Origin: Planomonospora sp. ID67723 | GTDB taxonomy: Bacteria > Actinomycetota > Actinomycetes > Streptosporangiales > Streptosporangiaceae | DNA: 64,000 bases | Direction: 5' to 3' | Assembly: GCF_015711605.1 (NCBI RefSeq) | Contig: NZ_JABTEZ010000001.1 | Coordinates: 1,826,001-1,890,000 of the forward strand | In this document: positions 1 through 64,000 of the stretch, in pieces | Layout of the letters: each line of letters opens with the position of its first letter | Position numbering within the stretch: the stretch's first letter is position 1 | The notes under the pieces: generated by a model | The model's database searches: none | What the model saw: the letters and a program-made list of their open reading frames with translations, nothing else | What the model was told of the DNA's origin: nothing | Translations under genes and position numbers: made by a program

Positions 1-920
1 AGGTCCACTCTCTCCCGGATGACGTAGGTCGGCCTCCCCACGCCGCTTCCGTGGATGCGGCCTATGTACTCTCCGAGCACCCCGATGGATATCAGCTGAG
101 CGGATGAGAAAATTGCGATCATCGAGGTGATCGTGGTGAATCCGGCGACCGTGGTGTCACCCGTGAGGAAGTGCCACAGGACCGCACCGGCCAGCAGAAA
201 TCCTATGAGCCCGACGAGAAATCCCAGATAGCTTGCCACGCGCAGAGGCGCAGTACTGTAACCGAGAAACATGTTCGCCGCATGCCGGAACAGCAGGCGG
301 GCGGTGTAATTGGACCGTCCGAACCTGCGTTCGTCCATGTGCACGCTCACCGCGCCCACCCTGGTGGTGCTCCAGGAGAGAGCCACGTCGACGGAGATGT
401 GCGATCCGGAGAGTTCTTGGAAGCCGTCACGCAGGCAGGTCCTGAAGGCACGGAAAGCGCTGACCTTCTGCGCGTTGCGGACCCCCAGGACGCAGGCCAT
501 GCTGGTTTTCACCGAACGTGACATGAAACTGCGCAGGAATCCGTGCTCTTCCTGGTGGGCGACACCGTAGACGAGGTCCAGACGATCACCCTCCAACGCC
601 GAGATCAGGAGGGGGATCTGCTCCGGGAGGTGCTGGAGGTCGTCGTCCATCGTGACGACCACGTCGAATCGGGCTTCCCTGATGCCGGCGACCAGCGCGT
701 TGTGCTGGCCGTAGTTACGGGAAAGGCGGATCGCCCGGACGGTGTCGATCTGGCGAGTCAGCGTTTTCGCGACCTTCCACGTGCCGTCGGGACTTCCGTC
801 GACCACGAGAATGATTTCGTGCCGGACGGAGATGTCGCGTAACACCGGAACGAGTCTGGAAACCAGATCCGGAATCGTCTTCGCTGAGCGGTAGCACGGG
901 ATTACCACCGAGATATTCAT
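1..920 (-). CDS. Polyprenyl-phosphate glycosyltransferase (GtrB/DPM1-like GT2), 3' end outside window
   Basis: Reading the minus strand from an ATG at 920 gives about 306 residues without a stop to the window edge, so the C-terminus is missing. The N-terminus MNISVVIPCYRSA and the acidic motif VTMDDDLQHLPEQIP are those of GT2 enzymes that move a sugar from a nucleotide donor onto polyprenyl phosphate. Two hydrophobic stretches near the end (about residues 225-285), followed by LGEYIGRI and GRPTYVIRERV, match the membrane tail of the GtrB/ArnC type. The gene is divergent from a GtrA-like flippase gene 97 bp away, the classic pairing for exporting a lipid-linked sugar. The donor sugar cannot be read from the sequence. 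Confidence 0.88.
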   Translation of the reverse strand, partial: MNISVVIPCYRSAKTIPDLVSRLVPVLRDISVRHEIILVVDGSPDGTWKVAKTLTRQIDTVRAIRLSRNYGQHNALVAGIREARFDVVVTMDDDLQHLPEQIPLLISALEGDRLDLVYGVAHQEEHGFLRSFMSRSVKTSMACVLGVRNAQKVSAFRAFRTCLRDGFQELSGSHISVDVALSWSTTRVGAVSVHMDERRFGRSNYTARLLFRHAANMFLGYSTAPLRVASYLGFLVGLIGFLLAGAVLWHFLTGDTTVAGFTTITSMIAIFSSAQLISIGVLGEYIGRIHGSGVGRPTYVIRERVD

Positions 921-1017
921 GTGAATCTCCTGACCATTGGATTTGATCTCAGGGGTCCTGTACGATCCTCACGTTCCGCAGGATGACCGTTTCGATCACC
1001 ATTGGAGATGCTGTCGA

Positions 1018-1482
1018 ATGACCGAAATCGATGTGCAGGCCGTTCCTGTCGAGGCATCGGGGCCGCGAGTGCGCCCTTTCGCTTCGGTGCTCCTTGGACA
1101 GCGCATCACATACTTGATGGGTGGTGTCATGACAGTAGCGTTCTATTTAAGCTTCCTTGCCCTAGGGTTGATGGTTCTTGGGAACCGGGTTCCCTATCTT
1201 TTCCTGGTCGTGGCCAGCCATCTCGCCACCGTGGTGATCGTCTACCCCTGGTACCGGATCGCCGTCTTCCGCGCCGCCGGCGGCTCATGGATAGCCGGCT
1301 ACTTGCGCTTCTACGCGGTTGGACTGGGATTTCTCGCGATGTCTCTGGTGGGACTCCCCGTCCTGGTGGAGCTCGTCGGCATGCAGGTCCTCGCCGCGCA
1401 GTTCGCCGTCATGGCGGTGAGCGCTCTGGGCGGCTATGCCGTTAATAAGTCGTGGACTTTCCGTGACCGGAGGAAGGTATAG
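1018..1482 (+). CDS. GtrA-family membrane protein (putative lipid-linked sugar flippase)
   Basis: This 154-residue protein has four predicted membrane helices, at about residues 30-55, 60-85, 100-122 and 125-145. It ends with GGYAVNKSWTFRDRRKV, and the NKxWTF tail is the GtrA hallmark. GtrA proteins are thought to flip undecaprenyl-phosphate sugars made by a GtrB partner, and such a partner lies divergently next door. I chose ATG 1018 because GGAG at 1004-1007 is well placed and the residues before it (from 937) look non-coding. The substrate is unknown. Confidence 0.85.
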   Translation: MTEIDVQAVPVEASGPRVRPFASVLLGQRITYLMGGVMTVAFYLSFLALGLMVLGNRVPYLFLVVASHLATVVIVYPWYRIAVFRAAGGSWIAGYLRFYAVGLGFLAMSLVGLPVLVELVGMQVLAAQFAVMAVSALGGYAVNKSWTFRDRRKV

Positions 1483-1607
1483 CGTTGGTAATGGCTCGGT
1501 CGGCGGATCGCAAAACACGCGGACCGGGTCTTCCGTCCCCTCCCACAATCTGAACGGTGGTCGGTCGTTGCTGCCGATCACATTCCGGTGCAGAGGGGAT
1601 GGAAAAG

Positions 1608-2675
1608 GTGAAAGCGCTCGTTCTGGCGGGCGGCAGAGGCACTAGGCTGCGTCCGCTGACCCATACCTCCGCCAAGCAACTGGTCCCCATCGCCAACAAA
1701 CCAGTCCTTTACTACGGCCTCGAAGCGATCCGGGACGCCGGCATCACCAGTGTCGGGATCATCACCGGCGACACCGGCGCAGAGGTTCGCCAGGCGGTGG
1801 GAGACGGCTCGCGGTTCGGCCTCGACGTCACCTACATCTCCCAGGATGCTCCGCTCGGCCTGGCGCACTGCGTGCTGATCGCGAGGGAGTTCCTCGCAGA
1901 CGACCCCTTCGTGATGTACCTCGGGGACAACTTCCTCGTCGGCGGCATCTCCGATCTGGTGGGCGCCTTCCGCCGCGGTGGATACGACGCGCAGATCCTG
2001 CTGACGAAGGTGGCCGAGCCCCAGTTCTACGGAGTCGCCGAGCTCGGCCCCGCAGGTGAGATCGTCGCCCTGCAGGAGAAGCCGGTCGATCCGCGGAGCG
2101 ACCTGGCCATCGTGGGGGTGTACTCCTTCTCACCGGCCATCCACGAGGCGGTCCGGGCGATCAGGCCGTCCGCGCGGGGCGAACTGGAGATCACGGACGC
2201 GATCCAGTGGTTGATCGAAAGAGGACGCTCCGTGCAGTCGCACATGGTCTCCGGCTACTGGAAGGACACCGGACGGCTGCAGGACCTGCTGGAGTGCAAC
2301 CGCATGGTCCTGGAAGCCGTCGAGCCCGCCAACAGGGGGACGGTCGACGGGCTGAGCGAGATAACCGGACGGGTGGTCATCGAACCCGGTGCCGTGGTGG
2401 AGAACTCGGTCCTGCGCGGCCCGGTCGTGGTGGGGGCCGACGCCAAGATCCAGTCTTCATACGTGGGCCCTTTCACCTCCATCGGGCCGCGTTGTGTCAT
2501 CCAGGACGCAGAGGTCGAGTACTCGATCGTGCTCGACGACTCTTCCATCCACGGGATCTCGCGGCTCGCCCACTCGCTCATCGGCCGCAACGTCGAGGTG
2601 AGCCGCGCGGACGGAACGCCCAACACGTACGGGCTCATGGTCGGCGACCACAGCAGGATCCAGGTGCGTGCATGA
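1608..2675 (+). CDS. rmlA: Glucose-1-phosphate thymidylyltransferase, long StrD-type
   Basis: The enzyme makes dTDP-glucose from dTTP and glucose 1-phosphate, the first step to dTDP-deoxysugars. The N-terminus KALVLAGGRGTRLRPLT is the nucleotide-binding signature. LGDNFLVGG (about 105) and QEKPVDPRSDLAIVGVY (about 157-173) match the family. At 355 residues it is the long form (StrD-like) with a C-terminal left-handed beta-helix (about 245-350), not the roughly 290-residue housekeeping RmlA. I chose GTG 1608 because AGAGGGG at 1592-1598 is correctly spaced and the family begins MKALVLAGG; ATG 1599 lies on that ribosome site. Its stop overlaps rmlB by 4 bp. Confidence 0.93.
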   Translation: MKALVLAGGRGTRLRPLTHTSAKQLVPIANKPVLYYGLEAIRDAGITSVGIITGDTGAEVRQAVGDGSRFGLDVTYISQDAPLGLAHCVLIAREFLADDPFVMYLGDNFLVGGISDLVGAFRRGGYDAQILLTKVAEPQFYGVAELGPAGEIVALQEKPVDPRSDLAIVGVYSFSPAIHEAVRAIRPSARGELEITDAIQWLIERGRSVQSHMVSGYWKDTGRLQDLLECNRMVLEAVEPANRGTVDGLSEITGRVVIEPGAVVENSVLRGPVVVGADAKIQSSYVGPFTSIGPRCVIQDAEVEYSIVLDDSSIHGISRLAHSLIGRNVEVSRADGTPNTYGLMVGDHSRIQVRA

Positions 2676-3700
2676 GAGTCCTCGTCACCGGCGGAGCCGG
2701 GTTCATCGGCTCCCACTACGTGCGGTCGCTGCTGCAGGGCTCCTATCCAGGCTGGGAGGACGCCCGCGTGACGGTCTTCGACAAGCTCACCTACGCCGGG
2801 AACCTCGCCAACCTCGCCCCCGTGGCCGATCACCGTGGCTACACCTTCGTTCACGGGGACATCGCCGACGCCCGCCTCCTCGCGGAGGTCGTCCCCGGTC
2901 ACGACGCGGTCGTGAACTTCGCCGCGGAGTCCCACGTCGACCGGTCCATCGCCGACGCGGGCGACTTCGTCACGGCGAACGTGCTCGGTACGCAGCGGCT
3001 GCTGCAGGCGGCGCTGGAGGCCGGGGTCCGCACGTTCGTCCAGGTGTCCACGGACGAGGTGTACGGCTCGATCGCCGAGGGTTCGTGGGACGAGTCGCAG
3101 CCGCTGCTGCCCAACTCGCCCTACGCGGCGGCGAAGGCCTCCGGCGACCTGTTCTGCCGGGCGTACGCCCGCACCCACGGGCTCGACGTCCGCATCACCC
3201 GCTGCTCCAACAACTACGGCCCGTACCAGTACCCCGAGAAGGTCATCCCGCTCTTCGTGACCAACCTGATCGACGGCCGCCGCGTCCCGCTCTACGGGGA
3301 CGGCCGGAACGTCCGCGAGTGGCTGCACGTCGACGACCACTGCCGGGGCATCCAGCTCGTACTGGAGAAGGGCTGCCCCGGCGAGGTCTACAACATCGGC
3401 GGGGGCGTCGAGCTCACCAATTCGGAACTCACCGAGCGGCTGCTCGCACTCCTCGGCGCGGGCTGGGACATGGTCGTGCGCGTCCCCGACCGGCTCGGGC
3501 ACGATCTGCGCTACTCCGTGGACAGCAGCAAGATCCGGTCGATCGGCTACGAGCCCCGGGTGGACTTCGGCGAAGGGCTGGCCGAGGTCGTGAAGTGGTA
3601 CCGCGACCACCAGGAGTGGTGGCGACATGTCCGGCGGGCCACATCCGTGTCATCCGTACCTGAGCAGGGGGAGCAGTGGACGCATCCGACATCCAGCTGA
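2672..3700 (+). CDS. rmlB: dTDP-glucose 4,6-dehydratase
   Basis: This 342-residue extended SDR enzyme converts dTDP-glucose to dTDP-4-keto-6-deoxyglucose. Visible are the NAD motif TGGAGFIGSHY (5-15), the catalytic TDEVYG segment (about 129-134), the Y-x3-K pair in SPYAAAKAS (about 148-156) and the RmlB signature TRCSNNYGPYQYPEK. The start is fixed by the ATGA overlap with rmlA. The 3' end overlaps the next gene by 25 bp. No RmlC epimerase or RmlD reductase follows, so the 4-keto sugar may go to another deoxysugar or be completed elsewhere in the genome. Confidence 0.95.
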   Translation: MRVLVTGGAGFIGSHYVRSLLQGSYPGWEDARVTVFDKLTYAGNLANLAPVADHRGYTFVHGDIADARLLAEVVPGHDAVVNFAAESHVDRSIADAGDFVTANVLGTQRLLQAALEAGVRTFVQVSTDEVYGSIAEGSWDESQPLLPNSPYAAAKASGDLFCRAYARTHGLDVRITRCSNNYGPYQYPEKVIPLFVTNLIDGRRVPLYGDGRNVREWLHVDDHCRGIQLVLEKGCPGEVYNIGGGVELTNSELTERLLALLGAGWDMVVRVPDRLGHDLRYSVDSSKIRSIGYEPRVDFGEGLAEVVKWYRDHQEWWRHVRRATSVSSVPEQGEQWTHPTSS

Positions 3701-4371
3701 CCACGGCGGTGGAGGACCGTCACTGGTGGTACCGGGAACGCCGCGTCATCCTCGCCCGGGAGCTCCAGCGGATCGGCCGGCCGGGCCGGGCGGTGGACAT
3801 CGGCGCGGCCGGCGGCGGGAACACCCGGGTGCTGATGGAGAAGGGCTGGGACGCGCTCGCGGTGGACTACTCCGAGGCGGGCGTCGAGATCGCCCGGGCC
3901 AGAGGAGTGAACGCGATCAGAGCCGACGCGAGGGACCTCCCGCTCGACTCCGGCGCGTTCGACCTGGCAGTGGCCCTCGACATGCTGGAGCACATCGACG
4001 AGGACCACCTCGCCGCCTCCGAGATCGCCCGGGTGCTGCGGCCCGGCGGGATCGCCCTGATCACGGTTCCCTGCGATATGGCGCTCTGGTCCGCCCACGA
4101 CGAGGCGAGCGGCCACTACCGCCGCTACGACCGGCCGACCCTGACCGGTCTCATCGAGAAGGCCGGACTCGTCGTCGACGACCTCTGGAGCTGGAACGTC
4201 CTGCTGCGGCCCGTCGTCGCGCTGAGGAGGCGGAAGTCGACCGAGTGCGACGTGATCGACACTTCACCGCTGGTCAACGCGGTCCTGGCCTCGATAGTGA
4301 GGGCCGAGCGCTATCTGCCGGTCCGGTCGCTGCCCGGCGTGTCGTTGATGCTCCGCGCGCACCGTCCATGA
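3676..4371 (+). CDS. Class I SAM-dependent methyltransferase
   Basis: This 231-residue protein has a Rossmann-type SAM site, VDIGAAGGGNTRVL (about 38-51). The post-I region ends in the acidic VDYSE, and motif IV/post-motif is ALDMLEHIDEDH with VLRPGGIALITVP, typical of the Methyltransf_11 group. It starts with GTG 3676, preceded by GGGGGAG, inside the 3' end of rmlB, so the two are translationally coupled. The location suggests it methylates a sugar or sugar-lipid of the surface polymer; small-molecule O-, N- or C-methylation cannot be told apart. RHWWYRERR near the N-terminus recurs in methyltransferases of polysaccharide loci. Confidence 0.85.
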   Translation: MDASDIQLTTAVEDRHWWYRERRVILARELQRIGRPGRAVDIGAAGGGNTRVLMEKGWDALAVDYSEAGVEIARARGVNAIRADARDLPLDSGAFDLAVALDMLEHIDEDHLAASEIARVLRPGGIALITVPCDMALWSAHDEASGHYRRYDRPTLTGLIEKAGLVVDDLWSWNVLLRPVVALRRRKSTECDVIDTSPLVNAVLASIVRAERYLPVRSLPGVSLMLRAHRP

Positions 4372-4432
4372 GCGGGCCGCCCTCCGGTGATCCGGAGATG
4401 TCGTCGTCAGCGTTCCACACGAGGAGTCGGAG

Positions 4433-5323
4433 ATGAAGAAGGTGGCCGATCCCGCCAGCAGGCTGGTCCGGCTGGAGGACGTCCTGGGATGTCCGGACTG
4501 CCATGGGCCGCTGTCGGATTCGCTGGAATGCCCCGGCTGCGGCGTATCCGGCTCCCGGAACGGGGCCCAGCTCAAGTTCGCCGGGTTCAGCGACACGGAG
4601 CTCCGCCAGGACCCCCTGAATCACGTGAAGGAGAGCGTCAAGCAGCGGTTCGGGTCTCTCTACCCCCTGGCCATCAGCCTGCTGTCGCCTGTGTACATGA
4701 GCGGGTCCGTACGGTCCTTCCTGCGGGGGTTCGACCTCGACCGCGAGCTGGTCGCGGACCTGGGCTGCGGGACGCAGCGGTACGACCCCCGCATGCTGTG
4801 CGTGGACGGAGGGTCCTACGCGAACGTGGACCTCATCGCGGACCTGTCCCGCCTGCCGCTGCGCGACGGCGTGCTGTCAGGCATCACCAGCATCGCCGTA
4901 CTGGAGCACGTGCCCGACCCCGACGCCCACATCGCGGAGATGTGGCGCGTGCTCGCCCCGGGCGGAAGGCTGTTCTGCTACATGCCGTTCATCGTGCCGT
5001 TCCACGCGTCCCCCGACGACTACCAGCGCTACACGAAGGTGGGGCTGGAACGGCGCTTCCAGCGTTTCGAGGTGCTGGACGTCCGGGTGGGATGCGGGCC
5101 CACCTCCGGTCTGCTCTGGGTCCTCCAGGAATGGCTCGCGCTCGCCCTCTCCTTCGGCAGCGAACGGCTCTACCGGGCGTTCGTGCCGCTGATGTGGCTG
5201 CTCTCCCCACTGAAGATCCTGGACGTGGTGATGGCGCGTCATCCGGCGGCCTCCGTGATCGCGAGTGGGTTCGTCATCGAGGCCCGCAAGCCCGCCGTCC
5301 GGGAGTCCCGGCTGCTCGCGTGA
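4433..5323 (+). CDS. SAM-dependent methyltransferase with N-terminal zinc ribbon
   Basis: This 296-residue protein begins with a small Cys4 segment (CPDC at about 21-24 and CPGC at about 35-38), similar to the Trm112-like zinc ribbon found before some methyltransferases. A class I SAM fold follows: VADLGCGTQRYDP (about 106-118), AVLEHVPDPDAHIAEMWRVL and APGGRLFCYMPF. The C-terminal third is rich in aromatics and hydrophobics (LWVLQEWLALAL, LMWLLSPLKILDVV), suggesting membrane association. Start ATG 4433 follows GGAG at 4427-4430. It belongs to the same run as rmlAB. Its substrate is probably a lipid- or polymer-linked sugar, by context only. Confidence 0.82.
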   Translation: MKKVADPASRLVRLEDVLGCPDCHGPLSDSLECPGCGVSGSRNGAQLKFAGFSDTELRQDPLNHVKESVKQRFGSLYPLAISLLSPVYMSGSVRSFLRGFDLDRELVADLGCGTQRYDPRMLCVDGGSYANVDLIADLSRLPLRDGVLSGITSIAVLEHVPDPDAHIAEMWRVLAPGGRLFCYMPFIVPFHASPDDYQRYTKVGLERRFQRFEVLDVRVGCGPTSGLLWVLQEWLALALSFGSERLYRAFVPLMWLLSPLKILDVVMARHPAASVIASGFVIEARKPAVRESRLLA

Positions 5324-5377
5324 TGCGGCCGTGACGGGAGGCCGCCCGAGCAGGGGAGGCGGCCGGCGCGCCCGCCG

Positions 5378-5606
5378 GAAAGCCGCTTCCCGTCCCGGCA
5401 CACGTGCCGGTGAAAGCGGCGAACGCATACTCCGTGTCCGTGCTCTGCAAGGGCTCTGCAAGGGCGACGCGGACAGGAACTCCGCCGACCTCGCCTCCTG
5501 GCCGGAACGCAGGCTGACCTCGGACGGCTGGTACGCGCGTGTCAACAACGGCGAGATCGATCCCGGCGTCCCACCGGGGGCCGGTGCGGGACGACCCGAT
5601 CTCTGA
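5378..5606 (+). pseudogene. Degenerate duplicate of the 3' end of the downstream membrane glycosyltransferase gene
   Basis: The stretch encodes, in two frames, a copy of the last ~50 residues of the protein encoded at 5633-7228. The upstream part reads KPLPVPAHVPVKAANAYSVS in one frame. The downstream part reads GDADRNSADLASWPERRLTS and then GWYARVNNGE in another, against GDADKTAPDLASWPEYWLTS and GWNARINNGK in the intact gene. The frames are joined by an exact 11-bp tandem duplication (5442-5452 and 5453-5463); removing one copy restores a single frame through VLCKGDAD. It is therefore a remnant of a former tandem paralogue. No start or upstream portion remains. Confidence 0.8.
5442..5463. 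repeat. 11-bp perfect tandem duplication that frameshifts the gene remnant
   Basis: The 11-mer GCTCTGCAAGG occurs twice in direct succession. Because 11 is not a multiple of three, it shifts the reading frame of the residual coding sequence at this point. This looks like a replication-slippage product. Confidence 0.95.
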
Positions 5607-5632
5607 CCACTTCGCAGAGAGGCTTCCGCACG

Positions 5633-7228
5633 ATGCACGTCCTGAAGCAGAAAAGCCCCCGTATGCAGGTTCGCCGCCTGCTCGACCGGACCCGCGCGGG
5701 AGCGGGAGGCGACCCGGCACCGGTGGGGGGAGAGGGCGGGACCGGGCCGGTCGTCCTGCTGGCGGTCGTGGCGCTCTGTTACGCCGCCGCCCAGCTTCTG
5801 CTGGTCACCCCCGGGGTCGCTTTCGGATACGACGAGGCGGTGTACGTCAGCCAGTTCTCCAACAACGAGAAGCCGATCAACTTCCACGCCTCCCGGGGCT
5901 GGGGAACGCCGTTCCTCGTCGCACCGGTAGTCATGATCACCGACTCGATCGAGATCCTCAGGGTGTACATGACAGCGGTGTCCGCCCTGGCGTTGTTCGG
6001 GGCGTTCCGCATCTGGCTCTCCGTGCGACGGGGATACGCCGCTCCGGTGGCGGCGGCGGTCTTCGGTGGCTGCTGGGTGACGGTGTTCTACGGCAATGAG
6101 ATCATGCCCAACCTGTATACCGCGCTCGGCTCCGTGGCTCTCGTCGGCCTGGTGCTGCGCGTCGTCACCGCCGATGGCCGGGCGGGGCGGATCCCCTTGG
6201 TCATGATCACGCTCGTCGCGGCCGTCCTGCCGATGTTCCGCCTCTCTGACGCGCTGGTCGTCTCGGCCTCCCTCGCAGGGGCGACAGCCGTTCTCCTGTT
6301 CTCCCGGAGGCGCCGGCCGGCGTTCGCCGCGCTCGTCGCACTGGGCCTCGGCTCCGTGATCGGATTCGGGCAGTGGGTCGTGGAGGCGGTGCTGAAGTAC
6401 GGCGGCGTGGTGCAACGGCTCGATGCGGCGACTCGGAGTTTCGGGGCGCCTCAGTGGCTCGTTGAGCACAACGTGAGGGCCCTGGACGGGCCGACGCTCT
6501 GCGTGACAGCCGAGAGCTGCGGTCCGGTTCCCGCGGGAGTGCTCGTATGGTTGGCGGGTACCGTCCTGTTCGCATCGGTGGGGCTGCCGGCGGGGTGGAG
6601 GCGGGGCCACCGGGTCACTGTCATCGTCCCGGCCGTCGTCGGCACGTGCATCGCGGGCGCCTATCTCTACTACCCCGGTCTCGTCGCCCCGCGGTACCTC
6701 CTGGCCGCATACGGGCTCTGGGCGATTGTCGTCGCAGAGGGATTCCTGGCCGTGCTCGCGGCCCTTCGCCGGCGGCTCCGGGCAGGATACGCGGTGGCGT
6801 GCGCCTGTCTGGTCATGGGCGGCTACCTGTTCCTGCAGACCGACTACCTGGTGGCGAACGTCACTCCGGTCAAGCCTGCCCGCGCCGGCATGAAACTCCT
6901 CGCGGAGAAGTTCAGGGACATCGGCTACCGGCATCCCTGTGTCGTGTACGGCTGGAATACGCCGCAGATCGCCCACTACCTCGATTGCGAGGCAATGGGT
7001 ACGGGCAGCGGCCTGCCCCTTCCCGCTTCGTCGGAAGTCGTCCTGAAAAAAGCGAAGATGGGATACACGGTCATAGCGGTCTACCGGGGTGACGCGGACA
7101 AGACCGCCCCTGATCTCGCATCCTGGCCGGAGTATTGGTTGACCAGCGGCGGCTGGAACGCCCGTATCAACAACGGAAAGGCCGGTCCGCATCCGGTGGA
7201 CTGCCGTCAGAACCCTTCCGGATGCTGA
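5633..7228 (+). CDS. Polytopic membrane protein, GT-C/ArnT-like glycosyltransferase candidate
   Basis: This 531-residue protein has about ten membrane helices starting at residue 40 (VVLLAVVALCYAAAQLLLV). GYDEAVYVSQF in the first loop carries an acidic residue where lipid-linked-sugar-dependent GT-C enzymes (PMT/ArnT, GT39/GT83) keep their catalytic Asp. A C-terminal soluble domain (about 425-531) follows the last helix. Such enzymes use a polyprenyl-phosphate sugar outside the membrane, which would fit the GtrB/GtrA pair at the left end. Start ATG 5633 has AGAGAGG about 10 bp upstream. The family is inferred from topology and the DE motif, not from clear sequence identity. Confidence 0.65.
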   Translation: MHVLKQKSPRMQVRRLLDRTRAGAGGDPAPVGGEGGTGPVVLLAVVALCYAAAQLLLVTPGVAFGYDEAVYVSQFSNNEKPINFHASRGWGTPFLVAPVVMITDSIEILRVYMTAVSALALFGAFRIWLSVRRGYAAPVAAAVFGGCWVTVFYGNEIMPNLYTALGSVALVGLVLRVVTADGRAGRIPLVMITLVAAVLPMFRLSDALVVSASLAGATAVLLFSRRRRPAFAALVALGLGSVIGFGQWVVEAVLKYGGVVQRLDAATRSFGAPQWLVEHNVRALDGPTLCVTAESCGPVPAGVLVWLAGTVLFASVGLPAGWRRGHRVTVIVPAVVGTCIAGAYLYYPGLVAPRYLLAAYGLWAIVVAEGFLAVLAALRRRLRAGYAVACACLVMGGYLFLQTDYLVANVTPVKPARAGMKLLAEKFRDIGYRHPCVVYGWNTPQIAHYLDCEAMGTGSGLPLPASSEVVLKKAKMGYTVIAVYRGDADKTAPDLASWPEYWLTSGGWNARINNGKAGPHPVDCRQNPSGC

Positions 7229-8263
7229 GGTCCTCGGCGTCGACCGGATAAACGGTGGATCATTATCCGACAAGTCCCATTCTGTTGCGGTGTGCGTCGG
7301 TCTCCGGTATCCCGACTCGACCGATCAATGGTACGGGCAAATTCGGGGTAAAGCCACGTCCGGTCGGGCAAGAATGTCGATATTTTTGTCCCGTCGTCGT
7401 CCGGTGATTTAAGATCGCGCGGGCGGCGGCAGGATTCCTTCATTTCTTTTCGGTCGTTCAGCCCTGCCGGGGATCGGGTTCATCGAATCAGAGGTGCGGG
7501 CGTGCTCGTGGAGGATGCGCGTGAGGAGTTTCCGGAGGCCCGCACCCGGCGGTGGCCTGGGACGCCGCATCGGGTTCGAGGAGTGTTCGGACCTGCTCGC
7601 GCGGCCGTCCGGCGACGCCTGGGCGGATCGAGACCGGGTGCCCGCGGGCCGGCCCTCGGCGGAATCGGGGACGAGGCGCTGCCGGAGCGGAACGACCGGC
7701 TGCTTCCCGCCCTCCCGCGTGAAAGTGCCGTCAGGGGACCGGCGGCGGGAGCGATCATCATATTCCCCTGCCAGGGAACGCTGACGGGAACGCCTCGTAC
7801 CGCTCCTCCTCACCGGAGTGCCGATTGACTCCGGACAACCGGTGCGCCCGGATCGGTCCCGCCGGACCTGCGGCGGTCCTGCGGACTTCCGGACAGGAGG
7901 GATCGGTGGCAGCCGGAGTTCCCCGCGCGTGTTCACGCGCTCTCAAGTGACTCGCCGCGCGCATGCGCGCCGATCCGGGGGCTCTTGATTCGTTCTGCCC
8001 GGAGCCGGGTGGACGTGCTCGTGAAGGGGTTCGTGTGAAGGGTCTCCTCAGGGATTCACCCGGTTCTTTGGAATGTCATATCGGATTTGACGGACATCTG
8101 GGGTCTTGGCGCAGACGTACAGGGCGCCGATGGGACCGGTTCCGGTGTCTCCGGGATGTGGGCGGGCGGTAGGAGAACCGGTTCTCGGCCGAGCCCTTGG
8201 AGCCCTCCCCGTCGATCGGCGTGTACAGGAAGTGCAGGAAATACAAGGCATCCGGAGGCATGC
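7229..8263. other. 1.03-kb non-coding stretch, possibly degenerated coding DNA
   Basis: No ORF here has a recognisable product or a convincing ribosome site. The first ~200 bp are AT-richer than the surroundings. A short segment at about 8056-8092 reads SLECHIGFDG, resembling SLGCHIGFGG at the N-terminus of the glycosyltransferase encoded from 9292, so part of the stretch may be the decayed 5' end of a related gene. The promoter of the 8264 operon should also lie here, but I cannot place it. Confidence 0.5.
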
Positions 8264-9295
8264 ATGTCATTGGAAGTGGTAAGAAGCCGGAAACGCATGG
8301 CGGTGATGCTCTACGCCGCGACCGCGCTGTCACTGGTGCTGGCCTACGGGCTCGGCGTGATCGAGCAGCGGTTCTTCACGTCCGCGGTCTCCGTGGTCGC
8401 CTTGTCGGCCGGTCTGCTGGCGTTCCTCCGAGTGGAGTCCTTCCTCAGGGACTACCGGAGGAATCTCAAGGAGCACCAGAGGAGCGCGAAGCAGACCAAG
8501 CAGGTGCGCGTCGAGCTGAATCACGTCAGAAGAAAGCTCGACGCGTTGGAGAGTGTGGAGAGGAAACGGCACGCCGAACAACTCGGAGCCGTGGAGAAGT
8601 CTACGGCCCGGTTGGAACGCGAGTTCGGGCTGGTGGACAGGAAATTCCGTGCCGTGGAACGCACTGTTCGCGACACTTATGCCCAGACCGAGGCGTTCGT
8701 CGACCTGCGGGCTCTCATCAGCCCCAGGGCACCGCTCCCGCCGCTCGTGAGCTGGGCGGTCTCCGCCGACGCGCTGCGCCCGATGATCGAATGGATCCTC
8801 CGGGCCGAGCCGAAGGTGATCGTGGAGTGCGGCAGCGGGTCGTCCAGCGTCTGGATGGGTTATGTGGCGGAGCGGACAGGGGCGACGATCATCGCGCTCG
8901 AACACGACCCGCGCTACGCGGAGGCTTCCCGGGCTCTCGTCGAGGCCCACGGCCTGTCGGAGGTCGTCGATGTGCGCCTCGCTCCGTTGCAGGAGTGGAG
9001 GAGCGGAGACGAGACCTGGCAGTGGTACTCACTCGACGCCCTGGAGGACCTGACGGAGATCGGCCTGCTCTTCATCGACGGGCCTCCCGGTGCCACGGGA
9101 CCTCTCGCACGCTATCCCGCCCTTCCGCTTCTCCTGCCCCGTTGCGCCGACCAGGTTGCGATCTTCCTCGACGACACCGGGAGGGAGCAGGAGAGCGCGG
9201 TGAGCGACCGCTGGGCCGCGGAGTTCCCCGAACTGATCCGCTCTGACCACAGGAGGAACAAAGGGCTCGACGTGTTCGTCAGGAGCTCTGCATGA
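8264..9295 (+). CDS. Membrane-anchored coiled-coil SAM methyltransferase
   Basis: This 343-residue protein has three parts. Two hydrophobic helices lie at about 12-33 and 38-56. A long charged helical region at about 58-145, with heptad-like leucines and many Arg/Glu/Lys, is a predicted coiled coil. A class I methyltransferase-like domain follows, with VIVECGSGSSSVWMGY (185-200), IALEHDPRYAE and LLFIDGPPGATG (Methyltransf_24 style). ATG 8264 is preceded by GGAGG (8254-8258). It overlaps the next gene by ATGA. A methyltransferase on a coiled-coil stalk in a polysaccharide locus recalls chain-terminating or length-setting enzymes, but that role is inference. Confidence 0.75.
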   Translation: MSLEVVRSRKRMAVMLYAATALSLVLAYGLGVIEQRFFTSAVSVVALSAGLLAFLRVESFLRDYRRNLKEHQRSAKQTKQVRVELNHVRRKLDALESVERKRHAEQLGAVEKSTARLEREFGLVDRKFRAVERTVRDTYAQTEAFVDLRALISPRAPLPPLVSWAVSADALRPMIEWILRAEPKVIVECGSGSSSVWMGYVAERTGATIIALEHDPRYAEASRALVEAHGLSEVVDVRLAPLQEWRSGDETWQWYSLDALEDLTEIGLLFIDGPPGATGPLARYPALPLLLPRCADQVAIFLDDTGREQESAVSDRWAAEFPELIRSDHRRNKGLDVFVRSSA

Positions 9296-11271
9296 GTGCC
9301 TGGTCCACCGGTTCCGGCCTCTCTCTGGGCTGCCACATCGGGTTCGGGGGGGATCCCGAACCGCTGACACGGTTGATCAAGGGCACCGGCGGCGTCGACG
9401 GGGCCTGGACGGACCTGGACGGCGCGCCGACGGACCACCCGTTCGCGGCACCCGGTGCGGGACGCTTCGTCCTCGTGGCACGGACGCCCGCCGACCTGCG
9501 GCGAGCGGTCCCCATGGCGGGACTCCTGCCGCGCGCCCGTACGGTCACCGTGGTCATCTCGGAATATCCCGACTGGCGGAATCCGCCCGTGCCGGTCCTC
9601 GGCAATGCACGCGCCTGGAGCAACCTGCTCGAGGTCCGGATCCGCAGGGAGGAGGGCGGCTCATGGTGGGCCGAGGTGAGCTTCAGCGCGCCGGCGCCGG
9701 CAGGCGAAGTGCTGAGAGCGGTGTCCCGTGGCCTGACGGGCCGTTCACGGAGCGCCGCGGACACGCCGGTGGTCGCGCTGGCCGGTGTCGGAGCGTGTCA
9801 CTGGCGTCCGGGGGATCCCAACGTCACGCTCGCCCCTCCGGCGGGTCCGATCCCCGAGAGACGGACGGCGCCTGGCTGCGACCTCTTCCTGAGAACGGTG
9901 GAGCCCGGTGCTCCGTCAAGCCCGGTGGACGACGTCCATCCGATCGATCGAGCCGAGCTCCTGCACGGCGCCGAGGATCGGTCCGGGGCGGAGCGCCGGA
10001 CCGAGCCGGTTCCCCTGCTCGGTCCGGATGACCTTCCCCCGGTCGATGAGCTGTCGGTCTGCCCCATCGGCTTCGCTTCGGTTGCGGGAGGGCCCATCGG
10101 CGAACTCCGGGACGAGAGCGAAACCTACGAGATAGCCGTGCACGGTGATGTCATCGCCCGCATCGCGCCATCCGGCGCTCTCACGGAGATGGACGTCGCC
10201 CGGGTGCGGGGGCTTGCGGGTGTCGAGGTCGACCTCAAACGGGAGCGGCCGGCCTCCGTCGGCCTCGCCCGGGTCGTCTGCGGGCTGGCGGCCGCAGGCG
10301 TGCCTGTCTTGGCCGATCCCGGGCCGGTATGGCACCGGGTGCTGGGACCGGAACTGGCGGAGTTGATGAGCTGCTCCGGCCTGGAGGATCTGGCCGATCC
10401 GCTGGCTCGTGAACAGTTCAGCATCCGGTTGCGGCGATCGGCGCTGATGTTGCACGGGACGGGGCCCCGATGGCGGAGGCTCGCCCGGTCGCGGGACGTG
10501 CCGGTTCCGGAGCCGTCCCCGGTCTCGGTGATCCTGTGCACGCAGCGGCCGGAGATGGTGGGGTTCGCGCTGGAGCAGATCGGCCGGCAGCGAGGTGTGG
10601 ATGTGGAAGTGGTCCTCTCCCTGCACGGGTTCCCCCGGAACCTGCCCGGTGTCGCGCGGGCGATCTCCTCGTACCAGGGGACGATCACGGTGGTCGAGGA
10701 GGACCGGGACCGGGTGTTCGGTGAGGTGCTCAACCGGGCTGTCCGACGGGCCCAGGGAACGTTCCTGGCCAAGATGGACGACGACGACTGGTACGGCCCG
10801 GACCATCTGTCGGACCTGCTGCTCGCCCAGCGCTATTCGAACGCCGACCTGGTGGGGGCCGCGTCCGAGTTCGTATATCTGGAACCCATCGACGTCACCA
10901 TCCGCCGTGAGATCAAGACGGAGGTCTACACCAACCACGTGGCCGGCAGCTCCATGCTGGTCTCACGGGCGATGCTCGACGAGGCGGGCGGGTTCCGGCC
11001 GATCCCGCGCACCGTGGACGGCCAGTTGCTGGAGTCGGTCTCCTCCGCCGGAGGGCGGATCTATCGCACCCACGGTTTCAACTACATCGTCAGCCGGCGG
11101 CTCGTATCGGGACACACATGGCAGGAGCCGCTGACCACATTCTTGGGGAACTACGTTCGGCAATGGCGGGGGTTCTATGCCAATCCCCTGATGGAAACGG
11201 GCGGCTCCGAAGTAGGAGAAGGACATTCCTTCGCGAAAGGTAATGCCGCCGATAGAGAAGGACGGCAGTGA
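9292..11271 (+). CDS. Large GT2 family glycosyltransferase
   Basis: This 659-residue protein carries its GT2 domain in the C-terminal third. PVSVILCTQRPEMVGFAL begins near 407, and AKMDDDDWYGPDHL (about 492-505) holds the metal-binding DxD. AGSSMLVSRAMLDEAGGFRP and an Arg-rich SRRLVSGHTW follow. The first ~400 residues contain no domain I recognise and may bind the acceptor or partners. It starts at ATG 9292 inside the stop of the preceding methyltransferase gene and ends overlapping the next GT2 gene, so the three are one translationally coupled unit. Donor and acceptor are unknown. Confidence 0.82.
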   Translation: MSAWSTGSGLSLGCHIGFGGDPEPLTRLIKGTGGVDGAWTDLDGAPTDHPFAAPGAGRFVLVARTPADLRRAVPMAGLLPRARTVTVVISEYPDWRNPPVPVLGNARAWSNLLEVRIRREEGGSWWAEVSFSAPAPAGEVLRAVSRGLTGRSRSAADTPVVALAGVGACHWRPGDPNVTLAPPAGPIPERRTAPGCDLFLRTVEPGAPSSPVDDVHPIDRAELLHGAEDRSGAERRTEPVPLLGPDDLPPVDELSVCPIGFASVAGGPIGELRDESETYEIAVHGDVIARIAPSGALTEMDVARVRGLAGVEVDLKRERPASVGLARVVCGLAAAGVPVLADPGPVWHRVLGPELAELMSCSGLEDLADPLAREQFSIRLRRSALMLHGTGPRWRRLARSRDVPVPEPSPVSVILCTQRPEMVGFALEQIGRQRGVDVEVVLSLHGFPRNLPGVARAISSYQGTITVVEEDRDRVFGEVLNRAVRRAQGTFLAKMDDDDWYGPDHLSDLLLAQRYSNADLVGAASEFVYLEPIDVTIRREIKTEVYTNHVAGSSMLVSRAMLDEAGGFRPIPRTVDGQLLESVSSAGGRIYRTHGFNYIVSRRLVSGHTWQEPLTTFLGNYVRQWRGFYANPLMETGGSEVGEGHSFAKGNAADREGRQ

Positions 11272-13040
11272 TGCACATCCCGTTTACGAGCGCGGACACG
11301 GTAGAGACGCCTAAGCCGCTGATCCGGTTGAACGACTTCGGCTGCCTGACCCCACCGGAGCTGGGCTCCTGGTCACCTCGGCGCACCGTGAGCATCGTCA
11401 TCCCGGCGTACCGGTGCGATGACACCCTTCAGCTCACTCTCGCGAGCCTGGCGGCACAGAGCTATCCGAGCCACCTGACCGAGGTCATCGTCGTCGACGA
11501 CGGAGAGGAAGAGCCGCTCCGCCTCCCCGAGACGGTCCCCGAGAACACCCGTGTCATCCGTCCCCAGTCCGGCTGGGGCATCGCCAACGCCTTCCACAGC
11601 GGGGTGGCGGCGGCGGAAGGCGACGTCGTCCACCGGCTCGACGCGGACCTGGTGCTGTGCCGGGAACACGTCGAGGCGCAGATGCGATGGCATCATCTGG
11701 CCGACTACCTGGTGCTTCTGGGACGGCTTCGGTTCAACGACTACGTCCCTGGCAGCATGAGCGCCTCGGACGTGCACGCGGCCGTGGCTGCGGGGGCGAT
11801 GGACGAACTCTTCGGTGAGGACGAGGGAGCCCCCCAGTGGACCGAGCAGGTGTGGGACAGGACCGGTGACCTCCGCCAGGCGGATCTGGGTGTCTTCCGG
11901 CTCCACGTCGGAGCGACGGTGTCCCTGCCGCGGCGGTTGTACTGGTCGGCGGGTGGCATGGACACCTCGCTGCTGCGCGGGTCGGACACCGAGATCGGCT
12001 ATCGCCTGGCACAGGCCGGCGCGGTCTTCGTCGCCGATCGGGAGTCACACTGCCGCCACCTGGGCAGTTCCACGGTGATGCGCCGGCAGGACGAGGTCAA
12101 GCGGTACACCAAGCCCTTCATGGCCGAACGGATCCCCTACCGCCAGTACCGCCCGCCGAAGGTTTCCGGCCGGCAGTACCTCGTCCCCACCGTCGAGGCG
12201 GTGGTCGTCGCCGACGGCCAATCGCTGGAGGACGTACGGGCCACCGTCAACGGCCTTCTCCTGGGATGGATGTCCGACATCTCCGTCAGCCTTGTCGGTT
12301 CCTGGCACCTGCTCACCGACGGGCGCCATTCCCCGCTGGACGCCCCGCTGCTGGACCTCCGTCTCATCAGGGAGACCTATCGAGGGGAGAGCCGTGTTCG
12401 CTTCGTGGAGAAGGCCGCCGAGACGGCCTTCCCGACTCCCTTCCGGTTCACGTGCCCGGCGGGCTGGCTGCCCGGTCCGGATTCACTGGGACGACTTGTG
12501 AAGTTCGCCGACGACGGAGCGTTCGGTCTGGTCTGCCTGGCGCTGGACGAGAACGCGGACGCGGTGGTGAGGGCCCGATTGGAGCGGACCGCGGCCGTCC
12601 GGCGTGCCCAGATGCTCATCTCGCCGGGTGACGGTCTGGACGACATGATCCATGAGGTTTTCGGGACGGTCTGGGAGGACGGCCGGAAGTGGGGGATCCT
12701 TCCCGCCGGTGACGAGCGTCCCGTCTCCCCGGCTGCGCTCTCCGCGGAGGTCGAACGGTGGCGCCAGCGGGCGGAGAAGTGGGAGGACCGGGCACGGCGG
12801 TGGAAGAGGGAGGCACGGGAACAGCGGACGGGGCGGCCACGGTGGCGGATCGACGGCACATCGAGGCTCCTGCCCCGGGCTTTCGGGAAGGGACTGCGAC
12901 TGGTCGGGATGGGCGGGTCCCGTCATCGATCGGTGGACGGGGAGACCGGGGCTTCAGCCGTGTCGGACGTCGGAGCCGCACCCCGCGCCCCTCAGCCGTG
13001 GGATGCGGAGCGGGGCGGCCCTCTCGGACAGAGGGGGTGA
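11271..13040 (+). CDS. GT2 family glycosyltransferase with basic C-terminal helix
   Basis: This 589-residue protein has an N-terminal GT2 fold: TVSIVIPAYRCDDTLQL (about 39-55), VIVVDDGEEEP, HRLDADLVLCREH (about 121-133, the DxD) and GGMDTSLLRGSDTEIGYRL. The middle domain (about 295-480) is unassigned. Residues about 493-525 form an Arg/Trp-rich charged helix (RWRQRAEKWEDRARRW) and the tail is disordered. Start ATG 11271 follows AGAAGGA; GTG 11268 is also possible. It overlaps the upstream GT2 stop by 1 bp. It probably adds a sugar to the same polymer as its neighbours. Confidence 0.82.
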   Translation: MHIPFTSADTVETPKPLIRLNDFGCLTPPELGSWSPRRTVSIVIPAYRCDDTLQLTLASLAAQSYPSHLTEVIVVDDGEEEPLRLPETVPENTRVIRPQSGWGIANAFHSGVAAAEGDVVHRLDADLVLCREHVEAQMRWHHLADYLVLLGRLRFNDYVPGSMSASDVHAAVAAGAMDELFGEDEGAPQWTEQVWDRTGDLRQADLGVFRLHVGATVSLPRRLYWSAGGMDTSLLRGSDTEIGYRLAQAGAVFVADRESHCRHLGSSTVMRRQDEVKRYTKPFMAERIPYRQYRPPKVSGRQYLVPTVEAVVVADGQSLEDVRATVNGLLLGWMSDISVSLVGSWHLLTDGRHSPLDAPLLDLRLIRETYRGESRVRFVEKAAETAFPTPFRFTCPAGWLPGPDSLGRLVKFADDGAFGLVCLALDENADAVVRARLERTAAVRRAQMLISPGDGLDDMIHEVFGTVWEDGRKWGILPAGDERPVSPAALSAEVERWRQRAEKWEDRARRWKREAREQRTGRPRWRIDGTSRLLPRAFGKGLRLVGMGGSRHRSVDGETGASAVSDVGAAPRAPQPWDAERGGPLGQRG

Positions 13041-13043
13041 AGG

Positions 13044-16000
13044 ATGCCCCTGATCAGTGTCATCGTGCCGATCTACAACGTCGAGCCCTACCTCCAGGCG
13101 TGCCTGGAGTCACTCGCGGCCCAGACCTGGCGTGACATCGAAGTCGTCATGGTCGACGACGGCTCGCCCGACGCCAGCGCCGAGATCGCCCAGAGGTACG
13201 CCGCGGACGACCCCCGTTTCCTGCTCGTCCGCCAGGCCAACCGCGGTCTCGGCGCGGCACGCAACGCGGGGCTGCGGCGGGCCTCCGGAGAGTTCGCCGC
13301 CTTCCTCGACAGCGACGACCTGCTGCCGTTGCACGCGCTGGAGACCATGGTGAGCAGCCTCCTGGAGACCGGCTCCGACCTCGTCGCCGGGAACGTTCAA
13401 CGCTTCGGCGGGCGGGGAGTACGGCAGGCGCCGATGTACCGGGAGATCGCGGCCCGCCCGCTCCGGCGCACCCACGTCACCGAGCACCCCGTCCTGCTGC
13501 GGGACCGGCTGGTCACCAACAAGCTCTGGCGCCGTTCGTTCTGGGACGAGCACGGCATGGGCTTCCCCGAGGGGGTGCTCTACGAGGACATCGCGGTCGC
13601 CCTCCGGGCGCATTTCCTCGCCAAAACGGTGGACGTGCTGACCACCCCCGTCTACCTGTGGCGCGAGCGGGAGGGCGAGCAGCTCTCCATCACTCAGGAC
13701 CGCGCGCAGGTCAAGGGCATCGAGGACCGGTTCACCGCCGTGCGGTCGGTACGCGGTTTCCTCCTCGGCGGCGACTACGCCGAGCACGTTCCCACCTGGG
13801 ACCGTACCGTCCTCGACCACGACCTCCCGCTCTTCTTCCCGGCGCTCCAGCACGGTGACGACGCCTTCCGGCGGCGGTTCACGGAGCTCGCCGCGGCCTA
13901 CCTCGACGAGGTCGACCCCGGCGTTCTCACCTCCATCCCCGCCACACGCCGCGTCCTGTGGCACCTGGTACGGCACGGCAGGATGGACGACGCGCTCGAA
14001 CAGCTCGCCTGGGAGCGGACCGCCGAGCCGCAGGCCGTACGCCGGGGCACCCGTTACCACCTCGACACGCCGGTGCGCGACCTGCCCGCGGAGGCGACGC
14101 GCCTGCGCGGCGATCTCACCCTGCGGCAGCGGGTGGACGAGCTGCGCTGGGAGGACGGCCGCCTGGTGGTCGAGGGACGGGCCACCCTCCGTCACCTCCG
14201 CCCGTCCCAGCGGATCCATCAGCAGATATTCGCCTCCCTGGTCCAGCCGGACACCGGGCGGCAGATCCGTATACCGGTCGCAGCCGTGCAGGCGGGTTCG
14301 ATCGGATATTCCCGTAACAGCCGTAAACGGCGTGACTGGGGAGGGTTCCGCCTCGTCATCGATCCGGCCCAGATCGGCGCCAAGAAGGCGTCGAGCTGGC
14401 ATGTCGAGCTGATGGTGATCCACCGGGGCATGGTGCGGCGCGAGCGGTTGCGCGCGGGTGACGTCGAGAGCGTCCATGAGGTACGGCCGGGCATACGTCT
14501 GATCACGGAGCGGACCGGAGGCGACTTCACCCTCCGGGTGGAGCCGGAACGGCTGCGGCTCACCGGCCGGACGGTGACCGGCGGCCGGCTCCGGCTGACC
14601 GGGCACGCGCCCGGCGGCCTGGCCGCGCCTGTCCTCCAGCTCACCCGTGAACCCGGCGGATCCGTCCTGTCCTATCCGGTCCACAGCCGGGGCGGTTCCT
14701 TCCACGCCGAGCTCGATCTCCGGGACGTGCTGCCCCCGCGGGTGCCCCGGCTCGATCCTGCCTGTCAGGAGGCCGCGGCCCTGGACATGAGGGTGGAGTG
14801 GCGGATCCGGATCGTCGACGGCGAGGCGATGCCGATCGCCGACGGTCTTCCGGAGGCCCGGCACACGCAAGGCGACCGCGAGGTCGTCATGACCGCATCA
14901 CCTGCCGGTGAGTTCGTGGTGCGGGTGCAGCCTCCGGCGGCCGTCCTGGAGCGCGCGGAATGGTCCGGCGATGCGCGGTTGCTGCTCGCCGGAGCGTTCG
15001 CCGGCGCCGACCGGGCGCCGGTCCGTCTCGTCGTGTCCTCCACCGACCGGCGCGACGAGCGGCTGTTCCCCGTCCACTGCGCGGGCACCCGTTTCGAGAC
15101 CGTCCTCACTCCCGGCGCGGTCTCCTCCCTCGCCGGGACGCTCCCGCTGCCTGCGGGGAGGTACAGGCTGGCGCTCCGGGCGCCCGGCCGGGACTTCCCC
15201 CTGGAGGGCCACGGGAACGTACGGCACGGCACCGCCGCGCGAACGTTCGCGCTCGATGCGGACGAGACGGGGAAAATCCTGCTCACGGTCGGCGACGACC
15301 TGACGGACGAGGAACGCGGCGCCACGAACCAGCAGGAGCTGCGGACGACGCGCTACCCCGCGTGGCGGGAGGAACCGCTGCGGCAGGCCGTGCTGTTCGA
15401 CAGCTACTCCGGCAGGCGGTTCTCCGACAACCCGAGGGCCGTCTACGAGGAACTGCGGCGCAGAGGCTCCGCCCTGGAGTTCCTGTGGGTGGTCAGGGAC
15501 GGGCAGGTGGAGCTGCCCCCCGACGTGACCCCGGTCCGGTTCCACGGCAGGGAGCACTACGAGGCACTCGCCCGCTGCCGCTACGTCGTCACCAACACCC
15601 ATTTGCCGTCCTGGTTCGAGCGCAGACAGGGACAGACGGTCCTGCAGACCTGGCACGGCTCCGTGGCGAAGCGAATCGGGTTCGACACGGAGGAGGTCTC
15701 ACTCGCCGCGCCGGAGCTCCGCAGGCGACTGGCCAGGAAGATCGAGCAGTGGGACTACCTGCTCTCGCCCGGCCCCTGGTGCACACCGATCCTGACGAGT
15801 GCCTTCCGGTTCCGGGGGACGGTGCTGGAGGCCGGTCACCCGCGCAACGACGTGCTGGTCCGGCCGGGCGGGGAGGAACTGGCCGAGCGGGTCAGGGAAC
15901 GGCTCGGCCTGCCGCCCGGGAGGAAAGCGGTGCTCTACGCCCCGACCCGACGCGGGGACGCGCTCGACGGCAGGAGCCGCGTCCGGTCCGGCCTCCGGCT

Positions 16001-16457
16001 GGACTTCGACCGGATGCGCGAGCGGCTCGGATCCGACCACGTGCTGCTGGTCCGTCGGCATCCCGACACCGCGGACGCGGTGTCCCGCGCCGACGGGGAG
16101 TTCGTCCTCGACGTGTCGGCCTATCCGGACGTCCGGGAGCTGTACCTGGCCGCCGACGTCCTCGTCACCGACTACTCCTCGGCCATGGCCGACTTCGCGG
16201 TGACCGGCCGCCCGATCCTCCTGTACGCCTACGACCTGGAGCACTACCGGGGCGAGGGCCGGGCCTTCTACCTCGACCTGGAGGCGGAGGCGCCGGGCCC
16301 CCTGCTCCGCACCACCGACGAGGTCATCGAGGCGCTCAGAGGGCTCGACGCGGTCGCCGCGGAGTACGCCGAGCGCTATGCCGCCTTCACCGCCAGGCAC
16401 TGCCCCCTCGACGACGGGGGTGCCGCGGCGAGGGTCGTCGACCGGGTCTTCATCTGA
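13044..16457 (+). CDS. GT2 glycosyltransferase fused to TagF-type CDP-glycerol glycerophosphotransferase
   Basis: This 1137-residue protein has two catalytic parts. Residues 1 to about 230 form a GT2 domain (LISVIVPIYNVEPYLQACLE, FAAFLDSDDLLP, then VLYEDIAVALRAHF). Residues about 778-1130 match the teichoic-acid polymerase domain (Glyphos_transf): VLFDSYSGRRFSDNPRAVYE, VLQTWHGSVAKRIG (about 866), HPRNDVL and LVTDYSSAMADFAVTGRP (about 1040). A long beta-rich linker lies between. TagF domains transfer glycerol phosphate from CDP-glycerol, so this enzyme could add both a sugar and a polyol phosphate. ATG 13044 is preceded by GAGGGGG and lies 3 bp after the previous stop. A second fusion of the same plan is at 23640-26432. 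Confidence 0.88.
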   Translation: MPLISVIVPIYNVEPYLQACLESLAAQTWRDIEVVMVDDGSPDASAEIAQRYAADDPRFLLVRQANRGLGAARNAGLRRASGEFAAFLDSDDLLPLHALETMVSSLLETGSDLVAGNVQRFGGRGVRQAPMYREIAARPLRRTHVTEHPVLLRDRLVTNKLWRRSFWDEHGMGFPEGVLYEDIAVALRAHFLAKTVDVLTTPVYLWREREGEQLSITQDRAQVKGIEDRFTAVRSVRGFLLGGDYAEHVPTWDRTVLDHDLPLFFPALQHGDDAFRRRFTELAAAYLDEVDPGVLTSIPATRRVLWHLVRHGRMDDALEQLAWERTAEPQAVRRGTRYHLDTPVRDLPAEATRLRGDLTLRQRVDELRWEDGRLVVEGRATLRHLRPSQRIHQQIFASLVQPDTGRQIRIPVAAVQAGSIGYSRNSRKRRDWGGFRLVIDPAQIGAKKASSWHVELMVIHRGMVRRERLRAGDVESVHEVRPGIRLITERTGGDFTLRVEPERLRLTGRTVTGGRLRLTGHAPGGLAAPVLQLTREPGGSVLSYPVHSRGGSFHAELDLRDVLPPRVPRLDPACQEAAALDMRVEWRIRIVDGEAMPIADGLPEARHTQGDREVVMTASPAGEFVVRVQPPAAVLERAEWSGDARLLLAGAFAGADRAPVRLVVSSTDRRDERLFPVHCAGTRFETVLTPGAVSSLAGTLPLPAGRYRLALRAPGRDFPLEGHGNVRHGTAARTFALDADETGKILLTVGDDLTDEERGATNQQELRTTRYPAWREEPLRQAVLFDSYSGRRFSDNPRAVYEELRRRGSALEFLWVVRDGQVELPPDVTPVRFHGREHYEALARCRYVVTNTHLPSWFERRQGQTVLQTWHGSVAKRIGFDTEEVSLAAPELRRRLARKIEQWDYLLSPGPWCTPILTSAFRFRGTVLEAGHPRNDVLVRPGGEELAERVRERLGLPPGRKAVLYAPTRRGDALDGRSRVRSGLRLDFDRMRERLGSDHVLLVRRHPDTADAVSRADGEFVLDVSAYPDVRELYLAADVLVTDYSSAMADFAVTGRPILLYAYDLEHYRGEGRAFYLDLEAEAPGPLLRTTDEVIEALRGLDAVAAEYAERYAAFTARHCPLDDGGAAARVVDRVFI

Positions 16458-16471
16458 GCAGACCGGACCCT

Positions 16472-16490
16472 CACCCGGGCCGGCCGGGTG
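16472..16490 (+). terminator. Short GC hairpin between the GT2-TagF and sulfotransferase-like genes
   Basis: CACCCGG (16472-16478) and CCGGGTG (16484-16490) form a 7-bp stem with a 5-nt loop, 15 bp after the stop. No U-tract follows, so it may be an attenuator or processing site instead of a full terminator. Confidence 0.4.
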
Positions 16491-16516
16491 TTCACCTGAA
16501 TGGAAGGAGCGCTGGA

Positions 16517-17068
16517 ATGAACATATTCGTGCTCGGCACCGGTCGTTGCGGGACGACGACGTTCATCCGTGCCTGCGAGCATCTCGACAACTTCACCGCA
16601 GGGCACGAGACGCTGTCGCAGATGTGCGGTGAGGACCGGTTCGCGTACCCGGGACGGCACATCGAGGCCGACAACCGTCTCTCCTGGTTCCTCGGGCAAC
16701 TGGCCCTGCGCTACGACGGCCGGGACGTGCTCTACGTGCACCTGCGCCGTGACCCCGAAGCGGTCGTGTCGAGCTTCCTGAAGCGCTGGGACAGCACCTA
16801 CCGCGCATCGATCATGCGCTCCTACGCGCACGGGCTCCTCCAGAGGGCGAGCGACTGGCCCGAGCGGGAGCGCGCCCTCGTGTGCCGGTCCTACGTCGAC
16901 ACGGTGACGGCCAACATCGAGGAGTTCCTCCGTCACCGGGACTCGACGACGATGTGGCTGGAAGAGGCCGACTGGGCCTTCCCCGGGTTCCTGGACCGGA
17001 TCGGGGCGGTGGGAGACCTGGAGGCGGCGCGGGCCGAGTGGAGGGTCCAGCACAACGCTTCGGTGTAG
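16517..17068 (+). CDS. Short sulfotransferase-like protein
   Basis: This 183-residue protein starts with NIFVLGTGRCGTTTFIRA, a P-loop-like 5'-phosphosulfate-binding motif of sulfotransferases. YVHLRRDPEAVVSSFLKRW (about 76-94) resembles the 3'-phosphate-binding R-D-P/G-x-x-V-x-S motif. It is shorter than usual for the family (250-350 residues), but the reading frame is clean with a good ribosome site (GGAAGGA, 16502-16508). It would take sulfate from PAPS to a hydroxyl, or it may have lost full activity. It is the first of four sulfotransferase-like genes in 6 kb. Confidence 0.72.
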   Translation: MNIFVLGTGRCGTTTFIRACEHLDNFTAGHETLSQMCGEDRFAYPGRHIEADNRLSWFLGQLALRYDGRDVLYVHLRRDPEAVVSSFLKRWDSTYRASIMRSYAHGLLQRASDWPERERALVCRSYVDTVTANIEEFLRHRDSTTMWLEEADWAFPGFLDRIGAVGDLEAARAEWRVQHNASV

Positions 17069-17091
17069 CGGAGGGCCCGCCGGCCTCCGCT
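17067..17091 (+). terminator. Hairpin at the end of the short sulfotransferase gene
   Basis: AGCGGAGG (17067-17074) pairs perfectly with CCTCCGCT (17084-17091) around a 9-nt loop. It overlaps the stop codon of the preceding gene and could end the upstream transcription unit before the duplicated cassettes. Confidence 0.5.
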
Positions 17092-17092
17092 G

Positions 17093-17121
17093 CGCCGCCT
17101 CACCGCCGCCTCACCGCCGCC
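17093..17121. repeat. Period-11 tandem repeat, about 2.6 copies
   Basis: The unit CGCCGCCTCAC repeats exactly with an 11-bp period over 29 bp in the non-coding gap before the first CDP-alcohol phosphotransferase gene. The gap (17069-17325) holds no gene. Confidence 0.85.
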
Positions 17122-17245
17122 GGGGTCACCGCCGGTGCCTTCGGCCGAGGGGTGAGGGAAGGGACATTCCCGGCACCGAGCTGTAAACCGGAACGCGCTG
17201 AAGCATCATGAGCTCCCCAAACCGAGAGGGGGGACATCCGCCGAG

Positions 17246-17325
17246 GGTCAAGAAGTGGAAAGGAGACCTTCCGGTAGTTACAGAGAGTCAATGCGGGAGG
17301 GCCGGCCGTCGCCATGCTGGCAGCT
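17246..17325 (+). promoter_or_regulatory. Conserved 80-bp leader, copy 1
   Basis: This segment matches 19377-19456 upstream of the paralogous gene, at exactly the same 80-bp distance from the ATG. About 46 of the first 52 positions are identical, including GGAGACCTTCCG and TAGTTACAGA. Conservation in non-coding DNA at a fixed distance suggests a promoter or 5'-UTR element shared by the two cassettes. I cannot assign a sigma factor. Confidence 0.7.
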
Positions 17326-18213
17326 ATGAGGGCCTATTCGCTGGACGACGTCCGTGCCACCTGCAAAGCCAAAGACTCCTGGTGGACCGTTTTCCTGGTC
17401 GACCCGGTGGCGTGCCGGATCACGCTGCTGGTGGCCAACCACACGGCCATCACACCCAACGGGCTCTCCCGTTTCTCGCTCATTCTCGGTACGGCCTCGG
17501 CGGTCTGGTTCGCGGCGGGACAGCTCGCGGCGGGGGCCGCGCTGTTCTACCTGAGCTTCATGGTCGACTGCATGGACGGGAAGATCGCCCGGCTCAAGGG
17601 GACCGGGACCGTCTTCGGTCTCTGGATCGACTACGTGGGCGACCGGATCCGGGTGGTCTGCTGCTCGGTCGGGCTGGCGTTCGGCCAGTACGCGGCCACC
17701 GGTGAACTGGTCTACATCCTGCTCGGCACGGGGGTCGCCGTGCTGGACCTCTTCCGCTACGTGAACGCCCCGCAGATGAAGCGGGTGCGCGACGCGGTCA
17801 GGGAGAGCTGGCCGGCGCACGAGGCCGCGGCGGCTCCGGGGGAGGTCTCGGTGACCCGCGCGGAGGTCTCCGCGGTGCTCGCGGAGGCCACCTCGCTGAT
17901 CGAGGCCTCGGCGGCCTCCCGGACGCGGGGCCTGCGGGGGCTGCTCGGGGGATACCGTCTGATCGGCCCCTTCCTCGCCCGCTACCGGGTCCGCACCCAT
18001 CTGGTGAGCGGCATCGAGTTCCACGCCGCGGTCTTCGTGGTGGCGCCGCTGCTCGGCAGCCGGGCGCTGCTGCCCGTCTCGACCGCCGCCGGCGCCCTGC
18101 TCCTGCTGAACGAGGTCTACCTGATCTACCGGTTGTGGCGGTTCACCCGGATGCCCGCGCCCGCCGTGCCCGCCGCGCCGGCTCCGCACGACGCGCAGCG
18201 CGTACCCGCCTGA
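17326..18213 (+). CDS. CDP-alcohol phosphatidyltransferase family protein, cassette copy 1
   Basis: This 295-residue membrane enzyme contains the full family signature D-G-x2-A-R-x8-G-x3-D-x3-D (DGKIARLKGTGTVF, then GLWIDYVGD, about 85-107). Members displace CMP from a CDP-alcohol or CDP-diacylglycerol with a second alcohol. Several helices flank the motif, and two more lie near the C-terminus (FHAAVFVVAPLLG, AGALLLLNEVYLIYRLW). The middle (about 160-210) is a variable charged insert. I chose ATG 17326 over 17314 because the paralogue at 19457 starts with the same MRAYSLDDV. It is paired with a sulfotransferase gene downstream. The substrates are unknown. Confidence 0.85.
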   Translation: MRAYSLDDVRATCKAKDSWWTVFLVDPVACRITLLVANHTAITPNGLSRFSLILGTASAVWFAAGQLAAGAALFYLSFMVDCMDGKIARLKGTGTVFGLWIDYVGDRIRVVCCSVGLAFGQYAATGELVYILLGTGVAVLDLFRYVNAPQMKRVRDAVRESWPAHEAAAAPGEVSVTRAEVSAVLAEATSLIEASAASRTRGLRGLLGGYRLIGPFLARYRVRTHLVSGIEFHAAVFVVAPLLGSRALLPVSTAAGALLLLNEVYLIYRLWRFTRMPAPAVPAAPAPHDAQRVPA

Positions 18214-18248
18214 CCGGTACGGCGCGTCCCGCCTGACCGGCGCCCTGC

Positions 18249-18293
18249 GACCGGCACACCTTCTGATCGATTTCTCCACGGGGGTTCGTTGTG
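18249..18293 (+). repeat. Conserved intergenic spacer, cassette copy 1
   Basis: The segment between the phosphotransferase and sulfotransferase genes is nearly identical to 20339-20384, with one 1-nt indel. It contains GATCGATTTCTCCACG followed by GGGGG, which serves as the ribosome site about 10 bp before the ATG. Confidence 0.85.
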
Positions 18294-19340
18294 ATGCAGT
18301 CCGACCGGCCGATCTTCGTCATCGGCTGCCCGCGCTCCGGCACCACCATGCTGCAGCTGATGTTGCACGCCCACCCGCGCATCGCCATCCCGCCGGAGAC
18401 CCGGTTCATGGTCGCGGCCTACCAGCGGCGGCGGCGTTTCGGCGACCTGGCCGACCCGGCCCGCCGGCGCGAGTTCGCCGAGTGGCTGGTGGGGCGGCGG
18501 CAGAACCGGTTCCAGGACCTGGGGCTGGACGCCGCCGAGGTGACCGAGCAGATCGTCACCGGCCCGCCGACGCTCGGCTCGGCGCTGGGCATCGTGCTGC
18601 GCGCCTACGCGGCCCGGTTCGGCAAGCCGCGCTGGGGCGACAAGCGGCCGTCGTACTTCAAGAGCGTGGACGTGCTGCTCCGGCTCTTCCCGGACGCCCA
18701 GTTCGTCCACCTGATCAGGGACGGCCGCGACTGCGTGGCCTCGCTGAAGGAGATGCCCTGGTACAACAAGGAGATCTACCATGCGATCTCCGTCTGGGCC
18801 GAGGCGATCGACTTCGCCCGCCGCCGCGCCGCCAAGCTCCCTGCGGGCAGCTACCACGAGATGCGCTACGAGAACCTCACGGCCCACCCCGAGGCCGAGC
18901 TCGCCCGGCTGTGCGCGTTCCTCGGCGAGGAGTACGACCCGGCGATGTGCGAGCCGAGCCGGGTGGCGGGCGTCGCCGTACCGGAGCACAAGACCTGGCA
19001 CAGCAACACCCACGGCGAGGTGACCACCGCCCGGTCCGGCTCGTGGAAGTCGCGGCTGGAGCCGTGGGAGGCCTCGTTGTGCGAGACCGTCCTCGCCGAC
19101 CGGCTCCAGGCCTACGGCTACGAGCTCGGCGGAACCCCCAAGGCCGAGCGCTCGCACATCCTCGCCTACGAGCACACCGCGGCCAAGCGGAAGCTGTCCA
19201 GAACCAAGCGGGCCACCCTCGACCGGCTGATACGGCTCCGCGAGCCCAACCCGCTGGCGGCCAGGCTCACCGCCGAGGAGCTGAAGCTGGCCGGGATCCC
19301 GGTCCGCCGCGACGAGTCCGTCCTCGCCGGAACACGCTGA
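18294..19340 (+). CDS. Sulfotransferase family protein, cassette copy 1
   Basis: This 348-residue protein has the PAPS 5'-phosphosulfate loop IGCPRSGTTMLQLM (about 9-22) and the 3'-phosphate motif HLIRDGRDCVASLKEM (about 139-154). It also has WGDKRPSYF and a C-terminal SGSWKSRLEPWE segment, all as expected for Sulfotransfer_1/3 enzymes. It would sulfate a hydroxyl of a sugar or lipid. ATG 18294 is preferred to GTG 18291 because both paralogues start MQSDRPIF. It is about as close to the third copy (21398) as to the second (20385), so the copies have shuffled or converged. Confidence 0.88.
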   Translation: MQSDRPIFVIGCPRSGTTMLQLMLHAHPRIAIPPETRFMVAAYQRRRRFGDLADPARRREFAEWLVGRRQNRFQDLGLDAAEVTEQIVTGPPTLGSALGIVLRAYAARFGKPRWGDKRPSYFKSVDVLLRLFPDAQFVHLIRDGRDCVASLKEMPWYNKEIYHAISVWAEAIDFARRRAAKLPAGSYHEMRYENLTAHPEAELARLCAFLGEEYDPAMCEPSRVAGVAVPEHKTWHSNTHGEVTTARSGSWKSRLEPWEASLCETVLADRLQAYGYELGGTPKAERSHILAYEHTAAKRKLSRTKRATLDRLIRLREPNPLAARLTAEELKLAGIPVRRDESVLAGTR

Positions 19341-19376
19341 ACCCACCGGAACGGTCGTGGCGCACCGGCCCGGGAT

Positions 19377-19456
19377 GGTCAAGAACTGGCATGGAGACCT
19401 TCCGTTAGTTACAGACAGTCAATGCCGGTGGGTGTGGTGTCGCCATCCTGGCCTGT
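19377..19456 (+). promoter_or_regulatory. Conserved 80-bp leader, copy 2
   Basis: This is the second copy of the leader described at 17246-17325, at the same distance from the start codon of the second phosphotransferase gene. The region begins 36 bp after the stop of the preceding sulfotransferase gene. Confidence 0.7.
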
Positions 19457-20326
19457 ATGAGGGCCTACTCGTTGGACGACGTTCACGCGACGCGCAAGCA
19501 GAGAGATTCGTGGTGGACGGTCTTCCTGGTCGATCCGGTGGCGTGCCGGCTCACCGTGCACGTCGCCAACCACACGGCCGTCACGCCCAACGGCCTCACC
19601 TGCCTCTCGTTGGCGCTCGGCCTGGGGGCGGCGGTCTGGTTCGCGGCGGGACAGCTCGTGGCGGGGGCCGCGCTGTTCTACCTGAGCTTCATGGTCGACT
19701 GCATGGACGGGAAGATCGCCCGGCTCAAGGGGACCGGGACCGTCTTCGGTCTCTGGATCGACTTCGTGGGCGACCGGATCCGGGAGATCTGCTGCGCGAC
19801 CGGCCTGGCGTTCGGCCAGTACGCGGCCACCGGGGACCTCTCCTACATCCTGCTCGGCGCCGGGGTGACGGTGCTGGACCTCTTCCGCTACGTGAACGCC
19901 CCGCAGATGAGGCGGGTGCGCGAGGCGGTCAGGGAGAACCGGCTCCCGCGTGACGCCGCGGAGACGGGGGCCATCACGCCGGCCGGGGCGTCGCTGGAGG
20001 ACTCCATCGAGTCGCAGGTCGGGGAGGACCCCACCGTCCAGCCCCCCTGGGGCGCCCGGCAGGTGCTGCGGAGATACCGGAGGCTCGGCCGGGCACTCGG
20101 CCGCCATCGGGTCCGCCCGCACCTGATGAGCGGCATCGAGTTCCACGCCGCGGTCTTCGTGGTGGCGCCGCTGCTCGGCAGCCGGGCGCTGCTGCCCGTC
20201 TCGACCGCCGCCGGCGCCCTGCTCCTGCTGAACGAGATCTTCCTGATCTACCTGCTGTGGTTGTACACCCGGACGGCGGCGCCCGCCGCGCCGATCCCGT
20301 CCGCCGCCCCGCGCCTGCCTGCCTGA
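19457..20326 (+). CDS. CDP-alcohol phosphatidyltransferase family protein, cassette copy 2
   Basis: This 289-residue paralogue of the 17326 product shares long identical runs, including the catalytic DGKIARLKGTGTVF and the C-terminal SGIEFHAAVFVVAPLLGS. The central insert (about 155-205) has diverged, so conserved catalysis with changed partner or substrate recognition is plausible. The catalytic signature is intact (GLWIDFVGD). The start is ATG 19457, directly behind the conserved leader. It forms the second phosphotransferase-sulfotransferase pair of a tandem duplication. Confidence 0.85.
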   Translation: MRAYSLDDVHATRKQRDSWWTVFLVDPVACRLTVHVANHTAVTPNGLTCLSLALGLGAAVWFAAGQLVAGAALFYLSFMVDCMDGKIARLKGTGTVFGLWIDFVGDRIREICCATGLAFGQYAATGDLSYILLGAGVTVLDLFRYVNAPQMRRVREAVRENRLPRDAAETGAITPAGASLEDSIESQVGEDPTVQPPWGARQVLRRYRRLGRALGRHRVRPHLMSGIEFHAAVFVVAPLLGSRALLPVSTAAGALLLLNEIFLIYLLWLYTRTAAPAAPIPSAAPRLPA

Positions 20327-20338
20327 CCGGCCCGCCGC

Positions 20339-20384
20339 GACCGGCACACCTGTCTGATCGATTTCTCCACGGGGGTTCGTTGTA
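20339..20384 (+). repeat. Conserved intergenic spacer, cassette copy 2
   Basis: Counterpart of 18249-18293, identical except for a 1-nt insertion and the base before the ATG. It supplies the GGGGG ribosome site of the second sulfotransferase gene. Confidence 0.85.
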
Positions 20385-21395
20385 ATGCAGTCCGACCGGC
20401 CGATCTTCGTCATCGGCTGCCCGCGCTCCGGCACCACCATGCTGCAGCTGATGCTCCACTCGCACCCGCGCATCGCGGTGCCGCCGGAGACCCGCTTCCT
20501 GGTGCCCGGCTACTACCGCAGGTTCGGCTTCGGCGACCTGCGGGAGGAGGCCAACCGGCGTCGGCTGGGTCAGTGGATCGTGAGCGACAAGGACACCAAG
20601 TTCAAGGAGCTCAAGCTGGACGGGGACCGGTTCGTCGAGGATGTCGTCGCCGGGCCGCCCACCCTCGGCTCGGCGATCGGCATCGCCTTCCGGTCCTATG
20701 CCGAGCAGTACGGCAAGGCCCGCTGGGGTGACAAGCGGCCGAGCTACTACCACTACGTGGACCTCATCCTGCGGCTGTTCCCCGACGCCCAGTTCATCCA
20801 CCTGATCAGGGACGGCCGGGACTGCGTGGCCTCGCTGAAGGAGATGCCCTGGTACGGCAAGGACGTCTTCCACGCGGTGAACAACTGGGCCGAGGCCATC
20901 GACTTCGGCCGCCGCCACGCCAAGCGGCTGCCGGCCGACAGCTACTACGAGCTGCGCTACGAGGACCTCACCGCCTCCCCGGAGACCGAGCTCGCCAAGC
21001 TGTGCGCGTTCCTCGGCGAGGAGTACGACCCCGCGATGAGCGAGCCGAGCCACGTGGCGAAGATGGCGATCCCGCAGCACAAGGTCTGGCACAGCAACAC
21101 CCACGGCGAGGTGACCACCGCCCGGTCCGGCTCGTGGAAGTCGCGGCTGGAGCCGTGGGAGATCTCGCTGTGCGAGACCGTGCTCGCCGAGCGGCTGGAA
21201 TCCTTCGGCTACGAGCTGACCGGTGCGCCCGAGGCGAAGAAGGCCCACGCCGCGGAGGTGGCCAGGGTCGCGGCCAAACGGCGGGCGGCCCGCCGGCGCA
21301 AGGACCTGAGGGACCGGATCAACCGGTTGCGTGAGCCCGGCCCGGTGGCCGCGCAACTGACCACCGGGCAGCTGGGCGAGCTGGTGAAGGCCTGA
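20385..21395 (+). CDS. Sulfotransferase family protein, cassette copy 2
   Basis: This 336-residue protein has the same PAPS motifs as its neighbours (CPRSGTTMLQLM and HLIRDGRDCVASLKEM). Residues about 40-95 differ strongly (YYRRFGFGDLREEANRRRLG against YQRRRRFGDLADPARRREFA), which is where acceptor specificity would be expected. The C-terminal 40 residues are also distinct and rich in Arg, Lys and Ala. It ends 2 bp before the third sulfotransferase gene, so the two are co-translated or tightly coupled. Confidence 0.88.
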   Translation: MQSDRPIFVIGCPRSGTTMLQLMLHSHPRIAVPPETRFLVPGYYRRFGFGDLREEANRRRLGQWIVSDKDTKFKELKLDGDRFVEDVVAGPPTLGSAIGIAFRSYAEQYGKARWGDKRPSYYHYVDLILRLFPDAQFIHLIRDGRDCVASLKEMPWYGKDVFHAVNNWAEAIDFGRRHAKRLPADSYYELRYEDLTASPETELAKLCAFLGEEYDPAMSEPSHVAKMAIPQHKVWHSNTHGEVTTARSGSWKSRLEPWEISLCETVLAERLESFGYELTGAPEAKKAHAAEVARVAAKRRAARRRKDLRDRINRLREPGPVAAQLTTGQLGELVKA

Positions 21396-21397
21396 CG

Positions 21398-22456
21398 ATG
21401 CAGTCCGACCGCCCGATCTTCATCGTGGGCTGCCCCCGCTCCGGGACGACGCTGCTCCAGCTCATGACGCACGCCCACCCGCGCATCGCCATCCCGCCGG
21501 AGACCCGGTTCATGGTCGCGGCCTACCAGCGGCGGCTGCGCTTCGGCGACCTGGCCGACCCGATCTGCCGGCGCGAGCTCGCCGAGTGGGTCGTCGGCCG
21601 CAGGCAGCACCGGTTCCAGGACCTGGGGCTGGACGCCGCCGAGGTGGCCAGGGAGATCGCCACCGGCCCGCCCACGCTCGGCTCGGCGCTGGGCATCGTG
21701 CTGCGCGCCTACGCGGCCCGGTTCGGCAAGCCGCGCTGGGGCGACAAGCGGCCGGGGTACTTCCAGAGCGCGGACGTGCTGCTCCGGCTCTTCCCGGACG
21801 CCCAGTTCGTCCACCTGATCAGGGACGGCCGCGACTGCGTGGCCTCGCTGAAGGAGATGCCCTGGCACACCGGGAACGTCTACAGCGCGATCTCCGTCTG
21901 GGCCGAGGCGATCGACTTCGCCCGGTACGGCGCGCCCCGGCTTCCCGAGGACAGCTACCACGAGCTGCGGTACGAGGACCTGACCCGCGATCCGGAGACG
22001 TCGCTGCGCGGGCTGTGCGACTTCCTCGGGGAGGAGTACGACCCGGCGATGTGCGAGCCGGACCGGGTGGCGGGCGTCGCCGTGCCCGCCCGCAAGACCT
22101 GGCACAAGCGCACCCACGACAAGGTGACGACCACCCGGTCCGGCTCGTGGAAGTCGCGGCTGTCCCCGCAGGAGATCTCGCTGTGCGAGACCGTGCTCGC
22201 CGAGCGGCTGGAGTCCTTCGGCTACGAGCTCAGCGGGGCCCCGAAGGCCGAGCGCTCGCAGATCATCGCCTACGAGCACACCGCGGCCAAGCGGAAGCTG
22301 GCGCGGGCCAAGCGGGTCGCCTTCGACCGGCTGGTACGGCTCCGCGAGCCGAACCCCCTGGCGGCCAGGCTCACCAGCGGGGAGTTAGAGCTGGCGGGCA
22401 TCCCCGTGCCCCGCCGCGAGCAGCCGGTCCCCGTCAGCGGGTCCGTCAGCGGGTGA
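21398..22456 (+). CDS. Sulfotransferase family protein, third copy
   Basis: This 352-residue enzyme has intact PAPS motifs (VGCPRSGTTLLQLM and HLIRDGRDCVASLKEMPW) and is very close to the 18294 product over its whole length. It lacks a phosphotransferase partner of its own and starts 2 bp after the previous stop. Its last 11 bp overlap the end of the convergent GT4 gene. It probably arose from the cassette duplication with loss of one phosphotransferase gene. Confidence 0.88.
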   Translation: MQSDRPIFIVGCPRSGTTLLQLMTHAHPRIAIPPETRFMVAAYQRRLRFGDLADPICRRELAEWVVGRRQHRFQDLGLDAAEVAREIATGPPTLGSALGIVLRAYAARFGKPRWGDKRPGYFQSADVLLRLFPDAQFVHLIRDGRDCVASLKEMPWHTGNVYSAISVWAEAIDFARYGAPRLPEDSYHELRYEDLTRDPETSLRGLCDFLGEEYDPAMCEPDRVAGVAVPARKTWHKRTHDKVTTTRSGSWKSRLSPQEISLCETVLAERLESFGYELSGAPKAERSQIIAYEHTAAKRKLARAKRVAFDRLVRLREPNPLAARLTSGELELAGIPVPRREQPVPVSGSVSG

Positions 22457-23534
22457 CGTTCTCGAAGAGCGCCTCCCAGCGGTCCAGGACCCGCTCCAGC
22501 CTGAACTCCCGGGCATGCGCGCGGGCGGCGGCTCCCAGCCGCCGCCGCTCGCGCACCGAGCCCATCAGCCCGGCCAGCGCCGCCGCGAACGCGTCCACGT
22601 CGGCCGGGGGAGCCAGCAGCCCGGTCTCCCCGTCGAGGACCAGGGAGCGCACCCCGCCCGACACGTCGAACGCCACCGACGGCACGCCGTACGAGGCGGC
22701 CTCCCCGACCACCAGCGGCAGCCCTTCGTGCTCGCTGGACAGGCCCAGCACCGACCCGGAGAGGTACTCGCGTCCCATCTCCGCCGCGGGGACCGCCCCC
22801 CGGAACACCACCCGGTCCGCCACCCCGCAGGCCAGCGCGTGCGCACGCAGCCGCTCCCGCTCGTCGCCCTCGCCGATCAGGTGCAGCTCCCAGCTCTCCG
22901 CCGCGTCCCGGCAGGCCAGGGCGAAGGCCGAGATCAGCCGGTCGAACCGCTTGACCCCCTCCAGCCTGCCGACTCCGAGCACCCGGTGACCGGTCAGTCC
23001 GGCCGCCCGTGAAGGCCAGTCCGGCAGCGGGTTCGGCAGGGACCAGACGTTGGGCAGCAGCGCGTGCTCCGAGAACAGCCACGCGTCGTCCTCGCTGACG
23101 AACACCGCCTTCTCCAGCCCGCCGTAATGCCCGCGGACCGACCCGAGGTGCCAGGAGCCCCGCGCGTGCTGGTAGGAGCCGTGGTACTGGCCGATCGGGA
23201 GCAGGTGCCCGGGCAGCAGGCTCTTCAGCCGCGTGACCACGCCAGGTGAGGTCATCACCGCGAAGCCCGGAGCCAGCCGGTCGAACAGCTCCCCGAGCCG
23301 CCGTCGCTCACGCCGCATGGCCGGCCCGGAGACCTTCCCCATGAGCGTCCGGTGGATCACGTGGCGGTGGTAGGCGGGCCGCTCCACGTAACGGAACGGG
23401 CGTTCCGCCCGGTGCAGCCCCACCACGTGCACGTCGTGCCCCCGACCGGCGAGACCCTGGGCCACGGTGTGCGTGACCCGCTGGATCCCGCCCAGGGTGT
23501 CGGCGTCCATACAGGCGAACAGGACTGTGCTCAT
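22446..23534 (-). CDS. GT4 family glycosyltransferase
   Basis: This 362-residue retaining GT-B enzyme has DTLGGIQRVTHTVAQGL near the N-terminus and RVLGVGRLEGVKRFDRLI in the middle. The C-terminal sugar-nucleotide site reads LGLSSEHEGLPLVVGEAASY, followed by a DGETGLLAPP loop. ATG 23534 is chosen; GAGGAGG lies about 12 bp upstream, and the alternative GTG 23555 would overlap that site. It probably contributes a sugar to the same glycan as the facing cluster. It converges with the third sulfotransferase gene. Confidence 0.88.
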   Translation of the reverse strand: MSTVLFACMDADTLGGIQRVTHTVAQGLAGRGHDVHVVGLHRAERPFRYVERPAYHRHVIHRTLMGKVSGPAMRRERRRLGELFDRLAPGFAVMTSPGVVTRLKSLLPGHLLPIGQYHGSYQHARGSWHLGSVRGHYGGLEKAVFVSEDDAWLFSEHALLPNVWSLPNPLPDWPSRAAGLTGHRVLGVGRLEGVKRFDRLISAFALACRDAAESWELHLIGEGDERERLRAHALACGVADRVVFRGAVPAAEMGREYLSGSVLGLSSEHEGLPLVVGEAASYGVPSVAFDVSGGVRSLVLDGETGLLAPPADVDAFAAALAGLMGSVRERRRLGAAARAHAREFRLERVLDRWEALFENVTR

Positions 23535-23639
23535 GGGTCGCTCACGCCTCCTCACTCACTCCGCGGACGGTCTCGTGCCTCGGCCTGCCGCTGTGTTCGC
23601 TGCGTCGGGTTCGCTCCCGGCTCCCCACCCGACCGGGGC

Positions 23640-26432
23640 TCACCGCAGCCATCCCGGTACGGCCAACCGGACCGCGTGCCGCGCGGCGGGCGGGCGGTGC
23701 CGCTCCGGGGTCCGGCCTCCCACCGGGCCGAAGAAGGCGTCCACCACCCGGGCGCTGGCATGCCCCTTCTCGTCGGCGCACCACATCGCGCGGAACGCGG
23801 CGTACTTGGCGGTGAACGAGGCGGCCAGGCCGTCGAGGTCGCGCAGCGCGTAGACGAGCTCCTCGGTGGTGGTCAGGCAGGGGCCCGGAGCGATCGTGGG
23901 CAGGTCGTGGTAGACGCCCCGCTCCACCCTGCGGTACTCGTCCCAGTCGTCGATGAGGAAGAGCATCGGCTTGCCGGTGACCGCGTAGTCGCACATCACC
24001 GAGGAGTAGTCGGTCAGCAGCGCGTCCGAGGCGAGCATCAGATCGTTGATCTCCGGATACGACCCGGCCGGACGGACGAAGTGGCGCAGGTGCTGGGGCA
24101 CCCGGTAGCGCTCGACCGGGTGCGGGCGCAGGACGACCACCCACTCCCCGGCGAGGGCCTCCGCCATCATCTCCAGGTCGGCCCGGATCGACTGGCCGGA
24201 GCACTTCGCCTGGTCCCGGTAGGTCGGGGCGTAGAGCAGCACCTTGCGGCCCGGCGGGATCTCCAGGCGGTCCTTCACCCGCGCGACGGCGGCGAGATCA
24301 CCGTGAACGAGCACATCGCAGCGGGGCGAACCATAGCGGAGCACCGGGCCGGTGTACTCGTTGGACGGGACGAAGATCCGCTCGAACTCGGCGCTCGGCG
24401 CGACCAGCGCGTCCCAGCGCGCCACGGCCGCCCGCCACTGCGCGCGCGGTCCGGGGAAGTCGGAGCGCAGGTCCGGCGAGTTGAAGCCGATCGACTTGAT
24501 GCCCTGGCCGTGCCAGGTCTGCAGGTAGCGCGTCCGCGGAGGCTTGGGGTAGTCCAGCGGCAGGCCGTGGCTGTCCACCCAGTAGCCCGCCCGGGCCATC
24601 GTCCAGATGTACCGCCAGCTCATCCGGCGCACGAGCGGGGCGTCGGCGGGGAAGTTCCGGCGCCTCTTCGCGACCGACCAGACCATGCGGAGCGGGGCGC
24701 CGCGCCGCTTCAGCTCCTCGTAGACGTAGCGGGGACTGCCGGTGTAGCCGGCGCCGACGTCGGATTCGAACAGGGCGAGGTCCCTGCGGGGCGGCACGAC
24801 CTTGATCAGTCCTTTGTAGACCCGGAGCTTCAGTCCGGGGGTGCTCAGCCTCCTGACGAGCCCGGCCCTGGCCCGCACCAGCCTGGGCACCCGGCGCAAC
24901 AGGCCCTCCCGCCGCCAGCACAGCCGCAGGACCGCGGCCGATCCCTCGGCCCGCACCGTGACCGTGTGCCAGGGGACGGGCGCGACGACCGGTTCGGCGG
25001 CCGGATCCACCAGCAGCAGGTCGGAGGTGACCCGGCCGTCGGGGCGGACGATCGCGATCCTCGGGTCATAGCGGCCGTCGAAGCCGAGACGGCCGTGCCT
25101 GAGCCCGGCGAGGTCGACCGTGGCCTCGCTGAGCAGACTGCCGTCGGGCTGCTCGCGGGGCGCCAGCCGTACCCGGTGGGACCTGAACTCCAGGAACGCG
25201 GTCCAGCCCGGGTTGGCGGCGAGGACGCCGAACGGGTCGTAGGTCCTGATCGACAGGGTGAGCCTCGTCCCGTCGCAGGTGAAGGAGGCCTCGTGCCTGA
25301 GCCGGGCCGCGGTGTAGGGCAGCTCGGCCAGCCGGAGCGAAGTGATCTCCATCCTCCGGTCCGGGACGGTGCCCCAGTAAGTGCGCCCGCCCTCCCGTAC
25401 GGCGGAGCGCGGCACGGCCCTCGGCCCGTTGAGGGACCGGGCGGCCACGATCAGCTCGTCGACCCGTCCGTCGAGGATCAGCGTGCAACAGACCCGCAGG
25501 ACGGGGTCGATCCGGTCGAAGACGGCGGGATCGACCCCGGCCAGGTACGGCCGGACGACGGAGACGAACTCCGCCGCCCAGGCCCGGTCCCGCGAGGGCA
25601 GCGGATTGAGGTAGACCCGCAGGTCCTGGCGGAGGAACCGGTGCTGGCGCTCGGGGACCAGGTGACCGCAGCCGCGCTCCCGGAGGATCTCGTCGCTGAT
25701 GTGCGCCGCCCTGATCCGCTGCCGGGCGTTGTGCATCTCGCGGAAGCGGAGCGAGATCGACAGGCGGCCGTCTCCCGTGTCCCGGGCACGGTGCCAGAGG
25801 TAGACGGTCCACGGGACCACCGCGAACCGGCGGGCGGCGCAGTACAGCTTCGCGGTGAAGACGTGATCCTCGAAGTGCATGTCCTCGCGGAACGGGATCC
25901 GCCGCAGCAGCTCGGTCCGGTAGAGCTTGTTGGTGGCGAAGGAGTCGAGGAACATCCGAGGGTCCTCGGCGATCCCCTCGACTGTCCTGCGCCGGGCGAA
26001 CAGCTCCGGGTAGTAGCGGTTGCTCTTCCGGCTCGCCTCGTAGAACCGGGTGATCTGCCCGGTGACGAAGTCTGCGCCGGTCCGCTCGATCTCCAGGAGC
26101 ATGCTCTTGCAGGCGTGCATGCTGAGCCGGTCGTCGCTGTCGAGGAACATGGCGTACGGCGCGCGGGCGGTGGCCACCCCGGCGTTGCGCGGCGCTCCGC
26201 ATCCGCCGCTGTTGCCCTCCATGCGCAGGTAGCGGACCCGCTGGTCGCCTTCCTGGAGCTCACGGACGACCTGCTCGGTGTCGTCGGTGCTCGCGTCGTC
26301 CACGACGATCACTTCGAGGTTCCGCAACGACTGGTCGAGCACCGATCGCACGGCTCTCGGAAGCCGCGCGGCGTCGTTGTAGGTAATGACGATCACACTG
26401 CATTCGGGTGCATTGATCACCCTATGCACCAT
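23640..26432 (-). CDS. GT2 glycosyltransferase fused to TagF-type glycerophosphotransferase, second copy
   Basis: This ~930-residue protein has an N-terminal GT2 domain (CSVIVITYNDAARLPRAVRS, AMFLDSDDRLS, FREDMHFEDHVFTAKLY). The C-terminal Glyphos_transf domain (about 535-890) contains YLQTWHGQGIKSIGFNS, GSPRCDVL and LLTDYSSVMCDYAVTGKP. The layout equals that of the 13044-16457 product but the sequences are clearly diverged. The start is uncertain: ATG 26432 begins right before the GT2 fold, while ATG 26480 adds 16 residues; neither has a good ribosome site. It likely uses CDP-glycerol or another CDP-polyol. It lies 105 bp upstream of the GT4 gene on the same strand. Confidence 0.85.
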   Translation of the reverse strand: MVHRVINAPECSVIVITYNDAARLPRAVRSVLDQSLRNLEVIVVDDASTDDTEQVVRELQEGDQRVRYLRMEGNSGGCGAPRNAGVATARAPYAMFLDSDDRLSMHACKSMLLEIERTGADFVTGQITRFYEASRKSNRYYPELFARRRTVEGIAEDPRMFLDSFATNKLYRTELLRRIPFREDMHFEDHVFTAKLYCAARRFAVVPWTVYLWHRARDTGDGRLSISLRFREMHNARQRIRAAHISDEILRERGCGHLVPERQHRFLRQDLRVYLNPLPSRDRAWAAEFVSVVRPYLAGVDPAVFDRIDPVLRVCCTLILDGRVDELIVAARSLNGPRAVPRSAVREGGRTYWGTVPDRRMEITSLRLAELPYTAARLRHEASFTCDGTRLTLSIRTYDPFGVLAANPGWTAFLEFRSHRVRLAPREQPDGSLLSEATVDLAGLRHGRLGFDGRYDPRIAIVRPDGRVTSDLLLVDPAAEPVVAPVPWHTVTVRAEGSAAVLRLCWRREGLLRRVPRLVRARAGLVRRLSTPGLKLRVYKGLIKVVPPRRDLALFESDVGAGYTGSPRYVYEELKRRGAPLRMVWSVAKRRRNFPADAPLVRRMSWRYIWTMARAGYWVDSHGLPLDYPKPPRTRYLQTWHGQGIKSIGFNSPDLRSDFPGPRAQWRAAVARWDALVAPSAEFERIFVPSNEYTGPVLRYGSPRCDVLVHGDLAAVARVKDRLEIPPGRKVLLYAPTYRDQAKCSGQSIRADLEMMAEALAGEWVVVLRPHPVERYRVPQHLRHFVRPAGSYPEINDLMLASDALLTDYSSVMCDYAVTGKPMLFLIDDWDEYRRVERGVYHDLPTIAPGPCLTTTEELVYALRDLDGLAASFTAKYAAFRAMWCADEKGHASARVVDAFFGPVGGRTPERHRPPAARHAVRLAVPGWLR

Positions 26433-26603
26433 TCCCGTGATTAGATGGAGGATTGTCTTTTTTATTGAGTGATGGCCCATTTTTTATGTTTGTGGTTGAT
26501 CGGTCGTCCTCCGGCCACACCCTCCCATCTCGTCCCATCGCTCTCTGTAGCATTCATCTCACGGACCGGGCTCCGGGCGGGGAGTTCCGGGAGGGGAGGG
26601 TGG

Positions 26604-28292
26604 ATGCCGCAAACGGAACGTGAGGCGGCGCTGGTGGCGCTACTCGACGACATCACACCGGTGGTCAGCGCCGCCGACGAGCTCGAACCGGCGGCGCGGG
26701 CGGCGGTGGCGGCGGTGTGCGAGCTGACCGGATGGCCGCTGGGCCACCTGTGCGTGCCCGACGGCTCCGGTGGGGGGTTCGTCTCCTCCGGGGTGTGGGT
26801 GGGCGCCGAGGAGGAGTTCCCGGTGCTGCGCGAGGTGACCTCCCGCGCCAGGTTCAGGCCCGGGGTGGGCATCGTCGGCCGGGTCGCGGTCACCGGGGAG
26901 CCGGTGTGGTCCCTCGACGTGACCCGTGACCCTCTCTTCGTCCGGGCGCAGGAGGGGTTCGACCTCGGGGTGGGGGCGGCGTTCGCGTTCCCCGTCATGG
27001 TCGCCGGCAAGGTGGCGGCGGTGCTGGAGTTCTTCTCCCACGAGGTGACGCCGCCGGACGCGCCGCTGATGCGGGTGATGGCGAACCTGGGCCACCAGCT
27101 CGGGCGGGTGGTCGAGCGGCAGCAGGCTCAGCGGGCGATGGAGGCCGGCCGCCGGCGGCTGGAGCAGATGATCGAGACGTCGGTGGAGGCGTTCGTGGCG
27201 ATGGACGCCTCCGGGCGCATCGCCGGCTGGAACGCCGCCGCCGAGCGCATGTTCCGTCTCTCGCGCGAGCAGGCGCTGGGCCGGCCGCTGGCCGACACGA
27301 TCGTGCCGCCCCGCCACCGGGCCGCCCATCGGCAGGGCCTGGACCGCTTCCTCGCCACGGGACGGCCGAAGCTGCTCAACCAGCGGTTCGAGATCACCGC
27401 CTGGCGCTCCGACAACAGCGAGGAGTTCCCGGTCGAGCTGGTGATCTGGGCCGTCCGCGACCGTGGCGAGTGGGTGTTCAACGCCTTCCTGCACGACATC
27501 ACCGACCGTCGCAACGCGGAAGAGGCGCTGCGGGTCGCCTACGAGCGGGAGCAGGCCACCGTCGCCCGGCTCCAGGAGCTCGACCAGGCCAAGAACGACT
27601 TCATCGACACCGTCTCACACGAGCTGCGCACCCCGCTGACCACCATCATCGGCTATCTGGAGATGCTCGCCGACGAGGGTCCGGTGCCCGGTCACTACGA
27701 GAGGATGCTGCACGCGATGGAGAACAACGCCATGCGGCTGCAGCATCTGGTCGACGACCTGCTGACCGTCAACACCGTGAACACCGGCGAGCTGGCCGTC
27801 GATCCCGTCCCCGTCCCGGTGCGGGAGCTCGTCGAGCAGGCCGTCGGGGCCGTCGCGGAGGAGGCGCGCGAGCACGGTTCCGTCGTCGAGGTGCGTGTCG
27901 GCCCCGACGGGCGGCGCGTCGACGCCGACCGCGATCATCTGGTGCGGGCGCTGAGCGCTCTGATCTCCAACGCGATCAAGTTCTCCCCGCCCGGCGCACC
28001 GGTCACCGTGCGTGCCTCCGCCGTCGGCGAGACGGTGTCGATCGAGGTCACCGACACAGGCCCCGGCATCCCCGCCGCCGAGCTTCCCCGGATCTTCGAG
28101 CACTTCTACCGGACCCGCTCGGCCACCGACCAGGCCGTCCAGGGCGCCGGCCTGGGCCTGACCATCGCCAGGTCCATCGTCGAAGCCCACGGCGGCACCC
28201 TGACCGCCGCCAGCGCCCCCGGGAGCGGCTCCACCTTCACCATCACCCTCCCCGTCCCGGCCCAGGGGGGACCCGGCAGGGAAGGTTCCTGA
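26604..28292 (+). CDS. GAF-PAS sensor histidine kinase
   Basis: This 562-residue protein has no membrane helix. It consists of a GAF domain (about 15-170), a PAS domain (about 183-300, with GRIAGWNAAAERMFRLS) and a HisKA dimerisation helix with His at about 337 (DTVSHELRTPL). The ATPase domain carries the N box (LISNAIKFSPPG) and G boxes (VTDTGPGIPA and GAGLGLTIARSIVEAHGG). It is a cytoplasmic sensor kinase; its ligand is unknown. ATG 26604 follows GAGGGGAGGG, and the frame upstream of it is non-coding. No response regulator gene is adjacent. Confidence 0.9.
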   Translation: MPQTEREAALVALLDDITPVVSAADELEPAARAAVAAVCELTGWPLGHLCVPDGSGGGFVSSGVWVGAEEEFPVLREVTSRARFRPGVGIVGRVAVTGEPVWSLDVTRDPLFVRAQEGFDLGVGAAFAFPVMVAGKVAAVLEFFSHEVTPPDAPLMRVMANLGHQLGRVVERQQAQRAMEAGRRRLEQMIETSVEAFVAMDASGRIAGWNAAAERMFRLSREQALGRPLADTIVPPRHRAAHRQGLDRFLATGRPKLLNQRFEITAWRSDNSEEFPVELVIWAVRDRGEWVFNAFLHDITDRRNAEEALRVAYEREQATVARLQELDQAKNDFIDTVSHELRTPLTTIIGYLEMLADEGPVPGHYERMLHAMENNAMRLQHLVDDLLTVNTVNTGELAVDPVPVPVRELVEQAVGAVAEEAREHGSVVEVRVGPDGRRVDADRDHLVRALSALISNAIKFSPPGAPVTVRASAVGETVSIEVTDTGPGIPAAELPRIFEHFYRTRSATDQAVQGAGLGLTIARSIVEAHGGTLTAASAPGSGSTFTITLPVPAQGGPGREGS

Positions 28293-28308
28293 CCCCGCGC
28301 GCCGCCGG

Positions 28309-28341
28309 CCGAGGGACCCGGTCAGCCGACGGGTCCCTCGG
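28309..28341. terminator. Bidirectional terminator hairpin
   Basis: CCGAGGGACCCG (28309-28320) pairs perfectly with CGGGTCCCTCGG (28330-28341) around a 9-nt loop. It lies between convergent genes and covers the last codons of the minus-strand gene. Confidence 0.75.
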
Positions 28342-28789
28342 GGAGGAGGTCGGCGAGGTAGGCGTCGAGGTCGGGGCGGTCCGGCTCCAGCATGTGGCGG
28401 ACCCAGGAGGAGCGCTCGTGCTCGATCGGCGGCAGCTCCCAGACGCAGCCGATCAGCGGCTTGGCGAGCTCGGCCCAGTGGGTGCGGTCCTCGTCGGGAC
28501 TGCCGAGGAAGGGGATCCCGGCCGCCGCCGTACGGCAGTGCAGCACGTTGTCCCAGTACCAGCTGTAGGCGTTGAGGAAGACGCCGTCGGCCGTCTCATG
28601 GAGCACGGTGAAGGTCGCGGGCGGGGTGCCGTCGGGCTCGGGGAACAGGTCGGGCAGGAAGGCGTAGGCCGCCTTCTGCAGGGTCTCGTCGATCTCGGAA
28701 CCGTCGAGGTTGACGTGGTAGCGCTTGACATGGCGACCGGCGATCACGACCGGGGCCGGAACGCGGAGCCGCTTGCGGTAGAAGGCCAT
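28322..28789 (-). CDS. Hypothetical protein, about 155 residues
   Basis: I do not recognise this protein. It begins MAFYRKRLRVPAPVVIAGRH from ATG 28789; GTG 28813 would add eight residues. It has a mixed alpha/beta look with several tryptophans (YSWYWDNVLHC, THWAELAKPLIGCVWELPP). No signal peptide or membrane helix is seen. Clear codon bias and a defined end at the shared terminator support a real gene. It is convergent with the histidine kinase gene. Confidence 0.65.
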   Translation of the reverse strand: MAFYRKRLRVPAPVVIAGRHVKRYHVNLDGSEIDETLQKAAYAFLPDLFPEPDGTPPATFTVLHETADGVFLNAYSWYWDNVLHCRTAAAGIPFLGSPDEDRTHWAELAKPLIGCVWELPPIEHERSSWVRHMLEPDRPDLDAYLADLLPEGPVG

Positions 28790-28909
28790 GCCCGAACGGT
28801 AGGGCCGGGTCACTGCCGTCTGCTGTCAGTGGCCCGGGCGGTCTTCGCGCCCCGCGGAGCCGGAGGATCCCACCCGGACCGCCCTGGCAGCCGCCATCCG
28901 GCGGTGCGG

Positions 28910-29719
28910 TCAGCGGCGCAGGGCGCGGCGGAGCAGCCAGGCGAGCAGGGCGACGCCCAGCAGCGCGGCGGCCGGCAGGGCGGCCCGCCTGAGCAGCGGG
29001 ACGCCCGCCACCTCCAGGAGGTCGAGGGCCTCCTCGTCGGGGGTCCGGGAGGTGCGGGCGGTGCCGGCCGGGTGGGCGTCCTGCCCGCGGATCTCCTCGA
29101 TCGGGGCGACCTCGCGGGGCGAGGGGACCACGGTGAGGGAGGCCGGGGAGGTGGGCTCCGCCGAGGCGGGCTCCACGGACTCCGCCGGTTCCGTGGCCGC
29201 CGTGGGCCCGGACTCCACGGCGCTGAGAGAGGCGGACCCCGCGGCGGAGGGTTCGGCCGCGGTGCCGGGACTCTCCGCCAGCAGTTCGGACAGGTTCGCG
29301 GCGAACCTGTCGATCAGCTTGGCGCCGACCTCGGCCATCACGCCCCGGCCGAACTGGGCGGGGCGGCCGGTCACGTTGAAGGAGGTGCCGACGGTGACCC
29401 GGGTGTCCGCCCCCTCCGGGTGGAGGCGGGCGGTGACCGTGGCGCCGGCCGTGCCGGAGCCCCGCGCCTCCTTGCCGGATGCCTTGACGGTCAGGGCGTG
29501 CGCGTCCTTGTCCACGTCCTCGAACCTGGCCTCGCCCCGGTAGGTGACCGTGATCGGGCCGACCTTCACCTTCATCCGGCCGGTGAAGGAGTCGCCGTCG
29601 ACGGTGTCGAGCACGGCCCCCGGCAGGCAGGGCGCGACCCGCTCGACGTCCAGGAGCACCGCCCAAGCCTGCTCGACCGGTACCGGAACCGTGAACTCGT
29701 GCTCGAACCGCATCGCCAT
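28910..29719 (-). CDS. coxG: CoxG-like SRPBCC protein with C-terminal membrane anchor
   Basis: Residues 1 to about 145 form a CoxG/SRPBCC domain: MRFEHEFTVPVPVEQAWAVL, LPGAVLDTVDGDSFTGRMKV and FNVTGRPAQFGRGVMAEVGA. An Ala/Pro/Ser/Glu-rich linker (about 150-240) follows, then one hydrophobic helix (about 248-264, ALPAAALLGVALLAWLL) capped by Arg residues. CoxG of CO-dehydrogenase loci recruits the enzyme to the inner membrane, and the tail here provides an obvious anchor. ATG 29719 has GAGAGGAGC upstream. It is the last gene of the cox-like operon, 137 bp after the medium-subunit gene. Confidence 0.85.
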   Translation of the reverse strand: MAMRFEHEFTVPVPVEQAWAVLLDVERVAPCLPGAVLDTVDGDSFTGRMKVKVGPITVTYRGEARFEDVDKDAHALTVKASGKEARGSGTAGATVTARLHPEGADTRVTVGTSFNVTGRPAQFGRGVMAEVGAKLIDRFAANLSELLAESPGTAAEPSAAGSASLSAVESGPTAATEPAESVEPASAEPTSPASLTVVPSPREVAPIEEIRGQDAHPAGTARTSRTPDEEALDLLEVAGVPLLRRAALPAAALLGVALLAWLLRRALRR

Positions 29720-29856
29720 CGATCCGCTCCTCTCGGCCGGTCGGACGGCCGGCCGTCCTCGCGCCACCGCTGTAGCTGTGACATTACGACCACTCACGGC
29801 GGCCTCGCCAGAGTGGAGGCCGGCCGGGAGACGGACGCCCGGCCGGCGGTTCCGCC

Positions 29857-30744
29857 TCAGGCGCCCGCCGCCCGCACCGCCCGGTAGGTCAGCACCCGGG
29901 CCAGGTGACGGCGGTAGTCCGGTCTGGCGTGCAGGTCCACCGGGGGCGCGGTGCCCTCGGCGGCCTCGCCGCAGGCGTCCCTGAGCGGGTCGCGGGAACC
30001 TCCTGCGGCGCCGTTCCCGTTCGGCCGGGCGGGGGTCACCCCGCGCAGCGCCGCCTCCACCGCCCGGGCCCGCACCGGCGTCGGGCCCATGTTGGTCAGG
30101 CCGATCCTGGCCTCCTCGATGCTCCCTCCGACGGTCCGTACGGCGGCCGCCACTCCGACGACCGCCCACGCCTGCGCGGTCCGGTGGAACTTCTCGTAGT
30201 GGAAGCCCCAGCCCTCGCCCAGCTTGGGCACCCGCACGCCGAGCAGCACCTCGCCCGGGCGCAGCGCCGGCTCCAGGTAGTCGACGAAGAACTCGGCCGC
30301 CGGGATCTCCCGCTCGCCCCCGGCCGATCTGGCGACGAACACGCAGTCCAGGGCGAGGGCGACGGCGGGCAGGTCACCGGCGGGGTCGGCGTGGGCGAGG
30401 GAGCCGCCGAAGGTGCCGCGGTGCCGTACCGCGGGGTCGGCGACCGTGGCGGCGGCCAGCGCGACCAGGGGGACGTGCCCGCGGACCACGGGGGAGCGCA
30501 GCACCTCGTCGTGCGTGGTGAGCGCGCCGATGAACACGTGGTCGCCGCGGTCCTCCACCCTGCGCAACCCGGGCAGCCGTCCGAGGTCCACCAGCGCGGC
30601 CGGGTAGGCCAGCCGCAGCCGCAGCAGCGGCAGCAGGGACTGGCCTCCGGCCAGGACCTTGGCCTCCTCGCCGGCGTCGTCGAGCACGTGGCAGGCCTCG
30701 TCCAGCGAGGCGGGCCGGATGTAGTCGAACGCCGCGGGGATCAT
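29857..30744 (-). CDS. coxM: FAD-binding medium subunit of a CO-dehydrogenase/xanthine-oxidase-family enzyme
   Basis: This 295-residue protein has the FAD motifs AKVLAGGQSLLPLLRLRLA (about 27-45) and TVADPAVRHRGTFGGSLAHA (about 98-117). A CO-dehydrogenase flavoprotein C-terminal domain follows. It passes electrons from the Fe-S subunit to the membrane chain through FAD. It is translationally coupled to the large-subunit gene by a 4-bp ATGA overlap. An Asn/Gly-rich insert lies at about 245-262. Confidence 0.9.
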   Translation of the reverse strand: MIPAAFDYIRPASLDEACHVLDDAGEEAKVLAGGQSLLPLLRLRLAYPAALVDLGRLPGLRRVEDRGDHVFIGALTTHDEVLRSPVVRGHVPLVALAAATVADPAVRHRGTFGGSLAHADPAGDLPAVALALDCVFVARSAGGEREIPAAEFFVDYLEPALRPGEVLLGVRVPKLGEGWGFHYEKFHRTAQAWAVVGVAAAVRTVGGSIEEARIGLTNMGPTPVRARAVEAALRGVTPARPNGNGAAGGSRDPLRDACGEAAEGTAPPVDLHARPDYRRHLARVLTYRAVRAAGA

Positions 30745-33188
30745 CGCGCTCCTCCTTCGGGCTCGGTCGGGCCCGCCCATCCCGCCGCGGCGCCGTCTCC
30801 GCCGAGCGCCCGCCAGATCCGCTCGGGGGTGCAGGGCATCGCGACGTCGCGCACGCCGTACGGGCGCAGGGCGTCGACGATCGCGTTGACCACGGCCGGG
30901 GTGGAGGCGATCGTCCCGGCCTCGCCGACGCCCTTGACGCCGAGCGGGTTGCTGGTCGCGGGGGTCTCGGTCCGGTCGGTGACGAACTCCGGCAGGTCGG
31001 CGGCGGACGGGATCAGGTAGTCGGCCATCGTCGTGGTGAGCAGGTTGCCCTCGGTGTCGTAGACAGCCTCCTCGAACAGGGCCTGGGCGATGCCCTGCGC
31101 GATGCCGCCGTGCACCTGGCCCTCGACGATCAGCGGGTTCACCACGGAGCCCACGTCGTCCACGGCCACGTAGGAGCGGATCCTGACCGCACCCGTCTCG
31201 GTGTCCACCTCGACCGCGCACAGGTGGGTGCCGTGCGGGAAGGAGAAGTTCTCCGGGTCGAAGGTCGCGTCGGCGTCCAGCCGGGGTTCGAAGCCCTCCG
31301 GGAGGTCGTGCGCGGCGAAGGCGGCGAGCGCGAGCTCCTGGATGGTCCTGCCCTCGGAGGTGCCCCGGACCCGGAACTCCCCGGCGGCGAACTCGATGTC
31401 GCCGGGGGCGGCCTCCAGCAGGTGCGCGGCCAGGTTCCTGGCCTTGTCCCGCACCTTCTCGCAGGCCCGCAGTACGGCGACGCCGCCCACGACGAGCGAG
31501 CGCGAGCCGTAGGTGTCCATTCCCCGGGGCGCGATCGCGGTGTCGCCGTGCAGGACGGAGACGTCGTCGAACGGCACGCCCAGCGCGTCGGCCACGATCT
31601 GGCTCCAGGCGGTCTCGTGTCCCTGGCCGTGCGGGGAGGTGCCGGTGACGACCTCGACCTTGCCGGTGGGGAGCATCCGGACCGTGGCGTGTTCCCAGCC
31701 GCCCGCCCCGTAGCTGAGCGAGCCGAGCACCCGGGACGGGGCCAGGCCGCACATCTCGGTGTAGGTCGAGACGCCGATGCCGAGCTGGACGGGGTCGCGC
31801 CGGTCGCGCCGGTCGGCCTGCTCGGCGCGGAGCTTGTCGTAGCCGAACAGGGCCAGCGCCCGGTCGGTGGCGGCCTCGTAGTTGCCGGAGTCGTAGGTCA
31901 GCCCGGCGATCGTGGTGTAGGGGAACTCCTGATGGGTGATCCAGTTGCGGCGCCGTACCTCGATGGGGTCGAGGTTCAGCTCGTGGGCGAGCTCGTCGAC
32001 GGCGCGCTCGATGGCAAACGTGGCCTCGGGGCGGCCCGCGCCCCGGTAGGCGTCGGTCGGCATCTTGGTGGTGAAGACGCCCGTGCAGGTGAAGTCGTAG
32101 GCGTCCATCTTGTAGATGCCGTTGTACATGAACGCGCCGAGGATCGGGATGCCCGGCGTGACCAGCATCAGGTAGGCGCCCATGTCGGCGAGCAGGTCCA
32201 CCCGCACGCCCCGGATCCGCCCGTCCCGATCGGCCGCGACGGAGATCCGCTGGATCTGGTCGCGGCCGTGGTGCACGGTCATGTTGCCCTCGGAGCGGGA
32301 CTCGGTCCACTTCACCGGCTTGCCGAGCCGGCGGGTCAGCAGCAGGCAGAGCACCTCCTCGGCGGTGACCTGGAGCTTCGAGCCGAAGCCGCCGCCCACG
32401 TCGGGGGCGATGACGCGGAGCCTGTGCTCGGGGATGCCGGTGGTCAGCGCCAGCATGACGCGCAGGACGTGCGGGATCTGCGTCGCGGAGTAGAGGGTGA
32501 AGGCGCCGCCGTCGGTGGTGGCCACGACCGCGCGGGGCTCCATCGCGGTGGGGATGAGCCGCTGCTGGACGTAAGTGCGGTCGATCACCACGGGGGCGTC
32601 GCGGAACGCCGCCTCGATGTCTCCCCCGGAGAACTTCCAGGTGAAGGCCTGGTTGCCGGTCTCGTGGACCTTCGGGCCGCCCTCGGCGAGCGCCTCGGTC
32701 ATGTCGAGCACGGCCTCCAGCGGCTCGTAGTCGACCTCGATCGACTCCAGCGCGTCGGCGGCCCTGTAGCGGTCGGTGGCGACCACGCAGGCCACGGCCT
32801 CGCCGACGTAGCGGACCTCGTCCACCGCCATGGGCGGGTGGTCGGGGATGACGACGTCCTCGCTGACCGGCCAGGCGCACGGCAGCGAGCCCTGCTCCCC
32901 GGCGACGTCCCGCCCGCTGTAGGCGGCGACCACGCCGGGCTGGGCCCGCGCGGCGGAGACGTCGACCCGGGTGATCCGGGCATGTGCCATCGGGCTGCGC
33001 AGGAACGCCACGTACAGCATGCCCGGGAGCTGGATGTTGTCGGTCCACGTCGTCCGGCCGGTGATCAGCCGGGCGTCCTCCTTGCGCCTGCGGGCCCGGC
33101 CGACCTCGTGACCGCCGTCGGGGGCGCCGAGCCGGCCGCTCTCGGCGATCTGCCGGGCGACCAGGCCGGCGTCGAGTTGCTCCGTCAT
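30741..33188 (-). CDS. coxL: Molybdopterin-binding large subunit, form II CO-dehydrogenase-like
   Basis: This 815-residue protein belongs to the molybdenum hydroxylase family, with the Mo-cofactor segments IAPDVGGGFGSKL, SPHGQGHETAWSQI and GVKGVGEAGTIASTP. The active-site loop reads AYRGAGR (about 380), the form II signature, not the AYxCSFR of proven form I CO dehydrogenases. CO may therefore not be the main substrate; an aldehyde or N-heterocycle is possible. It overlaps coxS and coxM by 4 bp each. No CoxD/E/F maturation genes are in the window. Confidence 0.9.
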   Translation of the reverse strand: MTEQLDAGLVARQIAESGRLGAPDGGHEVGRARRRKEDARLITGRTTWTDNIQLPGMLYVAFLRSPMAHARITRVDVSAARAQPGVVAAYSGRDVAGEQGSLPCAWPVSEDVVIPDHPPMAVDEVRYVGEAVACVVATDRYRAADALESIEVDYEPLEAVLDMTEALAEGGPKVHETGNQAFTWKFSGGDIEAAFRDAPVVIDRTYVQQRLIPTAMEPRAVVATTDGGAFTLYSATQIPHVLRVMLALTTGIPEHRLRVIAPDVGGGFGSKLQVTAEEVLCLLLTRRLGKPVKWTESRSEGNMTVHHGRDQIQRISVAADRDGRIRGVRVDLLADMGAYLMLVTPGIPILGAFMYNGIYKMDAYDFTCTGVFTTKMPTDAYRGAGRPEATFAIERAVDELAHELNLDPIEVRRRNWITHQEFPYTTIAGLTYDSGNYEAATDRALALFGYDKLRAEQADRRDRRDPVQLGIGVSTYTEMCGLAPSRVLGSLSYGAGGWEHATVRMLPTGKVEVVTGTSPHGQGHETAWSQIVADALGVPFDDVSVLHGDTAIAPRGMDTYGSRSLVVGGVAVLRACEKVRDKARNLAAHLLEAAPGDIEFAAGEFRVRGTSEGRTIQELALAAFAAHDLPEGFEPRLDADATFDPENFSFPHGTHLCAVEVDTETGAVRIRSYVAVDDVGSVVNPLIVEGQVHGGIAQGIAQALFEEAVYDTEGNLLTTTMADYLIPSAADLPEFVTDRTETPATSNPLGVKGVGEAGTIASTPAVVNAIVDALRPYGVRDVAMPCTPERIWRALGGDGAAAGWAGPTEPEGGAR

Positions 33189-33670
33189 GAGGTGCGCACC
33201 TCCTCGCCGGACATCTCCTGCGCGCCGCGCCGTACCGCGCGGACGATGTTGCAGTAGCCCGTGCACCGGCACAGGTTGCCTTCCAGGCCCTGCCTGATGG
33301 CCTCCTCCGACGGGTCGGGATCGTCCCGCAGCAGGTCGATCGCGGCCATGACCATGCCCGGGGTGCAGTATCCGCACTGCAGCGCGTGCTCGGTGCGGAA
33401 GGCCTCCTGCATGGGGTGAAGTTCGCCGTCCCGGCCGAGACCCTCGATCGTGACGACGTCGCACTCGTCGGCCTGCACGGCCAGCACCGAGCAGCTCTTG
33501 GCGCTCCTGCCGTCGAGCATCACGGTGCAGGCGCCGCAGTTGCCGGTGTCGCAGCCGACAGGGGTGCCGGTCTTGCCGAGCCGGTCTCTCAGCAGGTGGA
33601 CCAGGAGGAGGCGGGGTTCGACCTCCTCCTCGTAGCGGATGCCGTCGACGGTGACGGTGATTCGGGGCAT
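33185..33670 (-). CDS. coxS: [2Fe-2S] small subunit, CO-dehydrogenase-like
   Basis: This 161-residue protein has the plant-ferredoxin cluster motif GCDTGNCGACTVMLDG (about 39-54) and the second cluster motifs QCGYCTPGM (about 97-105) and CRCTGYCNI (about 133-141). It relays electrons from the molybdenum site to FAD. ATG 33670 has TGGAGG upstream. It is the first gene of the small-large-medium-CoxG operon, and its stop overlaps coxL by 4 bp. A TTGACC at 33754-33759 (minus strand) may be part of its promoter, though I see no good -10. Confidence 0.92.
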   Translation of the reverse strand: MPRITVTVDGIRYEEEVEPRLLLVHLLRDRLGKTGTPVGCDTGNCGACTVMLDGRSAKSCSVLAVQADECDVVTIEGLGRDGELHPMQEAFRTEHALQCGYCTPGMVMAAIDLLRDDPDPSEEAIRQGLEGNLCRCTGYCNIVRAVRRGAQEMSGEEVRTS

Positions 33671-33776
33671 ACGTCCTCCAGGTGCACCCACGAGGGGATT
33701 GAGGAGAAGTGGGAGCCGGCTGATAAATGCGAACGTACGCCCCTGCTCACGCCGGTCAAGCCCTTGCTTCGAGGCT

Positions 33777-34817
33777 TTAGAGGCTTTCCCCCTCCCGTTC
33801 GGGTGGGCGGGAGGCCCCGCGGGAGGCGATCCGGTCCCCCGGCGCCCCGGGATCGTGGGAGCCGGAGGCCGGGTTGTGCCGGGAGTAGTCTCCGAACGTC
33901 CAGCGGAGCGGGATCGCCCCGCCGACGTGGACGACGCCGTCCACGTCGAACCCGACCAGCCGCTCGGCTCCGGGGACGCCGCGCGGGTCCCAGTCCACAC
34001 GGGCCCGGCCGGTCAGGTGCAGCGCGTCGCCGCTCTCCCAGTCGGGGAAGAGCAGGCCGCAGCGCTCGTCCAGCTCCAGGTTGCCGAGTGTCATGTACAT
34101 CATGTTCCCGGCGTACTCCGGCCAGACCAGCCGCCGCTCGCCGAGCACCCTGACGAATCCGGGGGTGCCGCCCCGGTGGGAGACGTCGGCGCCGAGCCCC
34201 TCGGCGCGGGTGGCGACGAAGAACGTGTCCGCGCGCTCGATCCGCGCGCGCTGCCCGGCGGTGAGCACCTCGCCGGTCCGCGCCCGGACGTTCGCCGGGA
34301 CGAGCTCCTCGGTGATCGTCCTGGTCTGGATGTACTTGGGGCAGTTGGCATAGACCTGCTCGGTGCGGACGACGAGCCGGTCGCCGTCGCGGCGGGCCCG
34401 GCCGTTGACCCGCATCCGCCGCCGGGTGGCCGGTTCGATGGCGAGCATCCCGATCTCGTGCCCGCCGCCGGTCCCGGGCGCGCTGCCCTTCCCATGCCCG
34501 CCGCCCGTCCCGGCGGGCCCGGGAGCACGCTGACCGGGCCCGCCGAACACCCCCGCCAAAGGGTCGTGCGCGCCGGGCAGCGCGTCGATCACGACGGTCC
34601 GCTCGCCGTACGGCCGGGCGAATCCGGCGGGACCGGTCAGCGTGCTCGCCCAGACCCGTCCCGAGGCGTCGGCGGCCCCGACGACGAGCATGCGCTGCGC
34701 CCGCAGGAACTCGCCCGCCACCTCCGGGATCTCCGGACGGGTCCGCGCCGAGCCCAGTTCCCCGGCCCGTCTGACCCCGGCCCGCCGCTGGACCGCGACC
34801 TCTCCCGCGTGCGTCAT
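33777..34817 (-). CDS. Pyridoxamine 5'-phosphate oxidase (PNPOx)-like split-barrel protein
   Basis: This 346-residue flavin- or cofactor-binding split-barrel protein carries LVVGAADASGRVWASTLTGP (about 44-63), YANCPKYIQTR, FVATRAEGLGADVSHRGGTP and NMMYMTLGNLELDERCGLLF. This arrangement is seen in the pyridoxamine phosphate oxidase-related group annotated as FMN-binding or haem-utilisation-like. A Gly/Pro-rich insertion (about 92-122) interrupts the N-terminal part. The gene follows the VOC gene after 26 bp on the same strand, so both are probably one operon. The reaction is unknown. Confidence 0.75.
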   Translation of the reverse strand: MTHAGEVAVQRRAGVRRAGELGSARTRPEIPEVAGEFLRAQRMLVVGAADASGRVWASTLTGPAGFARPYGERTVVIDALPGAHDPLAGVFGGPGQRAPGPAGTGGGHGKGSAPGTGGGHEIGMLAIEPATRRRMRVNGRARRDGDRLVVRTEQVYANCPKYIQTRTITEELVPANVRARTGEVLTAGQRARIERADTFFVATRAEGLGADVSHRGGTPGFVRVLGERRLVWPEYAGNMMYMTLGNLELDERCGLLFPDWESGDALHLTGRARVDWDPRGVPGAERLVGFDVDGVVHVGGAIPLRWTFGDYSRHNPASGSHDPGAPGDRIASRGASRPPEREGESL

Positions 34818-34843
34818 GGCTTCTCCGTCCAGACTCTGCCGGT

Positions 34844-35287
34844 CTAGAAGAACCCGCAGGTGGGGGCGGCTCCCGCGGGGGCGAGGAGATCGCCGGCGCC
34901 GGTGGGCGCGTAGATCTCCAGCCGGATCCCGTCCGGGTCCTCGAAGAACACACCCCCGGAGGACGCCCCCTCGCCGTGCGCGACGACGCCGTCGTGGTGG
35001 ATCGCGGCCCCGAGCTCCCGGATGACCGTCTCGGCGCGCCGCACCGCCTCGATGTCCGGGACCTGGAAGGAGAGGTGGTGCAGGCCGGGCAGGGCGGTGG
35101 CGAAGCGTCCCTCGCTCTGCTGCCAGAGGGTCAGCACGAGCGTGCCGTCGAGGCCGAGGAAGGCGTAGCGGCGGCCCTCCTCGCTCGACTCGCCGACGAC
35201 CTCGAAGCCGAAGACCTCCCGGTAGAAGTCCCTGGACGTGTCGAGGTCGGAGACGTTGAGGCCCACGTGGCCGGTCTTGAAGGTCAT
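34844..35287 (-). CDS. VOC family (glyoxalase/dioxygenase-like) protein
   Basis: This 147-residue protein has paired beta-alpha-beta-beta-beta modules with metal-ligand-like residues: the His in KTGHVGLNVSDL, GLHHLSFQV, and the Glu in FFEDPDGIRLEIYAP. This is the vicinal-oxygen-chelate fold of glyoxalase I, extradiol dioxygenases and resistance proteins. I chose ATG 35287 with GGAG at the proper distance; ATG codons at 35308-35303 are alternatives. It is the first gene of a two-gene operon preceded by an inverted repeat. The substrate is unknown. Confidence 0.82.
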   Translation of the reverse strand: MTFKTGHVGLNVSDLDTSRDFYREVFGFEVVGESSEEGRRYAFLGLDGTLVLTLWQQSEGRFATALPGLHHLSFQVPDIEAVRRAETVIRELGAAIHHDGVVAHGEGASSGGVFFEDPDGIRLEIYAPTGAGDLLAPAGAAPTCGFF

Positions 35288-35318
35288 CCGCCGCACTCCC
35301 ATCATCATTTCTAACGGC

Positions 35319-35356
35319 TCAATCCGTTAGATGCTGAGAACAATCTAACGGATTGA
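35319..35356. promoter_or_regulatory. 12-bp inverted repeat, candidate operator for the VOC operon
   Basis: TCAATCCGTTAG (35319-35330) and CTAACGGATTGA (35345-35356) are perfect inverted repeats around a 14-bp AT-rich spacer. A further CTAACGG half-site lies at 35311-35317. The site sits 32 bp upstream of the VOC start, in a region much AT-richer than its surroundings. This fits a repressor operator better than a terminator, as no U-tract follows in either direction. Confidence 0.65.
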
Positions 35357-35409
35357 TTGGCTGTTTGCCGTTATAAATGTGTGATTTAGATCACTATGGA
35401 TGGGTCCGG

Positions 35410-36075
35410 CTAGCTCAGGGCGGCGACGACCTCCCTGGCCGCCCCGGCGGCGCTCGCCGGGTTCTGGCCGGTCACCAGCCGCCCGTCGCGCACGACGTGC
35501 TCGGTGAAGTCGGGAGCCCCGGAGTGCAGGGCGCCGCGCTCGGCGAGGGTGCTCGCCAGCAGGAACGGCACCGTCCCGGCGAGGCCGGCCGCCGCCTCCT
35601 CGGAGTCGGTGAAGGCGGCCACCCGCTTGCCCGCGACCAGCAGGGAACCGTCGGAGAGCGTGACGTTCACCAGGGCGGACGGGCCGTGGCAGACCGCGGC
35701 CACCACTCCGCCGTTCTCGTAGACGGCGCGGGTCAGCGCCGCGACGTCCTTGTCGTCGGGGAAGTCCCACATGGTGCCGTGGCCGCCCGCGAAGAACACC
35801 GCGTCGTAGCGGGCCGGATCGACGTCCGCGACGCGCGGGGTGGAGCGCAGCCGCTCGCCGTACGTCTCCAGGAACTTCACCTGGGCGGGGTCGTCGGGGT
35901 CGTAGCCGTCCTGGGGCGGTTCGCCGCCCGCGATGCTCGCCAGGTCCATCTCGAACCCGGCGGAGTGGAAGACCTCCCAGGGGTGGGCGGCTTCCGAGAC
36001 GTAGAAGCCGGTCGTCCGGCCGGTGTCGCCGAGTTGCCCGTGGCTGGTCAGGACGGTGAGGATGCGTTTCGTCAT
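35410..36075 (-). CDS. DJ-1/PfpI family protein (type 1 glutamine amidotransferase-like)
   Basis: This 221-residue protein has the nucleophile elbow GVVAAVCHGPSALVN (Cys at about 129) and the acidic FFAGGHGTMWDFPDD region. GFYVSEAAHPWEVF near the N-terminus places it with the Hsp31/glyoxalase III-like branch. Such proteins detoxify methylglyoxal or repair glycated molecules; the exact activity cannot be read. The gene is divergent from a LysR regulator gene with an 86-bp shared promoter region containing an inverted repeat. Confidence 0.87.
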   Translation of the reverse strand: MTKRILTVLTSHGQLGDTGRTTGFYVSEAAHPWEVFHSAGFEMDLASIAGGEPPQDGYDPDDPAQVKFLETYGERLRSTPRVADVDPARYDAVFFAGGHGTMWDFPDDKDVAALTRAVYENGGVVAAVCHGPSALVNVTLSDGSLLVAGKRVAAFTDSEEAAAGLAGTVPFLLASTLAERGALHSGAPDFTEHVVRDGRLVTGQNPASAAGAAREVVAALS

Positions 36076-36125
36076 GACGTGAGGATCGCCTCTGACGAGC
36101 TATTGAAACAAATAACCGAACACCT

Positions 36126-36148
36126 CATCAGATATCAGGAATCTGATG
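36126..36148. promoter_or_regulatory. Inverted repeat between the DJ-1 and LysR genes
   Basis: CATCAGAT (36126-36133) and ATCTGATG (36141-36148) form an 8-bp inverted repeat with a 7-bp spacer, 13 bp before the LysR start codon. A dyad at this place in a divergent region is the usual LysR autoregulation arrangement. Confidence 0.6.
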
Positions 36149-36161
36149 GGAAAATCGATGT

Positions 36162-37130
36162 ATGGCTGTGTCGCTGGATCTGTTCCGCACCTTCCTCGCC
36201 GTCTACCGGACGGGGTCCGTCACGGCCGCGGCGCACACCCTCGGGCTCTCCCAGCCGGCGGTGAGCGCCCAGGTCAGGACGCTGGAAGCGGTGCTGGAGA
36301 GCAAGCTGTTCGACCGGCTTCCCCGCGGGGTCGCCCCCACCTCCGCCGCCGAGGAACTGGCCCGGCGGCTCGCGGCCCCCCTGGACGCGCTGGAGGAGGC
36401 GGTCGGCGTCGGGCCGGGGCCGGAGGCGTTCACCCGCGCGGTCCACCTGGGCGGCCCCGCGGAGCTTCTCTCCACCCGCGTCGCGCGCGCGCTCGTCCCG
36501 CTGCTCGGCGAGGGCGTGAAGCTCCGCGTCGAGCTCGGCCTCGCCGACGACCTGCTCGACAGGCTCGCCGCCGGCACGCTCGACCTCGTCGTCTCCGCGG
36601 TCCGCCCCCGGCGGCGCGGGGTGCACGCGACGCCCCTGCTGGACGAGGAGTTCGTCCTGGTGGCCGCCCCCGCATGGGCCGGGCGCGCCGGGCTCCCCCC
36701 GACGGGCGGTCCGCCGGGGGCCGCGGAGGCCGGGGCGGGGGCCGCGCCGGTCGTCCCGCGGGTTCCGGAACCGGCCCGGCTGGCCGGGATCCCGGTGGTC
36801 GCCTACGCGGAGGACCTCCCGGTCATCCGGCGCTACTGGCGGACCGTCTTCGGGGCCCGTCCCGCGATGTCCGCCGTCCTCGTCATGCCCGACCTGCGCG
36901 GGGTGCTCGGGGCCGTCGCGGCGGGCGCGGGGATGTCGGTGCTGCCCCGCTACCTGTGCGAGGAGGAGCTGGCCGCCGGAGCGCTCGTCCCGCTCGCCGA
37001 GCCGGAGCTGCCGCCGATCAACACGTTGTTCCTCGCCGTCCGGGACGGGGCGATGACCCGGCGGGCCGTCGCGGCCGTCCACGACCACCTGCTCCGCTGG
37101 GGGCGCGAGACCCTCGCCCGCAGGCTCTGA
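36162..37130 (+). CDS. LysR family transcriptional regulator
   Basis: This 322-residue protein has an N-terminal winged helix-turn-helix (LFRTFLAVYRTGSVTAAAHT and LGLSQPAVSAQVRTLEAVL) and a periplasmic-binding-like effector domain (about 88-300). An Ala/Gly/Pro-rich loop at about 180-205 is unusually long. It probably controls the divergent DJ-1 gene and itself through the inverted repeat at 36126-36148. The effector is unknown, possibly a reactive carbonyl given the target. Confidence 0.9.
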   Translation: MAVSLDLFRTFLAVYRTGSVTAAAHTLGLSQPAVSAQVRTLEAVLESKLFDRLPRGVAPTSAAEELARRLAAPLDALEEAVGVGPGPEAFTRAVHLGGPAELLSTRVARALVPLLGEGVKLRVELGLADDLLDRLAAGTLDLVVSAVRPRRRGVHATPLLDEEFVLVAAPAWAGRAGLPPTGGPPGAAEAGAGAAPVVPRVPEPARLAGIPVVAYAEDLPVIRRYWRTVFGARPAMSAVLVMPDLRGVLGAVAAGAGMSVLPRYLCEEELAAGALVPLAEPELPPINTLFLAVRDGAMTRRAVAAVHDHLLRWGRETLARRL

Positions 37131-37170
37131 GCGGGCGCCGCCGGGCCCCGCGCCGACGGCGGTGCCGACG

Positions 37171-37749
37171 TCACCGGGCCCTGTGCTGGTGGTAGTGGCG
37201 GGCGGCGCGGGCCCGGTTGCCGCACCCGGTCGAGCACCACTCCTGGCGGGCGTGCTCCTTCACGAAATACAGCACGCAGCGCGGAGCCGGGCAGGCCCGG
37301 AGCTGCTCGCGCTCCGCTCCGGCCAGCAGGGCGATCGCCGAGGCGGCGAGAGCGGCGCGCACCCGGGCGGACTCGCCCGCCCCACCCGCCGGGACGCTTA
37401 TCGCCACGGGAGGAGCGTCAGCGGGCCACTCCAGCCGGGACGCCGTGGGCACGGCCAGCGCCGCGGCGTTGACCAGGTCGAGCGCGTCGGCGAACCCGGG
37501 CAGGCGGTGGGCGTCCGCGGCGCTCGCCGGGCCCGGCGCCACCGCCCTGGCGAACAGCGCCCGTACGGCCTGCCGCAGCTCGACCACCTCGCGCCGCAGC
37601 TCCTCGGTGGCGGTGAAACCGCTGTCGAGGCCCAGCTCCCCGGCATGTTCGCGGCCCCACGCGGTCATCCCCGCGACGTCCGAGAGCGTGTCGACCGGTC
37701 CGCTGCGGGTCGCGCGGACGGTGCTGACGAACTCCAGGGCTATCATCAC
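37171..37749 (-). CDS. CGNR zinc-finger (ABATE domain) transcription-factor-like protein
   Basis: This 192-residue protein ends with CPAPRCVLYFVKEHARQEWC and then STGCGNRARAARHYH, the CGNR zinc finger. The first ~130 residues form an alpha-helical ABATE-type stress-sensing domain. These proteins are common in actinobacteria and are thought to bind DNA; targets are unknown. The start may be GTG 37749 or ATG 37746. It is convergent with the LysR gene. Confidence 0.87.
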   Translation of the reverse strand: MMIALEFVSTVRATRSGPVDTLSDVAGMTAWGREHAGELGLDSGFTATEELRREVVELRQAVRALFARAVAPGPASAADAHRLPGFADALDLVNAAALAVPTASRLEWPADAPPVAISVPAGGAGESARVRAALAASAIALLAGAEREQLRACPAPRCVLYFVKEHARQEWCSTGCGNRARAARHYHQHRAR

Positions 37750-37781
37750 CCGATTCTAACGCCTGTGACCGTGAGAACAGG

Positions 37782-38000
37782 CTAGCGGCGGACGGAGCGG
37801 GCGATGATGGCGATGAAGCCGGCGAAGGCCAGGCCGCCCAGGACGACCGGGAGCATGACGACCGGGTTCAGCTCCGGAACGGCGATGAAGAGGATCCCGA
37901 CGGTGATGAAGAGCGCGCCGCTGAGCAGGGCCATCCAGTCCGTGCGGTGCCATCGGCTCCGCACGGCCGGACCGGTCTCGCGCTGGAGGTCAGGCCGCAC
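37782..38000 (-). CDS. Small two-helix membrane protein, partner of the PspC gene
   Basis: This 72-residue protein has two hydrophobic helices (about 23-43 and 46-68) after a charged, positive N-terminus. It starts inside the last codons of the upstream PspC-like gene (11-bp overlap), so it is translationally coupled. The family is not recognised; it may be an accessory subunit of the PspC-like membrane protein. Confidence 0.7.
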   Translation of the reverse strand: MRPDLQRETGPAVRSRWHRTDWMALLSGALFITVGILFIAVPELNPVVMLPVVLGGLAFAGFIAIIARSVRR

Positions 38001-39627
38001 GGCGCACCTCCACGTCCCCGACGCCGGCCTTGACGGTCAGCACGATGGTCGCCACCTCGCCCTCGGGCGTGATCTCAGGCTCCAGAGTCTTGTCGTGCCG
38101 GATGTCGGCACCTCCCTGCACCGAGTGGTCGATTTTGACGTCGCCGAGTTTGGCGTATCCGCTGACCTCGACCCTGACGGTGGGCGGCAGGATCACGGTG
38201 ATCTCGCCGACCGAGACCGACGCCTCGACGACGGTCCGCGAGCCCGGCGCGAACGTCAGCTCGCCGAGGTCCAGGGTGCCTTCGCCGACCCCCACCGTGT
38301 AGCTTCCGGCGAGCTCCGCGATCGAGGTCGGGGCCCAGTCGTACGTGCCGAACTTCTTCGGGATGTCGCCCAGGGCGGATCCCACGACCAGCGTGAGCGC
38401 GACGACGGTGCCCGCCGCGACCAGGGCGGCGCCCCGGCCGAACCAGGCCGCGACCAGGAGCCCGCCGCCGATGGTGATGAGCGCCGCGCTTCCGACGACC
38501 GTCATGTTCACCGATCCCGAAGCGGACTGGACCGCCATGATGATCCCTCCAACGATCATGGCCAGGAATATCGTGATCGTCCCGATGAACGACCTGGGCG
38601 GCCTCGGCCGGGGTGGTGCCGGCGTCCGCGCGCCGTACGCGGCGAGGTCGTAGGGGGTCTGCGGGGCCGGGCCCCGGCGGGGGTCCAGCGGCCGGTAGGG
38701 GCCGTAGGGGGCGAACGGCTCGCCCGAGGAGTCGTAGGAGGCCGTCACCCCGGCGTAGGGATCCGGCGCCGCGCTGCGCGTCTCCTCACGCGGGCGTTCC
38801 CACGCGGCGGGCACCGTCCCGGCGTCCGTCTCCGCGTTCCTGCGGGCCCGGGCCGCGGCCATGCGGGCGTGCGCGGCGGAGATCGCCTCCTCGACGATGC
38901 GGGTCCGCTCGGCGGGGTCCTGCGCGGGGACGGATCCGGCGGCGGGAGCGGCGGCCGGGGGGTACGGCTCGGCGGGGGCGGGAGGATCCGCGTACGGCCC
39001 GGCCGGAGGACGGGTCCCGGGATGCGGGCCCGTGATGACCGGGGGGACGGGAGCGGGGACGCCGGACGGCGGGGCGGGCGGGTGGAAGGCGCCGGGCCGG
39101 TGCTCCGGCCGGGCGGCCTTCGGGCCGTCGTGGCGTCCGCTCCGCAGCCGCTCGGGCAGCGTCCTGGCCAGGGCCACCAGGTCGACGCCGCGCGAGTGGG
39201 CGGCGAGCAGGGCGACGGCGAACGTGGTGCCCACCACGACGCTGGCGGTCCCGATGCCGCCGGAGCTGACGTTGATGACCAGGCCGAAGCCGAAGACACC
39301 GGTCAGCAGGGCCATGACGGTCTCGCCGTCGAAGTCGCGCCGGGTCCACTGCTCGATGTGACCGGGGGCGCCGCTCGTCTCCCGCATCAGCAGGAACGCG
39401 GCGATGTAGAGCATGACGCCGACGCCCGAGGCGAGCACCAGCATCGCGAAGCCGACCCGGAACAGCACCGGGTCGACTCCGGCGTAACGGCCCAGGCCCG
39501 CGCAGACCCCGGTCAGCATGCGCCCGGTGTCGCTGCGGCCGAGCCTGCGGGGCCCGCCGGCGGCGGTGGTGGGCGGCGAGTCGGGCGGAGTGCTCGCCGG
39601 GTCCTGGGCGTTCCCGGTTTCGGTCAT
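37990..39627 (-). CDS. PspC-domain membrane protein with LiaF-like C-terminal domain
   Basis: This 545-residue protein has an N-terminal PspC domain (RMLTGVCAGLGRYAGVDPVL, then FAMLVLASGVGVMLYIAAFL). A second helix pair and a long Pro/Ala-rich region (about 175-340) follow, then four helices and a beta-rich C-terminal domain (about 440-545: LDLGELTFAPG, VSVGEITVILPP, GYAKLGDVKI). That last part resembles the LiaF/YvqF cell-wall-stress domain. It faces a PspC histidine kinase gene across 142 bp, so it is the likely membrane sensor or inhibitor of that kinase. ATG 39627 is chosen; the upstream frame is non-coding. Confidence 0.85.
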   Translation of the reverse strand: MTETGNAQDPASTPPDSPPTTAAGGPRRLGRSDTGRMLTGVCAGLGRYAGVDPVLFRVGFAMLVLASGVGVMLYIAAFLLMRETSGAPGHIEQWTRRDFDGETVMALLTGVFGFGLVINVSSGGIGTASVVVGTTFAVALLAAHSRGVDLVALARTLPERLRSGRHDGPKAARPEHRPGAFHPPAPPSGVPAPVPPVITGPHPGTRPPAGPYADPPAPAEPYPPAAAPAAGSVPAQDPAERTRIVEEAISAAHARMAAARARRNAETDAGTVPAAWERPREETRSAAPDPYAGVTASYDSSGEPFAPYGPYRPLDPRRGPAPQTPYDLAAYGARTPAPPRPRPPRSFIGTITIFLAMIVGGIIMAVQSASGSVNMTVVGSAALITIGGGLLVAAWFGRGAALVAAGTVVALTLVVGSALGDIPKKFGTYDWAPTSIAELAGSYTVGVGEGTLDLGELTFAPGSRTVVEASVSVGEITVILPPTVRVEVSGYAKLGDVKIDHSVQGGADIRHDKTLEPEITPEGEVATIVLTVKAGVGDVEVRRAA

Positions 39628-39671
39628 GGTCCCATCGTGGCCCTTCCCCGGACCCGGGCGCATCCGGGAGA

Positions 39672-39711
39672 CCCCTGAGCGGTCCCGGAGGAGGGGGCGC
39701 CTTCTCAGGGG
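39672..39711. promoter_or_regulatory. Inverted repeat in the divergent PspC promoter region
   Basis: CCCCTGAG (39672-39679) and CTCAGGGG (39704-39711) are 8-bp inverted repeats whose centres are 32 bp apart, about three helical turns. They lie between the two divergent PspC genes and are candidate sites for the LuxR-type regulator at 41115. Confidence 0.5.
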
Positions 39712-39769
39712 CGGGCCAGGGGAACTCCCGATGCGCCCGGTGTCGCGGCCGTGTGACGATGACAGGGCT

Positions 39770-41014
39770 ATGACTGACCGACAGACGTCGCGCGGACCCG
39801 CCGCCGCGGACACGACACCTCATGACGCGGTGCCCACGACCATCGACGAGGCGGGCTTCCCCCGGCTCCTGCGGCTGGTGGACGGGCGGCTGGTGGCGGG
39901 GGTGGCCCAGGGCGTCGCGGCCCAGCTCCGGCTCGACCCGGTCGTGCTGCGGCTGGCCTTCGTGCTGCTCACCGTGCTGGACGGGATCGGCGCCGTGGTC
40001 TACGCGGCGCTGTGGATGTTCACCCCGCGCGCGCCGTACGAGGGCCGGGAGCCCGCGCGGGACTGGAGCCAGGTCACCGCCTACGGTGCGATCGGCCTGG
40101 CGCTGCTGGCGCTCCGCTGGCTCACCGGCGCCTCGACCGGCGGGATCGGCGCGTGGCCGATCGCGGTCGGCGGGATCGGCTCGCTGATCCTCTGGCAGCA
40201 GGCCGACCCGGACCGGCGGCAGCGCTGGATGGACTCCACCGTCGGGCAGGCGCGCAAGAGCCGGGTCCGCACGTTCGCGGGCCTGGTGCTCGTGGTCATC
40301 GGCATGATCGGGTTCCTCGCCGCCAACGACAAGCTGGACCAGGCCAGCCAGGGCATCGTGTTCACGCTGGTGGTCGTGGGCGGCGTCGCCCTCATCGCGG
40401 CCCCCTGGCTGGCGGGCCTGTGGAAGGAACTGCAGCGCGAGCGCCGCGAGCGCATCCGGCAGGAGGAGCGGGCCGAGTTCGCCGCGCACGTGCACGACTC
40501 CGTGCTGCACACGCTGACGCTGATCCAGCGCAGCGCGCACGACTCCCGCGAGGTGATGCGGCTCGCCCGCTCCCAGGAGCGCGAGCTCCGCAACTGGCTC
40601 TACCAGCCGAAGCAGGACGCCGACGCCTCGGTGGCCGCGGCCGTGCGGCGGGCCGCGGCCGAGGAGGAGGACGCCCACGGGGTGCCGATCGAGGTCGTCT
40701 GCGTGGGAGACTGCCCGCTGACGCCCGAACTGTCCGCCATGATGCAGGCCGCGCGTCAGGCGATGGTCAACGCTGCGAAATACTCCGAGTCGCCGGTCGT
40801 CTCCGTCTACGCGGAGGTGGAGCCGGGCGAGGTCACCGTCTTCGTCCGGGACCGGGGTGTCGGCTTCGACATGGACGAGGTGCCCGAGGACCGGATGGGC
40901 ATCCGCCAGTCGATCATCGGCAGGATGGAGCGCAACGGGGGCAGCGCCCGGGTGCGGACCGAGCCCGGCGAGGGTACGGAAGTGATGTTGACCATGAAGC
41001 TGGAGAGCTCGTGA
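39770..41014 (+). CDS. PspC-domain sensor histidine kinase (NarL/LiaS-type)
   Basis: This 414-residue protein carries an N-terminal PspC domain (about 33-85), further membrane helices up to about residue 215, a HisKA_3 helix with the phosphoacceptor in FAAHVHDSVLHTLTLIQ (about 236-252), and an HATPase_c domain (about 310-410: RQAMVNAAKYSES, FVRDRGVGFDMDE, GEGTEVMLTM). It phosphorylates the LuxR-type regulator encoded 100 bp downstream. ATG 39770 has only a weak AGGG close by, so translation may be nearly leaderless. Confidence 0.9.
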   Translation: MTDRQTSRGPAAADTTPHDAVPTTIDEAGFPRLLRLVDGRLVAGVAQGVAAQLRLDPVVLRLAFVLLTVLDGIGAVVYAALWMFTPRAPYEGREPARDWSQVTAYGAIGLALLALRWLTGASTGGIGAWPIAVGGIGSLILWQQADPDRRQRWMDSTVGQARKSRVRTFAGLVLVVIGMIGFLAANDKLDQASQGIVFTLVVVGGVALIAAPWLAGLWKELQRERRERIRQEERAEFAAHVHDSVLHTLTLIQRSAHDSREVMRLARSQERELRNWLYQPKQDADASVAAAVRRAAAEEEDAHGVPIEVVCVGDCPLTPELSAMMQAARQAMVNAAKYSESPVVSVYAEVEPGEVTVFVRDRGVGFDMDEVPEDRMGIRQSIIGRMERNGGSARVRTEPGEGTEVMLTMKLESS

Positions 41015-41114
41015 TCCGCCGCCCCGCCCGGCGCCGCGCCGGACACGCGCGGGCCGTACGGGGCCGGCGGGGCGGGATCACCCGCGGAACGAACGAGGAG
41101 CGGTGAGGGATCAC

Positions 41115-41753
41115 ATGGGCAACATCAGGGTTCTGATCGTCGACGACCACCGGCTGTTCCGCTCGGGGGTCCGCGCCGAGCTGGGCGACTCCATCGAGGT
41201 GATCGGCGAGGCCGAGGACGTGGAGTCCGCGGTGCGGACGATCGCCGAGCTCCAGCCCGACGTCGTCCTGCTCGACGTGCACATGCCCGGCGGCGGCGGG
41301 CAGGAGGTGCTCCGCCGCGTCCTGGGCTCCGGCTCGCAGGTGCGCTTCCTGGCCCTGTCGGTCTCCGACGCGGCCGAGGACGTCATCGGCGTGATCCGCG
41401 GCGGCGCCCGGGGCTACGTCACCAAGACCATCAGCGGCCGGGAGCTCACCGACGCGATCCGCCGGGTGGCCGAGGGGGACGCCGTCTTCTCCCCGAGGCT
41501 GGCCGGGTTCGTGCTGGACGCCTTCGCCTCCAGCGAGGCCCCGCCGATCGACCCCGAGCTGGACTCGCTGACCCAGCGCGAGCGCGAGGTCCTGCGCCTG
41601 ATCGCCCGGGGTTACGCCTACAAGGAGATCGCCAAGGAGCTGTTCATCTCGGTCAAGACGGTCGAGACGCACGTCTCGTCCGTGCTGCGCAAGCTCCAGC
41701 TCTCCAACCGTCACGAGCTCTCCCGCTGGGCCACCGCCCGCCGCCTGGTCTAG
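41115..41753 (+). CDS. LuxR/NarL-family response regulator
   Basis: This 212-residue protein has a receiver domain (VLIVDDHRLFRSGV, phospho-Asp in VVLLDVHMPG at about residue 55, Lys in GYVTKTI). The C-terminal LuxR helix-turn-helix reads LTQREREVLRLIARGYAYKE with VSSVLRKLQLSNRHEL. It forms a two-component pair with the PspC kinase. ATG 41115 has GAGGGA just upstream; GTG 41103 is possible but too close to GAGGAG. Likely targets are the divergent PspC genes themselves. Confidence 0.92.
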   Translation: MGNIRVLIVDDHRLFRSGVRAELGDSIEVIGEAEDVESAVRTIAELQPDVVLLDVHMPGGGGQEVLRRVLGSGSQVRFLALSVSDAAEDVIGVIRGGARGYVTKTISGRELTDAIRRVAEGDAVFSPRLAGFVLDAFASSEAPPIDPELDSLTQREREVLRLIARGYAYKEIAKELFISVKTVETHVSSVLRKLQLSNRHELSRWATARRLV

Positions 41754-41793
41754 GTTCTGTACGGCCCGCGTCTTATGTGCGACTCTGCGAAAT

Positions 41794-43260
41794 ATGGGTC
41801 GCGATGTTCCCGCCATGGTGTTCAGCCGGGAGGACCGGCGGCGGTACCGGGACAAGATCCGCCGGTGCCTTGACGTCCTCGCCCGGATGCTGCACGATTC
41901 CCGGTTCGACTTCGACCGGCCCAAGGCCGGGCTGGAGATCGAGCTGAACCTGGTGGACGAGCGCGGCGAGCCCACGATGCGGAACGCCGAGGTGCTGACG
42001 GCCATCGCCGAGCCCGACTGGGCCACCGAGCTGGGCCAGTTCAACGTCGAGATCAACGTCGAGCCCGAGTCCCTCGAAGGGGACGGCGCCGTGCGGCTGG
42101 AGAACGGGGTCAGGGACCGGCTCAACCGGGCGGAGGAGCGGGCGCGCACGGTCGGCGGGCACACCCTGCTGATCGGCGTCCTTCCCACGCTGCGGGAGGG
42201 CGACCTCAACGAGGGCGCGCTCTCGGCCAACCCGCGCTACCGGCTGCTCAACGAGCAGATCTTCGCGGCCCTGGGCGAGGACCTGCACCTGTTCATCGAG
42301 GGCGACGAGGTCCTCGACACCTACGCCGACAGTATCGCCCCCGCCTCCTGCACCAGCACCCAGCTCCACCTCCAGGTCGGCCCCGAGGAGTTCGCCGCGC
42401 ACTGGAACGCGGCGCAGGCCATCGCGGGCGTGCAGGTGGCGGTGGCGGCCAACTCGCCGTTCGTGTTCGGCAGGCGGCTGTGGCACGAGACCAGGATCCC
42501 GCTGTTCCAGCAGGCCGTGGACACGCGTACCGCCGAGCTGAAGGCCCAGGGCGTGCGGCCGAGGGTGTGGTTCGGCGAGCAGTGGATCACCTCGGTCTTC
42601 GACCTGTTCGAGGAGAACGTGCGGTACTTCTCCGCGTTGCTGCCCCTGTGCGAGGACACCGACCCGGCCGAGGAGTTCGCCCGCGGGGTGACCCCGCAGC
42701 TGGACGAGCTGACCCTGCACAACGGGACCGTCTACCGGTGGAACCGGCCGGTCTACGCGACCGTGGACGGCGTCCCGCACCTGCGGGTGGAGAACCGGGT
42801 GCTCCCGGCGGGCCCGACGGTCGCCGACATCGCCGCGAACGCCGCCCTCTACTACGGGCTCATGCGGGTCCTGCCGCATGACGAGCGCCCGGTGTGGACG
42901 CGCATGGCGTTCGCGGCGGCGGAGGAGAACCTGCTCACCGCGGCCCGCCGGGGGATGGGGGCCGGTCTCTACTGGCCGGGGGTGGGGGAGATCCCCGCCG
43001 CCGAGCTGGTCCTGCGCCACCTGCTCCCGCTCGCCTACGAGGGGCTGGACCTGTGGGGTGTGGACCCGGGACCGAGGGACCGGCTGCTCGGCATCATCGA
43101 GCGGCGGTGCGCGACCGGCATGACCGGGGCGCGCTGGCAGATCGAGGCGGTGGAGGCGCTGGGGGACCTCGACCGGCACGAGGCGCTGCGCCGCATGACC
43201 CTGCTCTACATGGACCACATGCACGGCAACGAGCCCGTCCACACCTGGCCCCGGCCCTGA
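41794..43260 (+). CDS. Glutamate-cysteine ligase family 2 (GCS2) protein
   Basis: This 488-residue ATP-grasp-like carboxylate-amine ligase has KAGLEIELNLVDERGEP (about 44-60), LGQFNVEINVEPES and SCTSTQLHLQVGPEEFAAHW. RPVYATVDGVPHLRVENRVLP is also typical of the GCS2 family. Actinobacteria make mycothiol, so such enzymes often have other gamma-glutamyl or amide-ligase roles. The start ATG 41794 has no ribosome site and may be leaderless. It follows the response regulator gene after 40 bp but need not be co-regulated. Confidence 0.82.
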   Translation: MGRDVPAMVFSREDRRRYRDKIRRCLDVLARMLHDSRFDFDRPKAGLEIELNLVDERGEPTMRNAEVLTAIAEPDWATELGQFNVEINVEPESLEGDGAVRLENGVRDRLNRAEERARTVGGHTLLIGVLPTLREGDLNEGALSANPRYRLLNEQIFAALGEDLHLFIEGDEVLDTYADSIAPASCTSTQLHLQVGPEEFAAHWNAAQAIAGVQVAVAANSPFVFGRRLWHETRIPLFQQAVDTRTAELKAQGVRPRVWFGEQWITSVFDLFEENVRYFSALLPLCEDTDPAEEFARGVTPQLDELTLHNGTVYRWNRPVYATVDGVPHLRVENRVLPAGPTVADIAANAALYYGLMRVLPHDERPVWTRMAFAAAEENLLTAARRGMGAGLYWPGVGEIPAAELVLRHLLPLAYEGLDLWGVDPGPRDRLLGIIERRCATGMTGARWQIEAVEALGDLDRHEALRRMTLLYMDHMHGNEPVHTWPRP

Positions 43261-43439
43261 GCCGTGCGGACCCGCGGGTGACGGCCCGTGCCCGCCGGGG
43301 CCGGCCGCCGTGACGGTGCCGCCCGCCGGAAGCGGGGAGTACGCCGGCACGGTGATCCCGGAATCCACCGGAAGGCTGATGCCGCGCGGCTCTCGCCCGC
43401 CTAGTCTGAGGGCCGGTTATCCAGCAGGGGGTGATGTTC

Positions 43440-43703
43440 ATGCGGAGGACGGTCCGTGAGATCGGCTGGGCCGTACGGGGAGCCTGCCGTGGAAGCGACC
43501 CCGAGTTGTTCTTCCCGCCGGCGCCGTCGGCCGAGCAGGAGTCGCGGGCCAAGGCGGTCTGCGCGGGCTGCCCGGTGATGGACGACTGCCGGGCCTACGC
43601 CGTGCGGGCGGGTGAGCCGGAGGGGATCTGGGGAGGGCTCACCGTGAGGGAACGGCGCGGCCTGCGTTTCCCGGCGGGGTGGCGGCGGCGGGCCGCGGGA
43701 TGA
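43440..43703 (+). CDS. WhiB-like iron-sulfur regulator
   Basis: This 87-residue protein has the four WhiB cysteines: Cys in GACRGSDPELFFP, then the CAGCPVMDDC cluster, and the GIWGGLTVRERR turn that contacts RNA polymerase sigma or DNA. WhiB proteins bind a [4Fe-4S] cluster and regulate development or stress genes in actinobacteria. I chose ATG 43440, 8 bp after AGGGGG (43426-43431); ATG 43434 and GTG 43431 overlap that site. A TAGTCT at 43402-43407 may be its -10. Confidence 0.9.
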   Translation: MRRTVREIGWAVRGACRGSDPELFFPPAPSAEQESRAKAVCAGCPVMDDCRAYAVRAGEPEGIWGGLTVRERRGLRFPAGWRRRAAG

Positions 43704-43728
43704 TTCCTCACGGGGAGGGGGAGACGAC

Positions 43729-44523
43729 ATGCTCCTGCGCGGAGGACGGCGCGGCCGTCCCGTGAGCGCGGACCGGCGGACGGGGGCGCCGCTCGCCGGC
43801 GCGGTGGCCGTGCTGGCGGCGGCCAACCTGGCCAACAACCGCCTCGCGCCGCGCCTGGCTCCGCTGACCTCGGCCGCCGCCACCGGTGTCCTGGTCGCTC
43901 TGGCCCGAAGGTCCGGGCTCTCCTGGCCCGAACTGGGGTTCCGGGACGGCGCGCGCGGTCTGCGCATCGGCGGGGCGCTCGCCGCGGCCGTCGCCGCGGC
44001 CTACGGCGCGGGCATCGCCGTCCCCGCCACCCGCCGGTTCTTCCGCGACGAGCGCGCGCTCTCGCTCTCGCGCGCCCGCGCGCTGGAGGAGGCGCTGCTC
44101 CAGGTGCCGCTCGGCACGGTCCTGCTGGAGGAGGTCGGCTTCCGCGGCGTGCTGCACGGCCTGCTCGCCCGGTCCCACGGAGAACCCGCGGCCACCGCGG
44201 TCTCCTCGGCCCTGTTCGGCCTCTGGCACGTCCTCCCGGCGATCGACATGGCCGCCGCCAACCCCGCGCTGAGCGCTCTCGCCTCCGGGGAGTCCCCGCA
44301 GGGCGGTCCGCCTTCAGGCGCGTCCCGGGCGGAGACGGCGCGGGTGGTGGCCGGGTCGGTGCTCTCCACCGGGCTCGCCGGAGCGCTGTTCTGCGCGCTG
44401 CGCCGCAGGGGCGGTCTGGCCGCCCCCGCCCTCCTGCACCTCGCCACCAACTCCCTCGGCTACCTGTTCGCGCGGATCGCGCCGGGGGAGGCACCCGCCC
44501 CGGAGGCGGGCCGGACGCCGTAG
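43729..44523 (+). CDS. CPBP-family intramembrane glutamic/metallo-endopeptidase
   Basis: This 264-residue membrane protein has the CPBP motifs LLEEVGFRGVLHGLL (about 129-143) and SALFGLWHVLPAID (about 161-174). LLHLATNSLGYLFA near the C-terminus supplies the third motif. CPBP proteases cleave membrane proteins or act in peptide maturation and immunity. GGGGAGGGGGA precedes ATG 43729. It follows the WhiB gene by 25 bp, so both may be co-transcribed. Confidence 0.88.
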   Translation: MLLRGGRRGRPVSADRRTGAPLAGAVAVLAAANLANNRLAPRLAPLTSAAATGVLVALARRSGLSWPELGFRDGARGLRIGGALAAAVAAAYGAGIAVPATRRFFRDERALSLSRARALEEALLQVPLGTVLLEEVGFRGVLHGLLARSHGEPAATAVSSALFGLWHVLPAIDMAAANPALSALASGESPQGGPPSGASRAETARVVAGSVLSTGLAGALFCALRRRGGLAAPALLHLATNSLGYLFARIAPGEAPAPEAGRTP

Positions 44524-44530
44524 GGCGGGC

Positions 44531-45280
44531 TCACGAGGGAGGGGCGGTCTCCGTCAGGCGGCCCCGTGCCACCAGTTCGATCGTGAGGAGCACCGCCACC
44601 GCCTGGGCGGCCAGCAGCGCGACCAGCACGACGAGCTGCACCACGCCCGCCTGGAGCGGGTCGGCCCCGCCCAGGAGCATGCCCACGAACGCCCCCGGCA
44701 GGGTGACCAGGCCCACGGTCCGCGTCTGGTCCAGCGCGGGCACCAGCGCCTGAGCCGCCGCCGGGCGGCAGATCTCCAGGGCCGCGTCCCGGCCGGAGAA
44801 GCCCAGCGCGAGCGCGGCCTCCACCTCGCCGCGCCGCCGGTCGAGCTCGTCCACCGCCCGCCGTCCCGCCAGCGCCGTGGCCGTCAGGCAGCCGCCCAGC
44901 AGGATGCCGGCGATCGGGATCAGGGTGATGCCCTTCGGCGGGACGGTCCCGGTTCCGGCCAGGAGCAGGAAGACCGGCAGGGTGCCCGCTCCGACGGGGA
45001 CGGCGGCCCACCAGGCCGCGCGCCCCGAGGTGATCCTGCGTCCCGCGGTCAGGCTCGCCACGCCGTACATGACCAGCACGAACGCCGCCGCCGCCGGCGG
45101 CCGCTCGACGGCCCACACGATGACCAGGGAGACCGCGCCGAGCTGGACCGCGGCGCGCAGGCAGGCGGTGAGCACGGCCCGGGCGTGGCCGAGGCGGCCG
45201 AGCAGGGCGACGGCGGCCCCCGCGAGGGCGAGGAGGACGACGACGGCGGCGGTGGCGGGCGAGACGGCGATGGTGCTCAC
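44531..45280 (-). CDS. FetB-like ABC transporter permease (UPF0014)
   Basis: This 249-residue protein with about seven helices has the FetB signatures LRAAVQLGAVSLV, TLIPIAGILLGGCLTATALA, and LVPALDQTRTVGLVTLPGAF followed by VGMLLGGADPLQAG. FetAB exports iron or confers metal and oxidative-stress tolerance in E. coli. No FetA ATPase gene is adjacent. The start is uncertain; GTG 45280 (VSTIAVSP) is the likeliest because the upstream residues look non-coding. It converges with the CPBP gene, leaving 7 bp. Confidence 0.85.
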   Translation of the reverse strand: MSTIAVSPATAAVVVLLALAGAAVALLGRLGHARAVLTACLRAAVQLGAVSLVIVWAVERPPAAAAFVLVMYGVASLTAGRRITSGRAAWWAAVPVGAGTLPVFLLLAGTGTVPPKGITLIPIAGILLGGCLTATALAGRRAVDELDRRRGEVEAALALGFSGRDAALEICRPAAAQALVPALDQTRTVGLVTLPGAFVGMLLGGADPLQAGVVQLVVLVALLAAQAVAVLLTIELVARGRLTETAPPS

Positions 45281-45362
45281 AGCACAAGAGCATGTCCTAC
45301 GCCCGGGCGCGGGCGGCGGCACCCCTTCCCGGACACGGGGACGATCGCCCGGGCCGTGGGCG

Positions 45363-46079
45363 TCAGGCGGTGGGGACCCGCTTGAAGGCTTCGGCGTAGC
45401 GGTCCTCGCCGAGACCGGCGTTCTTCGCCAGGGAGGAGAAACGGGTCCGGAGGAAGCCCTCGAAACCCTCGATGTGCGAGGTCTGGCTCGCGTGCGCGCG
45501 CAGCGCGGCGAGCTTGCGGTCGAAAGTGGCGGTGACGTCCACGTAGTGGTCCGGGTTCTCGCCGCCGTTCAGCCAGACCTCGGGGACCGTCCACGCCTCC
45601 AGGCCCTCCTCCAGCAGGCCCGGGAAGGCGTAGGGGTTGCGGGCGTCGGGGTAGACGGCGTCGAGGGTCGCGCCGCCGACCGCGCGGTGGTCGGGGTGGC
45701 TGGGCGCGATGAAGGAGTAGTTGCGCTCGGGAGTGTGGGTGATCACCAGGTCGGGACGGACCTGGCGGATCACCCGGGTGATGTCGCGCCGCAGGTCCAG
45801 GCTCTGCTCCACGGTCCCGTCCGTGTAACCGAGGAAGCGCAGGTCGTGCACGCCCACGAGCTTGGCCGCGGCCGTCTGCTCGGACCGGCGGAGCCCGGCC
45901 ATGCCGCCGCTGTCCAGCTCGCGGTCGAAACCGCCCGCGTCGCCGTCGGTGACGACGCAGTAGACGACTTCGGCGCCTCGATCGGTGAACCGGGCGATGG
46001 TTCCCGCCGCGGCGAAGTCGGCGTCATCCGGGTGCGCGGTCACCACGAGCACCCGGTTGATCTCGTTCTCAGGCAGCAT
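45363..46079 (-). CDS. PIG-L family deacetylase (MshB/BshB-like)
   Basis: This 238-residue zinc hydrolase has the metal motif VVTAHPDDADF (about 11-21) and the catalytic SHPDHRAVG (about 128-136). Relatives deacetylate GlcNAc-inositol or GlcNAc-malate in mycothiol and bacillithiol synthesis, or cut mycothiol conjugates. ATG 46079 is chosen with AGGAAAGG upstream. It is divergent from pcrA. Confidence 0.87.
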   Translation of the reverse strand: MLPENEINRVLVVTAHPDDADFAAAGTIARFTDRGAEVVYCVVTDGDAGGFDRELDSGGMAGLRRSEQTAAAKLVGVHDLRFLGYTDGTVEQSLDLRRDITRVIRQVRPDLVITHTPERNYSFIAPSHPDHRAVGGATLDAVYPDARNPYAFPGLLEEGLEAWTVPEVWLNGGENPDHYVDVTATFDRKLAALRAHASQTSHIEGFEGFLRTRFSSLAKNAGLGEDRYAEAFKRVPTA

Positions 46080-46182
46080 GCGAGGCCTTTCCTGTCTTCC
46101 CGTCCCGATCAATGGTCACAACCGCGGGAAAGTCCGACCGCATTCCTTCCCGCGCCTGGACCCGGTTGTCGGTGACCCGCCT

Positions 46183-46198
46183 TAACCTAGGGGGCGTG
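46183..46198 (+). promoter_or_regulatory. Probable leaderless promoter of pcrA
   Basis: TAACCT (46183-46188) fits a TANNNT -10 box, and its end lies 7 bp before GTG 46196. AGGGGG is only 1 bp from that GTG, too close to serve as a ribosome site, and no other in-frame start is near. The transcript therefore probably starts at the GTG itself. Confidence 0.55.
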
Positions 46199-48454
46199 TC
46201 GATCCCAGCCTCTTCCCTGACCCACCCGTTGCTCGACGGGCTCAACCCCCAGCAGCGCGAGGCCGTCGTGCACCACGGCAGCCCCCTGCTCATCGTGGCG
46301 GGGGCGGGTTCGGGCAAGACGAGGGTGCTGACCCACCGCATCGCCTACCTGCTGGCCGAGCGGGACGTGCGGCCGCAGGAGATCCTGGCGATCACCTTCA
46401 CCAACAAGGCCGCCAAGGAGATGAAGGAGCGGGTCGACAAGCTCGTCGGGCCACGCTCGGCGGCGATGTGGGTGATGACCTTCCACAGCGCGTGCGTGCG
46501 GATCCTGCGCCGCGAGGCCGCGCGGCTGGGCTTCCCCTCGGGCTTCTCCATCTACGACCAGGCCGACTCCCAGCGCCTCATGGCGATGGTCTGCCGGGAG
46601 ATGGACCTCGACCCCAAGCGTTACCCGCCGCGCTCCTTCTCCGCGCAGGTCAGCAACTTCAAGAACGAGCTGATCGACTACGAGACGGCCGCCGACCGGG
46701 CCGCCACGCACCTGGAACGCACGCTCGCCGAGGCCTACAAGAACTACCAGCGGCGGCTGACCGAGGCCGGCGCGATGGACTTCGACGACCTCATCATGCT
46801 CACGGTCACGTTGCTGCAGATCTTCCCCGACGTGGCCGAGCACTACCGCCGCCGCTGGCGGCACGTCATGGTCGACGAATACCAGGACACCAACCACGCC
46901 CAGTACACCCTGATCCGCGAGCTCGTCGGCACTCCCGAGCTGCGCACCGCCGACGGCGACCTGGTCAGGGAGGGGTCGGCCGGGATCGCCCCGGCGGAGC
47001 TGTGCGTGGTGGGCGACGCCGACCAGTCGATCTACGCCTTCCGCGGCGCGTCGATCCGCAACATCCTGGAGTTCGAGCGCGACTATCCGGACGCGCGGAC
47101 GATCCTGCTGGAGCAGAACTACCGCTCGACCCAGACGATCCTGTCGGCCGCCAACGCGGTGATCTCCCGCAACGAGAGCCGCAAACCCAAGAACCTCTGG
47201 TCCGACCAGGGCGCCGGCCCGAAGATCGTGGGTTACGTCGCCGACGACGAGCACGACGAGGCCATGTTCGTCGCCCAGGAGGTCGACCGGCTCGCCGACG
47301 AGGAGGACGTGATCCCCGGTCAGGTGGCCGTGTTCTACCGGACCAACGCCGCCTCGCGTGTCTTCGAGGAGACCTTCATCCGGACCGGCCTGCCGTACAA
47401 GGTCGTGGGCGGGGTGCGCTTCTACGAGCGCAAGGAGGTCCGCGACCTGCTGGCCTACCTGCGGGTGCTGGCCAATCCCAACGACGTGGTCTCGCTGCGC
47501 CGGATCCTCAACGTGCCCAAGCGGGGCATCGGCGACCGGGCCGAGGCGATGGTGGAGGCGTTCGCGGCCCGGGAGCGGATCCCGTTCGCCGAGGCGCTGC
47601 GCCGGGCCGGCGAGGCGCCGGGCATGGCCACCCGCTCGGTCAACGCGATCAAGGAGTTCGTCGCGCTCCTGGACGAGCTGACCCTCAAGGCCGAGGGCGT
47701 GTCTCCGTCGGCGCTGGCCCAGGAGGTGCTGGTCGGCACCGGCTACCGGGCCGAGCTGGCCGCCTCCGGAGACCCGCAGGACGAGAGCCGCCTGGAGAAC
47801 CTGGACGAGATGATCTCGGTGGCCTCCGAGTTCGAGGAGGCCAACCCCGAGGGCACGCTCGTGGAGTTCCTGGAGCAGGTCTCGCTGGTGGCCGACGCCG
47901 ACCAGATCCCGGCGAGCGACGGGGGGCAGGGCGTCGTCACGCTGATGACCCTGCACACGGCCAAGGGGCTGGAGTTCCCGGTGGTCTTCCTCACCGGCAT
48001 GGAAGACGGCGTCTTCCCGCACATGCGCTCCATGGGCGAGCCGAAGGAACTGGAGGAGGAGCGTCGCCTGGCCTACGTCGGCATCACCAGGGCCGAGCGT
48101 CGCCTCTACGTCTCGCGGGCGGCGGTCCGCAGCTCGTGGGGGTCCCCGTCGTTCAACCCGGCCTCCCGGTTCGTCGCCGAGATCCCCTCGGACCTGGTCG
48201 ACTGGCGCAGCGACCCGGGCAAGAACGCCTGGAGCGCGGCGACCGCCCGCCGGGAGCCCTCCCGTACGGCCCCCGCGGGCAGGAAGGCCGGAGGACGGCA
48301 GATCCCGAACCTGAAGCCGGGCGACCGGGTCACCCACGACCAGTACGGCCTGGGCACGGTCGTCTCGGCCGACGGCGACAAGGCGAAGATCGACTTCGGT
48401 AGCGGCGGGGCGAAGACGCTGGTGCTGGCCTATGCCCCGCTGGAGAAGCTCTGA
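46196..48454 (+). CDS. pcrA: ATP-dependent DNA helicase PcrA/UvrD
   Basis: This ~752-residue superfamily 1 helicase has Walker A AGAGSGKTR (about 33-41), motif Ia AITFTNKAAKEM, motif II VMVDEYQDTNHAQY and motif III GDADQSIYAFRGA. Motif IV LLEQNYRS, motif V LMTLHTAKGLEFPVVFL and motif VI YVGITRAERRLY are also present. The C-terminal Tudor-like tail (PNLKPGDRVTHDQYG, AKIDFGSGGAKTLV) is typical of PcrA. It unwinds DNA in repair and plasmid replication. The reading frame continues upstream to 46112, but GTG 46196 fits the leaderless promoter and family length. Confidence 0.95.
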   Translation: MSIPASSLTHPLLDGLNPQQREAVVHHGSPLLIVAGAGSGKTRVLTHRIAYLLAERDVRPQEILAITFTNKAAKEMKERVDKLVGPRSAAMWVMTFHSACVRILRREAARLGFPSGFSIYDQADSQRLMAMVCREMDLDPKRYPPRSFSAQVSNFKNELIDYETAADRAATHLERTLAEAYKNYQRRLTEAGAMDFDDLIMLTVTLLQIFPDVAEHYRRRWRHVMVDEYQDTNHAQYTLIRELVGTPELRTADGDLVREGSAGIAPAELCVVGDADQSIYAFRGASIRNILEFERDYPDARTILLEQNYRSTQTILSAANAVISRNESRKPKNLWSDQGAGPKIVGYVADDEHDEAMFVAQEVDRLADEEDVIPGQVAVFYRTNAASRVFEETFIRTGLPYKVVGGVRFYERKEVRDLLAYLRVLANPNDVVSLRRILNVPKRGIGDRAEAMVEAFAARERIPFAEALRRAGEAPGMATRSVNAIKEFVALLDELTLKAEGVSPSALAQEVLVGTGYRAELAASGDPQDESRLENLDEMISVASEFEEANPEGTLVEFLEQVSLVADADQIPASDGGQGVVTLMTLHTAKGLEFPVVFLTGMEDGVFPHMRSMGEPKELEEERRLAYVGITRAERRLYVSRAAVRSSWGSPSFNPASRFVAEIPSDLVDWRSDPGKNAWSAATARREPSRTAPAGRKAGGRQIPNLKPGDRVTHDQYGLGTVVSADGDKAKIDFGSGGAKTLVLAYAPLEKL

Positions 48455-48551
48455 CATCCTCGCCGCCCCGGGAGGCGGACTCTCGAAGCCCGGGCCCGCC
48501 GGCACCGCCCTCGTCGCGGACCATCCCGCGCCGTGATCCACGGGATGCGGT

Positions 48552-49508
48552 CTAGGGGGCCGGTGGCAGGCCGTACCGCACACCGGTCAGCTCTTCGGAC
48601 AGCTCCCACAGCCGGCGCGCGTCGGCGGGGTCGGTCGCCGGCTTGACCGGCTGCACGACCGTCGGATGGCCCTTGCTCTCGGCCCAGCCGTCCGGGCCGA
48701 TGAACTCGCCGCTGCGGGCCTGCGGGTCGGTGGCGGCGTAGAGCTGGGGGAGGGCGCCCATGTCGGCGTGCTGGGCGAAGAGCCGGTTGCTCAGGCGCAT
48801 GACCGACTTCATCAGCCCGGTCGGGCCGGTGCTCTGCAGGTTGGTGTCGGAGTAACCGGGGTGCGCCAGCAGGCTGCGCACCGGCATCCCGGCGGCCTTC
48901 AGCCGGCGGTCCAGCTCCAGTCCGAAGAGCACGTTGGCGAACTTCGACTGGGCGTAGAAGGAGGTCGGCGCGTAGTCGCGCTCCCCGGTCAGGTCGTCGT
49001 AGTGGATCCTGCCGCGCCTGTGCAGGCTCGAGCTGACCGTCACCACCCGGGCGTCCCGGCCGGCCGCGATCACCTCCAGCAGCAGGCCGGTGAGCGCGAA
49101 GTGGCCGAGGTGGTTGGCGGCGAACTGGATCTCGTGCCCCTGGGGGCTGAGCGACCGGGGCGGCATCATGATGCCCGCGTTGTTGACCAGCACGTCGATG
49201 CCCACCTCGTCGGCGTGCAGGCCCTCGGTGAACTTCCGGACGGAGTCGAGGTCGGCGAGGTCGACGAGGCGCACCTCCAGGCTGACGGGCCGGTCGGCGC
49301 CCGCCCGGATCTCCTCGAGCGCCCTGCGGCCCTTCGCCTCGTTGCGCACCGCCATCACCACGTGCGCACCGCGCCGGGCCAGGTCGCGGGTCGTCGCGTA
49401 ACCGAGACCGCTGTTGGCGCCCGTCACCAGGAACGTCTTGCCCGTCTGGTCCGGGATGAGGTCGGCGGTCCACCGCTTCGAGCTCCGGGCCGGTGTCTTC
49501 GCATTCAT
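48552..49508 (-). CDS. Short-chain dehydrogenase/reductase (retinol-dehydrogenase-like)
   Basis: This 318-residue SDR has the coenzyme motif LVTGANSGLGYATTRDLA (about 27-44; R and K at about 56-60 suggest NADP), VLVNNAGIMMPP, catalytic Ser in VVTVSSSLHRRG and Tyr-x3-Lys in SFYAQSKFANVLFG. It is divergent from a TetR gene with a palindrome 20 bp before its start, so it is likely repressed by that regulator. The substrate is unknown; xenobiotic carbonyl reduction is plausible. Confidence 0.9.
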   Translation of the reverse strand: MNAKTPARSSKRWTADLIPDQTGKTFLVTGANSGLGYATTRDLARRGAHVVMAVRNEAKGRRALEEIRAGADRPVSLEVRLVDLADLDSVRKFTEGLHADEVGIDVLVNNAGIMMPPRSLSPQGHEIQFAANHLGHFALTGLLLEVIAAGRDARVVTVSSSLHRRGRIHYDDLTGERDYAPTSFYAQSKFANVLFGLELDRRLKAAGMPVRSLLAHPGYSDTNLQSTGPTGLMKSVMRLSNRLFAQHADMGALPQLYAATDPQARSGEFIGPDGWAESKGHPTVVQPVKPATDPADARRLWELSEELTGVRYGLPPAP

Positions 49509-49527
49509 AGACGCATGATGTTGCTAC

Positions 49528-49542
49528 TGACACTTTGTGTCA
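49528..49542. promoter_or_regulatory. Palindromic operator candidate for the TetR/SDR pair
   Basis: TGACAC (49528-49533) and GTGTCA (49537-49542) form a perfect 6-bp inverted repeat with a 3-bp spacer, in the 79-bp gap between divergent genes. A further GTGTC half-site lies at 49556-49560. Confidence 0.7.
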
Positions 49543-49587
49543 ATGACGTCTCTATGTGTCGAATGCTGCACCGGGTAGGATCCCGCT

Positions 49588-50214
49588 GTGAGTCTCGCCG
49601 AACGCAAACGTCAGCTCGTCCGTGACGAGCTGACCGAGGCCGCGCTCAAGCTGCTGGCCTTCCAGGGCTTCGACAAGACGACGATCGACCAGATCACGGC
49701 GGCGGCCGGGGTCTCCCGCCGCACGTTCTTCCGGTACTTCCAGTCGAAGGAAGACGTGGTCATCGAGTTCATCGGGGACCTCGGGCACAGACTGCACACC
49801 GAGCTCGCCGCCCGTCCCGCGGACGAGGCCCCGGCGACGGCGGTGCGCAACGTGCTGACCGCCTTCACCGAGGGCTTCCGGGAGCACACGGAGAAATCGC
49901 TGTGCCTGACCAGGCTCACCCTGCGCACCGACGCCCTGCTGGGCCGCTACCTCGAACGGCAGGTCCGCTGGCGCGCCGACATGACCGCGGAGCTGGCCAG
50001 GCGGATGGGGGTCGATCCGGGTTCGGACATGCGCCCGGCGCTCATCGTGGCGACCGCCTTCGGCGCCTTCGACACCGCGCTGACGGCGTGGGTCGCCGGC
50101 GAAGCCGCCGACGACCTGAAAACCATCGTCAACCACGCGTTCGACCTGCTGGACGGCGGTGCTCTCGCGGTCCGCGGCCGGTCCGCTCCGGGCGGGGCCG
50201 CGGCGGGGGCATGA
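49588..50214 (+). CDS. TetR family transcriptional regulator
   Basis: This 208-residue protein has an N-terminal TetR helix-turn-helix: LKLLAFQGFDKTTIDQITAA, then AGVSRRTFFRYFQSKEDVV. The C-terminal ligand/dimerisation domain ends in an Ala/Gly tail. GTG 49588 has GTAGGA 7 bp upstream. It is divergent from the SDR gene and most likely binds the dyad at 49528-49542 to repress both. The inducer is unknown. Confidence 0.92.
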   Translation: MSLAERKRQLVRDELTEAALKLLAFQGFDKTTIDQITAAAGVSRRTFFRYFQSKEDVVIEFIGDLGHRLHTELAARPADEAPATAVRNVLTAFTEGFREHTEKSLCLTRLTLRTDALLGRYLERQVRWRADMTAELARRMGVDPGSDMRPALIVATAFGAFDTALTAWVAGEAADDLKTIVNHAFDLLDGGALAVRGRSAPGGAAAGA

Positions 50215-50250
50215 GCCGGAGCGGAGGCGTGGGCAGCGGCGGAGCGGACG

Positions 50251-50287
50251 CGCGGAGCCCGCGGGACCTTCTCCCGCGGGCTCCGCG
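50251..50287. terminator. Strong bidirectional terminator
   Basis: CGCGGAGCCCGCGGGA (50251-50266) pairs perfectly over 16 bp with 50272-50287 around a CCTTC loop. It lies between the convergent TetR and secreted-protein genes. Confidence 0.88.
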
Positions 50288-50314
50288 CCGGTCACGCCGA
50301 GTCGGTTCCGCGGG

Positions 50315-51235
50315 TCAGTTCCCGGTCCCGAGGATGCGGGCGAAGGGGTCGTCGTTCCCGCCCTCGAGGTCGAGCTCGTCGAAGTCGGCCACCTGGGCGG
50401 CGGGCGGAGCCTTGATGGAGGACTTCACACCCCAGCCGGAGTAGCGGCTGTCGTTGAGATAGGTGAGGTCCACGCTGGTCAGCCCGCGGGTGGACTGCGT
50501 CCAGGAGGAGACGGCGCGCCGTACGAGCTGGTCGGAGCCGATGTAGAGCTGCCAGCTCACCTTCAGCGCGGCGGACTTGGCCGAGGGCTTGGCGCCCAGC
50601 AGCCCGCGGACGGTGGGGGAGAGCCGGTACAGCTCGCCCAAGGTGATCGTGCCCGAGTGCACGACCGTCCGCGTGCCGTCCCACGTTCCGCCGGCACGCC
50701 TGGCCGTCGTGCGGGCCAGGACCGCTTTCAGCGTGGCGGGTTCGAGGGGGTTGACCATCTGCTGGGCGGGGTTGCCGGGGGAGACCGGCTCGGCCGGGGT
50801 GCGCAGCCACTTCTTGCCCTCGGGCATGGCCTCGGCGTAGAACGCGCTGGAGGTGTAGGAGACACCCTTGACCGTGATCGTCCTGGAGGGGGCGAACAGG
50901 TCCTTGAACTCCTCGGCGAGTTTCCTGTCGGTGCCGGGCAGGCTGAAGGTGCTGGTCAGGTCGGAGGCCGCCACGCCCTTGCCGCCGAATTCCAGCACGC
51001 CGCCGCGCCGACTGAAGATCACCCGTTCGGTCTTGCCCTCGCCGATGAGCTTGGCCTGCTCGCCCAGCTTCACCCCGTGGCCGGGTCTGAACTGCTTTCT
51101 CAGCGCGGACACCGGGTCGGTCGGCGCGCTCGCCGGGGTCGTGTTCGCCGGATCGGCGTTCGCCGGGGCCACCAGCGCGGGAACGACCAGTGCCACCGCG
51201 GCGGCACCGGTCAGAGTGGCGATCATCCGCCTCAT
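50315..51235 (-). CDS. Secreted protein, putative LolA/LppX-like fold, copy 1
   Basis: This 306-residue protein starts with a clear signal peptide (MRRMIATLTGAAAVALVVPA, cleavage after PANA at about 27). The mature part is beta-rich and alternates short hydrophobic strands, with a conserved helix VNPLEPATLKAVLARTTARR (about 166-185). Length and pattern suggest a LolA/LppX-like lipid-binding half-barrel, but no signature proves it, and no lipobox Cys is seen. ATG 51235 has GGAGG 8 bp upstream. A shorter paralogue lies directly upstream on the same strand. Confidence 0.65.
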   Translation of the reverse strand: MRRMIATLTGAAAVALVVPALVAPANADPANTTPASAPTDPVSALRKQFRPGHGVKLGEQAKLIGEGKTERVIFSRRGGVLEFGGKGVAASDLTSTFSLPGTDRKLAEEFKDLFAPSRTITVKGVSYTSSAFYAEAMPEGKKWLRTPAEPVSPGNPAQQMVNPLEPATLKAVLARTTARRAGGTWDGTRTVVHSGTITLGELYRLSPTVRGLLGAKPSAKSAALKVSWQLYIGSDQLVRRAVSSWTQSTRGLTSVDLTYLNDSRYSGWGVKSSIKAPPAAQVADFDELDLEGGNDDPFARILGTGN

Positions 51236-51481
51236 CGAGGGGTCCTCCAAGATGGGTCCTCCGGTCCCCGCGCCATCGCGGAGAGCTGAGTGAGATTCTT
51301 GCCTAAACCACGACATGGCAGGCGAAAACCTGAGAGACGGATCGTTCTCGGCGGGAGGCCCCGCCGAGAACGACGTCACGGCCGGTCGGTCATCCGCCGA
51401 GGATCGAGATCGGGCCCTCATGGGTTCCGCGGTCGCCGGACGCGGGCCACGGGCGTCGGCGGCTGCCGTACGAGAGGCGGG

Positions 51482-52330
51482 TCAGCCGACCGGCAGCGTG
51501 GCGGGCGGGGAGAAGTCGCCGCCGACCCGGCCCGCGTCGGCGGTGTCCTCCGGGGGCGGAGGCGTGAGGGTGACGTCGGAGCCCCAGGCGGTGTAGCGGG
51601 TGTCCGCGACCGTGACGGTGGGGGTTTTCCCCGCGGGCTGCTTCCAGGTGGTGGTCAGGCGCCGGACCAGGTTCGAGCGGTCCAGCCAGAGCCGGAAACC
51701 GACCGGGATCTTCGCGCTCCGGCCCTTGGGCGGCCCGGCGAGCCGGTCGCGGAAGGAGGGGGAGACCTTGTAGAGCGTGCGCAGCGAGACCGCTCCCTGC
51801 AGGTAGGTCCCGGAGCCGAGCTTCCGCTTCACTGCGGCGTGCGAGAGCAGGGTGCCGAGGGTGGCGGGCTCGAAGACGTTGACGATCTGCGGGAACGTCT
51901 CGGTCTGCTTGATGTTCTCCGGACCGATCAGGCCGAGCCACTTCTTCCCCTCCGGCAGCCACGTCTCGTAGCCGGGCCCGGAGAGGTACGCCTCGTTCGG
52001 GAAGCAGATCACCCGGGTCGAGCCGACGTTCTGCCCGGTCAGGTTCTCGAACTCCCTGATCGCCCCGCGTCCCGCCTCGGTGCGCCCGGTGGTGTCGGTG
52101 GCGTACACCCCGGAGGCGTCGAACTCCACCTTGCCCCTGCGCCAGATGGTGACGACCGCCTTGCCGTCCTTGTAGACCCGGCCGAGGTCGGCGATGCGCA
52201 GCCCCTTGTGCTCGGCGAACTGCTGCTTGAGCTTCGTCACGGGGGACGGTGCCCGCTCCGCCTGCGCCGTCCCCGCCGGCAGCACCGAACCGACCAGCAC
52301 CGCCGCGACCAGAGTGGCCCACCGTCTCAT
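51482..52330 (-). CDS. Secreted protein, putative LolA/LppX-like fold, copy 2
   Basis: This 282-residue secreted protein has a signal peptide ending GTAQA (about 24). It shares with the 51235 product the order of features: a KLKQQF/RKQF-like start, EGKKWL, VNVFEPATLGTLL, LYKVSPSFRDRLAG and a TRYTAWGSDVTLTPP C-terminus. The two are diverged tandem paralogues. ATG 52330 follows GAGGGAGA. The 246-bp gap between them holds no gene, so each may have its own promoter. The function is unknown; an extracytoplasmic lipid- or cell-wall-binding role is possible. Confidence 0.65.
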   Translation of the reverse strand: MRRWATLVAAVLVGSVLPAGTAQAERAPSPVTKLKQQFAEHKGLRIADLGRVYKDGKAVVTIWRRGKVEFDASGVYATDTTGRTEAGRGAIREFENLTGQNVGSTRVICFPNEAYLSGPGYETWLPEGKKWLGLIGPENIKQTETFPQIVNVFEPATLGTLLSHAAVKRKLGSGTYLQGAVSLRTLYKVSPSFRDRLAGPPKGRSAKIPVGFRLWLDRSNLVRRLTTTWKQPAGKTPTVTVADTRYTAWGSDVTLTPPPPEDTADAGRVGGDFSPPATLPVG

Positions 52331-52692
52331 CGGGATCTCCCTCACCAGGGGTCAAGATCCGCCAACCTAGGTCACCGCGGCCCGCGCGACTACGCCTCGA
52401 GCCAACAACTCCGCGTCCCGCTTTGCGCGTGCGTGAGCCGTACGGCATGCGGGAGGCCGGCACCCGTGACGCCGTCGGCGGGTGGCGGGGAGGGCGGCCG
52501 CCGGACAGGCCGTCCGGCGCGGAAGTGCCGGGAGACCTCCTGCGGCCTCCCGCAGGTCACGGTGTCCTATTTTAGGAAAAATCGGAGTCGCGAGGTGTTA
52601 TGCCGTCATCGGTGACGTCCGGCAGGGCCGGGGCGGTTACGCTGCGGGCAGCCGTCACTTCGTGGGTGCGGCGCAGACGAGGAGGTCTGTTG
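52331..52692. other. 362-bp divergent intergenic region with hairpins
   Basis: No gene is seen. GTGCCGGGAGACCT (52525-52538) resembles the conserved B12 box of cobalamin riboswitches. It is followed by a 7-bp hairpin (CCTGCGG 52539-52545, CCGCAGG 52550-52556). An AT-rich dyad TCCTA-TTT-TAGGA lies at 52565-52577. Other conserved riboswitch elements are not recognisable, so this is only a hint. The promoter of the secreted-protein gene must also be here. Confidence 0.35.
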
Positions 52693-53100
52693 ATGGATGC
52701 CGTGTCGAGAATCCGCGTCGTCATCGCCAAGCCCGGGCTGGACGGGCACGACCGGGGCGTGAAGATCGTGGCGAGGGCGCTGCGGGACGCCGGGATGGAG
52801 GTCGTCTACACCGGCCTGCACCAGACTCCCGAGCAGATCGTGCGCACCGCCATCCAGGAGGACGCCGCCGCCATCGGCCTGTCGATCCTCTCGGGGGCGC
52901 ACATGACCCTCTTCGCCAAGGTGATCGAGCTGCTGAAGGAGCACGACGCGGACGACATCGTGGTGTTCGGCGGCGGGATCATCCCGGAGGCCGACATGCC
53001 GGAGCTGGAGCGGATGGGGGTCGCCCGGGTCTTCACGCCGGGGGCGACCACGCAGGAGATCGTCGAGTGGGTGCGGAGCGCCGTCCCCGCCCGCGTGTAA
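52693..53100 (+). CDS. icmB: Cobalamin-binding mutase small subunit, IcmB-like
   Basis: This 135-residue protein is a single B12-binding domain: the base-off motif GLDGHDRG (DxHxxG), [26 protein letters not shown] and [15 protein letters not shown]. It matches the small subunit of isobutyryl-CoA mutase-type enzymes, about 136 residues, which pairs with a separate large subunit to interconvert isobutyryl- and n-butyryl-CoA. No large subunit gene is next to it. ATG 52693 follows GAGGAGG by 7 bp. A methylmalonyl-CoA mutase small domain remains possible. It lies just upstream of sucCD. Confidence 0.85.
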
Positions 53101-53329
53101 GCGCCGCCGGGGCCCGTCCCGGATGTTCCCGGAGGGAGCGGGGAGGCCTGAGGGGAGAAGGACGCGCCGGGAAAACACGACCGGCCCGCGTGACCTGGCC
53201 CCGGTGACTCCCTCCGGTCCTTCGGGCGGCTAGGCTTCATTGGCGCAAAAATCGCCTGGCTCCCGCCGAGATCGTGGAGCAGGCCCGCCGACATCTGTAC
53301 ACCAGCCGGACAAGCAAGGACGGACCCTC

Positions 53330-54511
53330 GTGGACCTGTTCGAACATCAGGCGAAGGAGCTCTTCGCGGAGTACGGCATCCCGGTGCCGCGCGGCATCGT
53401 CGCGCACACCGTGGAGGAGGCACGGGCGGCAGCCGAGGAGCTGACCGGCCGTGTCGTCGTCAAGGCCCAGGTCAAGACCGGTGGCCGCGGCAAGGCGGGC
53501 GGCGTGAAGGTCGCCGACGACGCCGCCGACGCCGAGCGCAAGGCCACCGACATCCTTGGCATGGACATCAAGGGCCACACGGTCCACAAGGTCCTGATCG
53601 AGGAGGCCAGCGCGATCGCGGAGGAGTACTACTTCTCCTTCCTGCTCGACCGTGCGAACCGTACCTTCCTCGCGATCTGCTCCGCCGCGGGCGGCATGGA
53701 CATCGAAGAGGTCGCGCACAGCACCCCGGAGAAGGTCGCGAAGGTCCCGGTCTCGCCGCTCACCGGCGTCGACCGCGCCAAGGCCCGTGAGATCGCCGCG
53801 GCCGGCGGCCTGCCGGAGCGGGCGCTGGACGGCGCCGCCGAGCTCATCGAGAAGCTCTGGGCCGCCTTCGTCGACGAGGACGCCTCCCTGGTCGAGGTCA
53901 ACCCGATGATCCTGTCCGCCGACGGCCAGGTGAAGGCCCTCGACGGCAAGGTCACCCTCGACGACAACGCCTCTTTCCGCCAGCCCGAGCACGAGGCCTA
54001 CGCGGACAAGGCCGCCGAGGACCCGCTGGAGGCCGCGGCCAAGGCCAAGGACCTCAACTACGTCAAGCTCGACGGGAACGTCGGCATCATCGGCAACGGC
54101 GCGGGCCTGGTCATGTCCACCCTCGACGTCGTCGCCTACGCGGGCGAGGCCTTCCCCGGCCAGCCCAAGCCCGCCAACTTCCTCGACATCGGCGGCGGCG
54201 CCTCGGCCGAAGTCATGGCGGCCGGTCTGGAGATCATCATCTCCGACCCCGCAGTGAAGTCGATCTTCGTCAACGTCTTCGGCGGCATCACCGCCTGCGA
54301 CGCGGTCGCCAACGGCATCGTCTCGGCCTTCCAGCTGCTGGAGAGCCGCGGCGAGGCGATCACCCGTCCCCTGGTGGTCCGGCTGGACGGCAACAACGCC
54401 CTGCTCGGGCGGCAGATCCTGGCCGACGCCAAGCTTCCCGGCGTCGAGCTGGTCGACACGATGGACGAGGCGGCCAAGCGCGCCGCCGAGCTGGCTGCGG
54501 TGGGTGCGTAA
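53330..54511 (+). CDS. sucC: Succinyl-CoA ligase, beta subunit
   Basis: This 393-residue ATP-grasp subunit contains [20 protein letters not shown] at the start, [19 protein letters not shown] (nucleotide site) and [21 protein letters not shown] and [17 protein letters not shown] also match. It binds ADP or GDP and works with SucD in the TCA cycle. GTG 53330 is chosen because the family starts here and AAGGACGGA precedes it. Its TAA overlaps the sucD ATG by one base. Confidence 0.96.
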
Positions 54512-55386
54512 TGGCTATCTGGCTGACCGAGAACAGCAAGATCATTGTTCAGGGCATGACCGGTGGGGAGGGCACCAAGCACACCCGCCGCATGCTGGCC
54601 TCCGGCGCCAAGGTCGTCGGTGGCGTCAACGCCCGCAAGGCCGGCACCGTCCACGAGGGCCTGCCGGTCTTCGGCACCGTGGCCGAGGCCATGCGTGAGA
54701 CCGGCGCCGACGTGTCGGTGGTGTTCGTGCCGCCGGCCTTCACCAAGGACGCGGTCAAGGAGGCCGTCGACGCCGGGATCGGCCTGTGCGTGGTGATCAC
54801 CGAAGGCGTGCCGGTGCACGACACCACCGAGTTCTGGGCCTACGCCACCGCCAAGGGCAACAAGACCCGCATCATCGGGCCCAACTGCCCGGGCATCGCC
54901 TCGCCGGGTGCCTCCAACGCCGGCATCATCCCGGCCGACATCACCACCGCCGGCCGGATCGGTCTGGTGTCGAAGTCGGGCACGCTGACCTACCAGCTGA
55001 TGTACGAGCTGCGCGACTTCGGGTTCTCCACCGCGGTGGGCATCGGCGGCGACCCGGTGATCGGGACCACGCACATCGACGCGCTCGAGGCTTTCCAGGC
55101 CGATCCGGACACCGACGCGATCGTGATGATCGGTGAGATCGGCGGGGACGCCGAGGAGCGGGCCGCGGCCTACATCGAGCGTCACGTGACCAAGCCCGTG
55201 GTGGCCTACGTGGCGGGGTTCACCGCGCCGGAGGGCAAGACCATGGGGCACGCGGGTGCGATCGTGTCGGGGTCGGCCGGGACCGCGCAGGCCAAGAAGG
55301 AGGCGCTGGAGAAGGTCGGCGTGCGGGTCGGCAAGACCCCCAGCGAGACCGCCCGCCTCATGCGCGAGGTCATGAAGTCCCGCTAG
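54511..55386 (+). CDS. sucD: Succinyl-CoA ligase, alpha subunit
   Basis: This 291-residue subunit has the CoA-binding N-terminus ([20 protein letters not shown]), [34 protein letters not shown], and the phosphohistidine loop [17 protein letters not shown]. The ATG overlaps the sucC stop, so the two subunits are translationally coupled for equal output. A strong terminator follows 57 bp later. Confidence 0.97.
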
Positions 55387-55443
55387 CGGATCGGCGGCCG
55401 CGACGACGACCGTGACAGCGATCGTGGCAGGGGCAGTGACAGG

Positions 55444-55468
55444 GGCGCCCGGCATCGTGCCGGGCGCC
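55444..55468 (+). terminator. sucCD terminator
   Basis: GGCGCCCGGCA (55444-55454) and TGCCGGGCGCC (55458-55468) form a perfect 11-bp stem with a 3-nt loop, 57 bp after the sucD stop. Confidence 0.88.
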
Positions 55469-55571
55469 TCTGCCGTGCCGGCCCTCGTCTCCCGCGTCCC
55501 CGGGCCCGCCCGCCGGCCGCCTTCCGCCGCCGGGGCGCGACACGCGGGCCGATGAAGGCCCGTCCACAGCC

Positions 55572-57257
55572 ATGATCCTGAGACCATCAGGTATTGTGAC
55601 GGCCCTTCTCGACCAGCTCCGGACAGCTCCGCGCAGCGTCCTCAGCCGCATCCCCCTGCCCGGCGTCGCGGGTGAGGACGACGACATCCGTCGCCCGCTC
55701 CCCGTCTCCGGGATGCTCGCCGCGGTCTGGACCCTCGGCGTCGGCCTGGCGGTGCTCACCACGCTCACCCTGGTCGGCTGGATCGCCGCCCCCCGGGACG
55801 CGCTCGGCCCCGGCCTGCCCGGGGTGTTCCGCACCGCTGCGCAGCTCTGGCTGGCGGCGCACCACGCCGGGTTCGCGATCCCCGGCGGCTCCATCGGGCT
55901 GATCCCCCTCGGGCTCATGGTCCTGCCGGCCTTCCTGCTCTACCGCGCCGGGATCTGGATGGCCCGCGACGCGGACCTGCGGCTGCGGCTGCCCGCCCGG
56001 CTGCCCAAGAACAGCCCCAAGGACGAAGCCAACGCCCGCCGCCGGGCCCAGCTGGTCCTGATCGGGCAGGCGGGGGTCTCGCTGGCGGCGCCGTACGCGC
56101 TGCTGGCCGGGGGGATCGCGCTCGTCGCCCGCAACGAGATCACCCAGCCGTTCATCGGCGACGTGCTGGTCAGCCACCTGTCGCTGGCCTTCCTCGCCGG
56201 GTCGCTGGCCACCGTACGCGCGATCGGGCCGTGGCGGTCGATGCTGCGCCTGCTGCCCGAGCGGGTGCGGTCGGTCGTGGTCGGTACGGCCGCCGCGGTG
56301 GGGATCATGCTGGCGGGCGGGGCGGTCCTGGTGCTCGGCGCGCTCGCGGTGAGCTTCGGGCAGATCCGGGAGCTGACCGAGGTCCTGTCCCCGGGTTTCG
56401 TCGGCGGCCTGCTGCTCCTGCTGGGCCAGGGGCTCTACCTGCTCAACGCGTTCGTCTGGGGGATGTCCTACATCGCGGGACCGGGGTTCGCCGTCGGCAC
56501 CGGCACGCTGATCGCCCCGACAGGCGTCCAGCTGGGCACCGTGCCCAGCCTGCCTCTCCTGGGCGCGCTGCCGGAGGCCGGGCCGACCCCGCCCTGGATC
56601 ATGGCGGTGATCGCGGTGCCGTTCATGGCCGGGGCCGTGGGGGGCGTGCTGCTCGTCAGGGTCGCCCCCTCGCCCTCCTACGAGGGCGCGCCGCTGTGGG
56701 GGTTCGTCTGCGGCGCCGCGACCGGCTGCGTGGCCGGTCTGCTGGCCGCGCTGTCCGGGGGCTCGCTCGGCGGGGCCAGGCTCGCCGTGATGGGTCCGGC
56801 GGCATGGGAGGTCATGCTCTCGGTGACGCTGGAGACGGGCGTCGCCGCGGGGATCTCGGCCGGACTGGCCAACTGGTGGCTGATCTTCCGGGGCCAGAAC
56901 ACCGCCGTCACGAGGGCCGCGGCCAAGGTCGGCACGGCCACGGCCCCCGTCCGCAAGGCGGGAGCGAAGCTGGCCAGGGCCGCCGGATCGGTGGCGGGCA
57001 GGGCCGGCCTCGCCGAGCAGGACCGGCCCCGCGCGCTCCCCGGCCACTGGCTGGACGCCACCGAGTGCGACACCCAGCCGATCCCGGTCATCCGGGACGA
57101 CTGGGAGGACGAGCACGCCTCGGCCGTGACGGAGAACCCGGCGAAGCTCCGGCGCCGCGAGCCGCCCCGCCCGCCCCGGCGCGACATCGTCGACGAGACC
57201 GATGACAAGGGCGGTCATGTTATCTACCTGGATCCCTACGCGTGGGACCGCGACTGA
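55572..57257 (+). CDS. Large polytopic membrane protein of unknown function (conserved beside sucCD/purNH)
   Basis: This 561-residue protein has about ten membrane helices and a long Arg/Pro-rich cytoplasmic tail (about 470-561) ending HVIYLDPYAWDRD. Actinobacteria commonly carry a protein of this kind between sucD and purN, annotated as an integral membrane or cell-division-like protein (the DUF6350 group, from memory). The sequence shows no catalytic motif. The start is ambiguous: ATG 55572 lacks a ribosome site, and GTG 55596 lies behind a TATTGT and might be leaderless. Confidence 0.8.
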   Translation: MILRPSGIVTALLDQLRTAPRSVLSRIPLPGVAGEDDDIRRPLPVSGMLAAVWTLGVGLAVLTTLTLVGWIAAPRDALGPGLPGVFRTAAQLWLAAHHAGFAIPGGSIGLIPLGLMVLPAFLLYRAGIWMARDADLRLRLPARLPKNSPKDEANARRRAQLVLIGQAGVSLAAPYALLAGGIALVARNEITQPFIGDVLVSHLSLAFLAGSLATVRAIGPWRSMLRLLPERVRSVVVGTAAAVGIMLAGGAVLVLGALAVSFGQIRELTEVLSPGFVGGLLLLLGQGLYLLNAFVWGMSYIAGPGFAVGTGTLIAPTGVQLGTVPSLPLLGALPEAGPTPPWIMAVIAVPFMAGAVGGVLLVRVAPSPSYEGAPLWGFVCGAATGCVAGLLAALSGGSLGGARLAVMGPAAWEVMLSVTLETGVAAGISAGLANWWLIFRGQNTAVTRAAAKVGTATAPVRKAGAKLARAAGSVAGRAGLAEQDRPRALPGHWLDATECDTQPIPVIRDDWEDEHASAVTENPAKLRRREPPRPPRRDIVDETDDKGGHVIYLDPYAWDRD

Positions 57258-57309
57258 CCCGGCCGCCCCGCCGTACGGCCGGCGTGTTCTGAGACGGGGG
57301 CGGGGCCGC

Positions 57310-58269
57310 TCACCGGCGGGCGAACCGGTCGAGCGCTCCGAGGATCTCCGAGCGCATCGCGTCGCTGCCGGTGTGCCCCGAGTCGTCGACGATGACCAGC
57401 TTCGCGTCGGGCCAGGCGCGGGCCAGTTCCCAGGCGGTGCCGGCCGGACCGCTCAGGTCGAGGCGGCCGTGGATGAGGACGGCCGGGATGCCGGCCAGCC
57501 GTCCCGCGTCGCGGAGCAGGGCGCCCTCCTCCAGCCACGCGCCGTGCGAGAAGTAGTGCGCGCAGATCCGGACGAGCGCCAGGAGGTCGTCCGGCGGGCT
57601 GTCGCTGTAGGCGTTCGGCACGCCGTTCGGTTCGAGGGAGATCACCGCGTCCTCCCACGCGCACCAGTCGGCCGCGGCCCTGGCCCGCACCCGCGGGTCG
57701 GGATCCTCCATGAGCCGGGAGTAGGCCGCCAGCAGGTCGCCGTCGCGGTCGGCCTCGGGCACGCCGTCCCGGAAGCGCTCCCACTCCTCGGGGAAGAACC
57801 GGCCGACGCCGCGGTAGAGCCAGTCGATCTCCGATCGCCGGGTCATGGTGACGCTGGGGATGACGATCTCCGACACCCGCTCCGGGTGGCGCTCGGCGTA
57901 GGCGAGGATCAGCGTGGACCCCCACGAGCCGCCGAACAGCAGCCAGCGGTCGACGCCCAGGTGTTCGCGGAGCAGCTCCATGTCGGAGAGCAGGTGCTCG
58001 GTGGTGTTGAGGCTCATGTCCGCTGCGGGGTCGCTCGCGTGCGGCGTGCTGCGCCCGCAGTTGCGCTGGTCGAACAGGACGACCCGGTAGCGGTCCGGGT
58101 CGAAGTACTGCCGGTGGCCGGGCGAGCATCCGCCGCCCGGCCCGCCGTGGACGACGAGGGCGGGCTTGCCGTCCGGGTTGCCGCAGACCTCCCAGTAGAC
58201 GAGGTTGCCGTCGCCGGCGTCGAGCATCCCGTGGTCGTACGGCTCGATCGGGGGATAACGGTCCGCCAT
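57310..58269 (-). CDS. pip: Prolyl aminopeptidase (proline iminopeptidase)
   Basis: This 319-residue alpha/beta hydrolase has the oxyanion segment VVHGGPGGGCSPGHRQYFDP (about 39-58), the nucleophile elbow FGGSWGSTLILAYAERHPE (Ser at about 115), DQRNCGRSTPH, Asp in IHGRLDLSGP and His in DDSGHTGS. These match proline iminopeptidase, which removes N-terminal proline. ATG 58269 has AAGGAG upstream. It is divergent from a MarR gene, and two palindromes sit between them, so it is probably MarR-repressed. Confidence 0.9.
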   Translation of the reverse strand: MADRYPPIEPYDHGMLDAGDGNLVYWEVCGNPDGKPALVVHGGPGGGCSPGHRQYFDPDRYRVVLFDQRNCGRSTPHASDPAADMSLNTTEHLLSDMELLREHLGVDRWLLFGGSWGSTLILAYAERHPERVSEIVIPSVTMTRRSEIDWLYRGVGRFFPEEWERFRDGVPEADRDGDLLAAYSRLMEDPDPRVRARAAADWCAWEDAVISLEPNGVPNAYSDSPPDDLLALVRICAHYFSHGAWLEEGALLRDAGRLAGIPAVLIHGRLDLSGPAGTAWELARAWPDAKLVIVDDSGHTGSDAMRSEILGALDRFARR

Positions 58270-58293
58270 GCAGGGCTCCTTCCGCAGATATAC

Positions 58294-58305
58294 AACAGTA
58301 CTGTT
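58294..58305. promoter_or_regulatory. Palindromic MarR operator candidate, site 1
   Basis: AACAGTACTGTT is a perfect 12-bp palindrome in the 67-bp gap between pip and the MarR gene. Confidence 0.8.
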
Positions 58306-58319
58306 ATATCGCGATATGC

Positions 58320-58331
58320 AACAGCGCTGTT
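58320..58331. promoter_or_regulatory. Palindromic MarR operator candidate, site 2
   Basis: AACAGCGCTGTT is a perfect 12-bp palindrome sharing AACAG-N2-CTGTT with site 1, centred 26 bp from it and ending 5 bp before ATG 58337. Confidence 0.8.
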
Positions 58332-58336
58332 ATGTT

Positions 58337-58852
58337 ATGGGAATGGAGCCCTTCGCGTCCGGACCCGGACTGCTCGGAACGCGCCTGCGTCACCTGCTGG
58401 AACTGCTGGACGGCGACGTCGCGGCCGTCTACGCCGATCTCGGTCTGGAGGGGTTCCGCCCGAGGTTCACGCCGGTCGTGCGGGCCCTGGCCGCCTCGGG
58501 GCCGAGCTCCATCCGCGACCTGGCGCGCGTGATCGGGGTGACCCACTCCGCGGCGAGCCAGACGGTGGCCCAGATGGCCAGGTCGGGACTCGTCGCCGTC
58601 GCGCCGGGCGAGGACGCGCGTCAGCGGATCGTCCGCCTCACGCCGGAGGCCGAGGCGCTCGTGCCGGTGCTGGAGGCGGAGTGGGCGGCCACCGCCGCCG
58701 CGGCCGCCGGGCTGGAGGCGGAGCTGTCGTTCCCGCTGAGCCGGCTCGTCGACGAGGTGCTCGCCGCCCTGTCCAGGCGCCCGATGCGGCAGCGGATCAT
58801 GGAGGCGGTGCCCGACCTCGTGACCGGCGGGCGTGAGGGCCCGCGCCCCTGA
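58337..58852 (+). CDS. MarR family transcriptional regulator
   Basis: This ~171-residue protein has a winged helix-turn-helix (SSIRDLARVIGVTHSAASQT, VAQMARSGLVAVAPGEDARQ) flanked by dimerisation helices, and it has the MarR wing sequence ARQRIVRLTPEA. ATG 58337 or 58343 are possible; earlier in-frame starts overlap the operators. It likely represses itself and the divergent pip gene by binding the two palindromes. The ligand is unknown. Confidence 0.88.
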   Translation: MGMEPFASGPGLLGTRLRHLLELLDGDVAAVYADLGLEGFRPRFTPVVRALAASGPSSIRDLARVIGVTHSAASQTVAQMARSGLVAVAPGEDARQRIVRLTPEAEALVPVLEAEWAATAAAAAGLEAELSFPLSRLVDEVLAALSRRPMRQRIMEAVPDLVTGGREGPRP

Positions 58853-58932
58853 ACCGCGGCGGGGGAGGCCGCGCGCGGCCCGGCGCCCCCCTGCGGGAGG
58901 GGCCGGTGCCGAGGGGACCCGGGCAGGTCAGG

Positions 58933-59343
58933 TCAGGGAGGGAACGGGAACTGCAGCTGGCCGGGCCCGACGACGGGGAACCGCTCCTCCATGGCCCGCT
59001 CCAGCCGGTCCACGCACTCGTTCTGCGCGGCGACGGTGCCGGCGCCGATCTTGCATTCGGCGTAGGCGGCGAGCTCCTCGCTGAGGTAGAGCTGGAGCGC
59101 GAGCACCGCGAGTGAGATCAGGAGCGCCACCGAGGAGATGACGATGCCCGCGACGGCCGCGCCCACGGGCTTGGCCGCCGACCTGAGCGCGGGGATCGCA
59201 CGGATCGAGACGACGAGTGCGAAGACCGCCACGAACAGCCCCGCCAGCGGGAGCATGAACGTCAGCACGATCGCCGCGAACGCCAGCCAGAGCGCCCGTC
59301 GTCCCGCCTTCTCCGCGGGTCGTAGCTGGACGGGTGTCGTCAC
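58933..59343 (-). CDS. Small DUF4190-like membrane protein
   Basis: This 136-residue protein has two or three hydrophobic helices (about 17-48 and 58-88). A short extracytoplasmic tail with two Cys (AECKIGAGT and NECVDRLERAM) could form a disulfide. The helical part resembles the DUF4190/DUF4870 type of small actinobacterial membrane proteins. It is divergent from purN. The function is unknown. Confidence 0.7.
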   Translation of the reverse strand: MTTPVQLRPAEKAGRRALWLAFAAIVLTFMLPLAGLFVAVFALVVSIRAIPALRSAAKPVGAAVAGIVISSVALLISLAVLALQLYLSEELAAYAECKIGAGTVAAQNECVDRLERAMEERFPVVGPGQLQFPFPP

Positions 59344-59428
59344 CTGCAGGACCTCCTTGCATCACGTGAGCCGACAGGCCGATACCCTTGCAGCGGCGTG
59401 AGTACCCGTCGGAATGGAGAGTGCGTCG

Positions 59429-60085
59429 GTGTCATCCCAGGCCGCTCGGCTTGTGGTTCTCGTTTCCGGCTCTGGAACAAACCTACAGGCCCTTCTCGAC
59501 GCGGTGGCAGACGAGGGGTACGGCGCCCGGATCGTGGCGGTGGGCGCCGACCGTGACGGCATCGAGGGGCTGGACCGCGCGGAGCGCGCCGGGGTGCCGA
59601 CCTTCGTCGAGCGGATCCCCGACCACCCGGCCCGCGAGGCGTGGGACCTGGCGCTCGCGGCCAGGATCGCCGAGTACCGGCCGGACCTGGTCGTCTGCGC
59701 CGGGTTCATGAAGATCCTCGGCGCGCCGACGCTGACCGCCTTCCCCGTGCTCAACACCCACCCCGCGCTGCTGCCGTCCTTTCCCGGGGCGCACGGGGTC
59801 CGCGACGCCCTCGCCCACGGCGTGCGGGTCACCGGCTGCACCGTGATGCTCGCCGACGCCGGGGTGGACACCGGGCCGATCGTCGCCCAGGAGGCCGTCC
59901 GCGTCTACGACGGCGACGACGAGCACACCCTGCACGAGCGCATCAAGGCCGTCGAGCGGGGGCTGCTCGTCGAGACCGTCGGGCGGATGGCCCGCGAGGG
60001 CTGGACGGTGACCGGCAGGACCGTCCGCATCGGGCGTCCCCGGGACCCCGGCCGGCCGGACGCCGCACGGCCCCGAGCGGTCTGA
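59429..60085 (+). CDS. purN: Phosphoribosylglycinamide formyltransferase
   Basis: This 218-residue enzyme transfers a formyl group from 10-formyl-THF to GAR in purine synthesis. The signatures are VLVSGSGTNLQALLDA, FMKILGAPTLTAFP, the catalytic NTHPALLPSFPGAHG and VMLADAGVDTGPIVAQE. I chose GTG 59429 because GGAG (59416-59419) is 9 bp upstream, while ATG 59414 has none. purH follows after 69 bp, and both depend on 10-formyl-THF, for which folD downstream supplies the one-carbon pathway. Confidence 0.95.
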   Translation: MSSQAARLVVLVSGSGTNLQALLDAVADEGYGARIVAVGADRDGIEGLDRAERAGVPTFVERIPDHPAREAWDLALAARIAEYRPDLVVCAGFMKILGAPTLTAFPVLNTHPALLPSFPGAHGVRDALAHGVRVTGCTVMLADAGVDTGPIVAQEAVRVYDGDDEHTLHERIKAVERGLLVETVGRMAREGWTVTGRTVRIGRPRDPGRPDAARPRAV

Positions 60086-60154
60086 ACAACTGGAACGACC
60101 CGGCGGACGAGCCGGGCGCCCCGGACAACCGGAAGCAAACAGGAGGAGCAGGAA

Positions 60155-61699
60155 GTGACCCGCATCGCCATCCGGCGCGCGTTGATCGCGGTGTACGACA
60201 AGAGCGGGCTGGAGGAGCTGGCACGCGGGCTCGACGCCGCGGGTGTGGAGATCGTCTCCACCGGCGGCACCGCCGCGAAGATCGCGTCTTTCGGCGTCCC
60301 GGTGACTCCGGTCGAGGCGCTGACGGGTTTCCCCGAGTGCCTCGACGGCCGGGTGAAGACCCTGCACCCGCGCGTGCACGCCGGCCTGCTGGCCGACAGC
60401 GGCAACCCGGACCACGTGGCGCAGCTCGAGGAGCTGGAGATCGACCCGTTCGAGCTGGTCGTGGTCAACCTCTACCCGTTCCAGGAGACCGTCGCCTCCG
60501 GCGCGTCCGACGCCGAGTGCGTGGAGCAGATCGACATCGGCGGCCCGGCGATGATCCGCGCCGCGGCCAAGAACCACGGCACCGCCGCGATCGTCGTCGA
60601 CCCGGCGGCCTACGGGGACGTGCTCGCCGCGGTCGCCGAGGGCGGCTTCACCCTCACCGAGCGCCGCCGCCTGGCCGCCGCCGCCTACGCCCACACCGCC
60701 GCCTACGACACCGCCGTGGCCTCCTGGTTCGCCAACGTGTACGCGGCCGAGGAGGACGCCTGGCCCGCCTACATGGGCGCCTCCTGGAAGCTGTCGACGC
60801 CGCTGCGCTACGGCGAGAACCCGCACCAGCGCGCCGCCCTCTACAGCGCGGGCACCGGCGGGCTGGCCGGGGCCGAGCAGCTGCACGGCAAGGAGATGTC
60901 CTACAACAACTACCTCGACGCCGACGCCGCCTGGCGGGCCGCGTGGGACTTCGCCGAGCCCGCCGTCGCGATCATCAAGCACCAGAACCCGTGCGGCATC
61001 GCGGTCGGCGCCGACGTGGCCGAGGCGCACCGCAAGGCCCACGCCTGCGACCCGGTCTCCGCCTACGGCGGGGTCATCGCGGTGAACGGCGAGGTCACCG
61101 GGGAGCTGGCCCGGCAGATCGCCGAGGTGTTCACCGAGGTCGTGGTGGCCACCGGCTTCACAGGTGAGGCACTGGCCGTACTGACCGAGAAGAAGAACAT
61201 CCGGCTGCTGTCCTGTCCGCAGGGCCCGGCCAACCCGGCCGAGTTCCGGCGGATCGACGGCGGCCTGCTGGTGCAGACGGCCGACCGGGTGGACGCCCCC
61301 GGCGACGCCTCCGAGAGCTGGGAACTCAAGGCGGGCCCTGCGGCCTCCGCCGAGGTCCTCGCCGACCTGGCCTTCGCCTGGAAGGCCTGCCGCTCGGTGA
61401 AGTCCAACGCGATCCTGCTCGCCTCCGGCGGGGCGAGCGTGGGCGTCGGCATGGGCCAGGTCAACCGGGTCGACTCGGCCCAGCTCGCGGTCTCCCGCGC
61501 GGGTGAGCGCGCGGCGGGGTCGGTGGCGGCCTCCGACGCGTTCTTCCCGTTCGCCGACGGTCTCAAGATCCTCGCTGAGGCGGGGGTGCAGGCGATCGTG
61601 GAGCCCGGCGGCTCGATCCGGGACGACGAGGTGATCGCCGCGGCCGAGGCCGCCGGGATCACCCTCTACTTCACCGGGACCCGGCACTTCTTCCACTAG
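60155..61699 (+). CDS. purH: Bifunctional AICAR formyltransferase/IMP cyclohydrolase
   Basis: This 514-residue protein performs the last two steps to IMP. The N-terminal MGS-like cyclohydrolase domain (about 1-145) contains [31 protein letters not shown] and [15 protein letters not shown]. The C-terminal transformylase has [41 protein letters not shown] and the end [11 protein letters not shown] 60155 follows AGGAGGAGCAGG. A very strong terminator lies 14 bp after its stop. Confidence 0.97.
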
Positions 61700-61713
61700 G
61701 AGACACCCGCTCC

Positions 61714-61752
61714 CGTACGGCGCCGCCTCCGGTCGTGAGGCGGCGCCGTACG
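61714..61752 (+). terminator. purH terminator
   Basis: CGTACGGCGCCGCCTC (61714-61729) and its exact complement at 61737-61752 form a 16-bp stem with a 7-nt loop, followed by TCTTCCC. Confidence 0.92.
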
Positions 61753-62092
61753 TCTTCCCGGCGCCCGTGCGTCTCCCCGGTCCCGGTGCCCGTGCGTCTT
61801 CCGGGCGTCCGTCCGCCCTCCGTCCGCCCTCCGTCCGCCGTCCGGCGGCCGCCCGCGGGGCACGCTCTCCGGCAGCCTGTCCGCAGGCGGGCCTCGATTT
61901 CTCCCGTCCGATTTTCCGGAACCCCTACGGTGGGCGGCCGGTCCGCCGATACTGCTGGTGTCGCTCTCCCACCGGGTCGCTCTGATGCGGGTGACAAGAG
62001 AGTGGCGAAATGAGCAGGTTGTTCCGGCTTACGAGGCTTTGTCCTGTGGTTAGCCTGGAGCATTCTTTCCCATGGCCCGCTGGAGACCTCAC
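61753..62092. other. Non-coding gap with imperfect repeats
   Basis: The gap after the purH terminator carries no convincing gene. It begins with imperfect repeats of a GCCGTGCGTCTTCCCGG-like unit and the period-11 tract at 61808-61845. The last ~100 bp are AT-richer, and TAGCCT (62051-62056) may be a -10 for the small membrane protein gene. Confidence 0.6.
61808..61845. repeat. Period-11 tandem repeat, about 3.4 copies
   Basis: The unit GTCCGCCCTCC repeats every 11 bp with a single mismatch at 61840, in the non-coding gap after purH. Confidence 0.88.
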
Positions 62093-62266
62093 ATGCCCAT
62101 GCTTGACTTCATCCTGCCCGTCCTCGTGATGATCGGCGGGTTCTGGCAGAGCCCGATCACCCTGGTGGTGCTCGCGCTCGGCTCTGCGTACATGGGCGTG
62201 AAGGCCGTAGAGATCATCCCCTTCACCCGCAGGATCATCGAGCAGCGGGAGGCCGAGCGCGGCTGA
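62093..62266 (+). CDS. Small membrane protein, 57 residues
   Basis: This short protein has a hydrophobic region of one or two helices (MLDFILPVLVMIGGFW and PITLVVLALGSAYMGV) and a charged C-terminal helix (TRRIIEQREAERG). ATG 62093 has TGGAG 7 bp upstream; ATG 62072 would add seven residues. A hairpin follows the stop. It lies between purH and folD. I do not recognise the family. Confidence 0.65.
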   Translation: MPMLDFILPVLVMIGGFWQSPITLVVLALGSAYMGVKAVEIIPFTRRIIEQREAERG

Positions 62267-62278
62267 CCCGGTGCGGAC

Positions 62279-62313
62279 GGCCGCCCGCGGTCTCAGGGAG
62301 GTGGCGGGCGGCC
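62279..62313 (+). terminator. Hairpin before folD
   Basis: GGCCGCCCGC (62279-62288) and GCGGGCGGCC (62304-62313) form a 10-bp stem with a 15-nt loop. It ends the small membrane protein transcript 34 bp before folD. Confidence 0.65.
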
Positions 62314-62346
62314 GGGCGCGGATGATCTCATGAGAAAGTTGGGTTC

Positions 62347-63192
62347 ATGAGCGCGCAGATTCTGGACGGCAAGGCCACCGCAGCAAAGATCAAGGCAGAC
62401 CTCGCGGCGCGGGTGACCGCGCTGAAGGAGCGGGGGATCACCCCCGGACTCGGCACGGTCCTCGTGGGCGACGACCCGGGCAGCCAGATCTACGTCGCGG
62501 GCAAGCACCGCGACTGCGCCGAGGTCGGCATCGCCTCCATCCGCAGGGACCTGCCCGCCAACGCCACTCAGGCCGAGCTCGAAGAGGTCATCGACGAGCT
62601 CAACGCCTCCCCCGAGTGCACCGGCTACATCGTTCAGCTCCCGCTGCCCCGGCACTTCGACACCCAGGCGATCCTGGAGCGCGTCGACCCGGCCAAGGAC
62701 GCCGACGGCCTGCACCCGATCAACCTGGGGCGGCTGGTCCACATGGTCGACGCGCCGCTGCCCTGCACCCCGCACGGGATCGTCCTGCTCCTGCAGGAGT
62801 ACGGCGTGCCGATCAAGGGCGCCGAGGTCGCCGTGGTCGGCCGAGGCATCACCGTGGGCCGCTCGCTCGGCCTGCTGCTCACCCGCCGCACCGAGAACGC
62901 CACCGTGACGCTCTGCCACACCGGCACCCAGGACCTGGCGGCCCACACCCGCCGCGCCGACATCGTCGTCGCCGCCGCGGGCGTGCCGCACCTGATCACC
63001 GCCGACATGGTGAAGCCCGGCGCGGCCGTGCTCGACGTCGGCGTCTCCCGGGTCGACGGGAAGATCGCCGGCGACGTCGCCCCGGATGTCCGGGAGGTCG
63101 CCGGCTTCGTCGCGCCCAACCCCGGCGGGGTGGGCCCGATGACCCGGGCCCTGCTGCTCGCCAACGTCGTCGAGGCCGCCGAGAAGGCGTGA
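62347..63192 (+). CDS. folD: Methylenetetrahydrofolate dehydrogenase/cyclohydrolase
   Basis: This 281-residue bifunctional enzyme makes 10-formyl-THF from 5,10-methylene-THF. Visible are [20 protein letters not shown] (Tyr and catalytic Lys), [27 protein letters not shown] and the NADP loop [35 protein letters not shown] closes the protein. ATG 62347 is preceded by a weak AGAAAG. It supplies the cofactor for PurN and PurH encoded just upstream. Confidence 0.96.
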
Positions 63193-63193
63193 G

Positions 63194-63850
63194 TCAGGAC
63201 GCCCGGCGGCCCGCGGTGGTGGTCGTCGCCGGCTGGGACTCCGGGGTGCCGGTCGCGCGCTGCGACGGCACCACCGGAGTGGGCCTGACCAGTCCCAGGG
63301 CGACGACCTCGTTGGCCAGCCTGGTGCGCCGGTTGGTGCCCTCCGGGATCCGGAACTTCTGGTAGAGGCGGAGCAGGTGCTGCTTGACGGCCGCCTCCGT
63401 CACCACCAGGTCGTCGGCGATCTCCCGCGCGGTGGCCGGGGCGACGAACGCCTCGTCCGACAGCGCCGGCCGGCACAGCGAGGTCAGCACGTCGACCTCC
63501 CGCCTGGTCAGCTCGGGGGCCGCGGCGCGGCGGAGCTCGACCTCGGGGGCGAAGTCCTCGCGGGGGACGCCGCCGATCCTGCCTCGTGCGGCGCCGAAGG
63601 AGACGACGTCGCCGTCGTCGAGCACCCTCCGGGCGATCGGCCTGCCGTTCACCCGTGTGCCGTTGCGGGACAAGCCCAGGTCAACGACGTACAGGTAGGG
63701 TCCGCGCCGGACGAATTCCGCATGCAGCCGGGAGACACTCGGATCGGTGAGCCGGATGTCAACCCCCCGGCCGCGCCCGATGGTCGTGATCTCGGGGCGC
63801 AACGGGACCACCTCGCCGGTGTCCTCGATGCGTATGAACGGCCCCTCCAC
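63194..63850 (-). CDS. FHA domain protein fused to a helix-turn-helix domain
   Basis: This 218-residue protein has an N-terminal FHA domain (about 18-85), with TIGRGRGVDIRLTDPSVSRL followed by HAEF and LSRNGTRVNGRPI; these are the phosphothreonine-binding loops. A C-terminal winged or LuxR-like helix-turn-helix follows (about 110-190): LTRREVDVLTSLCRPAL, ATAREIADDLVVTEAAVKQH and LLRLYQKFRIPEG. The tail is Thr-rich. This suggests a DNA-binding protein controlled by a Ser/Thr kinase. GTG 63850 follows GGGGAGGAA. It converges with folD, 1 bp apart. Confidence 0.8.
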   Translation of the reverse strand: MEGPFIRIEDTGEVVPLRPEITTIGRGRGVDIRLTDPSVSRLHAEFVRRGPYLYVVDLGLSRNGTRVNGRPIARRVLDDGDVVSFGAARGRIGGVPREDFAPEVELRRAAAPELTRREVDVLTSLCRPALSDEAFVAPATAREIADDLVVTEAAVKQHLLRLYQKFRIPEGTNRRTRLANEVVALGLVRPTPVVPSQRATGTPESQPATTTTAGRRAS

Positions 63851-64000
63851 GGCAGTTCCTCCCCAGGTAGCCCGCCGTAACTGTTACTACAGCTCCGGCT
63901 TACCCAAACGAGGGGATGGGGAATCGCCTTTGCCAGAAGCAGAATCATTCGTGAAATTGGTCTGGACCTCTCTCCAGGGTTTCCCCTGCTCACGGGTAGA

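What the first reader, a model, noticed from the sequence alone, without database searches (positions are those of the whole stretch)
17246..22456. Tandem duplication of a CDP-alcohol phosphotransferase plus sulfotransferase cassette, with an extra third sulfotransferase
The order phosphotransferase-sulfotransferase occurs twice, then a third sulfotransferase follows 2 bp later. Catalytic motifs are intact in all five proteins, while the central insert of the phosphotransferases and residues 40-95 of the second sulfotransferase have diverged. A lipid- or polyol-phosphate-forming enzyme coupled to PAPS-dependent sulfation, in a locus with TagF domains, suggests a sulfated phospho-polyol glycan or glycolipid that I do not know as a described actinobacterial pathway.
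Basis: partly seen in the sequence, partly recalled or inferred. Interest (0 to 1): 0.78.

Follow-up and report, generated by a model that had tools for sequence, protein, structure and literature searches.

The report
Sulfation gene pair in wall-polymer locus
A membrane enzyme that moves phospho-alcohols and an enzyme that adds sulfate are kept side by side, mostly near cell-wall polymer genes, in many genera of one family of soil bacteria, which suggests that these bacteria make a sulfated, phosphate-containing surface glycan or lipid that still has to be isolated.

Summary
The five genes are real and intact: two CDP-alcohol phosphotransferases (CAP, PF01066) and three sulfotransferases (ST, PF13469), order CAP1-ST1-CAP2-ST2-ST3. 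The association is not random. In 150 genomes of the family, 63 have a CAP within 4 kb of an ST, and the 59 best CAP matches are all of this kind. All 80 named loci fetched, the best 80 of 107, have the pair, median gap 21 bp. 29 of 40 more distant CAP loci lack the ST, and 16 ST loci from elsewhere lack this CAP. A TagF-type gene lies in 71 of 72 loci longer than 20 kb. A DNA element lies 79-81 bp before the CAP start in 93 of 97 ST-linked CAPs and 1 of 32 unlinked ones. The history is not a simple cassette duplication: ST1 is kin to ST3, not ST2, and the CAP duplication is shared with Planobispora. The CAPs are probably not phosphatidylinositol-phosphate synthases: the genome has another that passes the curated cut-off. 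Most likely the module makes a sulfated phospho-alcohol lipid or glycan of a wall phosphopolymer. The product is inferred, not shown.

The parts
17246..17325 (+). Conserved upstream DNA element 1 (GGTCAAGAA block to just before the CAP1 start codon)
   Evidence: 2 mismatches in the 17 specified bases of the 19-base pattern
17326..18213 (+). CAP1, CDP-alcohol phosphotransferase (an ATG at 17314 in the same frame is also possible)
18294..19340 (+). ST1, PAPS-type sulfotransferase of the ST3 lineage
19377..19456 (+). Conserved upstream DNA element 2, before CAP2; holds a 5-codon frame ATG..TAG that element 1 lacks
   Evidence: exact match to the pattern
19457..20326 (+). CAP2, CDP-alcohol phosphotransferase
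20385..21395 (+). ST2, sulfotransferase; the lineage that follows the CAP in most relatives
21398..22456 (+). ST3, sulfotransferase; starts 2 bp after ST2
22446..23534 (-). GT4 glycosyltransferase, convergent, overlaps the end of ST3 by 11 bp; found in 63 of 80 related loci
23640..26480 (-). GT2-TagF fusion (glycerophosphotransferase domain)
13044..16457 (+). GT2-TagF fusion upstream of the module
16517..17068 (+). Small sulfotransferase-like ORF (weak, 20 bits on PF13469, below the cut-off 27); no match in the 80 relatives at the thresholds

Best explanation
The genes form an expanded copy of a conserved two-gene module, CAP-ST, attached to a surface phospho-glycopolymer locus in Streptosporangiaceae. 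The CAP is a membrane enzyme with its active site expected on the cytoplasmic side; it joins a phospho-alcohol, from a CDP-activated donor, to an acceptor that is probably not inositol phosphate. The ST, a soluble enzyme, then uses PAPS to sulfate a hydroxyl of that product, or of the polymer it becomes part of, before export. The outcome would be a sulfated, phosphodiester-containing lipid or glycan at the cell surface. The module is switched on from its own upstream element. In this organism extra copies (CAP1/CAP2, ST1/ST3 beside ST2) may widen the set of alcohols or hydroxyls used. Shown here: gene identity, constraint, pairing across genomes, neighbourhood, presence of the upstream element. 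Inferred: that the element is a promoter or control site, the donor, the acceptor, the order of steps, the product, and that the CAP product is the ST substrate.
For: Pairing: 63 of 150 family genomes have CAP and ST starts within 4 kb, against about 0.1% per pair by random placement (from rows). 80 of 80 named loci have an ST within 2.5 kb after the CAP. CAP-to-ST gap median 21 bp, 77 of 95 at most 60 bp. Specificity: ST-linkage needs 3 changes on the CAP tree against 27 in shuffles; 16 loci of ST relatives from elsewhere show no CAP of this subfamily. Neighbourhood: TagF domain in 71 of 72 ST-CAP loci longer than 20 kb, and in 9 of 11 ST against 4 of 29 non-ST loci of about 11 kb; NeuB or PseB in 38 of 80. 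Enzymes: AF2 models with mean pLDDT 89 and 91 match CDP-alcohol phosphotransferases (best E 1.3e-5) and sulfotransferases (best E 2.9e-11). PAPS supply: one APS kinase in the genome. Element: 93 of 97 linked CAPs against 1 of 32 unlinked.
Against: No product or activity is known. Gene order in this family is conserved in general: a molybdopterin-dehydrogenase gene downstream is also found in 46 of 80 loci and its unnamed neighbour in 54, so nearness to TagF could partly be shared order. Some loci with the module lack GT4 or TagF2 (63 and 65 of 80 have them; some contigs end early). 31 of the 94 ST-bearing genomes have no listed CAP near their ST, so the ST family can work without a CAP; CAP paralogs also stand alone (29 of 40 loci). 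One stand-alone ST locus, L200, has a gene of another CAP subfamily about 2.6 kb away (by eye), so chance neighbours do occur. The rows are relatives, not independent events.
Confidence: 0.5

Rival explanations
1. CAP and ST work on different molecules of the same envelope: the CAP makes a membrane phospholipid (for example an anchor or primer), while the STs decorate sugars of the TagF or nonulosonate polymer. The pairing reflects common regulation only.
For: CAP paralogs occur without an ST and mostly away from TagF (25 of 29 non-ST loci of about 11 kb lack it), as expected of a lipid enzyme. ST paralogs occur without this CAP. One upstream element precedes the pair.
Against: The two genes are kept within tens of bases through gene gains and losses, and ST-linked CAPs form nearly one group on the tree, which suggests co-adaptation.
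Confidence: 0.28
2. The CAPs are extra phosphatidylinositol-phosphate synthases and the STs sulfate phosphatidylinositol mannosides or a related lipid.
For: Best curated family hits are archaetidylinositol-phosphate synthase (53.1 and 59.2 bits) and PIP synthase (35.8 and 44.8 bits). The equivalent of Mt R94, reported as key for inositol phosphate, is nearly invariant here (R107).
Against: All scores are far below the cut-offs 180 and 170. The genome has a PIP synthase of 276.7 bits (cut-off 170), beside genes that look by eye like an acyltransferase and a GT4. Its SYVKAR and RPER motifs, which hold acceptor residues in PIP synthases, appear as RYVNAP and SGIEF in CAP1/2; on that reading arginine 155 is replaced by F or Y. 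The second motif is matched by eye only.
Confidence: 0.07
3. The STs are tyrosine-type protein sulfotransferases that sulfate a secreted peptide; the CAP is an unrelated neighbour.
For: Tyrosylprotein sulfotransferases are the closest solved folds (E 2.9e-11, TM about 0.56). E35 and R37 are invariant in a segment that resembles the catalytic segment recalled for those enzymes.
Against: Polyketide and olefin synthase sulfotransferases match nearly as well by fold and better by sequence. No candidate peptide gene was noticed, though none was specifically searched for. The tight CAP pairing is unexplained.
Confidence: 0.05

Closest known systems
Actinoplanes missouriensis wps-1 cluster (predicted sulfated exopolysaccharide of the sporangium matrix; PMC13390465, abstract and passages read)
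   Same: Actinomycete surface-polysaccharide locus with two sulfotransferases; sporangium-forming host; the sulfated product is likewise only predicted.
   Different: wps-1 is described as a Wzx/Wzy pathway; 'CDP-alcohol' does not occur in the paper's main text. Its two sulfotransferases are assigned to InterPro families with other names. No TagF is mentioned in the passages read.
Phosphatidylinositol-phosphate synthase / AF2299 / IPCT-DIPPS (CDP-alcohol phosphotransferases)
   Same: Fold and complete D-x2-DG-x2-AR-x8-G-x3-D-x3-D signature.
   Different: Acceptor motifs of PIP synthases not found, a central insert of variable length, and similarity far below curated cut-offs.
PF13469 sulfotransferases: NoeE, CurM and olefin-synthase ST domains, tyrosylprotein sulfotransferase
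   Same: PAPS-binding P-loop and 3'-phosphate residues, fold.
   Different: All are distant (about 20% identity to solved structures; NoeE at most 54 bits against a cut-off of 500); substrate cannot be read across.
Wall teichoic acid and teichulosonic acid loci
   Same: TagF-type glycerophosphotransferases; pseudaminic-type sugar genes (PseB over its cut-off, NeuB) near the module in 38 of 80 relatives, nearly all Nonomuraea.
   Different: TagF here is fused to a GT2 domain; I know of no sulfotransferase or CDP-alcohol phosphotransferase as a standard part (recalled).
Mycobacterial sulfolipids and sulfated glycopeptidolipids (recalled, not searched here)
   Same: Sulfated envelope lipids made by PAPS-dependent sulfotransferases in actinobacteria.
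   Different: As recalled, their pathways do not pair the sulfotransferase with a CDP-alcohol phosphotransferase or TagF.

Membership tests
CDP-alcohol phosphotransferase superfamily (PF01066) | Eight-residue signature D-x2-D-G-x2-A-R-x8-G-x3-D-x3-D | tested here: met
   D81, D84, G85, A88, R89, G98, D102, D106 invariant in 49 sequences
CDP-alcohol phosphotransferase superfamily (PF01066) | Family score and fold | tested here: met
   48.6 and 49 bits over cut-off 22; Foldseek best E 1.3e-5, TM (query) 0.50-0.55 for AF2299
Phosphatidylinositol-phosphate synthase | NCBIfam NF045883 cut-off 170 | tested here: not met
   35.8 and 44.8 bits; another protein of the genome scores 276.7
Phosphatidylinositol-phosphate synthase | Acceptor residues (Mt R155, R195, S132, K135) | tested here: inconclusive
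   Profile alignment puts S132 and K135 at R144 and N147; R155 to F/Y229 is an eye alignment, since hhalign aligned only the first half; R195 not placed
PAPS-dependent sulfotransferase (PF13469) | Family score, 5' P-loop and 3'-phosphate residues | tested here: met
   145-154 bits; G11, C12, R14-T18, R142, S150 invariant in 32
PAPS-dependent sulfotransferase (PF13469) | Transfer of sulfate from PAPS | not testable with these tools
   Needs enzyme assay
Teichoic or teichulosonic acid locus | TagF-type polymerase near the module | tested here: met
   71 of 72 loci longer than 20 kb; two in the window
Teichoic or teichulosonic acid locus | Chemically shown phosphodiester or nonulosonate polymer bearing the sulfate | not testable with these tools
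   No chemistry found in the searches made
Tandem duplication of one CAP-ST cassette | CAP1/CAP2 and ST1/ST2 are sister pairs | tested here: not met
   ST1 groups with the ST3 lineage (100), ST2 with another (97)

The most novel reading that the evidence does not exclude
A dedicated pathway, spread over at least eleven genera of Streptosporangiaceae, in which a CDP-alcohol phosphotransferase of new acceptor specificity makes a phosphodiester-linked lipid or glycan unit that its partner sulfotransferase sulfates, giving a sulfated teichoic-like wall polymer or sulfated phospholipid of a kind that I did not find described.
Probability: 0.35. Interest if true: 0.75.

Novelty: new variant of a known kind. 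Interest (0 to 1): 0.52.

Why it matters
Sulfated surface polysaccharides are rare in bacteria, and in an actinomycete one is so far only predicted (PMC13390465, abstract and passages read). This module is short, found in eleven genera by record title, and set apart from its unlinked paralogs by sequence and by an upstream DNA element. That makes the question of whether these organisms carry a sulfated, phosphate-containing envelope molecule directly testable with one gene deletion and 35S labelling, and it offers a marker for finding such molecules in genomes. It also adds a CDP-alcohol phosphotransferase branch whose acceptor is unknown.

Tried and rejected
Simple cassette duplication: rejected by the ST tree; the CAP tree puts CAP1 and CAP2 in separate groups that both include Planobispora rosea and P. 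longispora copies, so that duplication is older than the split of those species from Planomonospora. Leader peptide: not settled. A recount shows a frame of 4-5 codons (ATG to stop) in the element of 53 of 97 linked CAPs, element 2 of the window among them; 33 have no ATG there, element 1 among them; a stop within 7 codons is found in 60 rows in that frame against 7 and 6 in the other two. It is not general, but a tiny upstream frame is not excluded. Leader RNA: no Rfam match, no consensus fold, folding no better than shuffles (z 0.11 and -0.48). A wider regulon: at up to 2 mismatches the own genome has 4 hits, two of them the CAP copies, against 1 for the reversed pattern, so no other clear site. 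A WhiG-type promoter was considered by eye and dropped for wrong spacing; a leaderless promoter remains a guess. Phosphatidylinositol-phosphate synthase: judged unlikely as above. Paper searches listed no paper whose title or abstract start names this pair; only listings were seen except for the papers cited. For sulfotransferase with Streptosporangiaceae (48), with Planobispora (90), and with CDP-alcohol phosphatidyltransferase plus teichoic (21) there were 0 papers. In PMC8269224 (Planobispora rosea) passages on teichoic acid were read; no word beginning with sulf occurs in its main text.

Limits: quick trees with SH-aLRT only; long branches meet in the CAP tree, the four CAPs of L127, L128, L136 and L137 (ST-linked but far from the rest) may be misplaced, and L111 sits on a very long branch. 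I left 2 of 131 CAP rows out for identity under 35% and thinned Nonomuraea for both trees (98 of 129 CAPs; 97 rows in the ST tree). The 80 loci are the best 80 of 107, so their 80 of 80 is not an unbiased count; the 150-genome count is the fairer one, and its CAP list was cut by the tool (I used 150 listed rows). Some unnamed loci repeat named ones (the CAP of L118 is identical to that of L049). Of 94 linked CAPs with at most 5 mismatches to the element, one (L136) has it at 128 bp, probably chance; L125, unlinked, has GGTCAAGG at 79 bp with 7 mismatches. The six membrane helices of the CAP model are my own count from the helix list; no membrane predictor was run. The gene caller used for neighbourhoods was a crude G+C-by-position script.
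Full report
What is there. The window is G000:C1:1826001-1890000 of an 8.34-Mb genome, close to Planomonospora venezuelensis (87-93% protein identity in these genes). Five genes lie head to tail: CAP1 17326-18213, ST1 18294-19340, CAP2 19457-20326, ST2 20385-21395, ST3 21398-22456. Pfam gives PF01066 for the CAPs and PF13469 for the STs. Upstream is a GT2-TagF fusion (13044-16457); downstream, on the other strand, a GT4 glycosyltransferase and a second GT2-TagF fusion. The genome has three PF04464 matches in all, two of them flanking the module, and ten PF13469 matches, three of them these STs. All five genes show dN/dS of 0.23-0.38 against the P. venezuelensis copies.

Is the pairing real? 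In 150 genomes of the family, 94 have an ST homolog at E<=1e-60, and 63 of these have a listed CAP within 4 kb. The 59 best CAP rows are all ST-linked; in all, 67 of the 150 rows that I used are. Random placement would give about 0.1% per pair. Of 80 named loci found with CAP1 (the best 80 of 107), all 80 have the ST after the CAP. By record title they span eleven genera: Nonomuraea 40, Streptosporangium 9, Microbispora 9, Planobispora 4, Planotetraspora 4, Planomonospora 3, Microtetraspora 3, Acrocarpospora 3, Sphaerisporangium 2, Sphaerimonospora 2, Sinosporangium 1. CAP and ST are a median 21 bp apart (n=95, range -8 to 215).

Does the pairing break elsewhere? Yes. Of 40 further CAP loci from the family, chosen among weaker matches, 11 have an ST and 29 do not. 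ST relatives from 16 loci, 11 in other families and 5 in this one, have no CAP of this subfamily in the fetched DNA, some of it short; one of them, L200, has a gene of another CAP subfamily about 2.6 kb away (by eye). On a tree of 98 CAPs, ST-linkage needs 3 changes against 27 in shuffles. So linkage marks mainly one lineage of each family. In the class-wide sample the CAP subfamily is at E<=1e-25 in 36 of 296 genomes and the ST at E<=1e-60 in 25 of 296.

Surroundings. A TagF domain lies in 71 of 72 ST-CAP loci longer than 20 kb; in fetched stretches of about 11 kb it is in 9 of 11 ST loci and 4 of 29 non-ST loci. NeuB or PseB genes, for pseudaminic-type sugars, are in 38 of 80, nearly all Nonomuraea. 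Stealth-type genes are in 22 of 80, 9 of them Microbispora. Against over-reading this: a molybdopterin-dehydrogenase gene further downstream and its unnamed neighbour are also common (46 and 54 of 80), so part of the shared order is general. The sensor kinase next to the window's second TagF is in only 1 of 80.

The upstream element. About 80 bp before the CAP start lies GGTCAAGAAnnGGCATGGA, followed by two further conserved blocks up to the start codon. With at most 5 mismatches and at 79-81 bp it is before 93 of 97 ST-linked CAPs; of 32 unlinked CAPs only L147 has it. Exceptions include second CAPs inside a tandem (L071, L075). The two copies in the window are the only matches there (expected 0.01). 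It does not fold as RNA. A frame of 4-5 codons sits in 53 of 97 copies, so a tiny leader frame is possible but not general. The last block, about 7 bp before ATG, could be the -10 box of a leaderless promoter; that is a guess.

History. ST1 is 80% identical to ST3 and 67% to ST2; in the tree ST1 and ST3 share a group (100) apart from ST2 (97). The nine named Streptosporangium loci have CAP-ST2-ST3; Planobispora rosea and P. longispora have CAP1-CAP2-ST2-ST3; P. venezuelensis and the window have CAP1-ST1-CAP2-ST2-ST3; P. parontospora and strain ID82291 have one CAP and three STs. Either a larger unit was duplicated and partly lost, or the CAP was duplicated and an ST copy came later; these cannot be told apart here.

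Enzymes. The CAP2 model (pLDDT 89) matches AF2299 and PIP synthases, and I count six long helices that could span the membrane. Clarke et al. (PMC4634129, passages read) propose that the six-helix members use soluble acceptors and that two arginines bind inositol phosphate; Grave et al. (PMC6506517, passages read) add R94, S132, K135 and R137. CAP1/2 keep the R94 equivalent, but the motifs SYVKAR and RPER of the genome's own PIP synthase appear as RYVNAP and SGIEF, the second by eye. So the donor chemistry is shared and the acceptor is probably different. The ST2 model (pLDDT 91) is closest to tyrosylprotein sulfotransferases and polyketide ST domains, which does not fix a substrate. One APS kinase is present for PAPS.

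Mechanism and verdict. Both reactions would take place on the cytoplasmic side, where PAPS and CDP-alcohols are and where TagF polymers are built (general knowledge). I therefore favour a module that makes and sulfates a phosphodiester-containing unit of a surface polymer or lipid (0.5), over two separate modifications of the envelope under one switch (0.28). The closest described case found, wps-1 of Actinoplanes missouriensis, also predicts an actinomycete sulfated polysaccharide but by a different route (PMC13390465, abstract and passages read). The kinds of parts are known; the combination was not found in the searches made, hence 'new variant of a known kind'.

Noticed in passing
window 16517-17068: Small ORF with a sulfotransferase-like P-loop start (GTGRCGTTT), 20 bits on PF13469 (below cut-off); no match in the 80 related loci at the thresholds.
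   Followed up: partly
L111:9905-14830 (G000:C1 about 2.025 Mb): Another CAP locus in the same genome: a 540-residue protein with a C-terminal CAP (40% identical to CAP2 over 121 residues), then a nucleotidyltransferase, a glycerol-1-phosphate-dehydrogenase-like protein (237.7 bits, cut-off 413) and a second CAP; looks like a separate CDP-alcohol pathway.
   Followed up: partly
L110, L119-L123: ST-linked CAPs with a greatly enlarged central part (386-534 residues in all, against 289-295 in the window).
   Followed up: no
L035:12391-13398 and L073:12415-13422: ST2 copies with RWADRRSGHHH where RWGDKRPSYYH is nearly invariant, beside two other STs; may be decaying or changing function.
   Followed up: partly
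L047, L057, L074 and other Nonomuraea loci: Pseudaminic-type nonulosonate genes (PseB over its cut-off, PseC at 400 against 423.5, NeuB, a cytidylyltransferase) a few kb upstream of the module.
   Followed up: partly
L071 and L075 (Nonomuraea soli, N. sediminis): Other expansions of the module (CAP-ST-CAP-ST and ST-CAP-ST), with the inner CAP lacking the upstream element.
   Followed up: partly
elements at 17246 and 19377 and their relatives: A frame of 4-5 codons (such as METFR, MDIPQ) within the element in 53 of 97 linked CAPs; could be a tiny upstream reading frame.
   Followed up: partly
L200:6400-7053 (G067): A gene of another CDP-alcohol phosphotransferase subfamily (by eye) about 2.6 kb from a stand-alone ST relative.
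   Followed up: no
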